In this document: positions 1 to 64,000 of the stretch, piece after piece | Layout: every line of letters begins with the position of its first letter | How positions within the stretch are numbered: the first letter of the stretch is position 1 | Source: Candidatus Woesearchaeota archaeon B3_Woes | GTDB taxonomy: Archaea > Nanobdellota > Nanobdellia > Woesearchaeales > B3-WOES | Reading direction: 5' to 3' | Length of the DNA: 64,000 bases | Assembly (NCBI GenBank): GCA_005222965.1 | Contig: NJBG01000001.1 | Span: 1-64,000, forward strand | Translations under genes and position numbers: made by a program | Notes under the pieces: model-generated | What the model saw: only the letters and a program-made list of their open reading frames with translations | What the model was told of the DNA's origin: nothing | The model's database searches: none

Positions 1-1
1 T

Positions 2-217
2 CAGGACTCTGGGTGTTCTGGATTGATAGGTGTTTGTTCAACTACTGCACAGAGAGGCGCTTTAGATTGGTTACCCCAATTTGAGAGAGTAATTAGTGCA
101 GCATGGCCTGAGAAAGTTGTTGGTTCAAACGTTCTACAAGGATATTCACCCACAAATGTTTGGCCTGTCGGAGAAATTGTTAGAGAACTAAGACCTGAGA
201 ATCAGGCAAAACGATAA
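2..217 (+). CDS. 3' end of an unrecognised gene (partial)
   Basis: The frame is open from the left edge of the window to TAA at 215-217, so only the last 71 residues are seen. I do not recognise the family. The visible part is Trp-rich and mixed in charge, with no membrane segment. The next gene starts one base after the stop, so the two are probably co-transcribed. The TTG at 23 is an internal codon, not a convincing start. Confidence 0.6.
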   Translation, partial: QDSGCSGLIGVCSTTAQRGALDWLPQFERVISAAWPEKVVGSNVLQGYSPTNVWPVGEIVRELRPENQAKR

Positions 218-218
218 T

Positions 219-680
219 ATGACATTAAACTGGAAAGATAATTCTAAACTCGCCGAGGCATTATTATCTTCGATTAAGAAATACTCTTTAGGTTTTACTC
301 CAGGAGAAATTCCTAGCAATCCAATTTCTCCTCATGAATCTGTTAATCTTTTGTATTATGGTAATCCTGCGATATTATGTGAAGATTCTGAAGGAAGATT
401 AATGTTCTACTCTCAACATGGAAAATCTGTTTTTGGATATTCTGCTGATGAGGCAATTGGAATGTCTTCTGTTGATCTAGCTCCAGAACGATTTAGAGAA
501 GGTAGAGAACAATTATTTAATGAAATCATAGAAAGAGATAAGCCAGAAACTATTGGAACTGTTCGAATACATAAATCTGGAAAAGAGATAAATATTTCTG
601 CACAAGTCTTTCCTTATGAAATAAATGGAGAGAAGAGTATTGGTGCGATTGTTAAAAAATTAACTGATAAAACCCTTTAA
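219..680 (+). CDS. Small PAS-domain protein
   Basis: 153 residues. Residues about 45-150 read as one PAS fold: NPAILCEDSEGRLMFYS, then VFGYSADEAIGMSS, and a C-terminal strand region with HKSGKEINI and the ending IGAIVKKLTD. The order fits a PAS or the related MEKHLA-type domain, which binds small ligands or acts as a protein interaction module. There is no kinase, HTH or membrane part, so it is a stand-alone sensor or adaptor. It follows the preceding gene by one base and is probably in the same operon. The ligand cannot be told. Confidence 0.8.
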   Translation: MTLNWKDNSKLAEALLSSIKKYSLGFTPGEIPSNPISPHESVNLLYYGNPAILCEDSEGRLMFYSQHGKSVFGYSADEAIGMSSVDLAPERFREGREQLFNEIIERDKPETIGTVRIHKSGKEINISAQVFPYEINGEKSIGAIVKKLTDKTL

Positions 681-713
681 TCTAATTGGATAGATTTTAC
701 CTATGTATGGTTT

Positions 714-728
714 CCTTTATTTTTTTAA
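714..728 (+). terminator. T-rich run after the PAS gene
   Basis: A pyrimidine/T stretch with seven consecutive T (720-726) lies about 35 bases after the PAS stop and before the convergent gene ends at 792. Archaeal polymerase terminates at oligo-T runs, so this is a likely terminator. No clear stem precedes it. Confidence 0.4.
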
Positions 729-791
729 ATTCTATAATTAAAAAATTATTGAAAAACCTATTATGTTAGTTAGAACTCTAAAATATTATTC

Positions 792-1634
792 TTACTTTTC
801 CATTAGTTTTAGAAGGTCTGATCTTAGATATCTAAGTAATTTTGATTCTGGAAATTTTCTATATAGTTTAGAGAGCAAATCTGATGGACGTACTCCTATT
901 AAAATATTTCCTCCAAGCCAAATAAGACCATTACCCTCTACCCCCCTTGATGAAAAACAACCATTAAATGAACCTAACTCCAGATTGAGCATTAGAGGAG
1001 GTGCTTCTGGATATCCTTCAGTTAAGGGATAAAAAACCATGTTTTTTTCATTATCTTTAAATTCTCTAAATATACAATCTACATATTCCTCTAATAATGC
1101 TCTGTCATCTTGTGCCATTTTAAGCCAAAGTGGATGATTTCTAGCTTCATTTTCACTTAATTCCCTATTGAGCAATAATTCTCCATATTTAAATGATTCA
1201 TATTTTTGAGATAGTTCATTATATTGATCTAGATTTAATTCCAAAGCCCCTGTGGGTCTTTTTTTTGAGAATGTTACAAAACGACAACCACAACTACCAG
1301 TTTCATGAATATTAAGTAATATTTCTGCATTAGGAACTACCATTAAATGTTCTCCATAGCTAACCAACCCATCTGATGTATTAAAGTTTGACTCAGTATC
1401 AGATCTATGCTCATATGGTGCATCAACTTTCTCTAACCAGAACTCTCTTTCATTTTTATCTTGGCTTTGAAGAGCTTTTACTCTATATGACATAATCTCT
1501 TTGCTAGTTAAAGGTCTAAATCCCTCTTGACGTAATAAAGGCATCATGTTGCAATATGCTCCATGAAATAATTCATATTCCTTATCTTGAATTAATCTAG
1601 TTTCACTTGCCATATAATTCCATTCTTTCACCAC
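792..1634 (-). CDS. Hypothetical protein, about 280 aa
   Basis: A soluble protein I do not recognise. Residues 110-130 contain HETGSCGCRF, a short Cys-rich turn, and the C-terminal third is Gly-rich (GVEGNGLIWLGGNILIGVRP). No signal peptide or membrane segment. The longest start is GTG at 1634; ATG at 1613, giving MASETRL, is equally possible and I slightly favour it. The divergent TrmB gene shares the short 1635-1698 spacer, so the regulator may act on both. Confidence 0.7.
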   Translation of the reverse strand: MVKEWNYMASETRLIQDKEYELFHGAYCNMMPLLRQEGFRPLTSKEIMSYRVKALQSQDKNEREFWLEKVDAPYEHRSDTESNFNTSDGLVSYGEHLMVVPNAEILLNIHETGSCGCRFVTFSKKRPTGALELNLDQYNELSQKYESFKYGELLLNRELSENEARNHPLWLKMAQDDRALLEEYVDCIFREFKDNEKNMVFYPLTEGYPEAPPLMLNLELGSFNGCFSSRGVEGNGLIWLGGNILIGVRPSDLLSKLYRKFPESKLLRYLRSDLLKLMEK

Positions 1635-1664
1635 TATTTAATTATTATTCCCCCCCAGTTAGGG

Positions 1665-1678
1665 AAAAATATATAAAC
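1665..1678 (+). promoter_or_regulatory. TATA box of the TrmB gene
   Basis: AAAAATATATAAAC is centred about 26 bases before the ATG at 1699, the archaeal TATA-to-TSS distance. The transcript is therefore probably leaderless. A run of seven C (1650-1656) lies just upstream, between the divergent genes. Confidence 0.65.
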
Positions 1679-1698
1679 AAGTAAATTATATAGCTTAC

Positions 1699-2436
1699 AT
1701 GATAAAAGAAGCCTTAGAAAAGATTGGATTAACACCCGGAGAAGCAGAAGTATATGAAGCATTGGTTAATCTGGGGTTGTCTTCAACCGGGTCAATTACA
1801 AAGAAAGCAGGTATTGCCAGTTCAAAAGTATATGAGGTTCTTCAAAGATTGCAGAAAAAAGGTCTTGTGAGTTTTATTATAAAGAATGGTGTTAGATATT
1901 ACGATGCAACACCTCCAGAAAGGTTGCTTGACTTTCTTGAAGAGAAAAAGGAAGATGTTGTAAAAGCTCAAAATGAGATAAAAAAGATTATTCCAACAAT
2001 AAAACAAATTGGAAAAAAAGCAGAAGAACACAATGAAACAGTAGTATACACAGGAATTGAAGGTCCAAAGATAGTCTTAAACGAGATTTTAGAAGCTGGA
2101 AAAAAAGGCGTATCAAATTATGGATTTGGAACTGATATTGATCCTTATGTAAAACAAATACCTCATATTTTAAACAAATACATAAAAGAAGCTAAAAAAT
2201 ATAAGTTTAAGACAAAACTAATTTTTGCTAAAGGGTTTAAATCTCCAAACATAACAGCAGATATTAGATTTCTTTCAACAGAATATTTACCACCCGTAAG
2301 AACAATGATTTATGGTAATAAGGTTGCAATTGTTGATTTTACAAAACCTATTACAACAATTATTATTCATAAAAAAGAAATTGCAGAATCCTATAAGAAA
2401 CATTTCGAACAATTATGGAAAATCGCTAAAAAATAA
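1699..2436 (+). CDS. TrmB-family transcriptional regulator
   Basis: 245 residues. The N-terminal winged helix covers about residues 1-70 (LTPGEAEVYEALVNLG, then KAGIASSKVYEVLQRLQKKG, the recognition helix). A coiled linker (EEKKEDVVKAQNEIKKI) at 75-105 is followed by the TrmB C-terminal region (VVYTGIEGPKIVLNEIL onward), which in relatives binds sugars or other effectors. Family members repress or activate transport and sugar genes. The neighbours do not point to a target: a divergent hypothetical gene and a convergent CorA. Autoregulation from the shared spacer is likely. Confidence 0.88.
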   Translation: MIKEALEKIGLTPGEAEVYEALVNLGLSSTGSITKKAGIASSKVYEVLQRLQKKGLVSFIIKNGVRYYDATPPERLLDFLEEKKEDVVKAQNEIKKIIPTIKQIGKKAEEHNETVVYTGIEGPKIVLNEILEAGKKGVSNYGFGTDIDPYVKQIPHILNKYIKEAKKYKFKTKLIFAKGFKSPNITADIRFLSTEYLPPVRTMIYGNKVAIVDFTKPITTIIIHKKEIAESYKKHFEQLWKIAKK

Positions 2437-2441
2437 TATAC

Positions 2442-3401
2442 TTAAACCCACTTTTTTCTCTTAAAATAATAAATCATAACAGCAGCTACTGAAAGCATTA
2501 TCCCCATTATAAGATAAAAGCTTTCTTTACTCTGGCCGCCAGGAAGAATTGGCAGATTCATACCATATATTCCTGTTATTAATGTCAATGGCATCATTAT
2601 TGTAGCTATAATTGTTAGAACTTTGATAGCTTCATTCATATTTGAAGACAATAAAGTATTGTGTTCAGAAATAGTTGCAGCTATCTGCTCTTTAGTTGTT
2701 TGTAAAGAATCATTAATAATTAACAAATTATCCAGAACATCTTTGAAATATATTACTACTTCTTCTCTGATATCACGATTAGAAGGTTTGGTCACTCTTG
2801 ACATCATTCTTCCAGAAGAAACAATCAATGATTTTAATTCACTATTAATAACTTTTTTATCAAATAAATCATCTAATTTCTTTTTATCACGACTTTTTAG
2901 AATATCTTTGTCTAATTTTTCTATTGCTTTCTCATGATTTTCTACAATTGGATAATATAAATCAATTTCCTTATCAATAAAATAATGTAATAAGTAATCT
3001 GTTCCTCTTGATAATAAAAACTTTTTTCTTCTATCTCTTTTCTTCAAATCATTAATAATTTTATTATCTTTATGTAATGTTATTAAAAATCTTTTACCAA
3101 CAATAAAATAGACTGTGTAGAGTTCTAAATCATCTTTAGAAATCTTTTTTATACCTGTATAAACAATAAAAGAATAATCATCAAATTCTTCATACTTTAT
3201 TCTTGTAGTCTCTTCTTCATCTTTCAAATCTTCTATTGTAATTGGATGAAGCTCTACAAATTCACTTATTTTCTTTATATCTTCTTCAGAAGGATTATTA
3301 AAATCTAACCAAAATTTTATTTTTTTAACATTAAAACCCTTGAAATTTTTTAGATCTATCTTTCCAAGTTCTTTATCCTTATATGTATATCCTTCAAACA
3401 T
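2442..3401 (-). CDS. corA: CorA-type divalent metal transporter
   Basis: 319 residues, the usual CorA length. A long cytoplasmic alpha/beta and coiled domain (1-255) is followed by two C-terminal membrane helices. The signature YGMNLP lies at the end of the first helix, followed by a short periplasmic loop and FYLIMGIMLSVAAVMIYYF, then a basic tail KRKKWV. CorA pentamers carry Mg2+ (also Co2+ or Ni2+) across the membrane. The gene ends 5 bases from the convergent TrmB stop. ATG at 3401 is the only sensible start. Confidence 0.93.
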   Translation of the reverse strand: MFEGYTYKDKELGKIDLKNFKGFNVKKIKFWLDFNNPSEEDIKKISEFVELHPITIEDLKDEEETTRIKYEEFDDYSFIVYTGIKKISKDDLELYTVYFIVGKRFLITLHKDNKIINDLKKRDRRKKFLLSRGTDYLLHYFIDKEIDLYYPIVENHEKAIEKLDKDILKSRDKKKLDDLFDKKVINSELKSLIVSSGRMMSRVTKPSNRDIREEVVIYFKDVLDNLLIINDSLQTTKEQIAATISEHNTLLSSNMNEAIKVLTIIATIMMPLTLITGIYGMNLPILPGGQSKESFYLIMGIMLSVAAVMIYYFKRKKWV

Positions 3402-3453
3402 GACTTAGCAGAATTTTCAAAGTTTTATAAAGCTTTTGATTAAGAAAAGAAAT

Positions 3454-3693
3454 TTAGATAAGGTTTTCCAGATCTTGTTCTAGGCTTTCTAATTCAGATA
3501 AATCTTGATCTATACTTTCTACTTCAGCAATATCTGATCCAAGGTCTTGTGCATCTATGTCTTCATCACTTGTTAGACCAATATCTTCACCAGAAATAGT
3601 ATCAACAGGTTGTTGATTTGAATCATCAAAAGTTGGCTGAGTACACCCAATTAAACCAAGAACAAAAACCATCATAAGAACTATTTTTTTCAA
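3454..3693 (-). CDS. Small acidic lipoprotein
   Basis: A signal peptide MKKIVLMMVFVLGLIGC ends in a lipobox (LIGC), so Cys17 would be lipid-anchored. The mature part is about 62 residues, rich in Asp, Glu, Ser and Leu, with near-repeats of DLSELESLEQDLENL and the related DLGSDIAEVESIDQ. I start at TTG 3693 because AGGTGAT lies 5 bases upstream; a GTG at 3702 in the same frame would add three residues. Function unknown; probably an extracytoplasmic envelope protein. Confidence 0.7.
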   Translation of the reverse strand: MKKIVLMMVFVLGLIGCTQPTFDDSNQQPVDTISGEDIGLTSDEDIDAQDLGSDIAEVESIDQDLSELESLEQDLENLI

Positions 3694-3791
3694 TATTATC
3701 ACCTATGCATTTATCATTAAAGTACTATTTAAACTTTACGAAAAATAAAAGAAAAAAATGGAAATAAAAATATTTCCATAACTCACAAAAT

Positions 3792-4331
3792 TTATTCTGA
3801 ATTTTCAACATCCCTGTACATAAACTTATACCAAGGATGCTTCTCGCTTATATTCCCTTGATTGTCTATATCAAATCTTTTTGTAGCTTTGCCTTTTATA
3901 AAACCAAGGAATCTTACTTCTTCTTTTGCTTTTATCTTTGTCTCTCCTGTTTCTTCATCAACTTCTTCTATTTCCAGGTTTTCTAACTTATGCATTCTTT
4001 CCTGATATTTTTCCTGGAATCTTTCTATGTTTTGTTGTAGTCTTTGCCTTGCATTTTCATTTTCAACCTTTCCTAATGCATTATTCAATCCTTGTTGTAG
4101 CTCATTTCTATTCTGTTCTCTTGCTTGTTCACGAGCCTGTTGTCTGGCTAGAACTGCTTCAGGAGTTGCATCATCCTCTCCTTGATCTTGCCGGCCATTT
4201 CCTTGTTCTGCTCCTATTGCCTCTGGTTTTCCCATGTATAGTTCTGGTTTAGGTGTATCTTTTGGTCCAGCTGCCATAGCAATTGAACTAAACAACAGCA
4301 AAAAAACCAAAAAACTCAAAATTCTTTTCAT
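3792..4331 (-). CDS. Exported coiled-coil protein
   Basis: 179 residues. A clear signal peptide (LSFLVFLLLFSSIAMAAG) is followed by a Gln/Arg/Glu-rich helical stretch (about 60-125: QQAREQAREQNRNELQQ and on) and a short beta-like C-terminal end. GAGAGG sits 9 bases before the ATG as a Shine-Dalgarno site. It follows the larger acidic exported protein by 31 bases, so the two are probably one operon. Similar charged secreted proteins occur in DPANN archaea with no known role. Confidence 0.75.
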   Translation of the reverse strand: MKRILSFLVFLLLFSSIAMAAGPKDTPKPELYMGKPEAIGAEQGNGRQDQGEDDATPEAVLARQQAREQAREQNRNELQQGLNNALGKVENENARQRLQQNIERFQEKYQERMHKLENLEIEEVDEETGETKIKAKEEVRFLGFIKGKATKRFDIDNQGNISEKHPWYKFMYRDVENSE

Positions 4332-4362
4332 TTTTATTACCTCTCTATATTTTTATTTAAGT

Positions 4363-5562
4363 TTATTCCTCATCCTCGTCTTCTTCATTCTCTTCGTCAT
4401 CATCTTCCTCATCACTTTCGTCATCATCTGCTTCCTCCTCATCAATTACTCCTTCATTTGCTGAAAGTTTTATTTCTCTTAAGATCTCTTTTAAAGTTCT
4501 ATGAGCTTCTTTCAGATTTTGTTGAGCCTCTTTCATAATGCTATTAGCTTCTTTCATAAGGCTTGACACATCACCAGAATCTTTTACTTCGTCATATTTT
4601 CCTCTAGCTTGTTCATAATTTCCTTTTGCTTCATCAATTTTTGCTTTAAACTCATTAACAAGCCCTTCTGTTGAACTGGTGTCATACCCTTTTTCTTCCA
4701 TCTTTGTTAAAATTCTGTCTAATTTTATCTCAAGATGCTCTGATTTTACAATTATTCCATGTATTTTAGCATTAGCTAGTCTTCCAACACTTACTTTAGC
4801 ATGTGTTTGAGCTTTTTTCCATGTATTTTTAATTGTTAAAGCAGCTTCTTTTATTTCTTCATCAGAACTGTTTTCATCCAAATCTTCAATAACTTCTCTT
4901 TCTTCTTCAACTTCAGCTATGCTCTCTTCAATTTTTGCTAATCTTTCCTGCTTAACATCATCATCCAAATTTTCAGCAGCTTCTAATCTTTCTTTTAATT
5001 TTTCTAAATAATTCAAAACCTTATCATCTGAACTTATTAAGAAATCTTTTGAATGTACTTTAATCTCTTTTCTAACTTCTTGGCATTCTTCTGATTCTTC
5101 ATCACACTGTTTTACTCTTTCTCTTACTTTAGTTATGCTTTGCTTTGCACTTAAGTAATTATTTTTAGCTTCTTCAACATCTGCTCTTGCTATTTTATAC
5201 TTTCCTCTTACTTGCTCAAGCCTTTCTTTTGTTTTTTCATTTACTTCTAAACCCTCTCTTGCAGGCATTATTGCTTTTGGTCCATTTCTTTTAATTACAA
5301 CCCCATCACTATCATAACCTACCTCCTCATCTTTAGCAACTGGCCAATCATCTGTTACATTTATTCTAACTACAACCCCATCACTATCATAACCTACCTC
5401 CTCATCTTTAGCAACTGGCCAATCATCTGTTACAGATAATGCTCCTACAACATTTCCAGTTATTTTATTTCCTCTACCTTCATTCTCTTGTTTAGCCATT
5501 GCTAAAGGTGCAACACTTAATACCAGCATTGCCATAATCAAAATTGCCATTATTTTTTTCAT
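4363..5562 (-). CDS. Exported acidic coiled-coil protein with a tandem repeat
   Basis: 399 residues. Signal peptide at 1-23 (IMAILIMAMLVLSVAPLAMA). Residues about 43-92 hold two almost identical 25-residue copies of VTDDWPVAKDEEVGYDSDGV. The rest to about 375 is a long charged helix (likely coiled coil), followed by a tail made almost only of Asp and Glu. GGGAGG lies before the ATG. Probably an envelope-associated or calcium-binding structural protein; I do not know the family. Confidence 0.75.
   Translation of the reverse strand: MKKIMAILIMAMLVLSVAPLAMAKQENEGRGNKITGNVVGALSVTDDWPVAKDEEVGYDSDGVVVRINVTDDWPVAKDEEVGYDSDGVVIKRNGPKAIMPAREGLEVNEKTKERLEQVRGKYKIARADVEEAKNNYLSAKQSITKVRERVKQCDEESEECQEVRKEIKVHSKDFLISSDDKVLNYLEKLKERLEAAENLDDDVKQERLAKIEESIAEVEEEREVIEDLDENSSDEEIKEAALTIKNTWKKAQTHAKVSVGRLANAKIHGIIVKSEHLEIKLDRILTKMEEKGYDTSSTEGLVNEFKAKIDEAKGNYEQARGKYDEVKDSGDVSSLMKEANSIMKEAQQNLKEAHRTLKEILREIKLSANEGVIDEEEADDDESDEEDDDEENEEDEDEE
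5297..5434 (-). repeat. Perfect 75-bp-period tandem duplication inside an exported-protein gene
   Basis: The 63 bases 5297-5359 recur without change at 5372-5434. The period of 75 bases is exactly 25 codons, so the frame is kept. Identity at the third codon positions means the duplication is recent. Confidence 0.9.
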
Positions 5563-5670
5563 TTTATTTTCCTCCCTGCTATATTTTTGATAACAATCAT
5601 GTAAATTAGATTATCTGCTTTATTTATAAATAAACTTTTTTTATTGAAAATTTAAGACTTTATTTATTCT

Positions 5671-5720
5671 TTTAAAACTTTACAAAGCCTAATTTAAGCG
5701 TTTAAAACTTTACAAAGCCT
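5671..5720. repeat. Direct repeat of 20 bp, period 30, in a divergent spacer
   Basis: TTTAAAACTTTACAAAGCCT occurs at 5671-5690 and again, unchanged, at 5701-5720. It sits between the exported-protein gene (start 5562, minus) and the membrane winged-helix gene (start 5783, plus). The position fits a pair of regulator binding sites or duplicated promoter elements. Confidence 0.7.
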
Positions 5721-5782
5721 ATTTAGTGCTTTTTTTAATTAGAAAAGTTTTTATATTAGTTTTTGTTCAAATTTCCTGTAAA

Positions 5783-6442
5783 ATGATTAAAAAAACACTA
5801 TACTTTTTCATGTTTTTGTTCTTAGTAAATTTTGTAACAGCAACCACTTTACATGGAACAATCTATTCTTTTGATCTGGAAAAAAGAACAGATGCTATTG
5901 TTAGTGTTGATTCTGTTCCACCGCAAACAAAAGTAGCAAAAGACGGAACATATAGCTTTGATCTTCCTTTTGGTGAATATACAATAACTGCTTCTTATAA
6001 TCAGGATAATTCAAAAGAATCTGCTAGTGAAAACATAAGAATAGAAAAAGAAGGAAGTTTTATCTTAGATTTAATCTTATTTCCAAGCTTTGAAGAAGAA
6101 GAATTACTATTTGAAGAAGCAGAACAAGAAGTTGCAGAACACGAATACTTTGAAGAACCAAACTATCTAGCACTTATTATAATAGTTATTTTAGGTTTTG
6201 GAATAATAATATACTTAATTCTAAAATATAAAAAACACACTAAAAAACCAGAAGTTACAGATTTAACAGATGAAGTTATTGATTTTATAAAGAAACAAGG
6301 CGGAAGAACAACTCAAAAAGACATAAGAAAACAATTTCCTTTGTCAGAAGCTAAGATATCCTTAGTTGTTTCTGAATTAGAACATAAAAATCTTGTTAAA
6401 AGAATAAAAAAAGGCAGGGGAAATATTATAGTTTTAAATTAA
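5783..6442 (+). CDS. Membrane-anchored winged-helix protein
   Basis: Domains in order: signal peptide (MIKKTLYFFMFLFLVNFVTA), an extracellular beta-sandwich of carboxypeptidase-regulatory type (about 20-95: GTIYSFDLEKRTDAIVSV, GTYSFDLPFGEYTITA), an acidic linker, one membrane helix (LALIIIVILGFGIIIYLIL), and a cytoplasmic winged helix (about 160-219: GGRTTQKDIRKQFPLSEAKI). This plan suits a transmembrane transcription regulator. I use ATG 5783, about 26 bases after TTTTTATATTAG; an ATG at 5726 would put a second hydrophobic stretch in front. Confidence 0.8.
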   Translation: MIKKTLYFFMFLFLVNFVTATTLHGTIYSFDLEKRTDAIVSVDSVPPQTKVAKDGTYSFDLPFGEYTITASYNQDNSKESASENIRIEKEGSFILDLILFPSFEEEELLFEEAEQEVAEHEYFEEPNYLALIIIVILGFGIIIYLILKYKKHTKKPEVTDLTDEVIDFIKKQGGRTTQKDIRKQFPLSEAKISLVVSELEHKNLVKRIKKGRGNIIVLN

Positions 6443-9400
6443 CTAAAAAACATCTCAAACTTATAATCCTTAACTTTTTCTTTGGAACTAAATTTATGTT
6501 TTTTGCTTGGATCTAATTCAGAAATTTTTAATGTATCAGCTCCAACTTTTTCTTTTATCTGTTTTTCAAATACGCTTAATATATCTTTAAGCTCTTCATC
6601 AGCTTTTATGAATAAACTTATCTTGTCTGTCTTGTTTAGATTAGCTTTCTTTCTTTGAATCTGAACTCTTCTCATTACCTCTCTTAGATATCCTTCTGCT
6701 TCTAACTCATCTGTTCTCTCTTTATTTAGATAAATAAAAATTCCTTTAGATTCATTTTCAATATAAGGTGATGGTACATCTCTTTTGATTACCAGATGTT
6801 CTTTAACAATTCCAACCTCTTTTCCATCTATCTTTAATTTATATGATTTTTCCTTTTCAATATGATTTAGAATTGTTTCAGGGCTTTCCAAAGCTAATTT
6901 TGCTATTATTTTAGGTGCCAATGAACCAAAGTCAGGTCCTAACTGCGCAAAATCAGCTGTAACAGATTGTTTAATTCCAGGCAGGCTTGGTTGTACATTT
7001 AAATCTTTGATATTTGTCTGTTTTTTAATTAATTCTTCAACATTTTTTACTGATTCTACAACCTTGTCATCTTTTGTAACTATCACTACTTCCTTAACAG
7101 GCCATCTAAGTCCCAAACTAGCTTTTTCTCTTGCATATAAAATACCCTGAGTTAAATTGCTAAACATATCCATATTTTGTTCTAATTTTGAGTCTATTAA
7201 TTTTTCATCTGTTTTAGGCCATTCTGTTAAATGAATACTTTCTTCTTTTAATTTGAAAGCCTCTTTTAGATTTTGATAGATTTTTTCAGTTATGAAAGGG
7301 CTAATAACAGCAAACATTTTCAAAATATTCAATAAAACATTATAAATTGCATAAATTACTTCTTCTTTTTCTTGCTTGTTTCCAACACTTGACTTTTCTC
7401 TTGTTAATTGCATATAAGTTCTTGATAATGTTAAGAATAAATCTTCAATTCTTCCAATTGTTTCATCTAGTTTGTATTCATCAAATAATCTAGTTACATC
7501 CCTTATTGTTGAATTTAATTTAGATAAAATATATTTTTCTTCTTGTTTTGGTTTTATCTTTAATTTAGTTGGATTTACATTATTCTCTTTGCACATATTT
7601 ATCAAGAAATTCTGAATATTCCACAAAACTAACAAATTTCTCTGTTTTTGCTTTACCTCTTCCCAACCAAAATTCATATTTTCACCTGCTTTTGATTGAC
7701 ACATATAATATCTTAATATATCAGAACCATACTTGTCAATAACTTCATAAGGTGAAATAATATTTCCTAAAGATTTAGACATCTTTGTTCCCTGATAATC
7801 TAAAATCATTCCATGAACATAGACATTTTTATAACAATTATTCTTAAAAGCAATTGTTGAACATATACTTAACATACTAAACCATAATCTAACCTGTTCA
7901 GTTGCTTCTAAAATTAAGTCAGCTGGGTAAAATTGTTTCATTAAACCATCTTTTACAGGATATTCTAAACAATTCCATGAAGCTGTTCCAGAATCAATCC
8001 AGACATCTAAAACATCTGGTATTCTTTTCATTGTATTTCCACATTTACAAGGAAAAGTTACTTCATCAATCCAGGGTTTGTGTAAATCACTTGGTATTTT
8101 ATTTGCTTTTTTCTTTTCTAAATCTTTTCTAGAGCCAATAACTTCTGTGTTGTTACAACTTTCACATACCCAAATTGGAACTGGTGCTCCCCAAAATCTT
8201 TGTCTTGTAATAGAATTATCTTTTAATGCTTCAACCCATCTGTCAAAAGCTGTTGAAGTGAAATTTGGCTGCCATTTAACATCCTTATTATTCTTAATCA
8301 TCTGTTTAATTAAATCTTCAATTTTCAAAAACCACTGTTCTGTAGCTCTGAAAACAACAGGATTATGACATCTCCAACAATGAGCATATTCGTGTTCTAC
8401 TTGAGTTGTTGTAATTAAACAATTTTTATTTTTAAACTCTTCAACAAATTTGCTGTCATCATCTTTTGCTTTGAAACCAGTGTATTTTCCTAAATCTTCA
8501 AATTCACCCTTTTCATTTAGAGTGTTAAATGGTGGTATGTTGTATTCTTTTCCAACTTCATAATCTTCAGGACCGCATCCAGGTGCAGTATGAACTAAAC
8601 CAGTCCCAGCTGTTGTGTCAACATACTCTTTGCTTAGTAAAACAGTGTGAATATTCTTATGTTTAGCTTTTAGATCTTTATAGTTAATTTCATCTTCTAA
8701 AGGATGGATATATTCTAAACCTTCTAATTTTTTTCCTTTGAATTCTTTTAAAATTTTAAATTTCTTGTTTAAAACATTGTTTATGAAAATTCCTGCTAAT
8801 GCTTTTGCAACATACCAAACTTCTTTTTCTACTTCTACTTTTAAGTAATCTAAATCTGGATTAACCATAACACCTAGATTAAAAGGAATAGTCCATGGTG
8901 TTGTAGTCCATATTATTAGGAATTCATCTTTGTCTTTTAACTTAAATTTTAAGAAAATTGAAGTGTCTTTATCATTTTCATATTCTAATTCGTGTTTAGC
9001 TAAGCTAGTTTCACAGCTGCTGCACCAATGCATAATCTTTTTTCCTTTGTATAATCTCTTTTGTTCATATGCTTTTTTAATTAACCACCATTCGCCTTCA
9101 ATAAACTCATTTTTTATTGGATAGTATGCATTTTCATAATCAAACCAGATTCCTAGTCTTTGCATGTCTTTATCCATAAGTTTTGCATTATTTATTGAGA
9201 ATTCTTTGCATCTCTTAATGAACTTGTCTAAACCGTATTTTTCTATATCTTCCTTATATTTTAGTTTTAATTCCTTTTGAACCTTACTTTCAGTTGGTAA
9301 GCCATGCATATCATAACCAGCTCTATCTAAGACATTAAAACCATTCATTTTTTTATATCTTAGAGCAATGTCTTTTAAAGAATTGTTCCAAGCGTGTGCA

Positions 9401-9552
9401 ATATGCAATCTTCCACTTGTGTATGGTGGGCCTTGTAAGAAATAGAACTTTTTTCCTTTTTGATTCTTTTTTTGTAATTTATCGTAAATCTTATGTTCTT
9501 TCCAATATCTAAGTGTTATTTCTTCTTCTGTTTTGAAGTTGTAATTGGCCAT
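6439..9552 (-). CDS. ileS: Isoleucyl-tRNA synthetase
   Basis: 1037 residues, full length. Class Ia motifs: GPPYTSGRLHIAHAWN (HIGH-type) at about 40-55 and KMSKSLGN at about 590. The CP1 editing domain is present (TTTPWTIPFNLG, then GTGLVHTAPGCGPEDY). Zinc-type Cys pairs appear at CWRCH and CESCNN. The C-terminal anticodon region runs to the end, with DFAQLGPDFGSLAPK and KGIFIYLN as in archaeal/eukaryotic-type enzymes. It charges tRNA-Ile with Ile. The last four bases overlap the end of the convergent upstream gene. Confidence 0.97.
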   Translation of the reverse strand: MANYNFKTEEEITLRYWKEHKIYDKLQKKNQKGKKFYFLQGPPYTSGRLHIAHAWNNSLKDIALRYKKMNGFNVLDRAGYDMHGLPTESKVQKELKLKYKEDIEKYGLDKFIKRCKEFSINNAKLMDKDMQRLGIWFDYENAYYPIKNEFIEGEWWLIKKAYEQKRLYKGKKIMHWCSSCETSLAKHELEYENDKDTSIFLKFKLKDKDEFLIIWTTTPWTIPFNLGVMVNPDLDYLKVEVEKEVWYVAKALAGIFINNVLNKKFKILKEFKGKKLEGLEYIHPLEDEINYKDLKAKHKNIHTVLLSKEYVDTTAGTGLVHTAPGCGPEDYEVGKEYNIPPFNTLNEKGEFEDLGKYTGFKAKDDDSKFVEEFKNKNCLITTTQVEHEYAHCWRCHNPVVFRATEQWFLKIEDLIKQMIKNNKDVKWQPNFTSTAFDRWVEALKDNSITRQRFWGAPVPIWVCESCNNTEVIGSRKDLEKKKANKIPSDLHKPWIDEVTFPCKCGNTMKRIPDVLDVWIDSGTASWNCLEYPVKDGLMKQFYPADLILEATEQVRLWFSMLSICSTIAFKNNCYKNVYVHGMILDYQGTKMSKSLGNIISPYEVIDKYGSDILRYYMCQSKAGENMNFGWEEVKQKQRNLLVLWNIQNFLINMCKENNVNPTKLKIKPKQEEKYILSKLNSTIRDVTRLFDEYKLDETIGRIEDLFLTLSRTYMQLTREKSSVGNKQEKEEVIYAIYNVLLNILKMFAVISPFITEKIYQNLKEAFKLKEESIHLTEWPKTDEKLIDSKLEQNMDMFSNLTQGILYAREKASLGLRWPVKEVVIVTKDDKVVESVKNVEELIKKQTNIKDLNVQPSLPGIKQSVTADFAQLGPDFGSLAPKIIAKLALESPETILNHIEKEKSYKLKIDGKEVGIVKEHLVIKRDVPSPYIENESKGIFIYLNKERTDELEAEGYLREVMRRVQIQRKKANLNKTDKISLFIKADEELKDILSVFEKQIKEKVGADTLKISELDPSKKHKFSSKEKVKDYKFEMFFS

Positions 9553-9607
9553 AAAAGAGTTATATAGAGATAGTTTAAAAAGATTATGTTAATTATCTGT
9601 TTTTTAG

Positions 9608-9620
9608 AAATATTTAAATA
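9608..9620 (+). promoter_or_regulatory. TATA-like box of the DUF262 gene
   Basis: AAATATTTAAATA lies 23-35 bases before the ATG at 9643. The gene therefore has its own promoter, divergent from ileS. Confidence 0.6.
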
Positions 9621-9642
9621 ATTTAGTTAATTTACTATTATT

Positions 9643-11469
9643 ATGGCAATTACACCTCAACACATAGCAATAGGAACCTTATTCCAAAATCAATTTACAT
9701 TCCAAGTTCCAAAATATCAGCGAAACTTTACATGGGATGAAAACGATTTATCAGACTTCTTCGATGATCTTGAAAAATGTTATCAAGTTAGAATAAATGA
9801 GAATACAAGACATCATTTTTTTGGTGGTGTTGTAAGTATTAAACAAGAAATTCCTGGCTCATCACGTCAGCTTTTTGATTTGGTTGATGGACAGCAACGT
9901 ATAGCCACATTTATTATTTTTATGTCTACTATAATTTCTATCACAGAAGAATTAGCTCAAGAAGCAGATGAACAAAATGATAATGAAAATAATAAGCTTG
10001 CAAAAGAACGTGTTAAAAAGTTAACAAGTTTATATATTAAATTTAAAGACGAAATTAATCGTAAAATCATTGAAATTGATCGCTTAGAATTATCTTTACC
10101 AGATGAACCATTTTTTAAAGACTTAATCAATAACAATTCCCCAACTCCAGAAAGAGATTCTCATAATAGATTAGAATACGCATATAAATTCATAAGTGAA
10201 AAATTAAAAAATATTTTAAATGAATTACAAGATATACCATCTAAATTAGATGCATTAGAAACGTTCCATCAAGTAATTTTACAAGATTGCACTATTATTC
10301 ATATTGTAACAGAATCAAAAGACGAAGCATATAGATTATTCCAAGTTCTAAATGATCGGGGAACATGTCTTACTGAAGGAGATCTTCTGAAAGCAAGAAC
10401 ATTGGAATTATTAGATCTTGAAATTCATAACGCAAAACAAGACGCAGTCTTACGTCGTTGGAATAAAATTATAGCAGACCACCCTGATCAAACAGAGAAA
10501 TTCTTAAGATGGTATTACTCTTCCGTTAAGGGAAAAAGACCTAGCAAAACAGATCTGTTTGACGATTTTTTAGATAATTTTTTCCCTCAACACAAAAAAG
10601 AAGTAGACCAAATTACTGGAGCAGACGCAACCGCAATATTGAATTCAGTTAATAACTTTGAAAAAGAAATAATAATTATGCGTAAATTAATTGAAGGAGA
10701 TTGGCCATATAGTAGCACCACTCAAACACCTTCATGGAATAAAGAAAGACTTAGACTGTTAATAGTAGATCTGAAACACACCCATTGTATCCCTTTTTTG
10801 TTAGCGGCCCGTAAATTAGATCACCATAAATTTTCAGAAATAGTTCATCTTGTAGAAAGATTCTTTTTTAGATATAAATTAATGTGTAATGCACACATCG
10901 GCCAATTAACTAAAATCTATTTTGAACAGTCACAACTTATCAGAGCAAACCCCAGCACATATGATATAAGTACACTTAGATCGGAATTAAATTCATTACA
11001 AAACTCAAAAGCACAAGATGAGTTATTTGTAACACAAATGTCCGCAGAATTAAATTACAATGTTAATAAAACCAATAAACCCCTTAAGTATTTTTTAATG
11101 ACTATTGAACATTATTTTAAATGGTATATTGAAGGATCTACAGGAGACCCTCAATGCGAAAACTTAACAAGGGTGTTTGATTTTGCTAATACAACAATTG
11201 AACATATATACCCTCAGAACGCAACAGGTAATGTAATTCAGGCACAACTAGAAGAATTAAAACATAATATAGGAAATCTATCATTTTTAGGAGAAGAGGA
11301 TAATAATACTGGCGCTAATGACACTTTTAATACAAAAAAATCAATCTTACAAACATCTTCTGTGTTAATGAACAATAAAATTGCAGAAAAGTCATCCTGG
11401 GATAAAAATGCAGTAGAGGAAAGAAGAGACTTGCTTTTAGATCTTGCTCTTAAAGTTTTTTCTGCTTAA
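9643..11469 (+). CDS. DUF262/DUF1524 nuclease (GmrSD/SspE-like)
   Basis: 608 residues. The N-terminal DUF262 (ParB/Srx-like NTPase) has VPKYQRNFTWDENDLSDFF at 23-41 and the nucleotide motif DLVDGQQRIATF at about 80-91. The C-terminal DUF1524 His-Me finger nuclease shows TTIEHIYPQN (about 520-530) and HNIGNLSFLGEEDN. Both domains look intact. Relatives include the modification-dependent enzymes GmrSD and BrxU, and SspE, which is stimulated by DNA phosphorothioation. It converges with an operon for a PAPS-reductase-like enzyme and a GHKL ATPase, which makes a joint defence role likely. No DNA methyltransferase is nearby. Confidence 0.88.
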   Translation: MAITPQHIAIGTLFQNQFTFQVPKYQRNFTWDENDLSDFFDDLEKCYQVRINENTRHHFFGGVVSIKQEIPGSSRQLFDLVDGQQRIATFIIFMSTIISITEELAQEADEQNDNENNKLAKERVKKLTSLYIKFKDEINRKIIEIDRLELSLPDEPFFKDLINNNSPTPERDSHNRLEYAYKFISEKLKNILNELQDIPSKLDALETFHQVILQDCTIIHIVTESKDEAYRLFQVLNDRGTCLTEGDLLKARTLELLDLEIHNAKQDAVLRRWNKIIADHPDQTEKFLRWYYSSVKGKRPSKTDLFDDFLDNFFPQHKKEVDQITGADATAILNSVNNFEKEIIIMRKLIEGDWPYSSTTQTPSWNKERLRLLIVDLKHTHCIPFLLAARKLDHHKFSEIVHLVERFFFRYKLMCNAHIGQLTKIYFEQSQLIRANPSTYDISTLRSELNSLQNSKAQDELFVTQMSAELNYNVNKTNKPLKYFLMTIEHYFKWYIEGSTGDPQCENLTRVFDFANTTIEHIYPQNATGNVIQAQLEELKHNIGNLSFLGEEDNNTGANDTFNTKKSILQTSSVLMNNKIAEKSSWDKNAVEERRDLLLDLALKVFSA

Positions 11470-11532
11470 AATGTTCTATATACCCTTCAGTTTCATTTCT
11501 TTTCCACACAAAGAACAAAAAAATAATTATTA

Positions 11533-13116
11533 CTAGATATCAAATTTAAGTTTAAATAACCTTTCAAGAACATCTTCTACAATAGCTTCATACGCTTCTA
11601 TTTGTTCGTCCGTTATACTTACACTAGCACGCCTATGAATAAGTTCACACCTAAGTTTATAATAATACTCTATTCTATTCCACATAGTTTTTGTTACCTT
11701 TTTATACTTTTTAACTTCTTTATGTACTTCTGTTCGATTATCAAAAAGGTCATTAATACGTCTTTGACTATATACTGTACCAGATTCGTAAACTAAAAAC
11801 TCCTTAAATGCAATTTCTATAGTGCTATCTAAAATAATAAGACATATCCTATTTTTTTGCTCAAGTTTCTGTGAGTATATCAAATCAGAAGCAACTCTCC
11901 CTTCATATAATCCTTTAGTCCAAGGTTTTTTTTCTGATATTTTTTTATTAATCTGATCTATACGAAGACCATATCTGGGTTTTGAGATGGGTAAGGGAGG
12001 AAGGTATGATTTTTTTTCTGTTATAAAATCATCAATTGGAACAAACTTTATTTTACCTTTTGTGTACTTCAAAACTTTTTGAGGCCACTCACCACTTAAT
12101 CTTCGGCAAAGGGAAGCATAATCTTTAACAACCTTCACTAAAAAAGTCTGAAGAGCCGAAAATATTATATGTTTTGTGTCAATTTCAGATTTACTGCTAT
12201 TCCATGGCATTGATTGTACTTCCCCTTTAAGAGACACAATTACTTTAACAAGGGAAATAGTATCATGAGGTTTACCAGCCAACCCCTTAGCAAAACCAAC
12301 ATCATAACTTTTTAAAGCTCTAGAAATCAAACGATTATTACAATAAAAATATACTCCATATTCCCCTCCTGAGGGGTTGAATTTACTAGAAAGTTTTGAT
12401 AGTCCTGCAATAATTTCAACTTCTACAGGTTTATATTCTGGAGTTTTTATTATTCCACAATATCTATGTGGGGGATATTTTGGAGGATATACCCACTTCT
12501 CAAAAATTAATGGTGACAGTTTTTCAGAATTAAGTTTTAGGGTTAATTTTTTATCATTTAAAAATTTGGCATAAGTAGCTTGAAGATGAGTTTCAAGAAT
12601 TAATAATTTTTTTTTTGTTATTGTGATTCTAAGCGCATGTAGTTTGATTATAGTGGTCCCTTCATCTATTTGGCTTTCTTTATACAAAGGCAATTTCCAA
12701 TTATCTTCTTCCTTAAGCCAGTCTTCATCAAATTCTAAACTAAATGTATTCTCTTTTTTATATCTAGAAATAATTTTTATATCTTGAGCCAGAGCCACAA
12801 CTGCTCTTTTGGTTCCAACACCAAAAATACCTATAATTTCATCAGTTTGTAAATTACTTGTTCTCCCAGGCCCAACCAATAAGTCTAGCTCTGTTTTTTT
12901 TACACCACCCGCATTATCTTTTATACATATAGTTTGTTGATCTTTATTTATATCTATATCAATTAACAAAGATTTTTTCTTTCCCTCTTTAACCCATATA
13001 TCCAAAGAATTATCAATAAGTTCACATATAGAACTGTTTAAATCATAATCTGCTATTATTGATAAAAATAGTCTTTTGGAAGGTATTGCTTCTATTGTAT
13101 CTATTTCTTTTTTCAT
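11533..13116 (-). CDS. GHKL ATPase with C-terminal HEPN-like domain
   Basis: 527 residues. The N-terminal part is a GyrB/Hsp90/MutL/MORC-type ATPase: N box SSICELIDNSLDIW (about 29-42), DNAGGV (about 68) and GIFGVGTKRAVVAL (about 95-108). A transducer-like region follows, with SMPWNSSKSEID near 310, the lysine-loop position. The last 110 residues are helical and contain RCELIHR, an R-x4-H motif as in HEPN RNases, within YYYKLRCELIHRRASVS. It starts 23 bases after the PAPS-reductase-like gene. I infer an ATP-driven sensor fused to an RNase effector. The HEPN call rests on one motif and helix pattern. Confidence 0.8.
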   Translation of the reverse strand: MKKEIDTIEAIPSKRLFLSIIADYDLNSSICELIDNSLDIWVKEGKKKSLLIDIDINKDQQTICIKDNAGGVKKTELDLLVGPGRTSNLQTDEIIGIFGVGTKRAVVALAQDIKIISRYKKENTFSLEFDEDWLKEEDNWKLPLYKESQIDEGTTIIKLHALRITITKKKLLILETHLQATYAKFLNDKKLTLKLNSEKLSPLIFEKWVYPPKYPPHRYCGIIKTPEYKPVEVEIIAGLSKLSSKFNPSGGEYGVYFYCNNRLISRALKSYDVGFAKGLAGKPHDTISLVKVIVSLKGEVQSMPWNSSKSEIDTKHIIFSALQTFLVKVVKDYASLCRRLSGEWPQKVLKYTKGKIKFVPIDDFITEKKSYLPPLPISKPRYGLRIDQINKKISEKKPWTKGLYEGRVASDLIYSQKLEQKNRICLIILDSTIEIAFKEFLVYESGTVYSQRRINDLFDNRTEVHKEVKKYKKVTKTMWNRIEYYYKLRCELIHRRASVSITDEQIEAYEAIVEDVLERLFKLKFDI

Positions 13117-13139
13117 ACATTTAGTAACTTATATGTTGT

Positions 13140-14144
13140 TTATTCAATCTTAACATTACATCTCTTACAAATCTTACCATAACCCCAGTGATTAGTAACG
13201 TTCTTCCATAGAACAGGATTTATTTGTTTAAGTTTGATAAAATTATTCTCTTCTGCTATATGAGAACCAAACCCACAACAATAACATCCATTTCTTTTTA
13301 GATTATATGGTTCATAATAAATATCAGCAAATCTAATTTTATGTTTTTTAGCATATTTGTGAACGTCTTTATCTGTAAAAAAGATTATAGGATGAACAAC
13401 TACTTGATCTTTTGTTTCATAAATACAACCTTTTCTTACCCAAACAACTCTTCTCATTTGGCTTTCTTCTGCCCTCACACCCATTATTGCTACTTTTTTC
13501 CCACTTTCTTCTTGCCATTTTTTCATAGGTTTTTTCTTAAGAAGAAGACAACATTTAGAACTAACTTTAATACCTCTATATGTCAAAAAATTTTTTAATT
13601 TCTCTCTATCTTCCATTTCTCCTTTATATCCTATTTTTCTTACATATCTTTCTATTTTTTTTATGTGCTTTGGAGGCAATTTACCACCATGCCTTGCTCT
13701 TTCAAAAAATTCTGCAATTTCTTTTGAATACAAAGGATAACCATATTTTTGCCATATCTCTTGAGGTTTAATATCAGGATAAACCATAGTAAGTTTTACA
13801 TCGTTCTCTTTACACCATTCTTCAGAAAAAGTGATACATTCATGATACTCAAGTCTTGTATTAGAAAAGACATGTTCTAATTTATAACCCATTGATAAAA
13901 CAATATGACTCAAAATTGTACTATCTTTTCCTCCTGAAAAACTAACATAACAATTTTCTTCACCATACTTATCTATTGCTGCTTTAATACGTCTTTTTGT
14001 TAACTTTACTTTATAATCTAGAGCATAATTCATCCTCTTATTTAAAAGACTGCCACGAAAACTTAGAAGTTCTTTTTGTGCTTTAGTTTTATTTGGATTG
14101 TTCCAACCAGTTGTTTTATCCGATATACTAAATCCCAAAACCAT
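13140..14144 (-). CDS. PAPS-reductase/DndC-like ATP pyrophosphatase
   Basis: 334 residues. The PP-loop CYVSFSGGKDSTILSHIVLS lies at about 65-84. Downstream are SSKCCLLLKKKPMKKW, GVRAEESQMRR and a Cys-rich end with RNGCYCCGFG and KICKRC that could hold an Fe-S cluster or zinc. The PP-loop family adenylates substrates; relatives include PAPS reductase, DndC and SspD (DNA phosphorothioation), and IbrA. No cysteine desulfurase or sulfate assimilation gene is nearby, so plain sulfate reduction is unlikely. First gene of an operon with the GHKL-HEPN gene, and next to a DUF262/DUF1524 nuclease. Confidence 0.85.
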   Translation of the reverse strand: MVLGFSISDKTTGWNNPNKTKAQKELLSFRGSLLNKRMNYALDYKVKLTKRRIKAAIDKYGEENCYVSFSGGKDSTILSHIVLSMGYKLEHVFSNTRLEYHECITFSEEWCKENDVKLTMVYPDIKPQEIWQKYGYPLYSKEIAEFFERARHGGKLPPKHIKKIERYVRKIGYKGEMEDREKLKNFLTYRGIKVSSKCCLLLKKKPMKKWQEESGKKVAIMGVRAEESQMRRVVWVRKGCIYETKDQVVVHPIIFFTDKDVHKYAKKHKIRFADIYYEPYNLKRNGCYCCGFGSHIAEENNFIKLKQINPVLWKNVTNHWGYGKICKRCNVKIE

Positions 14145-14188
14145 TTGTATTTCAATAGTCTTTAATCTTTAAAAACATTACTAAAAAA

Positions 14189-14290
14189 TTAACTATAATA
14201 CTTCACCAAACTTATCACCGAAGCAGCAATAATCCCCAAACTAATATATTTTACATAAAAACGCCAGTCTTTTGGTGGGGATAGGTTCAT
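14189..14290 (-). CDS. Single-pass membrane microprotein, 33 aa
   Basis: ATG at 14290 overlaps the stop of the zinc-ribbon gene upstream in an ATGA arrangement. The product starts MNLSPPKDWRFYVK and continues with one hydrophobic helix (YISLGIIAASVISLV) and ends KYYS. The coupling to the neighbour and the clean helix make it credible in spite of its size. Last gene of the 14.2-16.3 kb small-protein operon. Function unknown. Confidence 0.65.
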   Translation of the reverse strand: MNLSPPKDWRFYVKYISLGIIAASVISLVKYYS

Positions 14291-14418
14291 TTCATCACTT
14301 TTTTTATTTTACCACACTTAAAACATTTATACTTCTGAGCAAATTTACCGTTTCCTACATTTCCAGGACCCATAAATTTCTCCCATTTATGAAGTCCAAA
14401 AAGACATTTTATGTTCAT
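14287..14418 (-). CDS. Zinc-ribbon microprotein, 43 aa (DUF1660-like)
   Basis: Product begins MNIKCLFGLHKWEKFMG and ends with YKCFKCGKIKKVMK. The C-x-x-G-x-H-x-W start and the C-x-x-C pair near the end resemble small prophage zinc ribbons of the DUF1660 kind. It starts 5 bases after the stop of the 159-residue membrane protein and overlaps the next start by ATGA, so it is translated as part of the operon. Confidence 0.7.
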   Translation of the reverse strand: MNIKCLFGLHKWEKFMGPGNVGNGKFAQKYKCFKCGKIKKVMK

Positions 14419-14423
14419 ATTAT

Positions 14424-14903
14424 TCAATGTTCAGGATATACAGCATCTAATAAATTACCTGCAAAAATCATCAAAAATAAAGTTACAAAAGCCAAAGCCA
14501 ACAACCAATGAGTTGCAAAGAAAATTTTTCCTAAATAAGCACCAAGACCTATTATTACAGATAATAAAAAGGCCTTAAAAAATCTAGGAACATTAAACCT
14601 TTCTTTGAACCAATTAGAATTCTTTTTTTGTTTAACACTTAATTTTGTATTTTTTTCTCTCTTAATTTTTTTACCAGTATACATTTTTACAAGAATCCCA
14701 AAAGATATTATCATCCAAGTTTCTGTTATCAAAAAAAGAATAAAAAAAAGCAAAATTACAGGAAACAAAATTTCTTTAAATGCATCTGGGACATAAGGAT
14801 TATAAAAACCAAAAATAGAAACAAACAATAATGCTACAAGAGAGAAAGTCCAAGATTTACCAAGATCATAAGATAATTTATGAAATTTTTCTTTATTACT
14901 CAT
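14424..14903 (-). CDS. Four-helix membrane protein
   Basis: 159 residues with hydrophobic segments at about 18-35 (FSLVALLFVSIFGFY), 44-72, 112-130 (FLLSVIIGLGAYLG) and 134-152 (WLLALAFVTLFLMIFAG). A basic stretch (KMYTGKKIKREKNTK) separates the two pairs. I do not recognise a family. It follows the 165-residue anchored protein by 9 bases and precedes the zinc-ribbon gene by 5. Confidence 0.7.
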   Translation of the reverse strand: MSNKEKFHKLSYDLGKSWTFSLVALLFVSIFGFYNPYVPDAFKEILFPVILLFFILFLITETWMIISFGILVKMYTGKKIKREKNTKLSVKQKKNSNWFKERFNVPRFFKAFLLSVIIGLGAYLGKIFFATHWLLALAFVTLFLMIFAGNLLDAVYPEH

Positions 14904-14912
14904 TTTATTGCA

Positions 14913-15410
14913 TCAAACCTCATAACGATATTGCACTTGACCACTCCATCTCATGTATAATGTGGCTGTTTTAGTTACTGTCCTTTCTTTCTGAACGTCT
15001 CGATACCTTGTAACTTGTCTTTCTTTTTCTACTGTACGATATTTAACAACCTCTTTTGATTTTGTTATCGTTCTAAACTTAATAACATTTTCACAAGTTT
15101 CAAGTAAACTACTATAATCAGTTTCATCATTCAACAAGATATCAAGACCTCTGTTGATATAATCTAGGGGATTTGATGATATATCTGTTTTGCATTCTTC
15201 TTCAGTAATTGGTATCTGTTCTTGATAACTTTCTGTACCCATATATGGTTCTGTATCAGTATATTTTTCTGTTGTTATGTAAGGTTCTGTCTCAGTATAG
15301 ATTTCAACTGCAGTATATGGAATAGGAACTAAGAATATAACACCAACTATAATTAATAATATAACACTAATTGAAATTGGTATAGTCCAAGGGTTTTTTG
15401 TTTTTTTCAT
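14913..15410 (-). CDS. Membrane-anchored protein with short repeats
   Basis: 165 residues. One membrane helix near the N-terminus (ISISVILLIIVGVIFLV). Then comes a series of near-repeats YTETEPY / YTDTEPY / GTESYQ (about 37-62), a linker with two Cys (EEECKTD and ETCEN), and a second series YRTVEKERQVTRYRDV / QKERTVTKTA at about 122-150. The repeated alternating pattern suggests extended beta structure outside the cell. It overlaps the PH-like gene by 4 bases (ATGA). Confidence 0.7.
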   Translation of the reverse strand: MKKTKNPWTIPISISVILLIIVGVIFLVPIPYTAVEIYTETEPYITTEKYTDTEPYMGTESYQEQIPITEEECKTDISSNPLDYINRGLDILLNDETDYSSLLETCENVIKFRTITKSKEVVKYRTVEKERQVTRYRDVQKERTVTKTATLYMRWSGQVQYRYEV

Positions 15411-15742
15411 TTTTTAAAATTCATTAATTGTTTACTTACTTCTTTATGAAAATCAAGAATATGTTTATCTTTACCATAAACTCTCATAGTTGTATGAGGT
15501 GTTCTTAGTTCAAGATGTCTTTTTTTAAAGATCAAACCCTTTTCATTCATAGTAGCACCTATTAAATCTTTTAGAAAAATATCAACCATTCTATCTTTTT
15601 TGAATATCAAACCAAGTGGTTTAAGAAAAATAAGTCTATAATCAGTTAAATAAGGGAAAAAACCCTTATCATTATCTAAATATACAGAATAATTTAATTT
15701 ATAGATTACCCTTTCCCCATCATTTAGGTATTTATCTACCAT
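15407..15742 (-). CDS. Small PH/GRAM-like domain protein
   Basis: 111 residues from ATG 15742 (MVDKYLNDGERVIYKLNYS). Strand-rich, with YLTDYRLIFLKP, DIFLKDLIGATMNEKG and a final helix HILDFHKEVSKQLMNF, the usual order of bacterial-type PH domains that bind membranes or proteins. I reject the longer start at 15793 because it overlaps the upstream gene; from 15742 the gap to that gene is 4 bases. In the middle of an operon of membrane proteins. Confidence 0.7.
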   Translation of the reverse strand: MVDKYLNDGERVIYKLNYSVYLDNDKGFFPYLTDYRLIFLKPLGLIFKKDRMVDIFLKDLIGATMNEKGLIFKKRHLELRTPHTTMRVYGKDKHILDFHKEVSKQLMNFKK

Positions 15743-15746
15743 TTTA

Positions 15747-16319
15747 TTATACCACCCATTCACAAGATAAAAATTCTGCACCAACCACTTCAAATATCTC
15801 TAACATACTTTTAGTTTCGCTTGTTTTCTTTAAAACAAAGCGCACTTTAAACGAATTTTGACCTTTTGAAAAACCAATTTCATCATATCCTGCACTCTTT
15901 TTATAAGATAAATAATCTTCATATTTAGAAGCTCGTTGATAATAATAATTAGAATTTTGACCTATTCCTCCTTTATAAAATTCTAAATACCTAAATTCAT
16001 CATACTTAATAAAAGTATCATCTGCCCATCTAATATTATCAATAGTATAATAACCAGAATTACTCTTCATCATATCTATTTTTTTAGGTAATATTTTAGT
16101 AGCCATTTTTTCACAAGAGTTAAAGTTACTATCAACACCTGGAGTATATATAGGTATATTTGATCTTAGGTTGTTAAAATTTTGTTCAGAAACAAAAGAT
16201 TTTATTTTATCAAGAGGATTTGAATAATCAAATATTGAATGGTATACTGTCAAAGCTACTAGAAAAATAAAAAAATACTTTATGATGCTCTGCACGTTTT
16301 TTTTTGTTTTTTTTAACAA
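15747..16319 (-). CDS. Anchored hypothetical protein, first of the small-protein operon
   Basis: Up to 190 residues with one N-terminal membrane helix (IIKYFFIFLVALTVYHSIF) and a soluble part of about 150 residues rich in Tyr, Ser and Asn, with two Cys. The longest start is TTG 16319; GTG 16295 would give VQSIIKYF and is equally good. A TATA-like GATATATAG lies near 16341-16349 on the minus strand. Family not recognised. Confidence 0.65.
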   Translation of the reverse strand: MLKKTKKNVQSIIKYFFIFLVALTVYHSIFDYSNPLDKIKSFVSEQNFNNLRSNIPIYTPGVDSNFNSCEKMATKILPKKIDMMKSNSGYYTIDNIRWADDTFIKYDEFRYLEFYKGGIGQNSNYYYQRASKYEDYLSYKKSAGYDEIGFSKGQNSFKVRFVLKKTSETKSMLEIFEVVGAEFLSCEWVV

Positions 16320-16426
16320 TGTGCCGCCCCCATTTTGTACTATATATCAAAAAGAAACTATGATTCTATATAAAGATTGCTGAAAAATTAGGATAAACTT
16401 ACATAAGATATCTAAAAAGAATAAAT

Positions 16427-16452
16427 TTATATTAAGAACATCTTTTCCAAAC
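16427..16452 (+). repeat. 26-bp repeat, copy 1 (upstream block)
   Basis: This 26-base block, ending AACATCTTTTCCAAAC, recurs without change at 18347-18372. Here it ends 2 bases before the ATG at 16455. It looks like a promoter region that exists in two copies. Confidence 0.8.
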
Positions 16453-16454
16453 AT

Positions 16455-16787
16455 ATGACCAAATTAGTATTTATAGCACACCCAATTTCAGGAAATATTA
16501 AAGATAATGTTAAAAATATATTAGAAATATGTAAAAAAGTTCATACCAAAGACATAATTCCTATAGCACCTTACTTAACAGCATTTCAATACTTAGATAA
16601 TGAAATAAAAGATGATAAAGAAAGAGGTGTCCAAGCTAACGAAGAGTTTTTTAAAAGAAAAATAATAGATGAACTCTGGCTTTGTGGTGATAAAATTTCT
16701 AAAGGAATGAGAGAAGAAATTAAATTAAGCAAAGAAAACAACATTCCAATTAAATTCTATAACAAAGAACTTGAAAAAGAATTATAA
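16455..16787 (+). CDS. DUF4406-like / nucleoside deoxyribosyltransferase-fold protein
   Basis: 110 residues. Begins KLVFIAHPISGNIKDN, continues with IIPIAPYLTAFQYLD and DELWLCGDKISKGMREEI. This order (a beta strand with a HP-type loop, PYLTA, an acidic D-E-LW strand and a G-M-x-x-E helix) is that of DUF4406 and the N-deoxyribosyltransferase superfamily, often phage- or island-borne enzymes of nucleotide metabolism. The exact substrate is unknown. The flanks of the gene resemble the flanks of the 18.4 kb microprotein gene. Confidence 0.75.
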   Translation: MTKLVFIAHPISGNIKDNVKNILEICKKVHTKDIIPIAPYLTAFQYLDNEIKDDKERGVQANEEFFKRKIIDELWLCGDKISKGMREEIKLSKENNIPIKFYNKELEKEL

Positions 16788-16804
16788 AACTTAAGATTTA
16801 TAAA
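16782..16804 (+). repeat. 23-bp repeat, copy 1 (downstream block)
   Basis: TTATAAAACTTAAGATTTAT plus three bases occurs here and at 18545-18567. Weaker similarity continues for about 40 bases to a shared GTGAAATA. It overlaps the end of the 16455 gene by 6 bases and may hold the TATA element for what follows. Confidence 0.7.
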
Positions 16805-16875
16805 TAAAATAAGATTACTTTAGAGTAGTGAAATATAAAAAGATTTAAATATCCTGGTTAATTTCTTATTTACTT

Positions 16876-16953
16876 ATGATTGGTCTTAATGCGCTGACAG
16901 AAAGAGACAAATTAAATAAAAAAATAGAGAAAAAAGAAGAGAAATTAAACTAA
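16876..16953 (+). CDS. Candidate 25-aa microprotein
   Basis: ATG at 16876 lies 26 bases after TTTAAATAT, as for a leaderless start, and the stop is one base before the next ATG. Product: MIGLNALTERDKLNKK followed by IEKKEEKLN, a charged helix. It may be a real small protein coupled to the next gene, or a leader ORF. Confidence 0.4.
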   Translation: MIGLNALTERDKLNKKIEKKEEKLN

Positions 16954-16954
16954 A

Positions 16955-17296
16955 ATGTTAAAACAAATACAAATAAAAGAAATGAGAAAACAAAACCAAG
17001 CAAATTTGGATTATATTAGAGAAGAATGCCCTCATTTATTTAATCAAAGAAGAATAGATAGAAACATTGAGATTATTTTAGATGCGACAACAGAAGTACT
17101 AGGTGTAAAACCAAGCGATCATGATTTTGTTGCTTCAATCTGGGAAATAACAACCAATATTTACCTTAACAATTTAGTCAATGAAATTAAACAAAAAGAA
17201 ACATGGGGACTAATAATAAAAGAAATCCAAAAGGTTGATGAAGAACAAGCTTATAAATCAGTTTTAAGCTATTATGAAGCAAGGGGTATGATATAA
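16955..17296 (+). CDS. Hypothetical helical protein, 113 aa
   Basis: Mostly helical and charged, with one Cys (REECPHLFNQRR) and LGVKPSDHDFVASIWEI in the centre. No membrane part. I do not recognise the family. The start follows the 25-codon ORF by one base. It lies in the accessory region between an enzyme of DUF4406 type and a decayed toxin-antitoxin pair. Confidence 0.6.
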   Translation: MLKQIQIKEMRKQNQANLDYIREECPHLFNQRRIDRNIEIILDATTEVLGVKPSDHDFVASIWEITTNIYLNNLVNEIKQKETWGLIIKEIQKVDEEQAYKSVLSYYEARGMI

Positions 17297-17316
17297 CAAA
17301 GTCCATAAAGTAAGAG

Positions 17317-17494
17317 TTGTTAAATATTGTAAAAGCCAAATTTGGGCTTAAAGACAAGTCTCAGGCTATAAACTTGGTGGTTAATGAATATGAGAAGACA
17401 TCTCTTGAACCCAATTTAAGACCAGAATAAGTTAGATAAAATTGTGAAAGGCAAACATCTTTCTAGAAAAGACTTTGAAAAAGAGGTTGATTAA
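17317..17494 (+). pseudogene. Broken antitoxin (DUF2683-like)
   Basis: One frame reads NIVKAKFGLKDKSQAINLVV, then NEYEKTSLEPNLRPE before TAA. Shifted frame continues KLDKIVKGKHLSRKDFEKEV and stops at 17492-17494. This is the pattern of small archaeal antitoxins with a ribbon-helix-helix start, where LEPELRPEY-EKL is continuous. So there is a frameshift with loss of a base or two after PE, and the N-terminal start codon is missing too. The stop overlaps the toxin start (TAATG). Confidence 0.75.
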
Positions 17495-17640
17495 TGTATA
17501 CAGATTTCTATAGTGAAGAAATCACTAAGAAATTATCTAAACTTAAGAAAAAAGATCCAATGCACTTTTCTAAGGTTCTTAAGAAGATGGACTCTATTTT
17601 AGAAAATCCAAAACACAGCTGTAAATTCTCCTTCTTCTAA
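17494..17640 (+). pseudogene. Truncated RelE/ParE-type toxin
   Basis: 48 residues: MYTDFYSEEITKKLSKLKKK, then DPMHFSKVLKKMDSILENP and a foreign end KHSCKFSFF. The first 40 residues are the N-terminal two helices of RelE/ParE toxins. The catalytic beta-sheet half is gone. It overlaps the broken antitoxin by one base, as intact modules often do. The module is dead as a toxin. Confidence 0.75.
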
Positions 17641-17674
17641 AAAAGTCAAATCTTCGATCATAGTTTTCATTAAT

Positions 17675-18199
17675 TTAATTTGTTGGTAGTAATTGATACT
17701 TTAAAGAAATAAGTAAAGGATTAATTATACCTGAAAATTGTTGAGCAGATTCATCAGAGATACCTTTTAGAGATAATGCCAACAAACCACCAGCATCACA
17801 CAACTCTTTTTTAGAAAAGTCATCAATATTACCTTTTATATAAATACCAAATTCATTAAAAAAATCAACAAGCGTGTTTTTCATACCATAACTAATTAGG
17901 GCATTAGTTGATTCACGTCCTAATGTAAATGTATTATGAGCATCACCCCTATCTTTATAAAATATAATTGAACCCACATGATCATTATGACGTAAAGTCA
18001 AAGTTCTACCATAAAGTGAACTACCTTCTTTAAATTTATGTTGTAATCGAAATTCCTGACATAATTTTTCAGTATGTTCATCTATACTTTTGACTAAACC
18101 ATCAACTCTAAGATAATTTGATTCTCCTATAGATAAATCTATATCAAATCCAGGTAAAGTAACAATGCCATTTTTTAATCCATATCTTTCAAAAACCAT
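17675..18199 (-). CDS. Hypothetical protein, 174 aa
   Basis: A soluble protein, not recognised. It begins MVFERYGLKNGIVTLPGFD and has a beta-rich first half (SSLYGRTLTLRHNDHVGSII) and a helical second half (DFSKKELCDAGGLLALSLKG). No signal peptide. It stands alone on the minus strand in the accessory region, next to the dead toxin-antitoxin pair; no functional link can be drawn. Confidence 0.65.
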   Translation of the reverse strand: MVFERYGLKNGIVTLPGFDIDLSIGESNYLRVDGLVKSIDEHTEKLCQEFRLQHKFKEGSSLYGRTLTLRHNDHVGSIIFYKDRGDAHNTFTLGRESTNALISYGMKNTLVDFFNEFGIYIKGNIDDFSKKELCDAGGLLALSLKGISDESAQQFSGIINPLLISLKYQLLPTN

Positions 18200-18346
18200 T
18201 TTTATTTAGTTACTCAGGAGCTCTTTGATTAGGAAGTTTGCCTGTAAATGAATTTCTGCATTTTGCATGATCAATAAAGATATTGTTTATTTATAAACTT
18301 TTCTATTAGTTACCACCTTTTAGTAAAAAAGTATTAATAGAAAACC

Positions 18347-18372
18347 TTATATTAAGAACATCTTTTCCAAAC
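18347..18372 (+). repeat. 26-bp repeat, copy 2 (upstream block)
   Basis: Identical to 16427-16452. Here it lies 41 bases before the ATG of the zinc-ribbon microprotein gene. Confidence 0.8.
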
Positions 18373-18413
18373 CTATCCCAAAGGCTTATAACCAGAACAA
18401 CCTTATCATAGTC

Positions 18414-18515
18414 ATGTTATCAAATAATTGTCTAAAATGTAATAGCGAAATAAATGATGATAGATTATATTGTGATGAATGTATTAATAAAAATAATTCA
18501 AAAAACAGAGAATAA
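18414..18515 (+). CDS. Zinc-ribbon microprotein, 33 aa
   Basis: Product MLSNNCLKCNSEINDDRLY followed by CDECINKNNSKNRE. Two C-x-x-C pairs (C6/C9 and C20/C23) 10 residues apart form a minimal zinc ribbon. It lies between the second copies of the two intergenic repeat blocks, as the DUF4406-like gene lies between the first copies. Role unknown; such short ribbons are often accessory or regulatory. Confidence 0.6.
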   Translation: MLSNNCLKCNSEINDDRLYCDECINKNNSKNRE

Positions 18516-18544
18516 AATATTTATTTCTAACCTATCCAAAACCT

Positions 18545-18567
18545 TTATAAAACTTAAGATTTATAAA
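18545..18567 (+). repeat. 23-bp repeat, copy 2 (downstream block)
   Basis: Same bases as 16782-16804. It contains ATTTATAAA and precedes the gene at 18643 by about 75 bases, so it probably includes that gene's promoter. Confidence 0.7.
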
Positions 18568-18642
18568 GAAAACAATCTTTATTACTAAAAAAGAGGTGTG
18601 AAATACATCTCAAGTTAATTCTTGAGGTTTTAAATATTTAAA

Positions 18643-19299
18643 ATGACAAAAATAAGACACGGCATAGATGTACAAATTAAGAAAGATGCTATGAAGGGTA
18701 AACAAAGATTTCAAGTTATGTCAGGTAAAAATGAGATCTTTGTCTCAGACAGCCATTTCTATAATTCTGACAACTATAGTTTTGCTACAGTGAATGGCTC
18801 TGCAGAAACTTCATGGGAAGTTGATCCTAAAAAAAACAAGAGATATTTTATTCAACAACTATCAGCATTTTATAAAAGATTAGAAGAATATGATTTTGAA
18901 AAACTCACAGACAATGAAAAAGAGTTAGGAATCACAATCATAGGTGGAAAGAAAGTATATCTTCCTCTTTATGATTCTGAAAATAAAGAATTGAATTTAG
19001 AAGCAATATTATCTTATCATAGGCCAGTCAGGATTAATACCCCTTATGCAGATATTATTTTCGGAAACAATTCTATAATGTCCCTGCCAACAGAAAATCC
19101 AAGAATAGAAGTCCTGAGTCATAATGAGATTTCAGAAGCATTGTCTTATCTGATTTCTTTAACATCAAGGCATCATGTGACTCAAAACCACATTTCTTCA
19201 AGCTTAGAATATCCTGTGACTCAAAACCAGATTGAATCGGTTCTGAGAACAATTTATAGATTTAATCGCAGCCCATTGAAAAGAACACTAACTGGTTAA
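18643..19299 (+). CDS. Hypothetical protein, 218 aa
   Basis: A soluble protein without a recognised family. A short internal repeat is visible near the end: HHVTQNHISSSLEY and then YPVTQNQIESVL. The N-terminal half is strand-rich (RFQVMSGKNEIFVSD), the C-terminal third helical. TGAGGT near 18623 could serve as a ribosome site. It converges with the sigma-factor operon. Base composition is somewhat richer in GC than the core genes, which suggests transfer. Confidence 0.6.
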   Translation: MTKIRHGIDVQIKKDAMKGKQRFQVMSGKNEIFVSDSHFYNSDNYSFATVNGSAETSWEVDPKKNKRYFIQQLSAFYKRLEEYDFEKLTDNEKELGITIIGGKKVYLPLYDSENKELNLEAILSYHRPVRINTPYADIIFGNNSIMSLPTENPRIEVLSHNEISEALSYLISLTSRHHVTQNHISSSLEYPVTQNQIESVLRTIYRFNRSPLKRTLTG

Positions 19300-19317
19300 T
19301 CTAATAAAAATAAAACC

Positions 19318-19458
19318 TTAATTACTATCTCTTACAAAAGTTGTCTGGCCATCTTTGTATATGATTCCAACCACATCATCACCATATTTTTCTCTAATGG
19401 CCTTTTTAAGTTCTTCTTTTGAGATTACAAACTTCCATTTCTTAGATATTTCCTTGCC
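19318..19458 (-). other. Out-of-frame continuation of the sigma-factor gene
   Basis: An open frame of 46 codons after TAG at 19459-19461 reads KKWKFVISKEELKKAIREKY and then GDDVVGIIYKDGQTTFVRDSN before TAA. It has no start codon of its own before a late GTG, and overlaps the sigma gene end in another frame. The protein-like composition suggests it was once the C-terminal end of the sigma factor or a separate gene that lost its start. Confidence 0.5.
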
Positions 19459-20030
19459 CTATGCACTCTTGATTTGACTGTTCCAAGAGGAATATCCATT
19501 ATATCTGCTATTGTCTGGTATTTCAGCCCCTGCAGGCTTCTAAGCACATAGGCTGTACTAAGTGCCCGGTTTTCATCAAAAAACCCAATCAGTCTCTGCA
19601 TAGCAGAATCAACTTTTGCACTTAATTCCAATTCCATTGTCAGATTTCCGCCATAAAGAACATCATCAACTGAAAAATCATTTCTTATATCTTCCCACAT
19701 ACCATCAAGAGAACAAGTCTTTCTTCTTTTAAGATTTCTGAGCTCTGTTTTTGCAAGGTTTGCTGCAATTGTGAAAAGCCATGTACCGAATTCAGCTGTT
19801 TGTTCATTATAAAGTTGCGCACGGGTATAGAGCTTAGTAAATGTCTGCTGAACAATATCACCTACTTCAACAGCCCCTTTAAATCCATTCTCGAAACGGA
19901 AAATAAAACCAGTAAGCCTTGGCTCATACCTATGATATAGTTCTGAATAAGCTCTTTCATCCCCTTCTTTAAAAGCAGCAATCAATACCTTATCAGGCAT
20001 CTCAACATAAACTTCACCATTATGTTTCAT
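19425..20030 (-). CDS. ECF-type sigma factor (sigma-70 family)
   Basis: 201 residues. Region 2 is at about 13-85: DKVLIAAFKEGDERAYSELY, VEVGDIVQQTFTKLY and FGTWLFTIAANLAKTEL, the core-binding and -10 reading helices. Region 4 is at about 140-195: LQGLKYQTIADIMDIPLGTV then KSRVHRARKYL, the -35 helix-turn-helix. No anti-sigma gene is near. Archaeal polymerase uses TBP/TFB, not sigma, so the role is unclear; it may act as a plain DNA-binding protein. Higher GC than the core genes suggests transfer from bacteria. It follows the MutS-like gene by 74 bases. Confidence 0.9.
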   Translation of the reverse strand: MKHNGEVYVEMPDKVLIAAFKEGDERAYSELYHRYEPRLTGFIFRFENGFKGAVEVGDIVQQTFTKLYTRAQLYNEQTAEFGTWLFTIAANLAKTELRNLKRRKTCSLDGMWEDIRNDFSVDDVLYGGNLTMELELSAKVDSAMQRLIGFFDENRALSTAYVLRSLQGLKYQTIADIMDIPLGTVKSRVHRARKYLRNGSL

Positions 20031-20104
20031 TTTTATCGTAATTTTAAATTAATTTATAAATTTATGTAAAGAAAATTAAACATAGTCGTTTTAGGTAATA
20101 ACTT

Positions 20105-21748
20105 TTAATTTTTATATTGATCAAGCTGTTGTTCTAATAAATGCATCCTGTCTTCTGGAATTTCATTATCCTTGATTAGTCTTTGTAATCTATTTAATCT
20201 GTTTTCTTTAATAGCTTTACTTACTCTTTTAAGAGGATAATCAAGGACAACTGTTTCTTCAGTTGGAGAAAAAATACCAGGAATTATCCTGTAAGTATAT
20301 TTTCCATCGACAACCTCTGTTGTTAGATTAATAATTTGAGGGAATTTATTTGCCAGTTCAGTTAATTCCAGATGGTGAGTAACCATCCAAGTTTCATATC
20401 CTGCCTTTCTTGCAATCTCTTCTAAGTATAATCTGGCTTGAAGAATTGCTTTTAAGTCATATGTCCCGGATGTAGGTTCGTCAAGAATCAGAAGACTCCT
20501 TGATCTTGCTTTTTCTATAATCTTAAAAGTAGTATCATTGATTTTTTGATATGTGCTTTTTCCTGAAAACGAATCTTCTGTCTGTCCGATGTTTGCAAGT
20601 ATTTGGCCTACATAACTTAGCTCAGCATTGTCTGCTATTACTGGCAATCCTGCCTGTGCAAATGCCTGGATAACGGCTCTTGTTTTGATTAACATTGTTT
20701 TTCCATAAGCATTCTCACCTGTTATCAATCTTATTGGCTCTAGTTCATCAATGAAAAAATCATTTGGAACTTTTTCTTTATCTCTATTTTCTCCCATGTA
20801 AAGGATAAAATTTACACCGCCTTTGATATTACAGTGCCTGTAGCCACCGCTCCTGAATTCAGGAAACGTTAAGTTTGCGCCCTTTTCCTGCAATTCTTTG
20901 AAACCTATTGCATAGCCAATAAAATAATCCAAGGCAGTAACAAGCTTGTTTACGCCTGAGACTTTCATAGCATAGAATAAGTCAACATATTTTATCAGAT
21001 TTGTATCTCTGCCTGCTCTTTTATCACGCTCATATTCTTGTTTGGTTTTGTTACGAAGTTCATCAAGTAATCTTGAAGAATCTATGACTCCTATATCTTC
21101 TTCTATGTCAATATTTCCTAACTCCTTGTACCATTCAGTTGATTTTATGCTCTCAGCCAATACACCACAATCTTGAAAGTGTGTGCCTTTTGTAATAGAA
21201 GCAATCTTTTCCAATACATGCAATTGTTGTTGAAGTAGTTCACCCATTCTATTTATTTCAAAGGGGTTGAAAAACAATTTATAAGGATAATCTCCCCCCT
21301 CATACCAACATTCTACTTCATTAATATCTCTGCTATTTTGATAATATTGATTAAACAATGAGCCTATCTCATCTAAATCTTTATTTTCCATCAAAAACTT
21401 TAGGGTTTTTTGTCTTTCTTTTCTTAATTCAGGCTCAAAAGCCATATCTGCAATAATTTCAATAGCCCGCTCATCTGTTTCTTTTTCCTTGAATGAAAAA
21501 AGATTTCCAACAATTCTATCAATATGGAGAGGTTTAATAAATAAATCATATTTATCACTATATCCCTGGAAATTAGGAAAACCATCTCTTTCCAGATGCA
21601 CTAACCTGTCTAAACTATATTCTGATGGCTTTTGAGGTTTTTCCGATTCTGTAAATTGCTCCCAATCACATTCAATCTCTTCCAAAACTTTTTCCAGTTC
21701 CATATCATCTAATCCTTCCTGTATTGGATCACTTTTATGTCTAGCCAT
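20105..21748 (-). CDS. MutS-like ATPase without mismatch-binding domain
   Basis: 547 residues. The C-terminal ATPase resembles MutS domain V: LITGENAYGKTMLIKTRAVI (Walker A, about 338-357), DNAELSYVGQI, SGKSTYQKIN (signature), LLILDEPTSGTYD (Walker B) and VTHHLEL (His switch). The N-terminal 300 residues are helical, like the core/lever of MutS; the mismatch-reading domain I is absent. Similar orphan MutS relatives are bacterial. Probably one transcript with the sigma factor. Function unknown; it may sense or remodel DNA or act on ribosomes as MutS2-like proteins do. Confidence 0.82.
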   Translation of the reverse strand: MARHKSDPIQEGLDDMELEKVLEEIECDWEQFTESEKPQKPSEYSLDRLVHLERDGFPNFQGYSDKYDLFIKPLHIDRIVGNLFSFKEKETDERAIEIIADMAFEPELRKERQKTLKFLMENKDLDEIGSLFNQYYQNSRDINEVECWYEGGDYPYKLFFNPFEINRMGELLQQQLHVLEKIASITKGTHFQDCGVLAESIKSTEWYKELGNIDIEEDIGVIDSSRLLDELRNKTKQEYERDKRAGRDTNLIKYVDLFYAMKVSGVNKLVTALDYFIGYAIGFKELQEKGANLTFPEFRSGGYRHCNIKGGVNFILYMGENRDKEKVPNDFFIDELEPIRLITGENAYGKTMLIKTRAVIQAFAQAGLPVIADNAELSYVGQILANIGQTEDSFSGKSTYQKINDTTFKIIEKARSRSLLILDEPTSGTYDLKAILQARLYLEEIARKAGYETWMVTHHLELTELANKFPQIINLTTEVVDGKYTYRIIPGIFSPTEETVVLDYPLKRVSKAIKENRLNRLQRLIKDNEIPEDRMHLLEQQLDQYKN

Positions 21749-21849
21749 TCTCTAAAGAAAATTTAGTATATTTATAAATCTTCCTATATTCTTAATCCCA
21801 AAGTAGTAACAATAGAAAGATTTTTAAAGAATATATTATTTCATAGCAT

Positions 21850-22521
21850 ATGTCAACTCATTTTTTAGGAATAGAGACTATACCAGAGACAATATATGAT
21901 GGTATTTCTCTAGATACTGTTGTATTAGAACAGGAAATGCAGACAAATAACGGAGGAGTTGACATAGCAGATCCATACCAAAATTATGTTATACAGGAAG
22001 ATTTTTTAAGACAATTTGTACCTCATTTTTTTACTGATGAATCAAATCCTGACTGTAGCGAAAACCTTGCAATAGCAAATAAATATCCAGATATAACAAG
22101 TCCTTGTTCAATCTTAGTTGATTCAGTTCAGGATGTACAAGATATTATGGCAATAGGCTATCAAGTTGCACATTTCAATTATATTCTAGGGAAAAAACAC
22201 AATCAAGAACCATTCCTTTGTTTTGATTCAAATAAGAATGTAGAGGAAAACAAATGGCATCATTTTGCTGTTGTTGTTTCACCTAATGGAAACACAGGGT
22301 ATCTAAATGGAGTAGAAATCACAAACAGACGCTATAATTTTGGTAATTCAAAAGACTCTTCTTTTCTAAAAGACATTTCAGGAAAAACAAAACTAATGCT
22401 TGGATACGGAAGAAGCTCTTATATGCTCTCTCCTGATTTTATATACTTTAAAGGAGCTCTTGATGATGTAAGAATTTATGATAAGCCACTAACTACTTCT
22501 GAGATAAAAGAATTAATATAA
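21850..22521 (+). CDS. LamG/concanavalin A-like domain protein
   Basis: 223 residues. The second half is a LamG jelly roll: NKWHHFAVVVSPNGNTGYLN, then KLMLGYGRSS and FKGALDDVRIYDKPLTTSEI at the end, all standard for LamG. The first half is unrecognised. No signal peptide is visible at this start, although such domains usually act outside the cell on glycans or proteins. TATA-like sequence lies about 25 bases before the ATG. Confidence 0.8.
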   Translation: MSTHFLGIETIPETIYDGISLDTVVLEQEMQTNNGGVDIADPYQNYVIQEDFLRQFVPHFFTDESNPDCSENLAIANKYPDITSPCSILVDSVQDVQDIMAIGYQVAHFNYILGKKHNQEPFLCFDSNKNVEENKWHHFAVVVSPNGNTGYLNGVEITNRRYNFGNSKDSSFLKDISGKTKLMLGYGRSSYMLSPDFIYFKGALDDVRIYDKPLTTSEIKELI

Positions 22522-22557
22522 AAATATTTATATAAATCCAAATTTTCCAAATCCAAT

Positions 22558-22920
22558 ATGGATATAAAACAACCAAGTATTAAACTAGAAGACAGAGTTT
22601 TAAGTAGACATGAGAGATTTGAAAATTGGCTTTTAAAGAGATACAAAACCATAACTGTAGTTACCTGTGGTGTAGGAATATTTGCTTGCACATTTAGTGC
22701 TTATAATTTAGGAACAGCTGTTCATTATCTTGTTAAAGAGGATGATCCTAGAGCATCAGTATCAGAAAATTCTGCTTTTAAAGAAGATTTCCACAACTCA
22801 TTTGATTATTTTCAAAAAGGGTTCTTTATAGCGTGCGGTAGTTTGTTTCTATCCACCTTAGCTTATTATGAGGGAAGGAGGATAGCAAGAGAAAGAGAAG
22901 AAGAATCAAATTCTTACTAA
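22558..22920 (+). CDS. Two-helix membrane protein, 120 aa
   Basis: Hydrophobic segments at about 32-55 (ITVVTCGVGIFACTFSAYN) and 88-104 (GFFIACGSLFLSTLAYY). Basic N-terminal part (RVLSRHERFENWLLKRYK) and a charged C-terminal tail (RRIAREREEE) place both ends in the cytoplasm. Family not recognised. It follows the LamG gene by 36 bases. Confidence 0.65.
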   Translation: MDIKQPSIKLEDRVLSRHERFENWLLKRYKTITVVTCGVGIFACTFSAYNLGTAVHYLVKEDDPRASVSENSAFKEDFHNSFDYFQKGFFIACGSLFLSTLAYYEGRRIAREREEESNSY

Positions 22921-22947
22921 ATAATTAAAAAAAGAAAAAAATGTTTT

Positions 22948-23160
22948 TTATTTGCTAAACATCTTTTTGCAAAGTGGGGCCGCGAAAACTAAACCTAAAA
23001 CTAAAAACCATCCCCAGTGGACTCCTAAAACAAAATCTCTAAATCCGGCCCAGACAGTTACCAAAAACAGTGTAAAGAAAAACACAGATCCTTTTAGCAG
23101 TGATATATCATACCACTTCATCTTTTTAATTAATTTTTCTACCCATTTAACAAAACACAT
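22948..23160 (-). CDS. Two-helix small membrane protein, 70 aa
   Basis: Amphipathic, basic start (KWVEKLIKKMKWYDISLLKG) followed by two helices (SVFFFTLFLVTVWAGF and WGWFLVLGLVFAAPL) and a Cys-Lys-Lys end. AAAGGAGG lies before the ATG as a strong ribosome site. Similar Trp-rich small membrane proteins occur in DPANN archaea; the role is unknown. Confidence 0.7.
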   Translation of the reverse strand: MCFVKWVEKLIKKMKWYDISLLKGSVFFFTLFLVTVWAGFRDFVLGVHWGWFLVLGLVFAAPLCKKMFSK

Positions 23161-23271
23161 TTTTACACCTCCTTTAATTTTCTTTTTACTTCCATTGCTT
23201 AACCTATACTCATAACATGAAGAATTACTATTTTTTAAACTTTTTGTTTTATTGCTATCTTGTTAATAAAA

Positions 23272-24243
23272 TTACCTAAGAAATATATTTGTTGAGTGTC
23301 TGCGATGATACATAGAATCATCATCTGTAGCATCTTTATTCTCTTTAATAAACTCTATGAATTCAGAAGTTCTTGAACTTAATTGATCAGCAAAATACAA
23401 CACAACAGCTTCAGCAAACATTGGTTTTTTTGGAGAACCATACTCTAATTCACCATGATGGCTCACAATCAAATGCAATAATTTCTCTTTTAACAAATCA
23501 TCTACAGAACTATCCTTTAATTTATCAGCAACATGAATAACACCTAAAGTTAAATGACCTATAAACTGACCTTTACGAGTACCTTTTATACGAGAAGTAG
23601 TCTCAATCTCCTCTAATTTGCCAATATCATGCAACAAAGTGCCTGATATCAACAAATCTCTATCCAGTTCAGGAAACAACCTGCAGCTTGTTTCACAATA
23701 TTCAACAATCTCCAAAGTATGCTGTAATAATCCCCCACGCCAGTTATGATGTATCTGAATAGCTCCAGGATGCTGCTTAAACTTATCTCCTAAAGAATTA
23801 AAAACATCTAATAAAAGTTTCTTCAAATCTTCATTCTTAATAGAATCTATTTTTGACATTAGACCAGAATACATCTCATCTATATCTTTCTGAGGACCAG
23901 CAATAAAATCACCTTCATACTCATCCTGATTAAGAACCCTTATATTATTAGGGTCACTATTTCCAATCTGTAATTTATTCTGGTAACTCGAAACCTTTCC
24001 TTTAACCAAGACAACCGAATCAGGTGCTATAAGATTGTAAATTGCCTTTACTTTATCCTGATCAAAATCACCCCAATACTTGTACTCTATACTTCCTCCT
24101 GAAGAATCAGAAAGAATTAAAGTAAAGAAATGCCCTTTAGAATACTCGCTAATGCTTCTCTTAATCTTTACAACAAAGATATCATTAACTATATCTCCTT
24201 CTTTTAATTCCTTAATCTGTTGTTTTTTTGTAAATTTTTCCAT
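23272..24243 (-). CDS. OB-fold plus HD-domain nuclease (YhaM-like)
   Basis: 323 residues from ATG 24243. The N-terminal OB-fold (about 1-95: GDIVNDIFVVKIKRS, VVLVKGKVSSYQNKLQIG) is followed by an HD domain (about 125-300) with HHNWRGGLLQHTLEIVEYC, LLHDIGKLEE and IVSHHGELEYGSP, the metal ligands. This is the architecture of YhaM 3'-5' exoribonuclease. A GTG at 24351 extends the frame upstream, but the extra 36 residues are not part of the domain. It follows the OB-like exported gene by more than 120 bases. Confidence 0.85.
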   Translation of the reverse strand: MEKFTKKQQIKELKEGDIVNDIFVVKIKRSISEYSKGHFFTLILSDSSGGSIEYKYWGDFDQDKVKAIYNLIAPDSVVLVKGKVSSYQNKLQIGNSDPNNIRVLNQDEYEGDFIAGPQKDIDEMYSGLMSKIDSIKNEDLKKLLLDVFNSLGDKFKQHPGAIQIHHNWRGGLLQHTLEIVEYCETSCRLFPELDRDLLISGTLLHDIGKLEEIETTSRIKGTRKGQFIGHLTLGVIHVADKLKDSSVDDLLKEKLLHLIVSHHGELEYGSPKKPMFAEAVVLYFADQLSSRTSEFIEFIKENKDATDDDSMYHRRHSTNIFLR

Positions 24244-24365
24244 ATTAAACCCTAATTCTTTAAATTCTTTTAAGAATTGTTGTTCTAAGGTATATAATAC
24301 GTAGTGGTCTATGTGGGGGCTGTCAACAAAAAAGAATAGATTCAATAGCACAAGCTTAATTCTTT

Positions 24366-24767
24366 TTATTTATTTGATCTAATATAACCCCTAACAGGAA
24401 AGATTCCCAGAACATCAATTGAGATAAATTCTTGCCCTCTCTTAAAAATACCCTCTACAAGATAAAGACGATCTGTTACACCTTCACTAACAAATCTATA
24501 CTCTGGATCAACTTTAGTCAATTCAATCTCATTGCCAGATTCATCAATAATCAGTTTATGGTAAGAACCAGAATAAAACTTATAACCTAAAAAACCAAAA
24601 ACAGCAACCTTTTGATTGTGATAATCCCACGGATCATCAAGATATTTCTGAAAATTTATTCCCTCACCAACTTCTTCTTCAGAAATCTCTTGTTGCTTAG
24701 CCATAGAAACAAACACAACTACAAGTACAAAAAATAAGATAATATTTCTAAAATAATAATACCTCAT
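24366..24767 (-). CDS. Exported small beta-rich protein
   Basis: 133 residues with an N-terminal hydrophobic helix (NIILFFVLVVVFVSMA), probably an uncleaved anchor or signal. The soluble part (about 35-133) is strand-rich: KVAVFGFLGYKFY, KLIIDESGNEIEL, RLYLVEGIF, like a single OB fold. The start overlaps the stop of the 40-residue basic protein by ATGA, so translation is coupled. Confidence 0.7.
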   Translation of the reverse strand: MRYYYFRNIILFFVLVVVFVSMAKQQEISEEEVGEGINFQKYLDDPWDYHNQKVAVFGFLGYKFYSGSYHKLIIDESGNEIELTKVDPEYRFVSEGVTDRLYLVEGIFKRGQEFISIDVLGIFPVRGYIRSNK

Positions 24768-24886
24768 TTTTTCTTTGTAGATTTCTTCTTTTTAGGAGGG
24801 CTTGCTGTTCTAATCACTTTAGTAACAATATTTTTCAGAACAATAGCAGCACCTGCTAATTTTATTAATTTACCTATTTTTCCCAT
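24764..24886 (-). CDS. Basic microprotein, 40 aa
   Basis: Product MGKIGKLIKLAGAAIVLKNI, then VTKVIRTASPPKKKKSTKKK. A perfect AAAGGAGG site lies 6 bases before the ATG and its stop overlaps the next ATG (ATGA). The first 28 residues form an amphipathic or membrane helix, the tail is Lys-rich. Likely membrane-associated, possibly holding the next product at the membrane. Function unknown. Confidence 0.7.
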   Translation of the reverse strand: MGKIGKLIKLAGAAIVLKNIVTKVIRTASPPKKKKSTKKK

Positions 24887-25000
24887 TATAACCTCCTTTC
24901 TATTACTAAACCTTTTTTTATTAATAATATTTAATTCTTTGCTTTTTCATTAAATATAACCGAAAGGTTTATAAACAGACCCTATAACTCTCTACTCAAT

Positions 25001-25015
25001 AAGTCTTTAAGACTT
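25001..25015 (+). promoter_or_regulatory. Hairpin in the leader of the cold-shock gene
   Basis: AAGTCT TTA AGACTT is a perfect 6-bp stem with a 3-base loop, 20 bases before the ATG at 25035. The TATA-like GGTTTATAAAC is at 24967-24976, so the transcript has a leader of about 40 bases, unlike the leaderless genes around it. Confidence 0.5.
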
Positions 25016-25034
25016 TAAACGGAGTGAAAAACAA

Positions 25035-25295
25035 ATGAATGGAGAAGTAAAATTTTTTAACAGAAAAAAAGGATTTGGTTTTATAAAAGGAGAAGACGAA
25101 AAAGAATATTTTGTACATTTTTCGGCACTAACAGAAGGAACAATGATCAATGATAATGATAGAGTAACATTCGATCCTTCAGAAGGTGACAGAGGATTAC
25201 AAGCACAGAATGTTTCTTTAGCTCAAGGTGGAAGTGAAGCACCTGAAGAAGAATCTAAGGAAGAACCTAAAGAAAAAGCAAGTGAAGATTTCTAA
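25035..25295 (+). CDS. cspA: Cold-shock domain protein
   Basis: 86 residues. The cold-shock OB fold is at 1-65: GEVKFFNRKKGFGFIKGED (RNP1 KGFGFI) and EYFVHFSAL (RNP2 YFVHF). The last 20 residues are an acidic/Lys tail (EEESKEEPKEKASEDF). Binds single-stranded RNA or DNA and melts RNA structure in the cold. A DEAD-box helicase follows in the same direction; together they are the usual cold-adaptation pair. GGAG sits upstream of the ATG. Confidence 0.93.
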   Translation: MNGEVKFFNRKKGFGFIKGEDEKEYFVHFSALTEGTMINDNDRVTFDPSEGDRGLQAQNVSLAQGGSEAPEEESKEEPKEKASEDF

Positions 25296-25306
25296 ATAGG
25301 GTATAA

Positions 25307-25329
25307 TTTTATTTTTTTAATATTTTTTT
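25307..25329 (+). terminator. Oligo-T terminator after the cold-shock gene
   Basis: Three T runs (up to seven T) 11-35 bases after the stop codon fit archaeal oligo-T termination. The helicase gene then has its own promoter. Confidence 0.55.
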
Positions 25330-25422
25330 AATAAACTTAATAGACCTATCTATACACTTATTCTGAAGGGAGTTAACCTATATAACCATTAACTTTATAA
25401 ACCAACCAAAACTCTTCTCTAT

Positions 25423-25440
25423 CAATAACGCATATTATTG
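25423..25440 (+). promoter_or_regulatory. Hairpin in the leader of the helicase gene
   Basis: CAATAA CGCATA TTATTG forms a 6-bp stem with a 6-base loop. TATA-like ACTTTATAAACC lies at 25391-25402, so the transcript would start near 25425, at this stem, and carry a leader of about 95 bases before the ATG at 25519. GAGG before the ATG is the ribosome site. Confidence 0.45.
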
Positions 25441-25518
25441 ACGAAAGAGCACCTGATTAGATTTATTGAACATTTTGCTTTTTCTATAAGAATTGCTGTA
25501 TATTAGAGGTATAATAAA

Positions 25519-26715
25519 ATGAACGTATTTGAAAAGTTTGGCTTAAGCCAAGAACTATTAAAATCAATTAAACATATGAATATTACAGAACCAACAGAGA
25601 TACAAACTCTATCTATCCCACATATTATGAAAGGAAAAGATGTTATTGGAGAATCTGCAACTGGTTCTGGGAAAACACTAGCATTTGGATGTGGGGTAAT
25701 TGATCACACACTTCCTAAGAAAGGAGTACAAGCATTAATTTTAACTCCAACTAGGGAGATTGCAGAACAAGTAAAAGATGTTTTGAGAAAATTAGCATAT
25801 CATAAACATTTGAATGTAATATCAGTTTATGGAGGTGTATCAATTACTGCTCAAATTCAAGATTTAAAAAAAGCAGAAGTAGTCATTGCAACACCTGGAA
25901 GATTATTAGATCATCTTGAAAGAAGAACCATTGACTTAACAAGAATTAACTTATTAGTATTAGACGAAGCAGATAGAATGCTTGATATGGGATTTATAGA
26001 TGATGTGGAAAGAATCATAAGAGCTTGTCCAAAAAAGAGACAAACATTATTTTTCTCAGCTACAGTTTCACGAGTGAAATCTTTGGCTAACAAACATATG
26101 AACAATGAAGTCATAGTCTCAGCTCAAAACATGGTTGATCCATCAAAACTCAAACAAGTATATTATAATGTTAAAAAAAACATGAAGTTGTCATTGTTAG
26201 TACACTTACTAAAGAAAGAAACTTCAGGTTTAGTAATGGTTTTCTGTAATACTAGAAGAAACACCGACTTTGTCGCTAAAAATCTCAAAGCAAACAATAT
26301 CAAAGCAACACCTATTCATGGAGGTTTAACACAGAATAAAAGAAAAAACACACTTAAAATGTTCAACACTGCAAAAGTAAGTGTATTAGTTTGTACAGAT
26401 GTTGCAGCAAGAGGATTGGATATTAACAATGTTTCACACGTATATAATTATGACATTCCAAAAGACACTAAAGAGTATGTTCATAGAATAGGTCGAACAG
26501 CAAGAGCAGGTGCTGAAGGACAAGTTGTTAATGTTTTATGTGAGTATGATTATGATAATTTTTCAAATGTTATGAATCAATATCGTAATTTCAACATTGA
26601 AGAAATAAAAATACCTTTCTTAGAGAAAGTCGTTGCAATCAGAACTGATGATTCAAGACGACAACCAATGAGAAGAGGACAGTTTCATAGTAGGAATAGA
26701 GGACATAGAAGATAG
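25519..26715 (+). CDS. DEAD-box RNA helicase
   Basis: 398 residues with all motifs: Q motif (EPTEIQTLSIPHIMKGKD), ATGSGKT (I), PTREIAEQ (Ia), TPGRLLDH, DEADRM (II), SAT (III), VFCNTRR, TDVAARGLDI and HRIGRTARAG (VI). A short Arg-rich tail (RRQPMRRGQFHSRNRGHRR) may bind RNA. It unwinds structured RNA, as in cold adaptation or ribosome assembly. The leader with a stem, and the cold-shock gene just upstream, support a cold-response role. GAGGT precedes the ATG. Confidence 0.95.
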   Translation: MNVFEKFGLSQELLKSIKHMNITEPTEIQTLSIPHIMKGKDVIGESATGSGKTLAFGCGVIDHTLPKKGVQALILTPTREIAEQVKDVLRKLAYHKHLNVISVYGGVSITAQIQDLKKAEVVIATPGRLLDHLERRTIDLTRINLLVLDEADRMLDMGFIDDVERIIRACPKKRQTLFFSATVSRVKSLANKHMNNEVIVSAQNMVDPSKLKQVYYNVKKNMKLSLLVHLLKKETSGLVMVFCNTRRNTDFVAKNLKANNIKATPIHGGLTQNKRKNTLKMFNTAKVSVLVCTDVAARGLDINNVSHVYNYDIPKDTKEYVHRIGRTARAGAEGQVVNVLCEYDYDNFSNVMNQYRNFNIEEIKIPFLEKVVAIRTDDSRRQPMRRGQFHSRNRGHRR

Positions 26716-26724
26716 TTAAGAATT

Positions 26725-27042
26725 CTAAGCAAACTCAACTTTTTTTGCTCTTGTACCTTGTCTCTGAGCATGGGTTTTTCCACACTCTTTACAAGTATAC
26801 CTTAAATCAGTCTTTTTAGTCTGTTTTTTACCATATCTTTTCCAGGAACCCATTGCTTTTTTAGAAAATCTTCCAAGATTACCAAATCCACGTCTTAATC
26901 CTCTTGATTTTACTCTAGGTTTAGAACCTCTCGACATAGTATGAGCTTTATTCAAACCCTTAAATGATTGATTCTTTACAGTATGGACTGTATGCTTTTT
27001 ACAAAAAGGACAAAGTCTTTTTACTGATTTTGGTAGTTTCAT
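26725..27042 (-). CDS. rpl44e: Ribosomal protein eL42 (L44e)
   Basis: 105 residues, full length. Zinc ribbon with CPFC near residue 11 and CKEC near 87; the RGSKPRVKSRGLRRGFGN central part and the basic C-terminal half are typical. It lies near the E site of the large subunit. In many archaea this gene sits directly before eS27 and aIF2 alpha; here those are 27 kb away, so the usual operon is split. Confidence 0.95.
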   Translation of the reverse strand: MKLPKSVKRLCPFCKKHTVHTVKNQSFKGLNKAHTMSRGSKPRVKSRGLRRGFGNLGRFSKKAMGSWKRYGKKQTKKTDLRYTCKECGKTHAQRQGTRAKKVEFA

Positions 27043-27134
27043 AGTAAATGAAGAAATTTGAGGTATTTAAAAAGCTTTCTTTTATGATGGGTTGTGTTTA
27101 AAAATTTTAGTTCAATATCATCTAAAAAGTAAAC

Positions 27135-27575
27135 TCATAAATACTTCTTTAGAGGTTTTAACATTGGTGATTGAGAGAAATGTATAGAAGCCCTAGCACT
27201 GTCTATTTTTTTATTTAAAAAATCACTTAAGCTATAAAGAAATCCTTTTCTATACAATAATCTTCCAGCTTCCCTGTTTGTTTTCATATCTCCTCGTCCC
27301 ATATTAATTGTTGTTGGAGAAGAATAAGGAGTATAAATATGCAGTTCAAGTTTGTTTTTTCTTGGAACCTTTAAGGTTTTCATAAGTTCACGTGTAGAAT
27401 ATGCTGCTGCATTACTGCCGCCAATCAAAACATAAAGATCAATATCCGACCTTTCAGGATCCCAACGATCAGTATTGTAACTGCCAAAAACTCTTACCTC
27501 TCTTAACAAAGGCCAGTTTTCTTTCATTGAATCAACAAGTTCTTCCAGAACTAATTCTACATCAGGAACCCTCAT
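27135..27575 (-). CDS. Nucleotidyltransferase-domain protein
   Basis: 146 residues from ATG 27575 (MRVPDVELVLEELVDS). Motif VRVFGSYNTDRWDPERSDID is the G-S-x(10-13)-D-x-D active-site pattern of the pol-beta superfamily, followed by IDLYVLIGG. The ATG at 27620 would add a hydrophobic stretch and is less likely. Stand-alone enzymes like this are often MNT antitoxins, but no HEPN partner adjoins it. Confidence 0.75.
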   Translation of the reverse strand: MRVPDVELVLEELVDSMKENWPLLREVRVFGSYNTDRWDPERSDIDLYVLIGGSNAAAYSTRELMKTLKVPRKNKLELHIYTPYSSPTTINMGRGDMKTNREAGRLLYRKGFLYSLSDFLNKKIDSARASIHFSQSPMLKPLKKYL

Positions 27576-27664
27576 AAAAAAAGGAATTAAAATAATTATA
27601 AAAAGCTTTCTTTTATTCAACTCTTCAGAAAGATTTAAATAAACAAATAACCAAAATCATAATA

Positions 27665-29110
27665 ATGAATAAACCAGTAGTATTAATCATAAGAGATGGA
27701 TGGGGATACAGAAAAAACAAAAAAGACAACTATATCTCAGAAGCAAATACAATAAACACAGATAATTTAATGGAAAAATATCCAACAACAATACTAAAAG
27801 CTGCAGGAAAAGCAGTCGGACTACCACCAAATTACCAAGGAAATTCTGAAGTTGGACATGTAACAATCGGTTCTGGAAGAATTATCAAACAACCTTTAAC
27901 AAAAATTAATAAATCAATAAGAAAAGGAGATTTTTTCAGAAACAAACAATTCATAAACGCATTAAAAAACTGCAAAAAACACAATTCAACTTTACACATA
28001 ATAGGATTACTACAAAAAGAAGGTGTTCATGCACATAAAAAACACCTTTATGCTCTATTAGACCTATGTAAAAAACAAAACTTCAAAAATTTTAAAATAC
28101 ACATAATAACAGATGGAAGAGATGCTCCTCCTAAAAACAGCATAAAAAACATAAGACAACTTCTAAGAAAAACAAAAAACATAGCAACCATCTCAGGGAG
28201 ATACTATGCTATGGATAGGGATAAGAGATGGGACAGAACAAAAAAAGCATATGAATGTATTGCAAATGCAAATGCAGAAGAGTTTGAAAAACCAATAAAA
28301 CTTCTAAAAACCTGTTACAAAAATAATGAAACAGACGAATTCATAAAACCAAGAAAATCAAAAAATTACAAAGGAATTAAATCAAATGATTCTGTAATCT
28401 TTTATAATTTCAGAACAGACAGATTAAGACAACTAACCCAACTTATTCTTAAAAAGAACATATTCCCAGTCACAATGACAAAATACTATAAACCTTCTAG
28501 AGCAAGAGTCGCTTTTGAAGAACCAAAAACAAAAAACACCTTAGGAGAAGTCTTATCAAGAAATAAAATAAAACAATTAAGAATTAGCGAAACAGAAAAA
28601 TATGCTCATGTAACATTCTTCTTCAATAATCAAATAGAAAAACCATACAAAAACGAAAAAAGAATCTTAATACATTCACCAAAAGTAGCTACTTATGATT
28701 TAAAACCAGAGATGAGTGCATATAAAATAACATCAAGGCTGCTAAAAGAGATGGACAAATATAAATTCATCGTTGTAAACATAGTTAATGGAGATATGGT
28801 TGGACACACAAGTGTAAAAAAAGCTTGTCTTAAAGCAGCAGAAACAGTGGATAAATGTGTAAAGAAAATCACAGACAAAGTTTTAGAAAAAGATGGAACA
28901 GCTTTAGTATTCGCAGATCATGGAAATCTAGAAGATAAAGGTGGGAAATACCAAACATCTCATACAAAAAACAAAGTTCCTCTAATTGTTGTTTCAAATA
29001 AAAAATTAAAATTAAAGAACAACAAAGGACTAAAAGATATAGCACCAACAGTCTTAAAACTTCTAAATATAAAACAACCAAAAGAAATGACTGGAAAAAG
29101 TATTATTTAA
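27665..29110 (+). CDS. gpmI: 2,3-BPG-independent phosphoglycerate mutase (GpmI type)
   Basis: 481 residues. Metal and catalytic sites: IIRDGWG (Asp11), GNSEVGH (nucleophile Ser61), HIITDGRDAPP, SGRYYAMDRDKRWDR, and near the end VNGDMVGHTS and FADHGNLED. It converts 3- to 2-phosphoglycerate in glycolysis, with two Mn ions. It is the long bacterial-type GpmI, not the shorter archaeal ApgM. Enolase, the next step, is at 49.5 kb. TATA-like sequence lies just upstream of the ATG. Confidence 0.95.
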   Translation: MNKPVVLIIRDGWGYRKNKKDNYISEANTINTDNLMEKYPTTILKAAGKAVGLPPNYQGNSEVGHVTIGSGRIIKQPLTKINKSIRKGDFFRNKQFINALKNCKKHNSTLHIIGLLQKEGVHAHKKHLYALLDLCKKQNFKNFKIHIITDGRDAPPKNSIKNIRQLLRKTKNIATISGRYYAMDRDKRWDRTKKAYECIANANAEEFEKPIKLLKTCYKNNETDEFIKPRKSKNYKGIKSNDSVIFYNFRTDRLRQLTQLILKKNIFPVTMTKYYKPSRARVAFEEPKTKNTLGEVLSRNKIKQLRISETEKYAHVTFFFNNQIEKPYKNEKRILIHSPKVATYDLKPEMSAYKITSRLLKEMDKYKFIVVNIVNGDMVGHTSVKKACLKAAETVDKCVKKITDKVLEKDGTALVFADHGNLEDKGGKYQTSHTKNKVPLIVVSNKKLKLKNNKGLKDIAPTVLKLLNIKQPKEMTGKSII

Positions 29111-29161
29111 TAATTTCTAAAGAAAGATTTATAAAGATAGTTCAAGTCCATATACTATAAA

Positions 29162-29731
29162 ATGTTAAGAGAATTTACCGAAATAAGAAAGGAATTATCA
29201 AAATATGATTCTAAAAGGGAAGAGCTAATAAAAAAAGCAAGAGAATTGCTAAAGATTTCTAAACAAGTTATCTACTCAACACACAGAGCAGATCTAAAAC
29301 AAGCACAACAAAATACAACCAAAGCAAATAAAATAAAAAAAGAATTGGATAATATTGTTAATTTCAATAAAAAACTATTTTTTGAAGGAAGCTATTCAGA
29401 TGCTTGCCAGGAATATGCAGAAGCATTGTGCTATTATAATTTTGTTAAGAATAAAAAACTAATAAGCTTCAAAACTCTAAAAATTAATTATGAAGATTAC
29501 TTAATGGGAATATGTGATTTAACAGGGGAACTAGGTAGAAGAGCAGTAGCACTAGCAACAAAAAGAAACCTAAAAGAAGTTGAAAAAATAAAGAATTTTG
29601 TTGAAGATGTTTATGGTGAATTTCTAAAATTTGATCTAAGAAATGGCCAATTAAGAAAAAAATCAGACTCAATTAAATGGAATCTAAAAAAATTAGAAGA
29701 AATCTTATACGATTTAAATAAGATAAAATGA
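29162..29731 (+). CDS. Translin-family protein
   Basis: 189 residues, all helical. The signature ending EDYLMGICDLTGELGRRAVA at about 115-134 and FVEDVYGEFLKFDLRNGQLR is that of translin/TRAX. Archaeal relatives form octameric shells that bind RNA or act as RNases. It overlaps the M29 peptidase start by 4 bases, a conserved kind of coupling. I see the acidic residues in ESY-type positions only partly, so catalysis is open. Confidence 0.88.
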   Translation: MLREFTEIRKELSKYDSKREELIKKARELLKISKQVIYSTHRADLKQAQQNTTKANKIKKELDNIVNFNKKLFFEGSYSDACQEYAEALCYYNFVKNKKLISFKTLKINYEDYLMGICDLTGELGRRAVALATKRNLKEVEKIKNFVEDVYGEFLKFDLRNGQLRKKSDSIKWNLKKLEEILYDLNKIK

Positions 29732-30663
29732 GTTCTCTACAAAAAGCAGCCCAAACTGCCTTAAAAGTTTGCATGGGCCTAAAACAAAATGAAAAGATTC
29801 TAATTATTTATGACACTAAAAAGAGAATATTAGCAAATGTTTTAGCAAAAGAAGCTAAAAAAGTAAAACTACTAAAAATTCCAGAATCAAAAGTTCATGG
29901 ACAAGAACCCTCTAAAAAAACAGCAAACGAGATGTTAAAACATGATGTAATTATGATGGTTACATCAAAAAGCCTAAGCCATACAGATGCACGAAGAAAA
30001 GCATCTAAAAAAGGTGTAAGAATTGCTTCAATGCCGGGGATTACAAAAGATATGTTTCTAAGAACAATGAAAGCAGATTATAATAAGATAGAAGAAAGAA
30101 CAAATAAAATATCAGAATTACTAACAAAAGGAAAAAAAGTAAAACTAACAACAAAAAAAGGAACAAACATTATCATGAACATCAAAGGAAGAAGAGCTGA
30201 AAAAGGAGCGTTAATAAGAAAAAAAGGAAATTTCAAGAATCTTCCATCAGGAGAAGCATGTCTAGGACCTTTAGAAGGAACAACAAACGGAATTTTTGTT
30301 GTTGACTGCTGTTTTTTTGAAAAAGTAGACAAACCAATTAAAGTTACAGTAAAAAATGGATATGCAACAGAAATCAAAGGCGGAAAATCAGCTAAAAAAC
30401 TAATAAAAATGCTGGAAAGCATTAATCATAAAGATGCTTATGCAATAGCAGAATTAGGAATTGGCACAAATGATAAAGCAAAGATAACTGGAAACTTATT
30501 AGAAGATGAAAAAGTATTTGGTACTGCTCATATAGCCTTAGGAAACAATATATCATATGGTGGAAAAATAAATGTTCCAATTCATTTAGATGGTGTTTTT
30601 AATAAACCAACAATTTTTATCGATAATAAAAAAATAATGGATAATGGTAAATTAATTATTTAA
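29728..30663 (+). CDS. M29-family aminopeptidase
   Basis: 311 residues. Motifs of M29 metallopeptidases: LPSGEACLGPLEG (about 172-184), AELGIGTNDKAK (about 240), LEDEKVFGTAHIALGNN and VPIHLDGVF near the end, which supply the two metal sites. It is at the short end of the family (usually about 370). It would remove N-terminal residues from peptides. The start overlaps the translin stop (ATGA). Confidence 0.85.
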   Translation: MSSLQKAAQTALKVCMGLKQNEKILIIYDTKKRILANVLAKEAKKVKLLKIPESKVHGQEPSKKTANEMLKHDVIMMVTSKSLSHTDARRKASKKGVRIASMPGITKDMFLRTMKADYNKIEERTNKISELLTKGKKVKLTTKKGTNIIMNIKGRRAEKGALIRKKGNFKNLPSGEACLGPLEGTTNGIFVVDCCFFEKVDKPIKVTVKNGYATEIKGGKSAKKLIKMLESINHKDAYAIAELGIGTNDKAKITGNLLEDEKVFGTAHIALGNNISYGGKINVPIHLDGVFNKPTIFIDNKKIMDNGKLII

Positions 30664-31244
30664 TCTTTCCAATCTCCTTCTGTAAATCTATTAGAACTAG
30701 TTAAATGCCATTCATGAGGATTAGATTCTTGTATCATATCAAACATCTTTTTTGCTGTTTCTGTAAATAATTTATCACGAACCTTAAGCCTAATATCTTT
30801 CCAATCTTTCATCAAACTATTTCCTTTAGAATATTGTTCAGCTAATTCCAGATCAACATCTAAATTATCAGCATCTTTTACAATCTTAGATTCAATAGTT
30901 TCTTGTTTCTCAAATTCATCTATTAATTCTTTATATTCTTCAATAGAAGTGTCTTTTGTAGCTTCGTTTATGGCTTTTTTTTCATCCCTATTTGTAAACA
31001 TTTTAGATAAATAATTAACATCTCCTACCCTGGTTTCAGGTATATCATGTATTAGAGCAATTTTTAATACTTTAGAACTATCTGCTTTTTCATGTTTAGC
31101 TAAAACTAATGAAATCCACATTGCACGAAAAGTATGTTCTGTTACATTTGAGAATTCAGGAGTTAAAAATTGGCTCCATGTTCTTTTTACAAACCTTAAT
31201 GTTCCTATCTCATAAAGAAAATTAACATCTTTTTTTATATCCAT
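30660..31244 (-). CDS. HD-domain 5'-deoxynucleotidase (YfbR/HDDC2-like)
   Basis: 194 residues. Metal ligands: NVTEHTFRAMWISLVLA (first His), LIHDIPETRVGDV (HD pair) and IVKDADNLDVDLELAEQY (last Asp). The order is that of HDDC2/YfbR, which dephosphorylate dNMPs. It converges with the M29 gene and shares 4 bases with its end. Confidence 0.85.
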   Translation of the reverse strand: MDIKKDVNFLYEIGTLRFVKRTWSQFLTPEFSNVTEHTFRAMWISLVLAKHEKADSSKVLKIALIHDIPETRVGDVNYLSKMFTNRDEKKAINEATKDTSIEEYKELIDEFEKQETIESKIVKDADNLDVDLELAEQYSKGNSLMKDWKDIRLKVRDKLFTETAKKMFDMIQESNPHEWHLTSSNRFTEGDWKD

Positions 31245-31275
31245 ATTAAAAACTAATTATAGAGATAATATAAAT

Positions 31276-31947
31276 TTATGTATTTTGGTTAGCTGAGGGA
31301 TTTGCATAACAATTAGTATTTATAGCGTTTGGTGATATTATAGGTGTGCCTTGATAATCTTCTTTTGTTAAAATATGAAAAAAATCAATATCGTATTGTG
31401 CTTTACTTTCTTTAACACCTTTATTTTGAGCAATAACAACTAAATCTTTATGAGAAATACCATAAAATTGTCCAAAATGATTAGCAATATCTGCAAATAC
31501 ACCTGAGAACCAACTATCAGTATTATCAACAGTACCATTGCTTAATCTATCTTCTAGTTGACAAGTTAAATCTCTAGTTGAGTAAGTTGAATATAAAACC
31601 TTTAATTCCACCCCTTCAATTGAAAATGGGCTTTCTAAGATATAATCTTCAATTCTATGTTCTACTTGATATTTTTCGTGAGCTTGTTTAATCATATCAG
31701 GAATTTCAGTTAAAAATTTATCTACAAGAGTACCATGAGTATCATCCATATTTTGAATTGTTCTGTATAAATCTGCATTTTTCAATCCTTCTCCTTGTAC
31801 TAAATCTTCATATGAAATTGTATCTGGATCATAACCTAAAGTATCACATAATTCGTCAAATTGATCACTACTCTCAATTTGTTTAATACATTTTATTATC
31901 CTTGATATGGTAATTTCATACCTTTTTAGTTTTTTATTTGATACCAT
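31276..31947 (-). CDS. Hypothetical protein, 223 aa
   Basis: Soluble and acidic, with TISRIIKCIKQIESSDQFDE at the N-terminus and a beta-rich centre (YILESPFSIEGVELKVLYST). No signal peptide or membrane segment. I do not recognise a family. It is 31 bases upstream of the HD gene on the same strand, so they may form one transcript. Confidence 0.65.
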   Translation of the reverse strand: MVSNKKLKRYEITISRIIKCIKQIESSDQFDELCDTLGYDPDTISYEDLVQGEGLKNADLYRTIQNMDDTHGTLVDKFLTEIPDMIKQAHEKYQVEHRIEDYILESPFSIEGVELKVLYSTYSTRDLTCQLEDRLSNGTVDNTDSWFSGVFADIANHFGQFYGISHKDLVVIAQNKGVKESKAQYDIDFFHILTKEDYQGTPIISPNAINTNCYANPSANQNT

Positions 31948-32092
31948 ATTTACATTTCTTAATAATTCAAGGATTTAAGTATAAACAACAACTATTTATA
32001 TCTTTCGTTTTTTTAATCACTTATTAAGAGTAACTAAATTTATCTATTTAAAATAAGAAACAAATAAATACCCTTAATATTTCTTTAATCAT

Positions 32093-33277
32093 ATGAAATT
32101 TAAGATAATAAAAGAAGATGGAAAAGCCAGAACAGGTATTGTCACAACAAAACACGGAAATTTCCATACTCCTTCATTTACACCTGTAGCAACTCTAGCT
32201 TCTGTAAGAGCTTTAGACCAGGAAGATTTAGAAAAATTAGATGTAGAAGTTATTTTATCAAACACATATCACTTACATTTAAGACCAGGAGACAATATAA
32301 TAAAAAAATTCAAGGGCTTGCATAATTTTATGAATTGGCACAAACCAATTATTACTGATTCTGGAGGATTTCAGGCATTTTCCCTAGGATATGGAATGGA
32401 ACACGGTGTAGGAAAGATAGCAAACAATATATTCCCAGGAAAAGAAGAGATTGAATACAAAGGAGAGAAATGGGCAAAAGTCACTGACAAAGGAGTTAGA
32501 TTCAAAAACCCACTAAACGGAGATAAAACAGAACTAACACCAAAAATATCAATGGAAATACAATCTAATCTTGGTTCTGACATTATTTTTGCATTTGATG
32601 AATGCACATCACCATTATCTGATAAAAAATACACAAAAAAAGCCCTAGAAAGAACACATAAATGGGCTGTAGAATGCCTAAAATATAGAAACAAAGAACA
32701 AGCTTTGTTTGGAATTGTTCAGGGTGGAGCATTTAAAGATCTAAGAATCAAATCTTCTAAGTTTATTGGAAAATTAGATTTTGATGGATTTGGAATAGGG
32801 GGATCATTAGGAAAAACAAAACAAGACATGTACAAAATTCTAGAATGGGTTATTCCATTGCTGCCAAAAAACAAACCAAGACACTTATTAGGTATTGGAG
32901 GTGTAGATGATATTCTAAATAGCGTAGAAAAAGGCGTAGATATGTTTGACTGTGTAACACCAACCAGATGGGGCAGAAGAGGTCATTTATTTATTTCTCC
33001 TGAAGAAGGAGGGAACATGGAAAACAAATACAAAATAATAATTAAACAAAACAAATACAAAGATGATAAAAAATCAATAGATAAATCCTGTAATTGTTAT
33101 GTATGTAAAAACTATTCAAGAGCCTATCTAAGACATCTACACATGTCAAGAGAATGGACTTATTACAAATTAGCTTCTTATCATAATGAATACTTTATTC
33201 TAAATCTAATGAAAGAAATAAGAAAATCAATCAACAATAAAACTTTTAAAAAATTAAAAAAGAAATGGTTGAAATAA
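32093..33277 (+). CDS. tgt: tRNA-guanine transglycosylase, bacterial type
   Basis: 394 residues. SNTYHLHLRPGDN, TDSGGFQAFSL (catalytic Asp), GIVQGG, FDCVTPTRWGRRGHLF (second Asp) and the zinc site CNCYVC with a final His. FDCV-PTR and the lack of a PUA domain are features of the bacterial enzyme that exchanges G34 in GUN anticodons (queuosine route), not of archaeal ArcTGT, which acts on G15. The pocket loop reads GIGGSLGKTK rather than GGLAVGE, so the base accepted is uncertain. A YhhQ-type transporter lies 0.6 kb downstream. Confidence 0.92.
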   Translation: MKFKIIKEDGKARTGIVTTKHGNFHTPSFTPVATLASVRALDQEDLEKLDVEVILSNTYHLHLRPGDNIIKKFKGLHNFMNWHKPIITDSGGFQAFSLGYGMEHGVGKIANNIFPGKEEIEYKGEKWAKVTDKGVRFKNPLNGDKTELTPKISMEIQSNLGSDIIFAFDECTSPLSDKKYTKKALERTHKWAVECLKYRNKEQALFGIVQGGAFKDLRIKSSKFIGKLDFDGFGIGGSLGKTKQDMYKILEWVIPLLPKNKPRHLLGIGGVDDILNSVEKGVDMFDCVTPTRWGRRGHLFISPEEGGNMENKYKIIIKQNKYKDDKKSIDKSCNCYVCKNYSRAYLRHLHMSREWTYYKLASYHNEYFILNLMKEIRKSINNKTFKKLKKKWLK

Positions 33278-33308
33278 AAACATTTATATATATAATATCT
33301 CAATTAAA

Positions 33309-33836
33309 TTGATGAAAAAATTAATATTGATTATTTTGTCAATTAGTTTATTAATAGGGTGTGCAAAAAACATGGATGAAAACAATAAAATAGTAATTCT
33401 TGAGACAAACCATGGAGATATCAAAATAAAATTATATAATGATATGCCAATAACATCAGGAAATTTTGAAAAACTAGTAAAACAAGGTTTTTATGATGGT
33501 GTTATATTCCATAGAATCATAAACAATTTCATGATTCAAGGAGGAGATCCAACCGGAACAGGAACAGGGGGTCCAGGATATACAATTAAAGATGAATTTA
33601 CAAATCATAATAAAAACAATAGAGGAACAATTTCAATGGCAAATGCTGGACCAAACACTGGCGGAAGTCAATTTTTTATTAATCTAGTTAATAACAATTT
33701 TTTAGATACAAAACATCCTGTGTTTGGAGAGGTTATTGAAGGAATGGATGTAGTAGATAAGATTGTTAAAGTAGCAAAAGATTCTAATGACAAACCATTA
33801 GAAGATGTAACAATTATTAAAGCAACATTAAAATAA
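33309..33836 (+). CDS. Cyclophilin-type peptidyl-prolyl isomerase, lipoprotein
   Basis: 175 residues. Signal peptide with lipobox (SISLLIGC, Cys18), then a complete cyclophilin domain: HGDIKIKLYNDMPITSGNF, GVIFHRIINNFMIQGGDPTG (catalytic Arg and Gln), MANAGPNTGGSQFFI and GEVIEGMDVVDKI. It would sit on the outside of the membrane and help fold exported proteins. It follows tgt by 31 bases. Confidence 0.93.
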   Translation: MMKKLILIILSISLLIGCAKNMDENNKIVILETNHGDIKIKLYNDMPITSGNFEKLVKQGFYDGVIFHRIINNFMIQGGDPTGTGTGGPGYTIKDEFTNHNKNNRGTISMANAGPNTGGSQFFINLVNNNFLDTKHPVFGEVIEGMDVVDKIVKVAKDSNDKPLEDVTIIKATLK

Positions 33837-34532
33837 TTTTTTAGTCTTCTTAATCTTTTTACTCCAATAGATAAAAGGAGTATCACAAACAGACACAACA
33901 AATTTCATTATATAAGAAACAATAAATATCTGTATAACTATTGACCATTCAAAAATCATAGGTAAAAAAGTTCCAAAACCGACAAATGCTATCCATGTAA
34001 AAACAAAATTATCAATTAATTGAGAAACAATTGTAGAAAGATTATTTCTAAACCAAAGATATTTTCCTTTCATCTTTTTCTTCCACAAAGCAAAAACCCA
34101 CACATCGTGTAATTGTGATACTAAAAATGCTGCTAAGCTTGCAAACGCAATCCTAGGTAAAAGACCAAAAATACTCTCTAAGGCAGGACTTAACATATCA
34201 GATTCATGAGGAACAAAAGCCAAAGAAATATGCATTATAACAGTAACTGTTATCAGAATAAAAAAACCAATCCAAACAGCTTTTCGTGCATCTTTTTTAC
34301 CATAATTCTCATTAAGAATATCAGTAACTAAAAATGTAGTACCATAAATAATATTACCCATTGCAGTTACCAAACCAAAAAAACCAACAGTTTTCATAAC
34401 TTGTATATTTGCTAAAATAATAGCCATTGCCATCCAGGCATATAAACCATTTCTACCAAAATATCTATAAGCTAGAATTATTCCTGCAAAATTCACAAAC
34501 ATCAATAAAATCCATAACAACTCATTTATCAT
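33828..34532 (-). CDS. YhhQ-type queuosine-precursor transporter
   Basis: 234 residues from ATG 34532, about 26 bases after a TTTAAAT box. Six membrane helices. Family features: AMGNIIYGTTFLVTDILNEN near residue 65, RIAFASLAAFLVSQLHDVWV, WFRNNLSTIVSQLIDNFVF. YhhQ carries preQ0/preQ1 or queuine. With a bacterial-type tgt next door it makes a salvage pair. The extended GTG start at 34553 is less likely because it abuts the TATA box. Its end overlaps the cyclophilin gene by 9 bases. Confidence 0.88.
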   Translation of the reverse strand: MINELLWILLMFVNFAGIILAYRYFGRNGLYAWMAMAIILANIQVMKTVGFFGLVTAMGNIIYGTTFLVTDILNENYGKKDARKAVWIGFFILITVTVIMHISLAFVPHESDMLSPALESIFGLLPRIAFASLAAFLVSQLHDVWVFALWKKKMKGKYLWFRNNLSTIVSQLIDNFVFTWIAFVGFGTFLPMIFEWSIVIQIFIVSYIMKFVVSVCDTPFIYWSKKIKKTKKLF

Positions 34533-34563
34533 AACATTAATTAGAATTAACACTATTTAAAAT

Positions 34564-35409
34564 TTACTTAACAACAGCCAAATACTGTTCAGAAGGCAGA
34601 GTTAATTTAGAAATACTCAACTCAGCTGGCATAAATCTTACACCTTTTTCTGCTTCAATTTGGCATGTACTATCAATTATTCTTCTTGTTCTGGAAATTA
34701 AGATATTCTTCTCGTATCTTGCTACACCTCTTTTCTTAGCATAATTTACATAAGCTCCTCCTGCTTTACAAGGTTGATGATCATGCATTGATCTGTTTGG
34801 TTTTTCACAAACAGGACAATTATCATCTTTAAACTCACAAGGATCTGTAACATGAGCAAAACTTACTACCTCCACAATACCTTTTTTAGGATTAAAATAA
34901 ATAAGCTCAGGAAAGTATGTTAATCCCCTAATCCCCCTTTTTTTGCCAGAGTTTCTTGTATTATGATGATAAAATTGATATAAAGCAACTTCAATAGGAT
35001 CAAGTATTCTTTCGTCATAATGTGCTTCAGAATCAATTTTTTGTTTTAGAAAATACCCTTCATTAACAAGTGGTTGAGTTCTATCTTTTAATTGAGAAAA
35101 ATCAGTATCAGCCTGTAATAAAACAAATCCAGGAATATACCCTAAAGTATTTTTTCCCTGAACAAAAAAAGAGATTGAATTAGATATAGCTTGTAATCTT
35201 CTTCTATCATTATCAAAATGTTTAGGGTCATCATCAAAACGATAAGGAAATTCGGCCTGTTTTGACAAAGTTTTGATAAAAAACTTTCTATCTGCACTAC
35301 CTTTAAACTCAATATCATTACCTATTCTTTCAATCTCTCTACCAACAATATTCTCCAGCAAAAACTGAATCATTTCTTCTCTTTTATCGTGAAGTGTTCT
35401 ATGTGGCAT
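34564..35409 (-). CDS. Hypothetical protein with a Cys/His cluster
   Basis: 281 residues. The C-terminal half has DPCEFKDDNCPVCEKPNRSM then HDHQPC, five Cys and two His within 30 residues, probably a zinc site. RRGVARYEKN and ISRTRRIIDST follow. No membrane part. Family not recognised. It is 31 bases upstream of the YhhQ gene on the same strand. Confidence 0.65.
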   Translation of the reverse strand: MPHRTLHDKREEMIQFLLENIVGREIERIGNDIEFKGSADRKFFIKTLSKQAEFPYRFDDDPKHFDNDRRRLQAISNSISFFVQGKNTLGYIPGFVLLQADTDFSQLKDRTQPLVNEGYFLKQKIDSEAHYDERILDPIEVALYQFYHHNTRNSGKKRGIRGLTYFPELIYFNPKKGIVEVVSFAHVTDPCEFKDDNCPVCEKPNRSMHDHQPCKAGGAYVNYAKKRGVARYEKNILISRTRRIIDSTCQIEAEKGVRFMPAELSISKLTLPSEQYLAVVK

Positions 35410-35471
35410 TTTAATTTCAATATGTTAGAAACAGTTCTCTATATAAATTTTATTATTTATAAGTAACAAAC

Positions 35472-35852
35472 TTAAGAAACAAGCACAGCATTAACTGATC
35501 CATTCTGACCAGGTCGGGAAATTACTTTTGCTTTTCCCTTCTCAGTATCTATCACAGCACCCTTTGTGATTATATTTCTCCTAACAAAATGACGATTAGC
35601 AGGATTATCCAAAACAGCTTTAATCTTAGCTTTAGAATATGTTTTTGTTTTAGGGTCTAAAACATTAGCTACTTCACTCAAAAAAACCTTCACCTTTTCA
35701 TTACCACCAAGAACCCTCACTTTCTTAAGTTTAGTAGCACCAACTTTTGTATTGCTCGGTTCTGAACCTTTATCATAAAGCTTTTTCTTTCTATAAGCAC
35801 GATATCTGGCTCCTGTTGAGCTTCTTTTTGATCTTGATTGTATTATTACCAT
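35472..35852 (-). CDS. rps8e: Ribosomal protein eS8
   Basis: 126 residues, normal for archaea. SRSKRSSTGARYRAYRKKKL at the start, then LGGNEKVKVFLSEVANV and NRHFVRRNIITKGAVI with AKVISRPGQNGSVNAVLV at the end. Part of the small subunit body. Stands alone between a hypothetical gene and the divergent LSm-eL37 pair. Confidence 0.95.
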   Translation of the reverse strand: MVIIQSRSKRSSTGARYRAYRKKKLYDKGSEPSNTKVGATKLKKVRVLGGNEKVKVFLSEVANVLDPKTKTYSKAKIKAVLDNPANRHFVRRNIITKGAVIDTEKGKAKVISRPGQNGSVNAVLVS

Positions 35853-35965
35853 GTTATTTGAGGAATTTTAAAGCATTTAAATAACTTATGTTTTTTAATC
35901 AACACAAAGATTTATAAACAACAAACATTTCCATTTCTTATTATTTATTTTTTGAGGTAGAAAAA

Positions 35966-36250
35966 ATGGAAGAACAAATGTCAAGACCTTTTGATGCTTT
36001 AAACAGAGCAAAAGGCAAAAGAGTTGTAGTTGAATTAAAAAACGGAAAACAATATAGAGGAGTATTAGAGGCTTTTGATCCTCACATAAATACAGTTCTA
36101 AACGAGACAGAAGAACATGTACAAGAAGAAGTAGAAAAAGAAATAGACGGTAAAAAAACAAGAGTAAAAACCGGAAACATGGTTCTCAAGAGAAAACTTG
36201 GAAATGTGTTCTTAAGAGGAGACACAATAACAATTATAAGCCCAGAATAA
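35966..36250 (+). CDS. Sm-like (LSm) RNA-binding protein
   Basis: 94 residues. Sm1 motif [20 protein letters not shown] with DPHINTVL, and Sm2 [13 protein letters not shown]. The loop between them is longer and more charged than usual ([16 protein letters not shown]). Forms heptameric rings that bind U-rich RNA. TGAGGT lies before the ATG. It is followed after 10 bases by eL37, the usual archaeal pair. Confidence 0.95.
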
Positions 36251-36260
36251 GATTTCTAAA

Positions 36261-36428
36261 ATGACAAAAGGAACACCATCAAGAGGAAAGCACAGTAGAA
36301 AAAAGACACATATAATGTGCAGAAGATGCGGTAAAAGAACATATCATGTTTCTAAAAAAGTTTGTTCAAGTTGTGGTTATGGAAAATCAAAAAGAATGAA
36401 AATTTTCACGTGGTCTAAAAAGAAATAA
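36261..36428 (+). CDS. rpl37e: Ribosomal protein eL37
   Basis: 55 residues. Start [17 protein letters not shown] is standard. Zinc ribbon at C20-x2-C23 and C35-x2-C38 ([20 protein letters not shown]), then [15 protein letters not shown]. In the archaeal large subunit. Its stop is directly next to the stop of the convergent CNNM gene. Confidence 0.96.
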
Positions 36429-37655
36429 TTATTTCTTAATATATTTAACTAACTCTATCCTGTTATTAAGAACTTTATCAACAACAAACTTACCATTAGT
36501 CAATTTTATTTCCTGACCTTGTTCAGGAATCTTTCCAATTCTTCTTAGAATATATTCTGAAAGAACCTCATCTTTTTGAGATAATCTTAATCTTAACAAT
36601 TTATTAACTAATTTAATTTCACTATCACCATGCACCAAATAAGTATTTTTATTCAAACGATTAATTTTTTTATGGACAATATCCTTTTCGTCATATATAT
36701 CCCCTACAATCTCCTCAATAACATCCTCAATAGTTACAATGCCAGACACACCACCTTTAGAATCAACAACAACAGCTATATGTGTCTTTTTCTTTTTAAA
36801 ATCCTCAAGCATATGATCAATCTTTTTTGTTTCAGGAACAAACAAAGGCTTCATCATAATTTTTTTAATCTTGATATTTGTATTTTTATTAAGATAAGGA
36901 ATAATCTGTTTAAGCAATAAAATACCTTTTATATTATCTTTAGTTTTACTATAAATAGGAATTCTTGAATAAAATCCTTCTTTTATTTTATCCATCATAT
37001 CACTAAGCTTTGTCTCTTCATCTAAACTAAACATTTCTGTACGGTGAGTCATTATATCTTTAACCTCTATATCATTAAACTTAAAGATATTATTTATCAT
37101 CTTTTTTTCCTGAGGTTCTAACTCTCCAATCTCTTCGCCTATCTCTACAGCATTAATAATATCCTCTTCTGTCATTTTTGGCTTTTCTTCTCTCCTGCCA
37201 AAAATCAAGATTATCAAACAGCTCAATCTATCAATAATCCAGATAATGGGTGTAAAAATGATCATTAACGAACTCAAAATACCAGCAGCATGCAGACAAA
37301 TAAACTCACTATGATCAATTGCAAGTTTTTTAGGAGTTACTTCACCAAAAACCAAAATAAAAAGAGTTAATATTCCAGTTGTTATACCAATAGCCCCTGA
37401 TCCAAAAAACATCATGGTTAAATAAGTAGCTAAAGAAGCTGCACCAATATTAACCAGGTTATTACATATAAGGATTGTAGTAATAAGTTTATGACCGTTG
37501 TCTTTTAATTGTTCAACAAGCGTAGCATTTCTCTTATGAATATCTTTTAGTTTTTTAATTTGTATATGGGTTAATGAAATATAGGCTGTTTCCAGACCAG
37601 AAAAAAAGCCGGATAATATCAATAATATAAAAAGTGTTACAAATTCAATAAGCAT
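36429..37655 (-). CDS. CNNM/CorC-type membrane protein
   Basis: 408 residues. Domains: DUF21/CNNM membrane part with four hydrophobic segments (1-180: LSGFFSGLETAYISLTHIQI), a pair of CBS domains (about 190-320: KDIMTHRTEMFSLDEETK, VVVDSKGGVSGIVTIEDVIE) and a C-terminal CorC/HlyC domain (HGDSEIKLVNKLLRL). Family members move Mg2+ or exchange it for Na+. The second metal transporter of the window after CorA. Confidence 0.92.
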   Translation of the reverse strand: MLIEFVTLFILLILSGFFSGLETAYISLTHIQIKKLKDIHKRNATLVEQLKDNGHKLITTILICNNLVNIGAASLATYLTMMFFGSGAIGITTGILTLFILVFGEVTPKKLAIDHSEFICLHAAGILSSLMIIFTPIIWIIDRLSCLIILIFGRREEKPKMTEEDIINAVEIGEEIGELEPQEKKMINNIFKFNDIEVKDIMTHRTEMFSLDEETKLSDMMDKIKEGFYSRIPIYSKTKDNIKGILLLKQIIPYLNKNTNIKIKKIMMKPLFVPETKKIDHMLEDFKKKKTHIAVVVDSKGGVSGIVTIEDVIEEIVGDIYDEKDIVHKKINRLNKNTYLVHGDSEIKLVNKLLRLRLSQKDEVLSEYILRRIGKIPEQGQEIKLTNGKFVVDKVLNNRIELVKYIKK

Positions 37656-37895
37656 GCTTTTAGTTCACCATAATCTTATAGGCACAAATAGTTTATATTC
37701 TTTTTGTTTTTATAAAAAATATAAGAAGAATACTACAATCTTACAAAAAAACCGCAAGCTTTATAAATGGATGTAAAGTTCTTGAACTATGCCAGAAAAA
37801 TGATTCTATAGTCTTATTGCTATCATGTCATAGCTATAACTATGGAGGTCGTAATCAAGCCCTGGTAGTGTAGTGGTTATCACGAAGCCCTGTCG

Positions 37896-37922
37896 GTTTA
37901 AAGCTCAAAAATTAAAACAGTA
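37896..37922 (+). other. tRNA-Asp intron 1 (position 37/38)
   Basis: 27 bases. Bulge-helix-bulge is textbook: outer helix GAAGCC/GGCTTC, central 4-bp helix CTGT/ACAG, bulges CGG (left) and TAA (right), inner helix TTTAA/TTAAA. Cuts after the second base of each bulge give the loop CTGTCGA. Confidence 0.92.
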
Positions 37923-37943
37923 AGGCTTCGACCCGGGTTCAAC

Positions 37944-37966
37944 AAAACAAGAGCTTAATTTGAAAG
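37944..37966 (+). other. tRNA-Asp intron 2 (T-loop, position 59/60)
   Basis: 23 bases inside the T-loop. TTCA pairs with TGAA near the intron end, the right bulge is AGT, the left ACA. Cuts after the second bulge base give TTCAACT, exactly seven bases. The inner helix is weak, so the motif is of the relaxed type. Confidence 0.85.
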
Positions 37967-38029
37967 TCCCGGCCAGGGCGTTTAAAATTACAGCGTGTTT
38001 AAATTCACAAAAATAAAACTCATAAAAAA

Positions 38030-38104
38030 GGGCCGGTAGCTCAGCCTGGCTAGAGCACCTGACTTTTAATCAGGGGGTCGCGAGTTCAAATCTCGTTCGG
38101 CCCA
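38030..38104 (+). tRNA. tRNA-Lys (TTT)
   Basis: GGGCCGG pairs with TCGGCCC (one G-U), D arm AGCTCAGCCTGGCTAGAGC, anticodon arm CCTGA CTTTTAA TCAGG with TTT, T arm GCGAG TTCAAAT CTCGT, discriminator A. No intron. A TTTAAATT box lies about 25 bases upstream (37998-38005). The 3' end is 12 bases from the rpoH start. Confidence 0.95.
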
Positions 38105-38116
38105 TTTCAATCGAAA

Positions 38117-38356
38117 ATGACAAAATTCAAAATTGAAGAACACATTCTTGTTCCAAAACACTCAAAACTTAATGATAAAGAGAAGAAAAATCTTCTTGAA
38201 AAATACAATATAACTCTAAAAGAACTTCCTAGGATTCTAAAAAAAGATCCTGCTATAAGCCCTTTATCTCCTAAAATAGGGGACGTAATAAAAATAATAA
38301 GAAAAAGTCCAACAGCTGGCGAGGCTATTTTCTATAGGTATGTTGTAAATGGATGA
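38117..38356 (+). CDS. rpoH: RNA polymerase subunit H (Rpo5)
   Basis: 79 residues. EEHILVPKHSKLNDKEKKNL and ELPRILKKDPAISPLSPKIG match archaeal Rpo5, the small subunit like the C-terminal half of Rpb5. GEAIFYRYVV ends the protein as usual. It heads the rpo operon and follows tRNA-Lys by 12 bases. It overlaps rpoB'' by 8 bases. Confidence 0.96.
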   Translation: MTKFKIEEHILVPKHSKLNDKEKKNLLEKYNITLKELPRILKKDPAISPLSPKIGDVIKIIRKSPTAGEAIFYRYVVNG

Positions 38357-39836
38357 TCAAACAAAAACTATCATAAAAAAGTTCTTTGAGGAACAGAGTT
38401 TTGTAGATTCTGATATTTCTAGTTTCAATAATTTTGTAGAGAAAAAACTTCAGGAAATTATTGACGAGAACAGAATCATAGAACCAACAATTATCCCTCA
38501 AAATGTAAATGATTTTAAAATTACTTTAGATAAAATTGAAGTTCATAAACCAGAAATTATTGAAGCAGATGGAAGTAGAAGAGCAATCTATCCTATTGAA
38601 GCGAGATTAAGAAAAATAAGTTATTCTGGTCCTGTTTTTATTGAAATAAGTTCTCATATAAACGGAGTGCAGCGTGAAACATTCAAAACACAGATATGCA
38701 ATTTACCTATAATGATTAAAAGTAAACTATGTCATCTAAACAACTTAAATAGAGATGAATTAATTGAAAAAGGAGAAGATCCAGACGACCCAGGAGGATA
38801 TTTCATAATAAATGGAACTGAAAGAGTTGTTGTTAATGTAGAAGATTTGGCCGCAAACAATTTCTTAGTTGAAAAAGCATCAATTGGTCCTTCACCTTTT
38901 ATAGGAAAACTCTTTTCAGAACACGGCTCATTTAAGATTCCTCATACAATAGAAAGATTAAATGATGGTATTATCTATCTTTCATTTACAAGAGTAAAAA
39001 GAATACCAATACTAATCATCATAAAAGCATTAGGTTTGTTAAAAGATGAAGATATTATGCATTTTGTTTCAAGCGAAAAGCAATATGATGATGTTCTAAT
39101 AAACCTTTATGAATTTGTTGATATAAAAATAGAAGAAGAAGCAGTAGATTGGATTGCAAAAAAAATAGGAATTACACAATCAAAAGAGATAAGATTAGAG
39201 AGAATGTATGAAATTCTTGATAAGTATCTTTTAACACACGTCGGAACAAAAAAAGAAGACAGAATTCTAAAAGCATACAATCTTTGTAAGATGATTAAAA
39301 AATACATAAGGGTTGCAAATGGAGAACAAAACATAGACGATAAAGATCATTATATTAATAAAAGACTAAGAGCAAGCGGAGATCTTCTAGCTGATCTTTT
39401 CATGGTTAATCTAAAGGTTCTCATTAGCGATGTTCTATACAATTTCCAGAGAATCGTTAAAAGAGGAAAATTCCCAAGTATAAAGGTAATCATAAGAGGA
39501 AAATTACTAACATCAAGAATAAGCAGCTCAATGGCTACAGGTAACTGGGTTGGTGGTAGAAAAGGAGTAAGTCAAAGAATATCCAGAATAAACTTTATTG
39601 ATAGTCTTTCTCATTTACAAAGAGTTGTTAGTCCTTTATCCGCCACACAAGAAAATTTCCAAGCAAGAGAACTACATCCAACTCATTTAGGAAGATTATG
39701 TCCAATAGAGACGCCAGAAGGAACGAATATTGGATTAAGAAAAAATTTGTCTTTATTAGCATCCCTTTCAAAAGAATCAAACGATGAAGAAACAGTAAAA
39801 GTATTCCAAAACCTTGGATTAAAGGAGATTAAATAA
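38349..39836 (+). CDS. rpoB2: RNA polymerase subunit B''
   Basis: 495 residues, the N-terminal half of the beta-type subunit. GGYFIINGTERVVVNVEDLA near 150, RGKFPSIKVIIRGKLLTSRI near 380, and near the end HPTHLGRLCPIETPEGTNIG, part of the fork/active-site region. Ends about where the B''/B' split lies in other split archaea. Stop overlaps the rpoB' start by one base (TAATG). Confidence 0.97.
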   Translation: MDDQTKTIIKKFFEEQSFVDSDISSFNNFVEKKLQEIIDENRIIEPTIIPQNVNDFKITLDKIEVHKPEIIEADGSRRAIYPIEARLRKISYSGPVFIEISSHINGVQRETFKTQICNLPIMIKSKLCHLNNLNRDELIEKGEDPDDPGGYFIINGTERVVVNVEDLAANNFLVEKASIGPSPFIGKLFSEHGSFKIPHTIERLNDGIIYLSFTRVKRIPILIIIKALGLLKDEDIMHFVSSEKQYDDVLINLYEFVDIKIEEEAVDWIAKKIGITQSKEIRLERMYEILDKYLLTHVGTKKEDRILKAYNLCKMIKKYIRVANGEQNIDDKDHYINKRLRASGDLLADLFMVNLKVLISDVLYNFQRIVKRGKFPSIKVIIRGKLLTSRISSSMATGNWVGGRKGVSQRISRINFIDSLSHLQRVVSPLSATQENFQARELHPTHLGRLCPIETPEGTNIGLRKNLSLLASLSKESNDEETVKVFQNLGLKEIK

Positions 39837-41638
39837 TGTCAGACTTTTATTTTAACGGAAGATTTTTAGGAAATCTGGAAGAACCAGAAGAATTTGTAAA
39901 ACAAGTAGTAAATGAAAGAAGAAAAGGAGTAATTGATAATGGAGTTAATATCTACCTTGATGAAAAAACAAAAGATGTTTTTACTAACTCTACTTCAGGT
40001 AGAGTAAGAAGACCATTAATTGTTATTAAAGAAGGTAAACCTTTGTTAACAGATAATCATGTAAAACAACTTGAAAAAAACGAACTCACATGGAACGATC
40101 TAATTGATCAGGGTGTTATTGAATATCTTGATGCAGCTGAAGAAGAAAACTGTTTAGTTTCTTTTTCTGAAAAAGAATTAACACCAGAACACACCCATTT
40201 GGAAATAAGTCCATTAGCGATGCTTGGTTATTGTACAAGCTTAGTTCCTTTTGGTAATTTTACACAACCAGCTAGGCTTATGATTGGGAGCAAAAACCAG
40301 AAACAAGCCCTTGGACTATATGTAGCAAATTTCCCATTAAAGATGGATATGGATGTAAATATCCTTAATACACCACAAAGACCTATTGTTCAATCTGTAA
40401 TGCACGATCTATCTAAATATGACAGTCATCCAGCAGGACAAAACATTATTGTTGCTATCATGAGTTATAAAGGATATAATATGGATGATGCTATAATTCT
40501 TAATAAAGGTTCAATAGAAAGAGGAGTTGGAAGAAGCACATACTTCAGAATAAACTCTACAGTAGAATTAAGATATAGTGGAGGATTAGTTGATGAAGTA
40601 AGTGTTCCTGATAAAGATGTTAAAGGTTATAAAAGCGAAAAAGATTATAGATTCCTGGAAGAGGATGGAATTATTTATCCAGAAGCACAAGTTCAGGAAG
40701 AAGATGTAATAATTGGAAAAACCTCTCCTCCAAGATTCTTATCAGGGTTAGATGAATATAATTTAGCATCATCTACAAAAAGAGAAAGTTCTGTTGCAAT
40801 GCAGCATGGTGAACACGGAATAATTGATTATGTATTACTAACTGAGAATGAAGAAGGAAATAAACTTGTCCAGGTTAGATTAAGAAAGGGGAAGGTTCCT
40901 GAACTAGGGGATAAATTTACTTCAAGACACGGACAAAAAGGTGTTGTTGGATTAATTGTTCCTCAGACAGACATGCCCTTTAGTGCATCTGGTATTGTTC
41001 CTGATTTAATATTTTCACCTCATGGAATTCCATCAAGAATGACAATAAGCCATATGTTAGAATTAATCGCAGGTAAAATAGGAGCACTATCTGGAAGATA
41101 TGTTGATGCTACTTGTTTTAGCGCTGAAAAAGAAGAAGACCTAAGAAAAGAATTAATGGGTTTAGGATTCAGAGAAAATGGAGTAGAAACATTATATAAT
41201 GGAATGACAGGAGAACAATTTGAATCAAAAATATTCATAGGAAGTATGTACTATCTAAAATTAAGACATATGGTAAGCAACAAGATGCATGCTCGTGCAC
41301 GTGGACCTATCCAGTTATTAACAAGACAACCTACAGAAGGACGGGCAAAAGAAGGAGGTCTAAGATTAGGAGAGATGGAGAAAGATACTTTCGTAGCTCA
41401 TGGAACTTCTTTATTACTAAAAGAAAGATTTGATTCAGATAAAACAGTCGTTCCTGTATGTGAAAGTTGTGGTATAATAGCAGTATATGATGAATATAAG
41501 AATAAAAGTTATTGTCCTATCTGTGGTGATGCAACTGAGATAAATAATATAGAGTTAAGTTACGCTTTCAAACTTTTATTAGATGAATTAAAATCGCTTT
41601 GTATATATCCAAAATTAAATTTAGAAAATAAATACTAA
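39836..41638 (+). CDS. rpoB1: RNA polymerase subunit B'
   Basis: 600 residues, the C-terminal half of the beta-type subunit. AIMSYKGYNMDDAIILNKGS (about 205), KFTSRHGQKGVVGLI (about 360), TRQPTEGRAKEGGLRLGEME (about 500) and a zinc site CESC ... CPIC near 543-566. Part of the catalytic core with A'. It is followed by the palindrome array at 41641-41744. Confidence 0.97.
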   Translation: MSDFYFNGRFLGNLEEPEEFVKQVVNERRKGVIDNGVNIYLDEKTKDVFTNSTSGRVRRPLIVIKEGKPLLTDNHVKQLEKNELTWNDLIDQGVIEYLDAAEEENCLVSFSEKELTPEHTHLEISPLAMLGYCTSLVPFGNFTQPARLMIGSKNQKQALGLYVANFPLKMDMDVNILNTPQRPIVQSVMHDLSKYDSHPAGQNIIVAIMSYKGYNMDDAIILNKGSIERGVGRSTYFRINSTVELRYSGGLVDEVSVPDKDVKGYKSEKDYRFLEEDGIIYPEAQVQEEDVIIGKTSPPRFLSGLDEYNLASSTKRESSVAMQHGEHGIIDYVLLTENEEGNKLVQVRLRKGKVPELGDKFTSRHGQKGVVGLIVPQTDMPFSASGIVPDLIFSPHGIPSRMTISHMLELIAGKIGALSGRYVDATCFSAEKEEDLRKELMGLGFRENGVETLYNGMTGEQFESKIFIGSMYYLKLRHMVSNKMHARARGPIQLLTRQPTEGRAKEGGLRLGEMEKDTFVAHGTSLLLKERFDSDKTVVPVCESCGIIAVYDEYKNKSYCPICGDATEINNIELSYAFKLLLDELKSLCIYPKLNLENKY

Positions 41639-41640
41639 AA

Positions 41641-41744
41641 ACCATGAAAATCAAAGATTTTCAGGGTGCAACAAAATCAAAAGATTTTGTGCACAAGAAA
41701 AGCGAAGCTTTTCTTTGTGCCAAAAATCCGGAGGATTTTTAAGC
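41641..41744 (+). repeat. Array of four palindromic elements between rpoB' and rpoA'
   Basis: Stems: GAAAATC/GATTTTC (41646-41662), CAAAATC/GATTTTG (41672-41689), AGAAAAGC/GCTTTTCT (41696-41714), AAAAATCC/GGATTTTT (41722-41740), with loops of 3-4 bases. Outer stems, set off by a one-base bulge, also pair: GTGCA/TGCAC for the second, GCACA/TGTGC for the third. The array fills the whole spacer. Related elements lie in and after argS. Confidence 0.9.
41644..41742 (+). CDS. Possible 32-aa ORF made of the palindromic array
   Basis: ATG 41644 to TAA 41740-41742 reads MKIKDFQGATKSKDFVHKKS, then EAFLCAKNPEDF. Each palindrome gives a K-x-K-D/E-F-like unit. The stop is 2 bases before the rpoA' start. 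It may be translated between the two subunits, or only reflect that the elements keep frames open. No known family. Confidence 0.3.
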   Translation: MKIKDFQGATKSKDFVHKKSEAFLCAKNPEDF

Positions 41745-44474
41745 ATGGCTAAAAAAGAAACAAAGGAAAAGGAAGTCAAAGAACCTGTTGAAGAAAAAGC
41801 AGAAGAAGTTGTTGAACCCATAGAAGAGACCAAAGAGGTTCCAGAAGTAGAAGATCTTCCAGAAGAAAAGGGTTCTAAAGAACCTGTTGAAGAAAAAAAG
41901 ATCGATTTTGAATCCCACCAACATGTTCATAAACAAATTAGGAGTATTGAATTTGGTACTCTGAGTCCTGAATTAATAAAAAAGATGGCTTCTGCTAAGA
42001 TAGTCACACCTGAATTATATGATAGAGAAGGATATCCTGTTGATGGTGGACTAATGGATATAAGATTAGGAGTAATTGATCCTGGATTAAAATGTAAGAC
42101 ATGTGGAAGTAAATTAAAAGAATGTATTGGACATTTTGGTTATATAGAGTTAGCAAGACCAATAATCCACATAAAATTTGTTAGTATAATATTAAATATC
42201 CTTAAATCAACTTGTAGAGATTGTGGACGTGTTCTAATTCCTAAAACTAAGATTGCTAAATGTTTAGATGAATTAAAAGAAGCCGAAAAAGAAAGCGGAT
42301 TAGCTGGAAGAAGGAAGAAAATAAGACAGATCATAACAAATCTTAAATCTCAAAACAAATGCCCTTATTGTCAAGTTAAACAACAAAAAATAAATCTTGA
42401 AAAACCATCAACATTTATTGAAAACGAAAAAAGAATAAGCCCAATAGAAGTTAGAACAAGACTTGAAAAAGTTACAGATGATGATTTATCTTTATTCGGG
42501 ATAAATGCAAAAGTAGCAAGACCTGAATGGATGGTATTAACTATAATGGCAATACCACCGGTAACAATGAGACCTTCTATAACTCTAGAATCTGGAGAAA
42601 GAAGCGAAGATGATCTAACACATAAAATAGGAGATATCGTAAGAATAAATCAAAGATTATTTGAAAATATAAATGCAGGAGCTCCTGAAATAATTATTGA
42701 AGATTTGTGGGATTTATTACAATACCATGTTACAACTTTCTTTGATAATGCTGTTGCTCAACTGCCACCAGCAAGGCATCGTTCAGGACAGCCTCTTAAA
42801 ACAATAACAGAAAGAATAAAAAGCAAACAAGGAAGAATAAGGCAAAATTTAGCTGGAAAAAGAACAAATTTTTCTTCCAGAACAGTTATTAGTCCTGATC
42901 CTAATCTACAATTAAACGAGGTTGGAGTACCTATGGAAATTGCTACAATCCTAACAGTACCAGAAAGAGTCACTGAATGGAATATAGAATATCTTAAGGG
43001 ATTTATTAAAAGAGGATCTCATGTTTACCCTGGAGCAAATTATGTTATAAGACCTGGTGGAAAAAAGAAAAGAATAACAGAAGAGACAAAGGAGGCAAGC
43101 CTAGAAGAGATTGAACAAGGTTATATTGTTGAAAGACACCTATTAGATGGGGATGTTGCAATCTTCAACAGACAACCATCTCTTCATAGAATGTCTATGA
43201 TGTGTCACAAAGTAAGAATCTTAGCTGGTAAAACATTTAGATTAAGCCCAGCAGTATGTAATCCTTATAACGCTGATTTTGATGGGGACGAAATGAACCT
43301 GCATATTCCTCAAACAGAAGAAGCGAGAGCAGAAGCAGAAATTTTGATGCAGGTTCAAACTCAACTAATTTCTCCAAGATATGGTCTTAGTGTAATGGGA
43401 TGTAAACAAGATGCCATTAGTGGTAATTATATCCTAACCACAAATAATTTCAAAATGAAAAGAGATGATGCTGTTGATTTATTATATAACCTTGGTATAA
43501 ATAATTTCTCAAAATTACCTAAGAAAAAAGAAGTTAGTGGTCAGGAAGTATTTAGTACACTCTTACCTGATGATTTTGATTTCAAAGGAACAGATAGGAC
43601 AGGTAAACCTGTGATAATTAAAAATGGTGTACTTAATGAGGGTTGTGTAATTGATAAAAATGCTGTTGGAGAAGAAGCAGGACTTATTCTAAGAGCATTA
43701 CACAAAAAATATGGTGCAGATGACGCTGTAATTATTATCAGTAATATATTTAGATTGGGAATTGGTGTTTTATTAAAAAATGGATTTTCAATCACATTGT
43801 CAGATACAGATTTACCTAAGAACGCAAGAGAGGAAGTCGATGAAATATTCACAAATGTGAAGCAAGATGTTCAAAATTTAATTAATTCTTATTATAAAGG
43901 AGAATTAGAAGTATTCCCTGGAAAAACAGCATCTGAAACACTAGAACTAAGAATTTTAGAGTTATTAAATAAAGAGAGAAATAAAGTAGGACAGGTTGTT
44001 ATGGATTATTGTCATAAAGGAACATCTTCAATTATAATGGCTGATAGTGGGGCTAGGGGAAATTCATTAAATTTAGCACAGATGGCAGCTTGTGTTGGTC
44101 AGCAGGCTATGCGTGGTCAAAGAATTACTAAAGGTTATAACAAAAGGACTTTGTCTTCTTTCAAAAAAGGAGATTTAGGTTCTGAATCTCATGGATTTAT
44201 CCAAAATGGGTTCAAACAAGGATTAAATCCTTTTGAATTCTTCTTTGGATCAATAACAGGTCGTGACAGTCTTATGGATACTGCTTTAAGAACACCTAAG
44301 TCTGGTTATCTCTATAGAAGATTATCCAACGCTTTGCAGGACCTAAAAGTAGAGTATGATCATACAGTAAGAGACGCAAGCAAAAAGATTATTCAATTTA
44401 AATATGGTGAAGATGGTGTTGATGTAAGTAAATCAGAAGAAGGAGTAATAAATGTTGATAGAGTTATAAAATGA
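41745..44474 (+). CDS. rpoA1: RNA polymerase subunit A'
   Basis: 910 residues from ATG 41745. Zinc sites [20 protein letters not shown] and CRDCG/CPYC, bridge and active site [20 protein letters not shown] (three catalytic Asp), [19 protein letters not shown]. The N-terminal 57 residues are a Glu/Lys/Val/Pro-rich extension not found in usual RpoA'. Start chosen at [10 protein letters not shown] after GGAGG. Stop overlaps rpoA'' by 4 bases. Confidence 0.97.
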
Positions 44475-45568
44475 GAGACGAAATAGAGTTAACACCCAAA
44501 CTGAAAAAGGAGCTAAAAGAAAAGAAAGCTAGTGAAGCTAACATTAAAAAGGTTGCACAGGAATACAAAGAAGCGCTTATTTCTCCTGGAGAATCTGTTG
44601 GAATCATCTCTGCTGAATCAATTGGAGAACCAGGTACACAGATGACATTAAACACTTTCCACTTTGCTGGTGTTGCAGAAATGAACGTTACAATGGGTTT
44701 GCCAAGAATAATAGAAATCCTTGATGGAAGAAAAACAATTGCTACACCAATGATGGAAATCTATCTTAATAAACCCCATAATAAAGGTAAAAATATTATG
44801 CAGATTGCAGCATCTATAAAAGAAACAATGCTTAATGAAGTTGCCTCAGAATTTTCCATTAATATTGTCGATTTCACAATAGAAATAAAATTAGATAGAG
44901 AAAAAATGAGGGAAATAGGCATAAATATTACAACTGTCGCAAATGCTATCTCTAAATCTATTAAAAAAATAAAAGTTAAACAAAAAGAAGATAACATTGT
45001 TATAAAAATAAAAGAAAAAGAGGAAAATCTGAATGAAATTTATAAACTCAAAGAAAAACTAAAAACAGTTTTCATAAAAGGTATAAAAAACATCAAACAG
45101 GTTTTGCCAGTAAAAAGAAAAGAAGAATTCATAATTATAACAGCTGGATCAAATATCAAAGAGATCCTTGACTTAGATTTTGTTGACAAATCAAGAACAA
45201 TAACAAATGATCTTTATGAAACAGAAAAAGTACTAGGCATTGAAGCTACAAGACAATTAATAATATCAGAAGTCTATAAAGTTATTGAAAGCCAGGGTCT
45301 TAATGTTGATATAAGACATATTATGCTTGTTGCAGATACAATGTGCAATAATGGAACAATAGAAGGAGTTACAAGATATGGTGTTGTGAGTAGAAAATCT
45401 TCTGTTTTAGCAAGGGCTTCTTTTGAAACACCCCTAAACCATATAATTGACTCATCCTTAGTTGGAGATATAGATCTATTAACTTCTGTAGTTGAAAACG
45501 TTATGCTTAATCAACCAGTTCCAGTAGGTACTGGATTGCCTGATTTGATAACAAAGGTGAAAAAATGA
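44471..45568 (+). CDS. rpoA2: RNA polymerase subunit A''
   Basis: 365 residues, the C-terminal part of the beta'-type subunit. Trigger-loop segment [20 protein letters not shown] near 57-76, [13 protein letters not shown], and [20 protein letters not shown] near the end. Translation is coupled on both sides through ATGA overlaps (rpoA' and eL30). Confidence 0.97.
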
Positions 45569-45846
45569 GTCAAAAAGATATAACTGATATCAAAAAGAAT
45601 TTAGCTGCAAAAAAACTAATTAAAGGTGCAAAAGAAAACATAAAAAACATTAAGCTTGGCAAGATTTCTAAAGTTTATATAAGCCAAAATTGCCCAGAAA
45701 ATATACAAAATGATATAATAAAATATACGAAAATAGCTAAAATTGATTCTATTATATTAAATGAATCAAGCGAAGAGTTGGGAGTTATATGCAAAAAACC
45801 TTTTTCTATCTCAATTTTAAGTTTTATAAAAGAGAATAAAAAATAA
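45565..45846 (+). CDS. rpl30e: Ribosomal protein eL30 / L7Ae-type
   Basis: 93 residues. [20 protein letters not shown] and [20 protein letters not shown] with a final [17 protein letters not shown] fit the eL30 member of the L7Ae/L30e family. It sits at the standard archaeal position between rpoA'' and nusA, overlapping both (4 bases and 1 base). Confidence 0.93.
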
Positions 45847-46259
45847 TGACAAAAATAAAATATGATACTAATCTCATAAAACTTATTTCTTTATTTGAAA
45901 CATTAACCAGAGCAAAGGTTAAAGATTGTATTGATAGTAATATCTTGATGTTCGTAGTTAAACAAGGAGAAATAGGTAAAGCGATTGGTAAAAAAGGCTC
46001 TAACATCAAAAGAATTGAGAACGTATTAAAAAGAAAGATAAAAATTGTTGAATTTGATGATGATATTGAGATTTTTGTTAAAAATCTTATATCACCACTA
46101 AAAGTAGAAAACATAACAAAAGAAGATGACACAATCATAATAAGTGATGCAAATAACCAAACAAAAGGGAAACTAAAAGGAAGAGATTCTCAAAACATTA
46201 AAGAATATAAAAAGATAGTTTCTAGATATTTTGATATAGAAGATATTGTTGTTAAATAA
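45846..46259 (+). CDS. nusA: NusA-like KH protein
   Basis: 137 residues with two KH domains: MFVVKQGEIGKAIGKKGSNI (about 36-55, GxxG loop GKKG) and a second with IIISDANNQTKGKLKGRDSQ. This is the short archaeal form, without S1 or acidic parts. Thought to affect elongation or rRNA handling. Last gene of the rpo operon; the uS12-uS7-EF2 genes that often follow are absent here. Confidence 0.93.
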   Translation: MTKIKYDTNLIKLISLFETLTRAKVKDCIDSNILMFVVKQGEIGKAIGKKGSNIKRIENVLKRKIKIVEFDDDIEIFVKNLISPLKVENITKEDDTIIISDANNQTKGKLKGRDSQNIKEYKKIVSRYFDIEDIVVK

Positions 46260-46261
46260 AA

Positions 46262-47161
46262 CTAATAATGAATTTCTGTTGGAAGGTGTTTTATTTTAGC
46301 TGCTATATTATGTAAAAAACTCAATATAACATAATCTGTGTTGTTGTGTTTCATCATTTTTATAAGTTTTCTAATAAAACTTTTTATTCCTCTATCAAAG
46401 TTTAATAATGATTCACTATCAAATTTATTAAATAAACTATAAACCTCTTCAAAATATTGTGAAATTTCTTCAAATAATACTTTTGTTTTTTTATTAATAT
46501 TAAGTTTATTTTTAATCATATACCTACAAATATCTCTTAAATCATCAACAATCTCTTCAACACAATGGATAAGATAATAGATAGAATTTGTTTTGTTTTC
46601 GTCTTTTTTATATCCTTCTCTATTCAAGAGTCTAAGTGAAAAATACGTCAATTTATTGTTTGTTCCTTCTAATGCTATAAGATTATTAAGTTTATTTATA
46701 TCATTATTATTTAATGCATTTATCATATCTTTCATTATTGATATTGTGGACCAGAAAATTCTTTTGATTATATTATCTAAATCATTATCAAGAGCACTAG
46801 CAATGCTTTTTATAATACAATAATTTGGTTCTTGAGTTATAATTTCATAACCCATCAAGAATTGCACTTGATCTGATACTAAACTGAATATTCCAGGATC
46901 TTTATAATTTATTTTTATTTCTGTATATCCTTGAATGTATGGTGAAAACAACAACATTCTTCTAAATCCATCAGGGCTTTTAATTGTTAACTCTAATTTT
47001 TTTTCTTTTTTATTTAAAGATGGGGGACTTATTGTCAATCCTTTTTGAGATTCTACTACATCTAAAGCTTCTCCTTTTTTAATACCATGCTTAAGTGCCC
47101 ATTTTCTAGGTAAAGATATTAGTTGTGTAGAATTTCCTATCTGTATAACCTTTCGTTGCAT
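46262..47161 (-). CDS. AbrB-PhoU fusion, phosphate-type regulator
   Basis: 299 residues. AbrB/SpoVT swapped-hairpin domain at 1-45 (RKVIQIGNSTQLISLPRKWA), then two PhoU-like helical bundles (about 110-299). Such archaeal proteins bind DNA and control phosphate uptake or related processes. It converges with nusA (2 bases apart). The upstream 180 bases are very A/T-rich with several TATATA blocks. Confidence 0.88.
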   Translation of the reverse strand: MQRKVIQIGNSTQLISLPRKWALKHGIKKGEALDVVESQKGLTISPPSLNKKEKKLELTIKSPDGFRRMLLFSPYIQGYTEIKINYKDPGIFSLVSDQVQFLMGYEIITQEPNYCIIKSIASALDNDLDNIIKRIFWSTISIMKDMINALNNNDINKLNNLIALEGTNNKLTYFSLRLLNREGYKKDENKTNSIYYLIHCVEEIVDDLRDICRYMIKNKLNINKKTKVLFEEISQYFEEVYSLFNKFDSESLLNFDRGIKSFIRKLIKMMKHNNTDYVILSFLHNIAAKIKHLPTEIHY

Positions 47162-47342
47162 TAAACCACCTATTTCACCGAAGTATAAACTAATATATAA
47201 ATGTTTTGAATTTATATAAATCTCATTTTTATATAATTTTTATAAAATTTAAGGCAAAATTATATATATTTTCTAAATATATATCTATATTATAAGATAG
47301 TGGGGGTTATGCAAAAATTTGTCAAAAATAAGGGGTGTTAAT

Positions 47343-47501
47343 ATGGCAATTAGAAGAATAAGGTCAGGTTGGGAGGAAGATATTGAAGAAGAGGGAACAT
47401 TTTATTCAGAAAGCAAAAGAGAATCGCTCGTGGAAAATGACGAGATAAGCCCTAGAGAAGAAGCATTTATGATGGGTTGGGAAAACGCTGAAGAAGAATA
47501 A
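47343..47501 (+). CDS. Acidic microprotein, 52 aa
   Basis: From ATG 47343: MAIRRIRSGWEEDIEEEG, later ENDEISPREEAFMMGWENAE. GGGGTG precedes the start. Rejected a start at 47319, which lacks a ribosome site. The final S-P-R-E-E-A-F-M-M-G-W motif looks like a small helix-turn used in other short archaeal proteins. First of three adjacent microproteins. Confidence 0.7.
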   Translation: MAIRRIRSGWEEDIEEEGTFYSESKRESLVENDEISPREEAFMMGWENAEEE

Positions 47502-47502
47502 A

Positions 47503-47619
47503 ATGCTATATGAAGATAAATTTGGGAATCTTTTGATCCAGGATGACGTTGGATGTTTGTCTCAATGGGAAATTGAAGAAAAAGGCATACATAAATTAGA
47601 TGATTATAAACAAGCTTAG
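47503..47619 (+). CDS. Acidic microprotein, 38 aa (MLYEDKFG paralogue 1)
   Basis: Starts MLYEDKFGNLLIQDDVG and ends KLDDYKQA. The first 8 residues and the IQ-D/E-D/E-V pattern are shared with the next ORF, so the two are paralogues from tandem duplication. Starts one base after the previous stop. Function unknown; the acidic and aromatic make-up would suit a small binding peptide. Confidence 0.65.
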   Translation: MLYEDKFGNLLIQDDVGCLSQWEIEEKGIHKLDDYKQA

Positions 47620-47628
47620 GAGGTGAAA

Positions 47629-47748
47629 ATGTTATATGAAGATAAATTTGGGGTTTTTTGGATTCAAGAAGAAGTTGATAAACTTCCAGCATTTAAAGTT
47701 AAAGAATTAGAATTAAGTCCATCATACGACGAAGATCTTTTTGATTAA
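47629..47748 (+). CDS. Acidic microprotein, 39 aa (MLYEDKFG paralogue 2)
   Basis: MLYEDKFGVFWIQEEVDKLP then AFKVKELELSPSYDEDLFD. A TTAGGAGGTG site 7 bases before the ATG is close to ideal. The stem MLYEDKFG is conserved against paralogue 1, while the rest has drifted, which speaks for selection on the protein. Confidence 0.7.
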   Translation: MLYEDKFGVFWIQEEVDKLPAFKVKELELSPSYDEDLFD

Positions 47749-47790
47749 GATAACATAAAACTTATAAAACAATAACTTATACTACTTCTT

Positions 47791-48771
47791 ATGATATGTT
47801 TAGGTATAGAATCTACAGCTCACACTTTTGGTGCAGGTATTATAAACAATAAAGGAGACATCTTAGCTAATGTTAAAGATAGCTATACTACTGAAAAAGG
47901 AGGGATTCATCCTACTTTTGCTAAAGAACACCATATAAAATGTGCTAACAAAGTTATTAAAGAAGCATTAAAACAAGCCAAACTAAAAGAATATGATATT
48001 GATTTAATCTCTTTTTCACAAGCACCTGGTTTACCACCTTGTCTAGTAGTAGGAATGGAAAAAGCAAAAGAATTAGCTAAAAAACTAGATTTGCCTCTTG
48101 TTGGAGTTAATCATTGTATAGCTCATTTAGAAATTGGAAAACTATTAACAAAAGCAAAAGATCCGGTTTTATTATATGCTTCTGGCGCAAACACACAAAT
48201 CATTGCTTATGATGGTGGAAAATATCGTATTTTTGGTGAAACACTAGATAATGGTGTTGGAAATTTCTTAGATGGTTTTGCAAGACACCTAGGAATTGGT
48301 TTTCCAGGAGGACCTAAAATAGCAGAACTAGCTTCAAAAGGAAAAAACTATATTGAAATACCCTATGTTGTAAAAGGAATGGATATCTCAGTAGGAGGAA
48401 TTTTAACCAATCTTAAACAAAAATATGATAGTAATAAATTCACAAAAGAAGATTTAGCATACTCCACTCAAGAAACAGTCTTTGCAATGTTGCTTGAAGT
48501 AACAGAACGTGCAATGGCTCACTGCCAAAAAAAAGAATTATTGTTAGGGGGGGGGGTTGCATGCAATACAAGATTACAAGAAATGTCTGAAATCATGTGC
48601 AAAGAAAGAGGTGCAAAATTCTTTGTTCCACCAAGAAATGTTCTAGTAGATAACGGGCTTATGATAGCATGGCAGGGAATACTACAAAAAAAACAAGCAA
48701 CAAAAGATTATTCCAGCTTAGATATTAGACCAAAAGAAAGAACCAACGAAGTTATGGTTAAATGGTCGTGA
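47791..48771 (+). CDS. kae1: tRNA t6A threonylcarbamoyltransferase (Kae1)
   Basis: 326 residues. ASKHA fold: LGIESTAHTFGAG at the start, NHCIAHLEIG (metal His pair), LYASGANTQIIAY, DGFARHLGIGFPGGPKIAEL, LLLGGGVACNTRLQEM. Transfers threonylcarbamoyl to A37 of ANN-decoding tRNAs, with Bud32, Pcc1 and Cgi121 (none in this window). Contains a run of ten G at 48547-48556. The kinase Bud32 is not fused here. Confidence 0.96.
   Translation: MICLGIESTAHTFGAGIINNKGDILANVKDSYTTEKGGIHPTFAKEHHIKCANKVIKEALKQAKLKEYDIDLISFSQAPGLPPCLVVGMEKAKELAKKLDLPLVGVNHCIAHLEIGKLLTKAKDPVLLYASGANTQIIAYDGGKYRIFGETLDNGVGNFLDGFARHLGIGFPGGPKIAELASKGKNYIEIPYVVKGMDISVGGILTNLKQKYDSNKFTKEDLAYSTQETVFAMLLEVTERAMAHCQKKELLLGGGVACNTRLQEMSEIMCKERGAKFFVPPRNVLVDNGLMIAWQGILQKKQATKDYSSLDIRPKERTNEVMVKWS
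48547..48556 (+). repeat. G10 homopolymer in kae1
   Basis: Ten G in a row encode the GGG of the LLLGGGVACN motif plus the first base of Val. Very unusual in this AT-rich DNA. A one-base change would break the gene. Confidence 0.95.
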
Positions 48772-48829
48772 TTATTTGATTTCCGACATATTTAAATATG
48801 AGTTATAGGATTATTAATATGGGGGTAAA

Positions 48830-49489
48830 ATGAGTCAAGAAATAGAATCTAAAGATATTATTGTCACTTATGATACTCTATTTGAAATTCTAAGAAACGA
48901 AAAAACAAAAGAAGATTTACAAAAACTTCATGATACTTTTTTTCATGATGCAACTAACTATCTTAATGAAAAACAGAACATTCTAAATGATAACAAAGAT
49001 CAAAAAGGTCTTTTTGAATCTGATGAAAAAGAAAAAACACTTCATCAAATAGGGAACATAAAGAAAATATTAACAGATATATATGAAAGAAGAGAGAAAA
49101 AGATAATAAATATGGCTGTAAATAAATCAAGATATTCTTCAAATATAATAGATAATTCTGCTCTGCTTGATGAAGAAAAATTGTTTTATGAAATGATAAT
49201 AAGCCTATTAGACAGCCAAAGAGATAAGATTCTTGATAAATTACTAAAAGGACAACACTTTACAAAACCAGAACAAACAGAAACAAAAGAGGAGTTTAAA
49301 CCAGCAGATGAAATTCCTAAAGAAGAATCTACCAAACTTGTAAGATTTCTAACAGCAGTACCTCAGTTCATGGGAGAGGATATGCTTGAATACGGTCCTT
49401 ATGAAGAAGAGGATGTTTCTAAACTACCTATAGAAATAGCAGATGTTTTAATAAAAAAAGAAAGAGCTGAAGAAATAAAAGAAAACTAA
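48830..49489 (+). CDS. GINS subunit (Gins15/51 type)
   Basis: 219 residues. Helical A domain first ([39 protein letters not shown]), an acidic linker, and a small B domain at the end ([20 protein letters not shown] then [20 protein letters not shown]). A-B order is that of Gins51-like. GINS links MCM to the replisome as part of CMG. GGGGG before the ATG. Converges with enolase, overlapping by 4 bases. Confidence 0.88.
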
Positions 49490-50793
49490 GGTTCTCTAAA
49501 GTGTTCTCCTGCATAACTGCATCTATCACCTAATTCTTCTTCAATTCTTAATAATTGATTATACTTTGCCAATCTTTCAGATCTACAAGGGGCTCCTGAT
49601 TTTATCTGACCAGCCCTTAATCCAACTGCCAGATCAGCTATAAAAGAATCCTCTGTTTCACCACTCCTATGACTTACCATAACCCCCCATCCTGCTTCTT
49701 TTGCTTCTCTGCAAGCATCAATTGCTTCACTAATAGTTCCTATTTGATTTACTTTTAACAATAAAGCATTGCACGCATTCTGCTCAATCGCTTTTGCTAT
49801 TCTTTTAGGATTTGTAACCAATAAATCATCTCCAACAATCTGTATTTGATCACCAAATTCAGCAGTAAACTTAACATAAGACTCCCAATCATCCTGATCA
49901 AAAGGGTCTTCTATTGATATAACAGAAAAATCTTTGATAAATTTTGCATACATTTCACTTAATTCTTCTGACGTTATTTTATTTTCCTGGATAGGATCCT
50001 TAAAATTTAAATCATACAATCCTTCATCATAAAACTCAGAAGCTGCACAATCCATGCTTATCTTAATATCAATTTCCTCTAAAAGTTCTGCTTTCTTAAT
50101 AGCATCTTTTAAAATACTCAACGCTTCACTACCTTTAACAATATTTGGCATAAATCCACCTTCATCTCCAACACCAGTAGCTGCTTTTCCATATTTATTA
50201 GAAATAATTTCTTTTAGAATATGATAAACCTTAGAACCAATACGCAGTGCTTCTTTAAAAGAAGTTACTTTTGTTGGCATAAACATAAATTCCTGTAAAG
50301 CCAATTGATTATCCGCATGCTTGCCTCCATTAATAACATTAAAGCTTGGCACCGGCATTATATAATGATCAGTTGGCTCTCCAGCAAGTTCAGCAATATG
50401 TTGATATAAAGGAACTTTCTTAGCAGCTGCTCCTGCTCTACAAACAGCCATTGAAACAGCTAACATAGCATTTGCGCCTAAATTAGTTTTATTTTCTGTT
50501 CCATCCAAAGAAATCAAACTATCATCAATCTCTTTTTGTTGTGTACAATCCATATTTACAATATTTTCTACTATCTGTAAATTAACATGATTAACAGCTG
50601 TTAAAACACCTTTTCCAGAATACCTTGAATTATTATTGTCTCTTAATTCTAATGCTTCATATACACCAGTAGAAGTACCAGAAGGAACAGCAGCCCTAAA
50701 AACTCCATCTTTGGTAAAAACATCAACCTCTACAGTAGGATTCCCTCTGGAATCTAGTATTTCTCTAGCTTTGACAGACTCTATTTTAGACAT
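49486..50793 (-). CDS. eno: Enolase
   Basis: 435 residues, full length. [38 protein letters not shown] (metal Glu/Asp), [11 protein letters not shown] (catalytic Lys) and [20 protein letters not shown]. Makes phosphoenolpyruvate from 2-phosphoglycerate. Works after the phosphoglycerate mutase at 27.7 kb. Confidence 0.97.
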
Positions 50794-50884
50794 ATTAATA
50801 ATCTAAGAATTAAGATATATAAACATTACTAAATTATGTGCTTTGATAGGTACAAAAGAAAATAAAATTTCTTTTATATTAATT

Positions 50885-51346
50885 TTAAAACCCTAATCTA
50901 CTCATAAACAAATTAAATCTAAATGCTTCTATATAAAATTTAATATAATCACCATAAAATAACCAAATTAAAAAAATTATAATACAAATTATTATAAATG
51001 TAATAACTACGTTTCCACCAGAATCATGATAATGATGAACTTCTCTAATATTTTGATTATGTTTATTAGTCGTCTCCTCATTTACATTATGAGATTTGTT
51101 AAAGATTATTTCTTTAATTTTCTTTATATTATCATTATTAGGATGTAATATTAAAGCAGCTCCAATAACTTCTTTTGCTCTATTATGCCTTCCTAATGCG
51201 AAAAGACTATTTGCTTTATTACATAGAACTGTCGCATCAATTGCATTTAGTTTTAATGATTCTTCAAAACATTCAAGAGCTTTTTTATAATCTCCTTCGC
51301 TATAATATTTTGATCCTTCAATATTTAATTCATGTGCAGTGACCAT
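50885..51346 (-). CDS. TPR protein with a C-terminal membrane helix
   Basis: 153 residues. Two TPR repeats (about 1-75: GSKYYSEGDYKKALECFEES, NKANSLFALGRHNRAKEVIG), a His/Asn-rich linker (REVHHYHDSGG), and one membrane helix (VVITFIIICIIIFLIWLFY). Tail-anchored, with the TPR part in the cytoplasm; a protein-binding role at the membrane is likely. Confidence 0.82.
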   Translation of the reverse strand: MVTAHELNIEGSKYYSEGDYKKALECFEESLKLNAIDATVLCNKANSLFALGRHNRAKEVIGAALILHPNNDNIKKIKEIIFNKSHNVNEETTNKHNQNIREVHHYHDSGGNVVITFIIICIIIFLIWLFYGDYIKFYIEAFRFNLFMSRLGF

Positions 51347-51447
51347 TCTATCTTTGATTTTTTATTATCTTCTCTACCCCTATTATCAATATAAGAACTA
51401 AACTATAAAAATATTACTAAAAAAGAACGCTCTAATTTATTACTAAA

Positions 51448-52245
51448 TTATCCAATATAATTAACAGGATCCCTGCTAATTTTTCCACCTAATTTCTTCA
51501 AAGCAGATTTTTGAGAAAGTTCTCCTAACTGCTCTGATCTTATCAAATCATCTTTTTCAATTAACTCAATCTCTTTATTTAAATCTTTTAGATCAATTCC
51601 AATTGAATACTTTTTATTCATAATATTAATTATCTCTTTTGCACCTTTTATTCCAATATGAATAGGATGAGCAGAGGTTTCTGCTAATAACGAAACAGAA
51701 TTTATCTTTCTTTTTTTAGCTAATCCGACCAATAAACCAGAAACACCAATTATTGGTCCAACAACACCAAAAAGCTTTTCATTTATCTTAAATCCATTCT
51801 TAAAATTCTTTACAGCAGATTTAGTATTACCTGTACAATACACTTTAGGTTTTTTTGGTTCATCCTGTAACCCAATTCCACCCAAAGTTACAATCTCTTT
51901 ACATCCAAAATCTTTGGCAATATCGAGTATTTTTTCGCAAAATTCATAACAACTTTGCTCATCTGTTGGCTGTACATCTCCTCCTAATATTAATAAATCC
52001 CTTTTCTTTGATTGTTTATAATATATTGATATTAAAGGCAGCTCAACTAAATTATTTTCAGTTACAAAAACAGAATGTGGAAAACTATGCGAGGTAATGT
52101 CATAGAGTTTTTTTGCTTTTATTTCATCTGTAATAAAATCTGTTACAATCTTCCCAACATTACCTATACCAGGCAATCCTTCTATAAGAACTGGATTTTT
52201 TAATTTTGGTTTTTTTCCAATCAAAGTTATATCAAATTTGCTCAT
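51448..52245 (-). CDS. PAC2-family protein (proteasome assembly chaperone-like)
   Basis: 265 residues. PVLIEGLPGIGNVGKIVTDF at the start, ILGGDVQPTDEQSCYEF, GGIGLQDEPKKPKVYCTG and LLAETSAHPIHIGIKGAKEI are the family signatures. Archaeal members are linked to proteasome assembly. It overlaps nop10 by 4 bases (ATGA), the usual archaeal order. Confidence 0.9.
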   Translation of the reverse strand: MSKFDITLIGKKPKLKNPVLIEGLPGIGNVGKIVTDFITDEIKAKKLYDITSHSFPHSVFVTENNLVELPLISIYYKQSKKRDLLILGGDVQPTDEQSCYEFCEKILDIAKDFGCKEIVTLGGIGLQDEPKKPKVYCTGNTKSAVKNFKNGFKINEKLFGVVGPIIGVSGLLVGLAKKRKINSVSLLAETSAHPIHIGIKGAKEIINIMNKKYSIGIDLKDLNKEIELIEKDDLIRSEQLGELSQKSALKKLGGKISRDPVNYIG

Positions 52246-52415
52246 AATAATCCCTTTTTGATGAATTCTTCTTTTTTAGCCTTTCTTCTGTAATCCCCAT
52301 ATTTATCTTCAGGACTATATTTTGGTGGTTTAGCCATAAAAGCATTTCCACCACACCCACAATTTTCATTCATAGTATAATGTCCACACTCAGAACATTT
52401 TAAAATGTGTTTCAT
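52242..52415 (-). CDS. nop10: Nop10, H/ACA RNP protein
   Basis: 57 residues. MKHILKCSECGHYTMNENCG carries Cys 7, 10, 19 and 21 of the zinc ribbon; KPPKYSPEDKYGDYRRKAKK is the signature helix. Works with Cbf5, Gar1 and L7Ae in RNA-guided pseudouridylation. Start at ATG 52415; the stop overlaps the PAC2 start. The aIF2alpha gene, normally right upstream, is 1.5 kb away because of the HEPN/MNT module. Confidence 0.95.
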   Translation of the reverse strand: MKHILKCSECGHYTMNENCGCGGNAFMAKPPKYSPEDKYGDYRRKAKKEEFIKKGLL

Positions 52416-52492
52416 TAGTCAGAAGAATACAACCTTATTTATAAAATTTGTTATTAAAATTATTTCTCAATTCTCTTATCTTTATTTGAGTT

Positions 52493-52657
52493 CTAAAACT
52501 TTCTTCTATTTAGTTCTTGATTTTCTTTAATTAACTCCTGTATATCCATCTATATGGCATAATTGACGTCATCTCCGCTTAAACTTGTAGTAGTTCCTCT
52601 ATTAGTATATTTGTTGAAGTTATTATAAAAATCATCTGCTATAACATTATTTTGATT
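52493..52657 (-). pseudogene. Gene remnants in the spacer upstream of the MNT gene end
   Basis: This 339-base spacer (52416-52754) has no intact gene. Minus-strand frame 52657-52550 reads IADDFYNNFNKYTNRGTTTS then LSGDDVNYAI before TAG, without a start. The adjacent ATG 52549 gives MDIQELIKENQELNRRKF and stops. They look like the C-terminal end of one gene and the N-terminal start of the next, with the rest deleted. Nothing recognised in 52658-52754. Confidence 0.4.
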
Positions 52658-52754
52658 TTATCTTCCATTTAACACCACTCACTCCTGCCCATATCACAAA
52701 GAGTTAATTTTAAAGCAACATTCTCTTATTTAAACCTTTTGTTGAGGCATTTTT

Positions 52755-53378
52755 TCACATTTTACATACTGTTTCTTTTAAATTATATTTCACATCAAAA
52801 TTATTAAATATTTGGATCATATCATCATTAAAACTTGCTTTAACCATTAATACATTTCTTCCAAGAACATATATATTTTTTTTGTCAATAATTCCTTTAT
52901 ATTCTACTAAAACATCTTTTCCTTTTTTCTTATATTTGACTTTTTTCCCGTGCAATAGTTTAGAAAATAATGTCCTTTTTTTTGATTTATAAGCATTATA
53001 TTCATAAATATAATAAGGCTTTAATCCTAATGCATCCAAATTAAACAAGATTCTGGTATAATTATCGACAATGATTTTTCCTTCTAATAAAAGTTTTTGA
53101 AGTAATGTATGATCCTCTACTGTTGTTTTTCTGCCTTGAAATTCAGGATGAATCTTAACACCATATTTAATTCCTATTCTTTCCAATTCATCTTCCAATT
53201 TTTTTGTAAATGTTTTTTGAGGCTTTATCTGATCAACAACAATAAATAAATCCAAATCAGAATGCCTTAAAGAATAATCTCCTCTGGCAACAGAGCCATA
53301 TAATATAATTTTTAGAATTTTATCATGATGCAAATATTTTTGCCTGACATCATTAATGGCTTTTTCAAACTTGTTCAT
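52755..53378 (-). CDS. MNT-type nucleotidyltransferase (antitoxin)
   Basis: 207 residues. LYGSVARGDYSLRHSDLDLF has the G-S-x10-D-x-D pattern of minimal nucleotidyltransferases. The C-terminal half is mixed alpha/beta and Lys-rich (KKRTLFSKLLHGKKVKYKKK). In HEPN/MNT modules this enzyme blocks the HEPN RNase, by AMPylation in studied cases. It overlaps the HEPN gene by 4 bases. Confidence 0.85.
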   Translation of the reverse strand: MNKFEKAINDVRQKYLHHDKILKIILYGSVARGDYSLRHSDLDLFIVVDQIKPQKTFTKKLEDELERIGIKYGVKIHPEFQGRKTTVEDHTLLQKLLLEGKIIVDNYTRILFNLDALGLKPYYIYEYNAYKSKKRTLFSKLLHGKKVKYKKKGKDVLVEYKGIIDKKNIYVLGRNVLMVKASFNDDMIQIFNNFDVKYNLKETVCKM

Positions 53379-53754
53379 TTGAGTTCATCATTAGCTATTT
53401 CTGCAAAGCTTTTAATCACTTTATATTTTTCACCATTAACAGCCCTATAAGTTACCATTCCTCTTGTTTCCTGCATTTTTTTGTATTCAAAAAACATTTC
53501 AGAATTTTTAAATTCCTTAATATTGGTGTAAATATTGCTTGTTCTATTCTCATGATCGCCTGAATGCAAAGGGTTCTTCATCTTTGCAAACACATACTCA
53601 ACTGCGTTTATTGAGGCATAAAAGTAATTTTGTGCAGCAACAGTCATTAAAGCTAATCTTTTGTCCTTATCTGCCTCATTCTTAAGCTCTTGTCTATGTT
53701 TACAGCTATCTCATAATGTTTTTCAGATGCGGTTTTATGTTGTTCTGCTTTCAT
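53375..53754 (-). pseudogene. HEPN toxin with a frameshift near its start
   Basis: From ATG 53754 the frame reads MKAEQHKTASEKHYEIAVNI and then goes out of frame, stopping at 53653. In the shifted frame ELKNEADKDKRLALMTVAAQ continues into NYFYASINAVEYVFAKMKNP to 53375. One base lost near 53690 (GACAAGAG instead of GACAAAGAG) explains this. From an internal ATG at 53647 a 90-residue protein could still be made. The ending YRAVNGEKYKVIKSFAEIAN matches HEPN partners of archaeal MNT proteins. Confidence 0.75.
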
Positions 53755-53792
53755 TTTCACATATTTGAAAAATAAGGTTAGTTTATAGTATT

Positions 53793-53812
53793 ATTTGCAT
53801 ATATGTGCAAAT
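53793..53812 (-). promoter_or_regulatory. Inverted repeat at the HEPN/MNT promoter
   Basis: ATTTGCA TATATG TGCAAAT has perfect 7-bp arms and lies 39-58 bases upstream of the HEPN ATG, overlapping the TATA-like TTTATATATT on the minus strand. Fits an operator for autoregulation. Confidence 0.6.
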
Positions 53813-53891
53813 ATATAAAGCTTTCCTTTATTCATAAGCCAAAACCTTTTGTTGAGAATTTTGAACATAAAATTCACAAAAACCAAAAACT

Positions 53892-54674
53892 TTATTTTTC
53901 AATTCTCTTAAAACTAGCAACACCTTTATTCTTTTCCATAAAATTTATAGCTGATTCAGTAACATTCTTTAATATTTTCTCAGCTCCTTTGTAATCGTCA
54001 GCTGTAATAATAATATTATAGTCTCCTCCTCCACCATATCTTATTACAACACTCTCTTTTCCACTATTTTCTGCTTTTGCTAGAGCTTGTTTTACGATTT
54101 CAATGCCATCTCCTTCATAACTTTTTAGTGAAAGATTACCATAAATAACTATTTTAGGAGGTTTCATCCTCTCTTTTATCATATTAGTTAGTTTTTCTGC
54201 TGATTCTTTTTCTATACCTAATTCTTCTAATGATACTTTATTCTGTACAACATCATTAAAACAATCATTTAAACCACTATAATTTAAACAAACCTTTTGG
54301 ATTGTTGATTCATAAAATTGTTTTGCGTCTTTCTTTAATTCTTTTGCAATCTGCTCTACTATTTTTTCTGATTTTTGCTCTATTTTTATTGATTCTAACT
54401 TTCTTCTTTTTTGATTATCATTAACCCTTCTCAAACTTAAATCAATATGCCCTTTTTCTTGATTTATTCTTAAAACAACACAAACTATCTTCTTACCTTC
54501 TACTACATAATCTCTTAAGTTTCTTATTCTTCCAGGACTTATTTCAGAAATATGGACCATTCCCTGTTTGCTATATTCCTCAATATTAACAAAAACAGAA
54601 TGACCAAATATTTTTGTAACTGTACAAAGCAATAATTCTCCTTCCTTGGGGAATCCTTTTTTTTGTAATTTCAT
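53892..54674 (-). CDS. Translation initiation factor aIF2 alpha
   Basis: 260 residues. S1 domain at about 8-85: GELLLCTVTKIFGHSVFVNI and QGMVHISEISPGRIRNLRDY, followed by the helical domain and the C-terminal alpha/beta domain that binds aIF2 gamma (KIVIYGNLSLKSYEGDGIEI, VIRYGGGGDYNIIITADDYK). Part of the Met-tRNAi carrier. Follows eS27 by 2 bases. aIF2 gamma begins at 63.8 kb. Confidence 0.97.
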   Translation of the reverse strand: MKLQKKGFPKEGELLLCTVTKIFGHSVFVNIEEYSKQGMVHISEISPGRIRNLRDYVVEGKKIVCVVLRINQEKGHIDLSLRRVNDNQKRRKLESIKIEQKSEKIVEQIAKELKKDAKQFYESTIQKVCLNYSGLNDCFNDVVQNKVSLEELGIEKESAEKLTNMIKERMKPPKIVIYGNLSLKSYEGDGIEIVKQALAKAENSGKESVVIRYGGGGDYNIIITADDYKGAEKILKNVTESAINFMEKNKGVASFKRIEK

Positions 54675-54676
54675 AA

Positions 54677-54862
54677 TTACTCTAGAACTTCTAATACTCT
54701 TGCCTTTACTCTTGCTTTTCCACCATTTGGTTCAGCTAGGATTTTTCCACATACAAGACATTTTACAGTTGAACTTGCTTTACCAAACATTATCTGTTCG
54801 TTTTTGCATTTAGGGCATCTTATTTTTACAAATTTTGATGTTGGTTCTTCCATTATTTTCAT
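54677..54862 (-). CDS. rps27e: Ribosomal protein eS27
   Basis: 61 residues. Zinc ribbon FVKIRCPKCKNEQIMFGKAS with CPKC and CLVC 18 residues later, then a short basic end. Small-subunit protein. ATG 54862 gives MKIMEEPTSKF; MEEP one codon triplet later is possible. Confidence 0.95.
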   Translation of the reverse strand: MKIMEEPTSKFVKIRCPKCKNEQIMFGKASSTVKCLVCGKILAEPNGGKARVKARVLEVLE

Positions 54863-54924
54863 ATTCTACCACCTTAATTATAATAGAATGAGAGAATAAA
54901 TAAGCATTTATAAAGCTTTATATT

Positions 54925-55728
54925 TTAACTATTTTTAAGCTGTTCTCTCATTTTTTCTTCATCTTCAGGATTAGTTACTCCTATCCAAATGTCATCTGTA
55001 GGAACCACTTTTATTTTCGTATCTTTTTCATTTTTAAAATTACTTACTGAGTTTGGCAATAAGAATTCTGTTTTTGGATCATTAGGATGCTCTTTTAAGA
55101 ATTTTTTTAAAGCTTCTTCTAAATAATTAAAGAAATCTGGTTGCAAACCAAATAAATTCATAGATATTAGTTCCTCTCCTGAATAATTAGTTCCAACATC
55201 TTTTTTTAATATGTCAAATGTTTCTTTAATACCTTCCATATAATTTTCAGAATCTATTTTAATTATACCCCTATTTACACCACCATGTTTAGAAAGCACA
55301 TTTTTAAGTTTATAACCAGGCAAACAATAACCACTTTCTGTTATTTTTAAATAATTAGCTATGTATTTCATAGTGTTTTTACCATAAAGATCATCACTAT
55401 TTAATACGATGAAAGGTTCTTTAACAAATTCTTTTGCTGATAATAAAGCATGAGATGTTCCAAATGGTTTTTCCCTATAATCTGGTGTTTCTTGTATACA
55501 ATATTCAACTGAATTTTCTAAGAAATTATCTTTGTAAACTTCTTTTAATGATTCCAATGTTTGAGGACTGGCAATTATCACAAATTTATTAAAACCTGCT
55601 TGTTTGGCTTGCTGCATTGATAAACCCATTAGTGTTTCATTATTTGGGCCTATTTGTATTAGGGCTTTAATTCTGCCACCAAATCTAGAAGCACGTCCTG
55701 CTGCCATATAAACCGCTGTTAAATTCAT
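54925..55728 (-). CDS. Sugar-phosphate nucleotidyltransferase-like protein
   Basis: 267 residues. Start MNLTAVYMAAGRASRFGG is the family's nucleotide loop; PFIVLNSDDLYGKNTMKYIA holds the metal-binding Asp pair, and GTSHALLSAKEF fits the base pocket. The C-terminal part ends at TDDIWIGVTNPEDEEKM. Makes an NDP-sugar or a related activated compound; which one is open, and no partner is nearby. Confidence 0.85.
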   Translation of the reverse strand: MNLTAVYMAAGRASRFGGRIKALIQIGPNNETLMGLSMQQAKQAGFNKFVIIASPQTLESLKEVYKDNFLENSVEYCIQETPDYREKPFGTSHALLSAKEFVKEPFIVLNSDDLYGKNTMKYIANYLKITESGYCLPGYKLKNVLSKHGGVNRGIIKIDSENYMEGIKETFDILKKDVGTNYSGEELISMNLFGLQPDFFNYLEEALKKFLKEHPNDPKTEFLLPNSVSNFKNEKDTKIKVVPTDDIWIGVTNPEDEEKMREQLKNS

Positions 55729-55767
55729 AACAAATCAAAGAAATAAGCTATTTATATATTTAATGGA

Positions 55768-58674
55768 TTAAATCTCTTTTAATTTTTTAAAAACAAAAGT
55801 CTGAAGTTTTTTAGGCCATTCTTTTTTAATCTCTTTCTTATACTTCTCAACAGAATCAACAACATCCTGCCTAATGTTTTTATCTCCCTCTATTAGCCTA
55901 ACTAATTCTTCTTTTGCGAATCTTGGAACGTGTTTAACATTCCACATCATTAATTTAAGTTCATGTAATTCCTCTTCTTCTTTAGTTAATTTTTTCTTCT
56001 GCTCATTTTCCCAAAGCTCATTATAATCAACATCTTTATCCATTATTTGGTTTTCTATCTGATTCTTATCAATATCTTTTTTAAGAGATAACTTTACTAA
56101 AACTTGATTATGCATTCTTCTTAAGAATTCTATTTTGTCCTCTATTTTCATTATATCTGTATAACCCTGAGCTATTAAACCAAATGCAAAAGGAGAAGGA
56201 ACTAGTGTTGAAATTTCTTCTATTCTTATTTTTTTTGCTTCAATCTCTTTTAAGATATATTTAGTATTGTTAATATCCATTAAATCTTCTAAAACCTCTC
56301 TTTTGGCTTCCTTTAAAATCGAAAAATTAGGATTTATCCTCTTTAAAGCGCTCATCAAAATCATAGAACTTACCTGTTGTCTGCCAACTCTTTTTACTCT
56401 TCCTTTATAGTTCCTCAAAATCATCAAAGAACGAGTTGCACAATGCCTGAATCTTCTTTTCAAAACCTCTGTTTTGTCTATTGCCATATCCATTATTTTA
56501 TCTATGTCTTTTGATTTTATTAATTTAAAAGATTTCATCAACATAATTTTTTTAGGTGAAGTAACATAAAACCCATTATCATTAATTCCAATTTCGACAT
56601 CTCTGTGTTGTGATCTAGAAATTGCAAATGCTACAGCTCTTGACAAACAATCATTAACTCTCCTGCCAAACAAAGTATGGAATACATAATATATCTGATC
56701 CCCATTATCATATTGTTCAATTAATATTTTTTTATCAGAAGGTATTTTAGCATAATTATACTGCTCAAAAAAATAATCATATATCGCTCTAGAACCATTC
56801 TTATCTACATACAAATATTCATCAATAAATTTCAAAAGATTGGTTTTTGAAATCTTTTTTGTAAATTTGCCATCCATAAGCCGTCTAAACTTTCCTATTG
56901 CCAGACTTAAATCAAAACTTAATGGTAAAGATTCAGAAAACCATCTTGGAACAGTAGGTGGTCTGCTAACAGAAGCACTTACCTGCGCAACCATTCCACG
57001 TGAAAATTTAAACATATAAACAGAGCCACCCAAAACAAAAATATCTCCTGGTTTAAGCTTTTCTAAAAAAGCCTCTTCAATTGTACCAATAACTTGGTCG
57101 CCTATCTTAACAAGAACAGCAGTATTATCAGGAATAGTACCTATATTAGTCATATAAATGACCCTACCCATCTTTCCTTTTCTTCCTATTTTTCCCTTAT
57201 TTCTCCATATCTTAGCATAAATATATCTGTCTTCTAAATCAACAAACTCTCCTGCTAAATAAGATAAAATCTCATTAAAATCTTCTAAAGCCAAATCCTG
57301 ATAACAATAGCTTTTTCTAATTGTTTTATACAATTCTTTTTCTTCCCATGTCTGTTCCAAAGCCATTCCATCAATCTGCTGAGCCAAAACATCTAAACAA
57401 TTTCTAGGAATATGTATTCTGTCTATCTTTTTTTCAATCGCTTCTTTAAGCAAGACAGCACACTCTACTAAGTCATCCCTGTCCAAAACAATTATCCTTC
57501 CTTTTGTCTTTTCATGAAGCTTATGTCCAGACCTGCCAATTCTCTGCAAAGCTCTTGCAACAGATTTTGGAGAACCCAGACAAATAACCAAATCGATATA
57601 ACCTATATCAATACCTAATTCAAGAGAAGTGGAACAAACAACACATTTTAATTTTCCATCACGTAAATTCTTCTCAATCTTTGTTCTGTGTTCTTTGCTT
57701 AATGAACCATGATGAGCGCCTATATTACTTTTAACACCAGTTTTATCTTCTTCTGTAATCTCTTCAGTATAATTTTTAGGAAATTTTTCTCTTAAATGAT
57801 GGACAACTCTTTCGGTAGCAGCCCTAGTATTTGTAAAAACCAGCGTTGTTTTATGATCTTGTATAAGTTTATCCATCAAATCATACATCTTATGGTGCAT
57901 TTCTTCATGTGAAGCATCTATCAATTTTGGAACAGGACTTAAAACCTTTAAATCCATTTTTTTGATAAATTGAACATCAATAATTTTACACGGTCTTTTA
58001 GGACCTACTAGAAATTTAGCTATCTCTCCTAAAGGGGCTACTGTAGCGCTTAACCCTACTCTTGCCATATGAGAAGCAATATGACTTAATCTCTCTAAAC
58101 TTAGATTTAAATGAACTCCTCTTTTATTTTCTGCTAAAGCATGGATCTCATCAATAATACACCAATCTACATTCTTTAGATGATCTTTAAATTTAATAGA
58201 AGATAAAAGAATAGCAAGACTTTCAGGAGTTGTAATTAAAATATGGGGAGGATTCTTAAGCATAGCAGTACGTTCTTTTGTTGTTGTATCTCCTGTTCTA
58301 ACTCCTATCCTAATACCTAACTTTTTCCCGGCAATTTTCTCTATCTCTTTTAAAGGCTCAATTAAATTTACAGAAATATCATTTGACAAAGCCTTTAATG
58401 GTGAAATATAGACAGCATATATCCTGTCCTCAAGAATTCCTTTTTCAGACGAATCTATAAGTTCATTAAGTATAGATAAAAAAGCTGTTAGAGTTTTACC
58501 ACTTCCAGTAGGAGCTGAAACCAAAACATTTTGACGGGAGTGTACTTCCATCAAAGCGTATTTTTGAGGAACAGCAAATTCCTTAAATTTCCCTTTAAAC
58601 CATTTTTTTACAAGAGGGTGTAAAATAGAAAAAAGCTCCTTATCACTATCTGGTTTAGTCTTGTATTCTATCAT
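55768..58674 (-). CDS. lhr: Lhr-type superfamily 2 helicase
   Basis: 968 residues. SAPTGSGKTLTAFLSILNEL (motif I), TTPESLA, DEIHALAENKRG (II), SATVAPLGEIAKFLVG (III), VFTNTRAATERVVHHL (IV) and QRIGRSGHK (VI), then the winged helix and the Lhr core. Lhr translocates 3'-5' on ssDNA and unwinds RNA:DNA hybrids and forks in repair. Complete, without a C-terminal extension. Confidence 0.95.
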   Translation of the reverse strand: MIEYKTKPDSDKELFSILHPLVKKWFKGKFKEFAVPQKYALMEVHSRQNVLVSAPTGSGKTLTAFLSILNELIDSSEKGILEDRIYAVYISPLKALSNDISVNLIEPLKEIEKIAGKKLGIRIGVRTGDTTTKERTAMLKNPPHILITTPESLAILLSSIKFKDHLKNVDWCIIDEIHALAENKRGVHLNLSLERLSHIASHMARVGLSATVAPLGEIAKFLVGPKRPCKIIDVQFIKKMDLKVLSPVPKLIDASHEEMHHKMYDLMDKLIQDHKTTLVFTNTRAATERVVHHLREKFPKNYTEEITEEDKTGVKSNIGAHHGSLSKEHRTKIEKNLRDGKLKCVVCSTSLELGIDIGYIDLVICLGSPKSVARALQRIGRSGHKLHEKTKGRIIVLDRDDLVECAVLLKEAIEKKIDRIHIPRNCLDVLAQQIDGMALEQTWEEKELYKTIRKSYCYQDLALEDFNEILSYLAGEFVDLEDRYIYAKIWRNKGKIGRKGKMGRVIYMTNIGTIPDNTAVLVKIGDQVIGTIEEAFLEKLKPGDIFVLGGSVYMFKFSRGMVAQVSASVSRPPTVPRWFSESLPLSFDLSLAIGKFRRLMDGKFTKKISKTNLLKFIDEYLYVDKNGSRAIYDYFFEQYNYAKIPSDKKILIEQYDNGDQIYYVFHTLFGRRVNDCLSRAVAFAISRSQHRDVEIGINDNGFYVTSPKKIMLMKSFKLIKSKDIDKIMDMAIDKTEVLKRRFRHCATRSLMILRNYKGRVKRVGRQQVSSMILMSALKRINPNFSILKEAKREVLEDLMDINNTKYILKEIEAKKIRIEEISTLVPSPFAFGLIAQGYTDIMKIEDKIEFLRRMHNQVLVKLSLKKDIDKNQIENQIMDKDVDYNELWENEQKKKLTKEEEELHELKLMMWNVKHVPRFAKEELVRLIEGDKNIRQDVVDSVEKYKKEIKKEWPKKLQTFVFKKLKEI

Positions 58675-58720
58675 TTTATATTTATAGGTAAATATTAATC
58701 TTATTTAAAATAAACTTATT

Positions 58721-59284
58721 TTAGAATTTTTGTTTTTCTATGATTTTAAAAGGGTAACCACGAAGATCTTCTTTTCCTACCTCAGCATTCAATTCTTTTA
58801 AAATAGAATAAAGATATGCTTTTCCTTTTTTTGGATCTTCAAAATGATTTTTTGCTTCAAGCTCGATATATGAACCAAGGCTTTTTACCTCATCTACTGC
58901 TATCTCAACATCTTTAAACATCCACGTACTTCTAGATTTTTCTACTACCACTATTTTTTTGAAATTGAGGCTTAGCAATATTTTCTTCATTAATTCTATA
59001 TTATCAAGCTTAATTTCAAATTCATCACAATAGTCTGTTCTTTCCACATTTTCTGGATAGAAGTGTTTATAGTTCAATAAATTCTCTTTATTTGTTTCCC
59101 GTAACCTAAGCCATTCATAAGGGTATTTAACATCAAGAAAATCCCTATGAATTGGTGTGAAATAAGTATCTTTTTGAAAAAGATCTTTTGAAATAGGTTT
59201 TGCATTAGTATTTAGGAAATTAATCACGTCTTTTGGATTCTTCAAAGGAAATCTTAATTCAATTTCAATATCTTTATTTTCCAT
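58721..59284 (-). CDS. CYTH-domain protein (CyaB/ThTPase-like)
   Basis: 187 residues. Opening DIEIELRFPLKN is the E-x-E-x-K/R of the CYTH tunnel; then FQKDTYFTP, YEWLRLRET, VVVEKSRSTWMFKDVEIAVD and YIELEA. Members hydrolyse triphosphates (thiamine triphosphate, inorganic triphosphate) or act as class IV adenylyl cyclases. With one CYTH domain and no partner the substrate is open. Confidence 0.88.
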   Translation of the reverse strand: MENKDIEIELRFPLKNPKDVINFLNTNAKPISKDLFQKDTYFTPIHRDFLDVKYPYEWLRLRETNKENLLNYKHFYPENVERTDYCDEFEIKLDNIELMKKILLSLNFKKIVVVEKSRSTWMFKDVEIAVDEVKSLGSYIELEAKNHFEDPKKGKAYLYSILKELNAEVGKEDLRGYPFKIIEKQKF

Positions 59285-59343
59285 GTTTTCTGAATAGTCT
59301 AATAGTTTATATCTTTTTCGAAATTTATGTTTTTGATAAATTC

Positions 59344-59359
59344 ATTACTATATAGTAAT
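59344..59359. promoter_or_regulatory. Perfect 16-bp palindrome in a divergent spacer
   Basis: ATTACTATATAGTAAT is its own reverse complement and lies between the CYTH gene (minus) and the exported-protein gene (plus), about 10 bases before GCTTTATATA, the likely TATA box of the latter. A second inverted repeat (TTAGA AAATA TCTAA) covers 59381-59395, where transcription would start. Possible operators. Confidence 0.5.
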
Positions 59360-59403
59360 TGTAGAACAAAGCTTTATATATTAGAAAATATCTAATAAAT
59401 AAG

Positions 59404-59934
59404 ATGAACAAAGTAAAAGAGATTTCATTAGCAGCAATAGTGGCAGGTTTAACAGTCGCAAGTCCACTAAACGCACAAGAATTAAAATTTGGAGAGTATA
59501 ATGGTGGTCCAAACGGGGGGCTTAGATGGCATAATGGTAATGCATCACATTTTTGGGCATGTTTTTCGATATATGGGGTAGTAAAAGAAGGATCCCATTT
59601 AATATTTGGAGATGTAAATCAAGCAAGAATTCATGGTATTTATGCTACAGGTGCAGCAGCATTTGGAAAAGAAGCACTTGATTTATATTTAAAAAGAAAG
59701 GAGCCGAATTGGCCAGATTGGAATGGTGCGCTTAATGATTTGGCGTATGGTGCAGCAGGAGCAGGTGCTGCTTTTGTTGCTGATGAAGCTATGAACTATG
59801 CAGTTAAAGCTATTAAACAAGTATTTAAAAGAAATAAAAAAACAAATAAAGATCAAAATTATAGAGTAAACCTTGTACTCTCTCAAAACTTAGGAATAAA
59901 TAGTTATAGGATTAATCTGAAAATAAATCTATGA
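59404..59934 (+). CDS. Exported DUF2279/YfiM-like protein
   Basis: 176 residues. Signal peptide (ISLAAIVAGLTVASPLNAQ). The centre reads HFWACFSIYGVVKEGSHLIF, later GIYATGAAAFGKEALDLYLK and WPDWNGALNDLAYGAAGAGA, a helical pattern with small residues like YfiM/DUF2279 lipoproteins. The last 25 residues (YRVNLVLSQNLGINSYRINL) look like beta strands. Overlaps the end of the eL41 candidate on the other strand. Confidence 0.65.
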   Translation: MNKVKEISLAAIVAGLTVASPLNAQELKFGEYNGGPNGGLRWHNGNASHFWACFSIYGVVKEGSHLIFGDVNQARIHGIYATGAAAFGKEALDLYLKRKEPNWPDWNGALNDLAYGAAGAGAAFVADEAMNYAVKAIKQVFKRNKKTNKDQNYRVNLVLSQNLGINSYRINLKINL

Positions 59935-60036
59935 TTTCTTACTGGCCCTTTTCCTTTTCTCTTTTTTCATACGTTTTCTCTGCCATTTCCAACGCATTTG
60001 GCCTTTCTTTTTCCAACGGCTTGAACTTCTTTTCAT
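59929..60036 (-). CDS. rpl41e: Candidate ribosomal protein eL41
   Basis: 35 residues from ATG 60036 (MKRSSSRWKKKGQ then MRWKWQRKRMKKEKRKRASK KS), or 22 residues from the internal ATG 59997. The M-R-x-K-W-x-x-K-R-M-x-x-x-K-R-K-R pattern is that of eL41, the 25-residue helix at the subunit bridge. 60% of residues are Lys or Arg. The stop lies inside the convergent gene end. Small enough to be missed by most gene finders. Confidence 0.7.
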   Translation of the reverse strand: MKRSSSRWKKKGQMRWKWQRKRMKKEKRKRASKKS

Positions 60037-60118
60037 TATACTATCTCAAGGAATAATACGCCCTTTTTAAGGTTTTCTATCCAAAACCTTAATAAATACC
60101 AAATATCTAACTTAAAAT

Positions 60119-61873
60119 ATGGACCAATTTAAAGAACATATCATTAAATTATTAAAAAAAGAGACAAAATTAAGTGATATCAACCTTGAAATACCTCCAT
60201 CTTCAGAATTAGGAGATTATGCTTTTCCTTGTTTCGTACTATCGAAAAAATATAAAAAAAATCCAAATGAAGTAGCACAAGAACTAACTAAAAAAATAAA
60301 GCTGGATAAAACAATTAAAGAAGTAAAAGCAACAGGACCCTATCTTAATTTCTTTGTCAACAAAGAAAAATTATCAGAAGACGTTCTAAGAAAAATATCT
60401 AATGAAAAAGAAAAATATGGTATTCAACCAAAAACAAATAAAACAATCCTAGTTGAATATCCTGGTCCAAACACCAATAAACCATTACATTTAGGTCATG
60501 TAAGAAACATTTCTTTAGGTTATTCTCTATGTAATCTTCTCAAAGCAAACGGTCACAATGTAGTTGTAGTAAACATAAACAATGATAGAGGAATACAAAT
60601 CTGTAAATCAATGTTAGCATATAAAAAATGGGGTAAAAATGATTCTCCTGAGACCCAAGAAAATAAAAAATTTTCTGGGCACCGAAAATCCAAAGGATTT
60701 TCTAGTGAATCAAAACTTAAGTCAGATCATTTTGTAGGAAAATACTATGTGATGTTTGCTAAAAAATCTAAAGAAAACCCGAAACTAGAGGACGAAGCAA
60801 AAGAATTATTAAAAAAATGGGAAAAAAGAGACAAAGAAACAATTGAATTATGGAAAAAAATGAACAAATGGGCTTTAGATGGGTTTAAAGAGACCTATAA
60901 AAAGTTTGATATTAAATTCCAAAAAGAATATTTCGAAAGCAGCACATACAAAAAAGGAAAAGAGATTATTTTGGATGGATTAAAAAAAAGGGTGTTTAAA
61001 AAAGATGAAGATGGCGCAGTATTTGTCGACTTAAACAAACAAGGGTATGGAAACAAAATTCTTTTAAGAGCAGATGGAACATCTGTATATATAACTCAGG
61101 ATATCTATTTAGCAAAAGAAAGATATAAAGATTTTAAGTATGATAAATCAATCTATGTTGTTGCAACAGAACAAATCTATCACTTTAAAGTTTTATTTGA
61201 AACTCTAAAAATTCTAAAATTTCCTTTTGCAGATAAATGCTATCATTTTGCATATGGGATGGTGAATCTAACAACAGGTAAAATGAAATCAAGAGAAGGT
61301 AGTGTTGTTGATGCAGATGATTTAGTAAATGATATGATTAAATTGGCTCTAAAAGAAACAAAATCAAGAAATAAAGATATAGATGAGAAAGAGCTAAAAA
61401 AGAGAGCAGAAAAAATAGCAATGGGCGCAATAAGATTTTATATTCTAAAATATGATTCAACAAAAGATTTTACATTTAATCCAAAAGAATCAATATCATT
61501 TGAAGGAGAAACAGGACCATATTTACAGTACACATATGCCAGAATAAACTCAATACTAAAAAAATACAATAAAAAGATTGAAAATAAAGCTGATACCTCT
61601 CTGTTAAAAGAAAAAGAAGAACTAGAACTAATAACAACACTAAGCAATTTTAATGATGTTGTTAAAACAGCAGGAAAGAACTATAAAATACATACTATAA
61701 CGAGGTATCTTCTGGACTTAGCTCAGGCATTTAACAACTTCTACCATACCTATCCTGTGCTTAAAGCAGATGAAGAACTAAAAAAAGCAAGATTATTATT
61801 GATTAGTTGTGTAAAACAAGTCATAAAAAATGGTTTAAATCTTTTAGGTATTGATGTCCTCAAAAGAATGTAA
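60119..61873 (+). CDS. argS: Arginyl-tRNA synthetase
   Basis: 584 residues. Arg-N domain (GDYAFPCFVLSKKYKKNPNE), HIGH region EYPGPNTNKPLHLGHVRNIS, NNDRGIQICKSMLAYKKWG, the class Ia core with MVNLTTGKMKSREGSVVDAD (KMSKS equivalent KMKSREG) and the anticodon-binding end with FNNFYHTYPVL and a normal final M. Residues about 178-200 (PETQENKKFSGHRKSKGFSS) are an extra loop made by two palindromic elements, between WGKND and KSDHFVGKYY where other enzymes have a short link. Confidence 0.96.
   Translation: MDQFKEHIIKLLKKETKLSDINLEIPPSSELGDYAFPCFVLSKKYKKNPNEVAQELTKKIKLDKTIKEVKATGPYLNFFVNKEKLSEDVLRKISNEKEKYGIQPKTNKTILVEYPGPNTNKPLHLGHVRNISLGYSLCNLLKANGHNVVVVNINNDRGIQICKSMLAYKKWGKNDSPETQENKKFSGHRKSKGFSSESKLKSDHFVGKYYVMFAKKSKENPKLEDEAKELLKKWEKRDKETIELWKKMNKWALDGFKETYKKFDIKFQKEYFESSTYKKGKEIILDGLKKRVFKKDEDGAVFVDLNKQGYGNKILLRADGTSVYITQDIYLAKERYKDFKYDKSIYVVATEQIYHFKVLFETLKILKFPFADKCYHFAYGMVNLTTGKMKSREGSVVDADDLVNDMIKLALKETKSRNKDIDEKELKKRAEKIAMGAIRFYILKYDSTKDFTFNPKESISFEGETGPYLQYTYARINSILKKYNKKIENKADTSLLKEKEELELITTLSNFNDVVKTAGKNYKIHTITRYLLDLAQAFNNFYHTYPVLKADEELKKARLLLISCVKQVIKNGLNLLGIDVLKRM
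60651..60708 (+). repeat. Two palindromic elements inside argS
   Basis: Stem 1: AGAAAAT/ATTTTCT (60658-60676, loop AAAAA) with outer CCC/GGG. Stem 2: GAAAATCC/GGATTTTC (60684-60702, loop AAA) with outer CAC/GTG. Same build and A/T pattern as the array at 41641-41744. The insertion keeps the argS frame open. Confidence 0.85.
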
Positions 61874-61906
61874 TTCTTTTGGGACACAAAAAATCTTTGA
61901 TTTTTT
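61855..61906 (+). repeat. Two palindromic elements over the argS stop codon
   Basis: Stem 1: CAAAAGAAT/ATTCTTTTG (61861-61881, loop GTA) with outer TGTCC/GGACA and one bulged T. The argS stop TAA at 61871-61873 is within it. Stem 2: AAAAAATC/GATTTTTT (61888-61906, loop TTT) with a short outer ACA/TGT. Same build as the other copies. Confidence 0.8.
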
Positions 61907-61927
61907 CATGTTCTAGAAAGAATGTGA

Positions 61928-63088
61928 TTAATCAAGGGCTAATTCATATATTTTAAGAACATCTTCTTTCTTAAGTTTTAAAAAGTTTTCAATAGAACCT
62001 CCATCCACACATTTTTCTGCCATTTCTTCTAAATGTTTGTCGTCTATTTTTAATTCTTTTAAAGATGTTGGAAGTCCTATCTCTTTAAAGAAGTCTTTAG
62101 TGCTTTTAATTCCTTTTAGTATAATTTGCTCATCTGTGTCGTCTTTGATTCCCCAAACATTTTTTGCAAATTTTACAAATCTTTTTATGTCGTGCTTATA
62201 GACATGTTTCATCCATACAGGAAAAACCACTGCAAGACCAGCCCCATGTGCAACATCATAAAATGCGCTTAATTCATGCTCAATTTTATGTGATGCCCAA
62301 TCCTCTTCTCTTCCAGTTCCAAGAAGACCATTATGTGCAACACAACCAGCCCACATAATTTCTGCACGATATTCATAATTATTTGGTTCTTTTAATACAT
62401 TTCTGCAGTTTTTTATTATTGATTTTAAAGTTGCTTCACATAATTTATCAGTAAAATCAACATTTTTTGTATTTGTAAAATATCTTTCCATCACGTGTGC
62501 CATCATATCAGCAACACCACATGTAGTTTGAAAATTAGGTAGCGTCATTGTCAAATCAGGATTTAATATTGAAAATTTTGGTCTTAATATTTCACCTCCA
62601 ATTCCTATTTTTCTACCTTCCTCTTCATTTGTAATCACAGTAGCACGGCTAGCTTCGCTTCCTGCAGCAGGAATTGTTAATATAACTCCCACTGGCAAAG
62701 CCTTCTCTATTTTAATTTGTTTTGAAAAAAAATCCCATACATCACCTTCATAATAAAATCCAAGAGCAATTGCTTTTGCAGAATCAATTACACTACCCCC
62801 TCCAACAGCCAGAATAAAATCTATATCGTTTTCACGACAAAGTTTGATTCCTTCTCTAACTAAACTTAATCTAGGATTTGGAACAACACCTGAAAGTTCT
62901 ATATACTCTACTCCAGAATTTTTTAATGATTCAATTACTCTATCATACAATCCTGATTTTTTTATACTGCTTTTTCCATAATGGAGTAGAATTTTTTTGC
63001 TGTAATTTCTTGTTTCTTTCCCAACTAGATTTTCTGTATCCTTTCCAAAAATAATTTTGGTTTGGTTTTGATAAATAAAATTTTCCAT
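61928..63088 (-). CDS. Iron-containing alcohol dehydrogenase (butanol-dehydrogenase type)
   Basis: 386 residues from ATG 63088 (MENFIYQNQTKIIFG). Coenzyme site GGGSVIDSAKAIAL, then TIPAAGSEASRATVITN, GVADMMAHVMERYF and HELSAFYDVAHGAGLAVVFP with HVYKHD supply the metal ligands. BdhA/YqhD-like enzymes reduce aldehydes with NAD(P)H. A fermentative or detoxifying role is likely. A start at 63103 adds MFCSN and has no better ribosome site. Confidence 0.92.
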   Translation of the reverse strand: MENFIYQNQTKIIFGKDTENLVGKETRNYSKKILLHYGKSSIKKSGLYDRVIESLKNSGVEYIELSGVVPNPRLSLVREGIKLCRENDIDFILAVGGGSVIDSAKAIALGFYYEGDVWDFFSKQIKIEKALPVGVILTIPAAGSEASRATVITNEEEGRKIGIGGEILRPKFSILNPDLTMTLPNFQTTCGVADMMAHVMERYFTNTKNVDFTDKLCEATLKSIIKNCRNVLKEPNNYEYRAEIMWAGCVAHNGLLGTGREEDWASHKIEHELSAFYDVAHGAGLAVVFPVWMKHVYKHDIKRFVKFAKNVWGIKDDTDEQIILKGIKSTKDFFKEIGLPTSLKELKIDDKHLEEMAEKCVDGGSIENFLKLKKEDVLKIYELALD

Positions 63089-63184
63089 ATTACTACAAAA
63101 CATAACTAATTTATAAGGTTTTTGTAACTTTTTTTGATAGTCAACAAAAACTTTATAAAGGCCATAAAATTCTTATAGCGTACT

Positions 63185-63207
63185 GAGGTTAACATAAGAT
63201 TATCCTC
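63185..63207 (+). promoter_or_regulatory. Stem in the leader of the eS6 gene
   Basis: GAGG T TAA and TTA T CCTC pair with one mismatch, directly before the GGGAGG ribosome site at 63208-63213. A TATA box (ACTTTATAAAGG, 63150-63161) places transcription start near 63183, so the stem would be at the 5' end of the mRNA. Confidence 0.45.
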
Positions 63208-63223
63208 GGGAGGAAATCTAAAA

Positions 63224-63757
63224 ATGGCTGATTTTAAATTAACAATTGCAGATCCAAAAACAGGTAAGTGTGTTCAGCGTGAACTAAAATCTCCTGAAGC
63301 AAACATATTAATTGGTAAGAAAATAGGGGATAAAATAGAAGGAAAATCAATTGGTTTAGAAGATTATGAATTTGAATTAACAGGAGGTTCTGATTACTGT
63401 GGCTTTCCTATGAGAAGAGATGTACAAGGAGCAAATAGAAAAAGAATTCTAGCAGTAGAAGGCGTCGGAATAAAGAAAAAGGCAAAAGGAATTAAACAAA
63501 GAAAAACCGTTTGCGGTAACACAATTCAGGATAAAATTGTTCAAATCAATTTTAAAATATTAAAACAAGGCAAGGAAAACCTATTCCAGGCCAAAGGTGA
63601 AGAACCTAAAAAAGAAGAAAAGCCAAAGGAAGAAACAAAAGCAGAGAAAAAAGAAACGAAACCTGCTGAAGAAAAACCTAAAGAAGAGAAAAAGGCAGAA
63701 GTAAAAGAAGATAAGCCAAAAGAGGAGCCTAAAGAAAAACCAGAAGAAAAGAAATAA
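63224..63757 (+). CDS. rps6e: Ribosomal protein eS6 with long charged tail
   Basis: 177 residues. eS6 core at 1-125: [40 protein letters not shown] and [15 protein letters not shown]. The last 50 residues are a repeat-like Lys/Glu/Pro tail ([20 protein letters not shown]). Archaeal eS6 normally ends near the core. It is followed by aIF2 gamma after 2 bases, as in other archaea. Confidence 0.95.
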
Positions 63758-63759
63758 AC

Positions 63760-64000
63760 ATGGTTGAGAAAAAGACAAAAAAAAGCGAAAAAGCAATTCA
63801 ACCAGAGATAACTATAGGATTCTGTGGTCATGTTGATCATGGAAAAACAACTTTATTAGAAAAGTTAAGTGGTAAATGGGCTGATACTCATTCTGAAGAA
63901 ATAAAAAGAGGAATAACAATAAGGCTTGGTTATGCAGACACATCATTCTACAAATGTCCAAAATGCAAAGCTGCAAAATCATATGGAACAAAAGAAACAT
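63760..64000 (+). CDS. Translation initiation factor aIF2 gamma (5' part)
   Basis: 80 residues are seen before the window ends. [20 protein letters not shown] is the G1 loop; [20 protein letters not shown] is switch 1 of the aIF2 gamma/SelB group, and CPKC starts the zinc ribbon. The N-terminus has a short Lys-rich start. GTPase that brings Met-tRNAi to the small subunit with aIF2 alpha (53.9 kb). Confidence 0.95.

Follow-up and report, generated by a model that had tools for sequence, protein, structure and literature searches.

A complete ECF-type sigma factor gene on the main chromosome of a woesearchaeal archaeon with an archaeal RNA polymerase

Sigma factors count as a hallmark of bacterial transcription, and their common occurrence in archaea whose sole polymerase is archaeal has been recorded and is unexplained. 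The locus described here poses this question for a single gene: what can a complete ECF sigma factor do in a cell whose own RNA polymerase is archaeal, and how was its gene acquired? The window analyzed spans positions 1 to 64,000 of a 1,000,545-bp contig of Candidatus Woesearchaeota archaeon B3_Woes, order Woesearchaeales, the genome of which comprises 1.02 Mb and is 96% complete and 0.5% contaminated. The kind of gene is not new, as sigma-70 genes in this archaeal group are already on record. Castelle et al. (2021, PMC8204110) reported them in DPANN archaea, chiefly Woesearchaeota, in a passage that reports finding no anti-sigma factor and leaves their function open. The surprise expressed in a previous sequence-only reading of the window is lowered accordingly, both by this publication and by the frequency of sigma-70 genes in the order.

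The sigma factor gene and its archaeal surroundings

The minus-strand open reading frame, which runs from the ATG at 20030 to the stop codon ending at 19425, encodes a protein of 201 residues (Table 1). Both of its Pfam matches, to Sigma70_r2 (PF04542, 6.3e-12) and Sigma70_r4_2 (PF08281, 1.1e-11), lie above the gathering cut-offs, and it passes the NCBIfam sigma70-ECF model (TIGR02937, 66.5 with a cut-off of 42.9); none of the specific ECF subtype models among those shown by NCBIfam passed its cut-off. Regions 1.1, 1.2, and 3 are absent according to Pfam, leaving regions 2 and 4 alone, which is the layout of ECF (group 4) sigma factors. The best PDB match in phmmer is E. coli sigmaE (9e-21, residues 9–197), with AlgU also among the nearest solved structures. 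The AlphaFold model, predicted with 31 aligned relatives, has a mean pLDDT of 85.6, and its top-ranked folds are exclusively ECF sigma factors. Sigma2 of the model matches 4lup, the structure of region 2 of E. coli sigmaE bound to the −10 element, to 1.4 Å over 91 residues (Z 15.3); the large root mean square deviation over the whole length is, on our reading of the model, probably explained by a flexible linker. Short inserts precede region 2.2 and region 4. Among the residues facing the beta' coiled coil, D58, Q61, and F64 are retained and Q62 replaces the usual E or D, with D58 and Q61 located at the positions of sigma70 D403 and Q406 and Q62 at that of E407. This is the only sigma region 2 match in the genome. 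The Pfam domains, the ECF model, and the sigmaE fold match thus agree with the earlier claim that regions 2 and 4 are both intact, and the coordinates first given for the frame are exact, with only the strand to be supplied.

Table 1. Coordinates of features in the 64-kb window
Feature	Position	Strand	Evidence or remark
218-aa open reading frame, convergent, no known family	18643..19299	+	atypical codon usage; absent from 60 relatives
ECF sigma factor gene	19425..20030	-	Pfam, NCBIfam, phmmer against PDB, AlphaFold, fold match
Sigma-70 region 4 type 2 (helix-turn-helix, −35 domain), C-terminal end GTVKSRVHRARKYLR	19443..19556	-	Pfam
Sigma-70 region 2 (core-binding and −10 domain)	19722..19940	-	Pfam; D58 and Q61 kept, Q62 at E407 position
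Archaeal TATA box TTTATAAA	20053..20060	-	starts 30 nt before sigma ATG
547-aa protein, MutS domain V ATPase, upstream of sigma gene	20105..21748	-	own TATA at 21771-21778
Archaeal RNA polymerase genes B'', B', A', A''	38349..45568	+	clamp coiled coil without bacterial sigma contacts, no flap-tip helix

Bacterial DNA joined to the archaeal genome by mis-assembly or contamination could account for such a gene, the composition of which does depart from that of the window, and the sequence-only reading had named a mis-assembled contig as the finding that would overturn it. This explanation is very unlikely. The gene lies inside the 1.0-Mb contig of a genome with low contamination, is preceded by an archaeal TATA box, and shares its contig with the archaeal RNA polymerase genes of the window (A', B', and B'' at 38–45.5 kb), with TFB at 123 kb, and with TBP at 485 kb, in agreement with the archaeal surroundings described earlier. 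The linkage of a sigma gene with archaeal A' on one contig recurs in four other genomes (G231:C5, G117:C1, G182:C2, and G222:C4), and the sigma gene of one relative adjoins that of archaeal ribosomal protein L11. Mis-binning of sigma-70 genes has also been excluded for the archaeal group in the passage by Castelle et al. (PMC8204110). It is confirmed that a complete bacterial-type sigma factor is carried on the main chromosome of the archaeon.

The gene stands out from the window in composition. Codon and GC statistics, computed window-wide, give it a GC content of 37.6% compared with 29.8% on average (sd 2.9%) in the 53 other genes, the highest of all 54, which bears out the earlier observation of a GC content above that of the core. 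Its GC3 is likewise the highest of the 54, and by codon usage it ranks among the two least typical, with those at 18643, 23272, and 20105 next in order. The interval 18643–24351 contains four of the five genes lowest in codon typicality, and the block from 18.6 to 24.4 kb looks foreign as a whole. The position of TTTATAAA, with its start at −30, is the modal TATA position among the window genes (p about 0.0025 against shuffled sequence) and suggests leaderless transcription of the sigma gene by TBP/TFB. The box is located within an overlapping AT-rich palindrome at 20043–20070.

The neighbors of the sigma gene are the MutS domain V ATPase and the open reading frame without a family, and no anti-sigma family match was found among the scanned genes. 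The ATPase lacks the mismatch-recognition domain. An operon of the two genes is unproven, each having a TATA box of its own. The only close relative of the ATPase (49%, on G278:C65) is apparently split there into two frames, with one ambiguous residue, and the 9 kb read around it hold no sigma gene. There is no tRNA insertion site near the sigma gene, the sole tRNA being at 38 kb. Other features of the region include a YhaM-like OB-HD 3'-5' exoribonuclease (23272–24351) of atypical codon usage and patchy occurrence in the order (9 of 60 relatives), and two pairs of direct repeats, 16427–16456/18347–18376 (97%) and 16775–16812/18538–18575 (87%), which occur in the same order about 1.8–1.9 kb apart, contain promoter-like sequence, and resemble intergenic DNA that was duplicated locally long ago. 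A defence-like cluster at 9643–14144 comprises a DUF262-type protein (PADLOC Orf5/HEC-06, 7e-227), an ATPase-like protein, and a PAPS-reductase-like protein, the last with a weak BrxP match.

Polymerase docking sites and the retained sigma surface

In E. coli, sigma2 docks on the beta' coiled coil, for which R275, E295, and A302 are needed, and sigma4 binds the flap-tip helix of beta; each of the substitutions R275Q, E295K, and A302D impairs holoenzyme formation, and the flap tip is commonly absent in archaea (PMC8321222). The clamp coiled coil is a site common to TFB, TFE, Spt4/5, and, in bacteria, sigma70 (PMC3223566). The A' clamp coiled coil encoded in the window has I, L, and H at the positions of R275, E295, and A302, and the B subunit (Rpo2) lacks the segment surrounding the flap tip, with no flap-tip helix remaining. 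The earlier statement that the archaeal polymerase lacks the usual sigma contacts is thus demonstrated for the subunits of this organism. The same I, L, and H recur in relatives within the order, 13 with a sigma gene and 13 without one, the sole exception being the sigma-free G022 with Y, V, and H. Because the coiled coil is alike in both sets of genomes, the polymerase of the order appears not to be adapted to sigma.

No bacterial RpoC is present in the genome, where TIGR02386 reaches only archaeal A' (293.7 bits against a cut-off of 963.5). The suggestion that an element brings its own polymerase finds no support here, as nothing nearby supplies a bacterial one either. Bacterial RpoC passes the cut-off in one of 336 genomes of the order; this complete RpoC (G232:C1:4763-8362), in a genome binned in the order with 4% contamination, is probably a contaminant. 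Since both sigma docking sites are lost and no bacterial RpoC is encoded, classical docking at home would not be possible, making a classical sigma holoenzyme with the home polymerase very unlikely. The absent partner polymerase argues against sigma function at home, not against descent from ECF sigma factors.

The paradox is concrete here: the polymerase half of the interface is missing and unchanged, whereas the sigma half is mostly retained, most clearly in the primary-type sigma factors of relatives. Across 25 primary-type sigma factors of the order, the RNA polymerase contacts are retained as D or E at D403 in 25 of 25, E407 in 21, and N409 in 22, and the promoter contacts as W434 and Q437 in 22 of 25 and R586 and Q589 in 23. 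An aspartate occupies the D403 position in all 22 other archaeal ECF sigma factors as well as in the window protein. The real puzzle is a sigma surface retained without a matching polymerase. It could reflect action on a bacterial polymerase elsewhere, use at home through a different surface, or repeated young gains.

The primary-type sigma factors in other genomes of the order include full-length proteins of 480–1740 aa with regions 1.2, 2, 3, and 4 and nearly canonical core-binding, −10, and −35 motifs, encoded in genomes with archaeal RNA polymerase only (L107, L108, L110–L113, and L117–L121). Tandem triplets of diverged genes for primary-type sigma factors of ~480 aa occur in two genomes of one genus (L114:2557-6991 and L115:86-4498). 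Giant proteins of 1370–1740 aa carry a C-terminal sigma factor (L107:1316-6538, L109:5699-10348, and L116:2464-6561), and the L109 protein has helix-turn-helix motifs together with three matches to region 2. In the giant proteins of L107 and L109, the N-terminal part for the most part matches no known family. In three genomes from different families a gene for 700–790 aa is located directly upstream of the primary-type sigma gene on the same strand (L112:7068-9446, L119:6380-8731, and L118:6582-8702), with a GHKL ATPase match in one copy.

Distribution and descent

Within the order, 140 of 352 genomes have a match to sigma-70 region 2, and the archaeal controls have none; the counts rest on region 2, as region 4 alone is unspecific and matches ordinary archaea too. 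The GC content of the sigma-70 genes of the order matches that of their loci. The protein search of 60 relatives gave five weak matches to the window ECF (24–39% identity), and no ortholog was found in the same family or among these relatives. The closest bacterial sequences found are 34–38% identical. Single-protein scans of genome and viral contigs revealed no close bacterial donor, two scans of viral contigs no close viral relative, and a two-row alignment scan, the sample of which is biased by the search patterns, returned chiefly RpoE genes of Gamma- and Betaproteobacteria (31–38%).

In a maximum-likelihood tree of 66 ECF sigma factors the window protein forms a lone long branch with no supported sister, and the archaeal members are polyphyletic, as well-supported branches require no fewer than four changes. 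Because archaeal ECF sigma factors fall in several groups of the tree and the window protein stands alone, the tree points to repeated transfers with no recent donor visible. The phylogeny with bacterial ECF groups suggested earlier assigns the window protein no supported place. The claim of a late transfer is half borne out: it is favored by the atypical composition, whereas the low identity of the closest sequences and the lack of a supported sister speak against it.

Possible roles and likeness to known systems

Our preferred reading, with a probability of about 40%, is that the gene was acquired laterally and, if it is retained at all, serves as a DNA-binding regulator. A young gain with a possible regulatory role is the most economical interpretation because the composition is foreign and no ortholog was found. 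A bacterial ECF sigma gene would have entered the DPANN archaeon by lateral transfer and now resides on the main chromosome, where the archaeal machinery probably transcribes it from an ordinary TATA promoter. It would have no classical promoter-specificity role at home. As a putative stand-alone regulator, it could bind a −35-like site through the sigma4 helix-turn-helix while sigma2 may grip an opened −10-like strand, and the bound protein could block or help TBP/TFB-dependent initiation at a few promoters. Several points count against a regulator. Without core polymerase, free ECF sigma factors generally bind DNA weakly, and the RNA polymerase-facing D58 and Q61 are kept, which would be superfluous in a pure DNA binder. 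No DNA target is known, and no ortholog was found in relatives. The sigmaE-type promoter GGAAC-N14-18-GTC has 0 matches in the window with 2.1 expected, a consensus that need not apply to this protein.

A passing bacterial sigma gene that arrived with foreign DNA, has no function yet, and will be lost is a possible but doubtful alternative. The atypical composition, the lack of an ortholog, with best matches of only 24–39%, the many independent gains implied by polyphyly, and the absence of an adjacent anti-sigma gene all fit such a passing state. However, the frame is full-length and undamaged, the archaeal TATA box is correctly placed, and sigma-70 genes in 140 of 352 genomes with GC content matching their loci indicate that such genes can be kept. 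It is unlikely that the archaeon makes the sigma factor to act on a bacterial polymerase, be it in a partner, prey, or host cell or through a cross-domain mobile element. The primary-type sigma factors of relatives keep polymerase and promoter contacts despite great divergence, the matching surface is lost from the home polymerase with no bacterial RpoC encoded, and D58 and Q61 are kept in the window protein, all of which would suit this role. However, there is no known export signal, link to secretion, or bacterial host, and the hosts of all cultivated DPANN archaea are archaea according to PMC11291902; repeated gains from bacteria may partly account for the conservation, and the window protein has Q in place of E407. 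A broader version, in which the order keeps both ECF and primary-type sigma factors, the window protein included, to redirect the RNA polymerase of a bacterial partner or prey cell, or to serve elements that they share with bacteria, seems slightly less likely still. Use with the archaeal polymerase in a non-classical manner, for example by rivalling TFE or Spt4/5 at the clamp coiled coil, is slightly less probable again. The coiled coil is indeed a common site for these factors and sigma70, and the sigma-facing residues are retained; against this, the contact residues of the archaeal coiled coil differ and are unchanged in sigma-bearing genomes, and there is no flap tip for sigma4.

A cognate anti-sigma or other control gene near ECF sigma genes is common, although not universal. 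Among known systems, fam00359 of Castelle et al. (PMC8204110) is likewise a sigma-70 family in DPANN archaea with archaeal TBP/TFB and no anti-sigma factor found; it is likened here by its description, one short passage that gives no ECF subtype, polymerase contacts, or function. The ECF-like sigma factors of phages (phrog_1740; crAss-like phages) have the same domain layout (profile match 3.9e-19, 26–33% identity), whereas the window gene has no phage structural module around it and no close viral relative. An identification with RpoE was rejected, as the equivalog cut-off was missed and the window protein falls outside the RpoE clade (support 100/98), though as a long branch. It differs from RpoE and SigW in its identity of at most 38%, in equivalog scores of 88.2 bits (cut-off 236.15) and 75 bits (cut-off 243), respectively, in its short inserts, and in having neither an adjacent anti-sigma gene nor a bacterial RNA polymerase in the cell. 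In length, sigma2-linker-sigma4 layout, fold, and key residues of regions 2 and 4, however, it is like RpoE/AlgU (E. coli sigmaE) and SigW.

Follow-up and report, generated by a model that had tools for sequence, protein, structure and literature searches.

A probable in-frame copy of a dispersed double-hairpin palindrome family in the argS gene of a woesearchaeotal archaeon

The nearest known kinds of element to the one described here are bacterial, namely the head-to-head dimers of CGTC-tagged REPs, the Rickettsia palindromic elements (RPEs) and the REPINs, with CGTC-tagged REPs being the closest by description. CGTC-tagged REPs, which include Rickettsia RPE-4 and RPE-6, possess a stem of 8-9, a CGTC tag often changed to TGTC and no dedicated transposase, occur mostly as head-to-head dimers, and have intragenic in-frame copies adding about 20-30 residues (PMC3733652). 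REPINs have been described as extragenic (PMC3116915). Among bacteria, insertion of palindromes in frame into conserved genes is already documented (Rickettsia RPEs, CGTC and GTAG REPs). For archaeal genes, the open-access literature, with few subscription papers covered, gave no report of such palindromes, and a survey from 2025 that dealt with REPs of both bacteria and archaea addressed only the intergenic regions of selected phyla, with no mention of DPANN, Woesearchaeota or Nanoarchaeota (PMC12306157).

In the window (the whole stretch of woesearchaeotal DNA that was analysed, 64,000 nucleotides), the host gene argS (60119-61873, plus strand) encoded an arginyl-tRNA synthetase (ArgRS) of 584 aa, as indicated by its translation, by the Pfam domains tRNA-synt_1d, DALR_1 and Arg_tRNA_synt_N, and by its PDB relatives 2zue and 1bs2. 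Protein alignment and AlphaFold modelling located an in-frame insert of ~54 bp, or 18 aa, at 60655-60708 (plus strand; exact ends ambiguous by a few bases), corresponding to residues 180-197 (QENKKFSGHRKSKGFSSE). It appeared as one clear insert between WGKNDSPET and SKLKSDHFVG and was missing from all 28 ArgRS relatives with coverage, which belonged to the same order; in the closer relatives, TPExxxx was joined directly to KSDHFVG. The initial annotation had proposed an insertion of about 20 residues at this site, and the clean indel in the alignment bears it out, with a length of 18; conservation of the loop in distant ArgRS relatives was also looked for, and the loop was not conserved. In the AlphaFold2 model of ArgRS (17 sequences; mean pLDDT 91.8), the sole segment with a pLDDT below 50 was residues 182-197, located between two helices, and the insert is predicted to form a surface loop that is the only disordered segment of the enzyme.

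Two palindromic stems had been read inside the argS frame, and folding recovered both. Hairpin A (60654-60679) paired CCC-A-AGAAAAT with ATTTTCT-GGG (3' side ATTTTCTGGG) around the loop AAAAA, with a 1-nt bulge on the 5' side, and hairpin B (60680-60707) paired CAC-C-GAAAATCC with GGATTTTC-TA-GTG around the loop AAA, with a 1x2 internal loop. In each, a loop of 3-5 capped an A-rich inner stem, which a small bulge or 1x2 internal loop separated from 3-4 bp of outer stem. Among synonymous-codon shuffles of argS that kept the protein constant, two such hairpins occurred at the insert site in 7 of 2000. Against the covariance model of the family described below, the argS copy scored E=0.01 (60654-60705) when searched within the gene with filters off, and it was not recovered by the genome-wide covariance-model search of its own genome. 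It is a degenerate or divergent member of the family, whose membership rests on build, insert size, frame, this local E-value and modest peptide similarity. The stems had also been given the same build as an array between the rpoB- and rpoA-type genes (41641-41740). This array did fold into four such bulged hairpins (41641-41667, 41671-41690, 41691-41720 and 41722-41740), with family-model matches of E=0.021 at 41645-41693 and E=0.76 at 41718-41762. The argS copy, of the same build, is itself divergent. Besides this array and the argS insert, the window contained one more element, a double hairpin (61855-61906) that spans the stop codon of argS.

From the contig as a whole (1,000,545 bp, 30% G+C), about 15 double-hairpin elements were collected, and the folded set showed one common architecture. 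Single hairpins were not enriched genome-wide relative to shuffled sequence. Adjacent hairpin pairs in which both scores were at least 17 numbered 11, compared to 0-2 in order-3 Markov shuffles, an enrichment that was weaker with a bulge-tolerant score. The best covariance-model matches in this genome were dphB (E=1.7e-12), 834366, the U32 gene, 987881, 362107 and uS13, and several copies were located just 3' of genes, among them argS and a tRNA-synthetase-like gene ending at 362111.

The initial annotation had suggested looking for the argS peptide elsewhere in the proteome. Inserts of this kind, with a related CQKSKISEHAQK-type peptide, did occur in the genome, and at least five further in-frame inserts were verified, in the genes encoding diphthine synthase (dphB), a U32 peptidase, a CxxCxxCC protein, a kinase and ribosomal protein uS13. 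With argS included, the inserts in these six conserved genes were 17-24 residues long and always in frame. The dphB insert (CQETKFPEHDRKSGFPT) was present in none of 29 relatives, the U32 peptidase insert (CQKSKISEHHQKKEKFFLR) in none of more than 20, that of the CxxCxxCC protein in none of three and that of the kinase, about 24 residues long, in none of 24. In the AlphaFold model of the dphB product (mean pLDDT 80), insert residues 65-80 were predicted to be disordered and formed the only disordered segment. The similarity of the argS insert peptide to the other inserts was modestly significant (shuffle p = 0.05 for the summed score; p = 0.009 against the dphB insert), and 20 of 20,000 proteome windows scored as high; part of this similarity is compositional, and the peptide comparison is not the main argument.

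The 18-residue uS13 insert (C1, 711938-711991) was lacking in 28 of 29 relatives, the exception being a genome of another family (G012) that carried an element at the identical site. The two elements shared an A.C mismatch and showed paired differences when their DNA was read by eye, which suggests common descent. Such a pair makes it possible, as few others do, to follow the evolution of an element within the gene of a ribosomal protein. In G012 (L340), the flanking TTTCCGACA recurred at the element's end.

The family reached beyond the window in which it was initially noted, extending to the whole order. Its unit, TGTC...GAGCA followed by TGCTC...GACA, was mostly 50-57 bp and consisted of two inverted hairpins with TGTC...GACA ends, a GAGCATGCTC centre and a conserved 1-nt bulge in each stem (consensus TGTCAGAAATC-NNN-GATTTCTGAGCA / TGCTCAGAAAN..NTTTCTGACA, 50-57 bp). 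The pattern TGTCARAAATCNNNGATTTYTGANCA, with at most one mismatch, was detected in 66 of 288 genomes of the order and its reversed control in none, and most of the pattern matches were adjoined by an inverted partner, with TGTC/GACA outside. The covariance model (R1) matched 78 of 118 genomes from the order; in a sample of 147 drawn across the phylum it gave 66 hits, nearly all in the same order, with four weak ones outside. When 84,980 species genomes were scanned for exact 26-mer matches, 79 contig stretches were recovered, 76 of which belonged to Woesearchaeota, Nanoarchaeota, Pacearchaeota or unnamed archaeal MAGs. The double-hairpin family hardly occurs outside this one order of DPANN archaea, and identical or near-identical copies were present at several loci within a genome (e.g. 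G098). The remaining three stretches of the 26-mer scan (L111, L134 and L171) came from two Ca. Methanolliviera MAGs, which do not belong to DPANN, and may represent transfer or binning contamination. In two MAGs, composite elements were observed, with the double hairpin inside longer near-identical repeats whose outer ends were palindromic (e.g. CCACCACA...TGTGGTGG; stretches L114, L117, L153, L175 and L184, and L128, L131, L156, L173 and L182). As for viral carriage, three exact patterns gave 0 matches in IMG/VR, and no clean orthologous empty-site pair was found in 20 regions within genus g39.

Across 23 aligned copies, which had been chosen for good stems, two-sided changes occurred in 12 of 22 pairs (59 cells) and one-sided changes in none. 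For hairpin 2 in 81 covariance-model copies (871 scored cells), 821 cells were Watson-Crick, 12 were G.T, 12 were A.C and 26 were others. When arms change, both partners of a pair almost always do so, and across the family the covariation describes two hairpins.

Compared to CGTC-tagged REPs, the archaeal family had similarly short hairpins (inner stems of about 7-9 bp), a terminal TGTC, many stem variants, a predominance of head-to-head dimers, intragenic in-frame copies and no dedicated transposase. However, the tag of CGTC-tagged REPs is unpaired, whereas the archaeal TGTC paired with a GA-G-CA tail (TG-CA, TC-GA) across the conserved bulge in 23 of 23 aligned copies; the tail was GAGCA/TGCTC instead of CCA, and the loop mostly 3 nt instead of 4-5, this length being fixed by the search pattern in hairpin 1 and variable in hairpin 2. 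The published CGTC-tagged families are bacterial and the present one is archaeal. Since neither the unpaired tag nor the CCA tail, both of them defining features, is present, membership in the CGTC-tagged REPs is not established. Like the Rickettsia RPEs (PMC10969869), the family consists of palindromes in a reduced genome that lie in intergenic DNA as well as in frame within genes, where they encode a recurrent peptide, whereas RPEs, compared by description only, are ~150 bp long (PMC10969869) and the archaeal doublets are 50-57 bp and belong to another domain of life. The parallel with RPEs drawn in the initial annotation thus applies to in-frame palindromes in an archaeal synthetase and does not extend to confirmed membership of that family, given the differences in size and tag pairing; the archaeal elements nevertheless appear to work like RPEs and CGTC-type REPs. 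With REPINs and BIMEs (PMC3116915), the family shares an inverted palindrome doublet, compensatory arm changes and repetition within a genome, but, unlike those associated with a RAYT, it was accompanied by no RAYT/Y1 gene in the genome studied here and showed no linkage to Y1 genes elsewhere. The mitochondrial double-hairpin elements of Allomyces, as cited in PMC7218506, are similar by description in having two consecutive hairpins, in being putatively mobile and in needing no coding capacity, and belong to organelle genomes.

In-frame copies were also present in other species, in genes encoding a Hint-type protein, a DUF371 protein, Trm1, a Bud32-type kinase and a PIN-like protein, the names Hint and PIN being interpretations of the sequence and not Pfam matches. 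The 57-bp element of a Bud32-type kinase (L112:5898-5954) lay in frame between the catalytic loop (HGDLTTSN) and the DFG motif. When the translations were read, the central part was in one frame (E-H-A-Q-K type) in 11 of 11 inserts, and a second, hydrophobic frame (S-M-L-R-N) was also often open. All eight clear-ended coding copies had lengths divisible by three, compared to 18 of 60 others (p = 0.0002), a difference that is partly ascertainment, since an intact domain on both sides requires a multiple of three.

Our main reading, to which we give a probability of roughly 0.85, is that the argS insert is a degenerate in-frame copy, presumably translated, of a dispersed family of double-hairpin palindromes (REP-like doublets) nearly confined to one order. 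The copy would probably have reached argS in the form of single-stranded or hairpin DNA, and would have been joined without target-site duplication by an enzyme activity acting in trans. It may then have survived owing to a length that is a multiple of three, a stop-free hydrophilic frame (...KSxxSEHAQKS...) and a surface loop that tolerates an unstructured stretch; more generally, genic copies would persist only where the frame is kept, stops are avoided and the site is a loop. The arms would be kept complementary at the DNA level, through fold-back copying or quasi-palindrome correction, and not by RNA selection. A MITE of a DNA transposon would combine terminal inverted repeats with a target-site duplication. 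Here the TGTC/GACA ends are inverted repeats; no obvious target-site duplication was seen by eye at the clean inserts of U32 (TGTC... between AAA and GAT) and uS13 (54 bp between ACA and TTT), and the CxxCxxCC gene showed a possible TGAAA duplication, also by eye. A missing target-site duplication would fit single-strand insertion of the IS200/REP type.

One version of this reading names the enzyme, the doublet being a REPIN moved in trans by a RAYT or IS200-type Y1 transposase. Its inverted doublet of bulged hairpins, the lack of an obvious target-site duplication and compensatory arm changes as in REPINs (PMC3116915) agree with such a mover, and elements were present in 33 of 40 genomes with the Y1 family PF01797 compared to 45 of 78 without it (Fisher p = 0.008, uncorrected for phylogeny), a weak association. 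However, PF01797 had no match in the element-bearing genome studied here and was missing from 10 of the 19 genomes that had 15 or more model hits, copy number did not differ clearly with its presence (p = 0.09), and only one clear but weak family-model match was found near 35 Y1/TnpB loci, the elements otherwise not flanking Y1 genes. We regard this version as unlikely, and a Y1 transposase is unsupported as the mobiliser. TnpB was rejected as well, as it exceeded the cut-off in just 4 of 118 genomes. In another genome (G062, C112 10655-11084), a Y1 transposase match was split around a double hairpin (10815-10866), which seemingly had inserted in the transposase gene.

Somewhat less likely still is a local inverted duplication, in which the hairpins were made in place by fold-back (template-switch) copying with no transposed unit. 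The double hairpin at the argS stop codon (61855-61906; family model E=0.12 genome-wide and 2e-4 within the gene) speaks for it, as folding showed a left arm made of conserved host coding sequence (DVLKRM and the stop) and a right arm that was its complementary copy, and argS of G001 ended GATGTTCTTGAAGAGATGTAA with no hairpin there. This suggests possible fold-back copying of host sequence, by which arms could be copied locally, and the arms also varied widely among copies yet were almost always fully paired. Conversely, the TGTC/GACA ends, the GAGCATGCTC centre and the bulge position were conserved in many species, and near-identical copies at separate loci need a copied unit. The stop-codon hairpin and the facts of dispersal, taken together, therefore favour a dispersed REP-like unit whose arms may be kept or remade through fold-back copying.

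That the insert is an ordinary lineage-specific protein loop, with DNA stems arising as a by-product of A/T-rich K/S/F codons, is strongly disfavoured. The 30% G+C of the genome, in which single hairpins of such strength were no commoner than in shuffles, and the partly compositional peptide similarity would be compatible with it, but paired bulged hairpins were rare among the synonymous shuffles at the site, and the same structure lay exactly at the inserts of the dphB, U32, CxxCxxCC, kinase and uS13 genes and also between genes. An RNA-level element (a spliced intron, a terminator or an mRNA-stability hairpin) is the least credible of all, for although archaea have short bulge-helix-bulge introns and several copies lay just 3' of genes, the clear-ended coding copies were all multiples of three (in part by ascertainment) and stop-free in one frame, which splicing does not need, G.T and A.C mismatches were equally rare in hairpin 2, and Rfam gave no family match in the window or in four element-bearing loci, reporting tRNAs only.

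As argS, uS13 and a diphthamide enzyme of a 1.0-Mb DPANN genome were all hit, the family provides a natural experiment on selfish DNA becoming protein. A broader proposal, which we advance tentatively and hold to be possible though doubtful, is that archaeal miniature mobile palindromes spread order-wide without an IS200-type transposase, rewrite their arms by fold-back copying and are a general source from which core proteins, a ribosomal protein and a tRNA synthetase among them, gain disordered segments in frame. The elements are a lineage marker usable on metagenomes, and the covariance data set could serve to tell whether palindromes are maintained at the DNA or at the RNA level. At element sites, spurious inserts and false small ORFs are to be expected in annotation.

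Two other features were observed in the window. The segment at 37859-37981 (plus strand), which was not reported by ARAGORN or Rfam, read by eye as a tRNA-Asp (anticodon GTC) with two insertions, the first of which follows the anticodon while the other lies in the T loop, and is likely a tRNA with two introns. At 5278-5427, two tandem 75-bp repeats, 93% identical, were located inside a minus-strand ORF (4363-5562).
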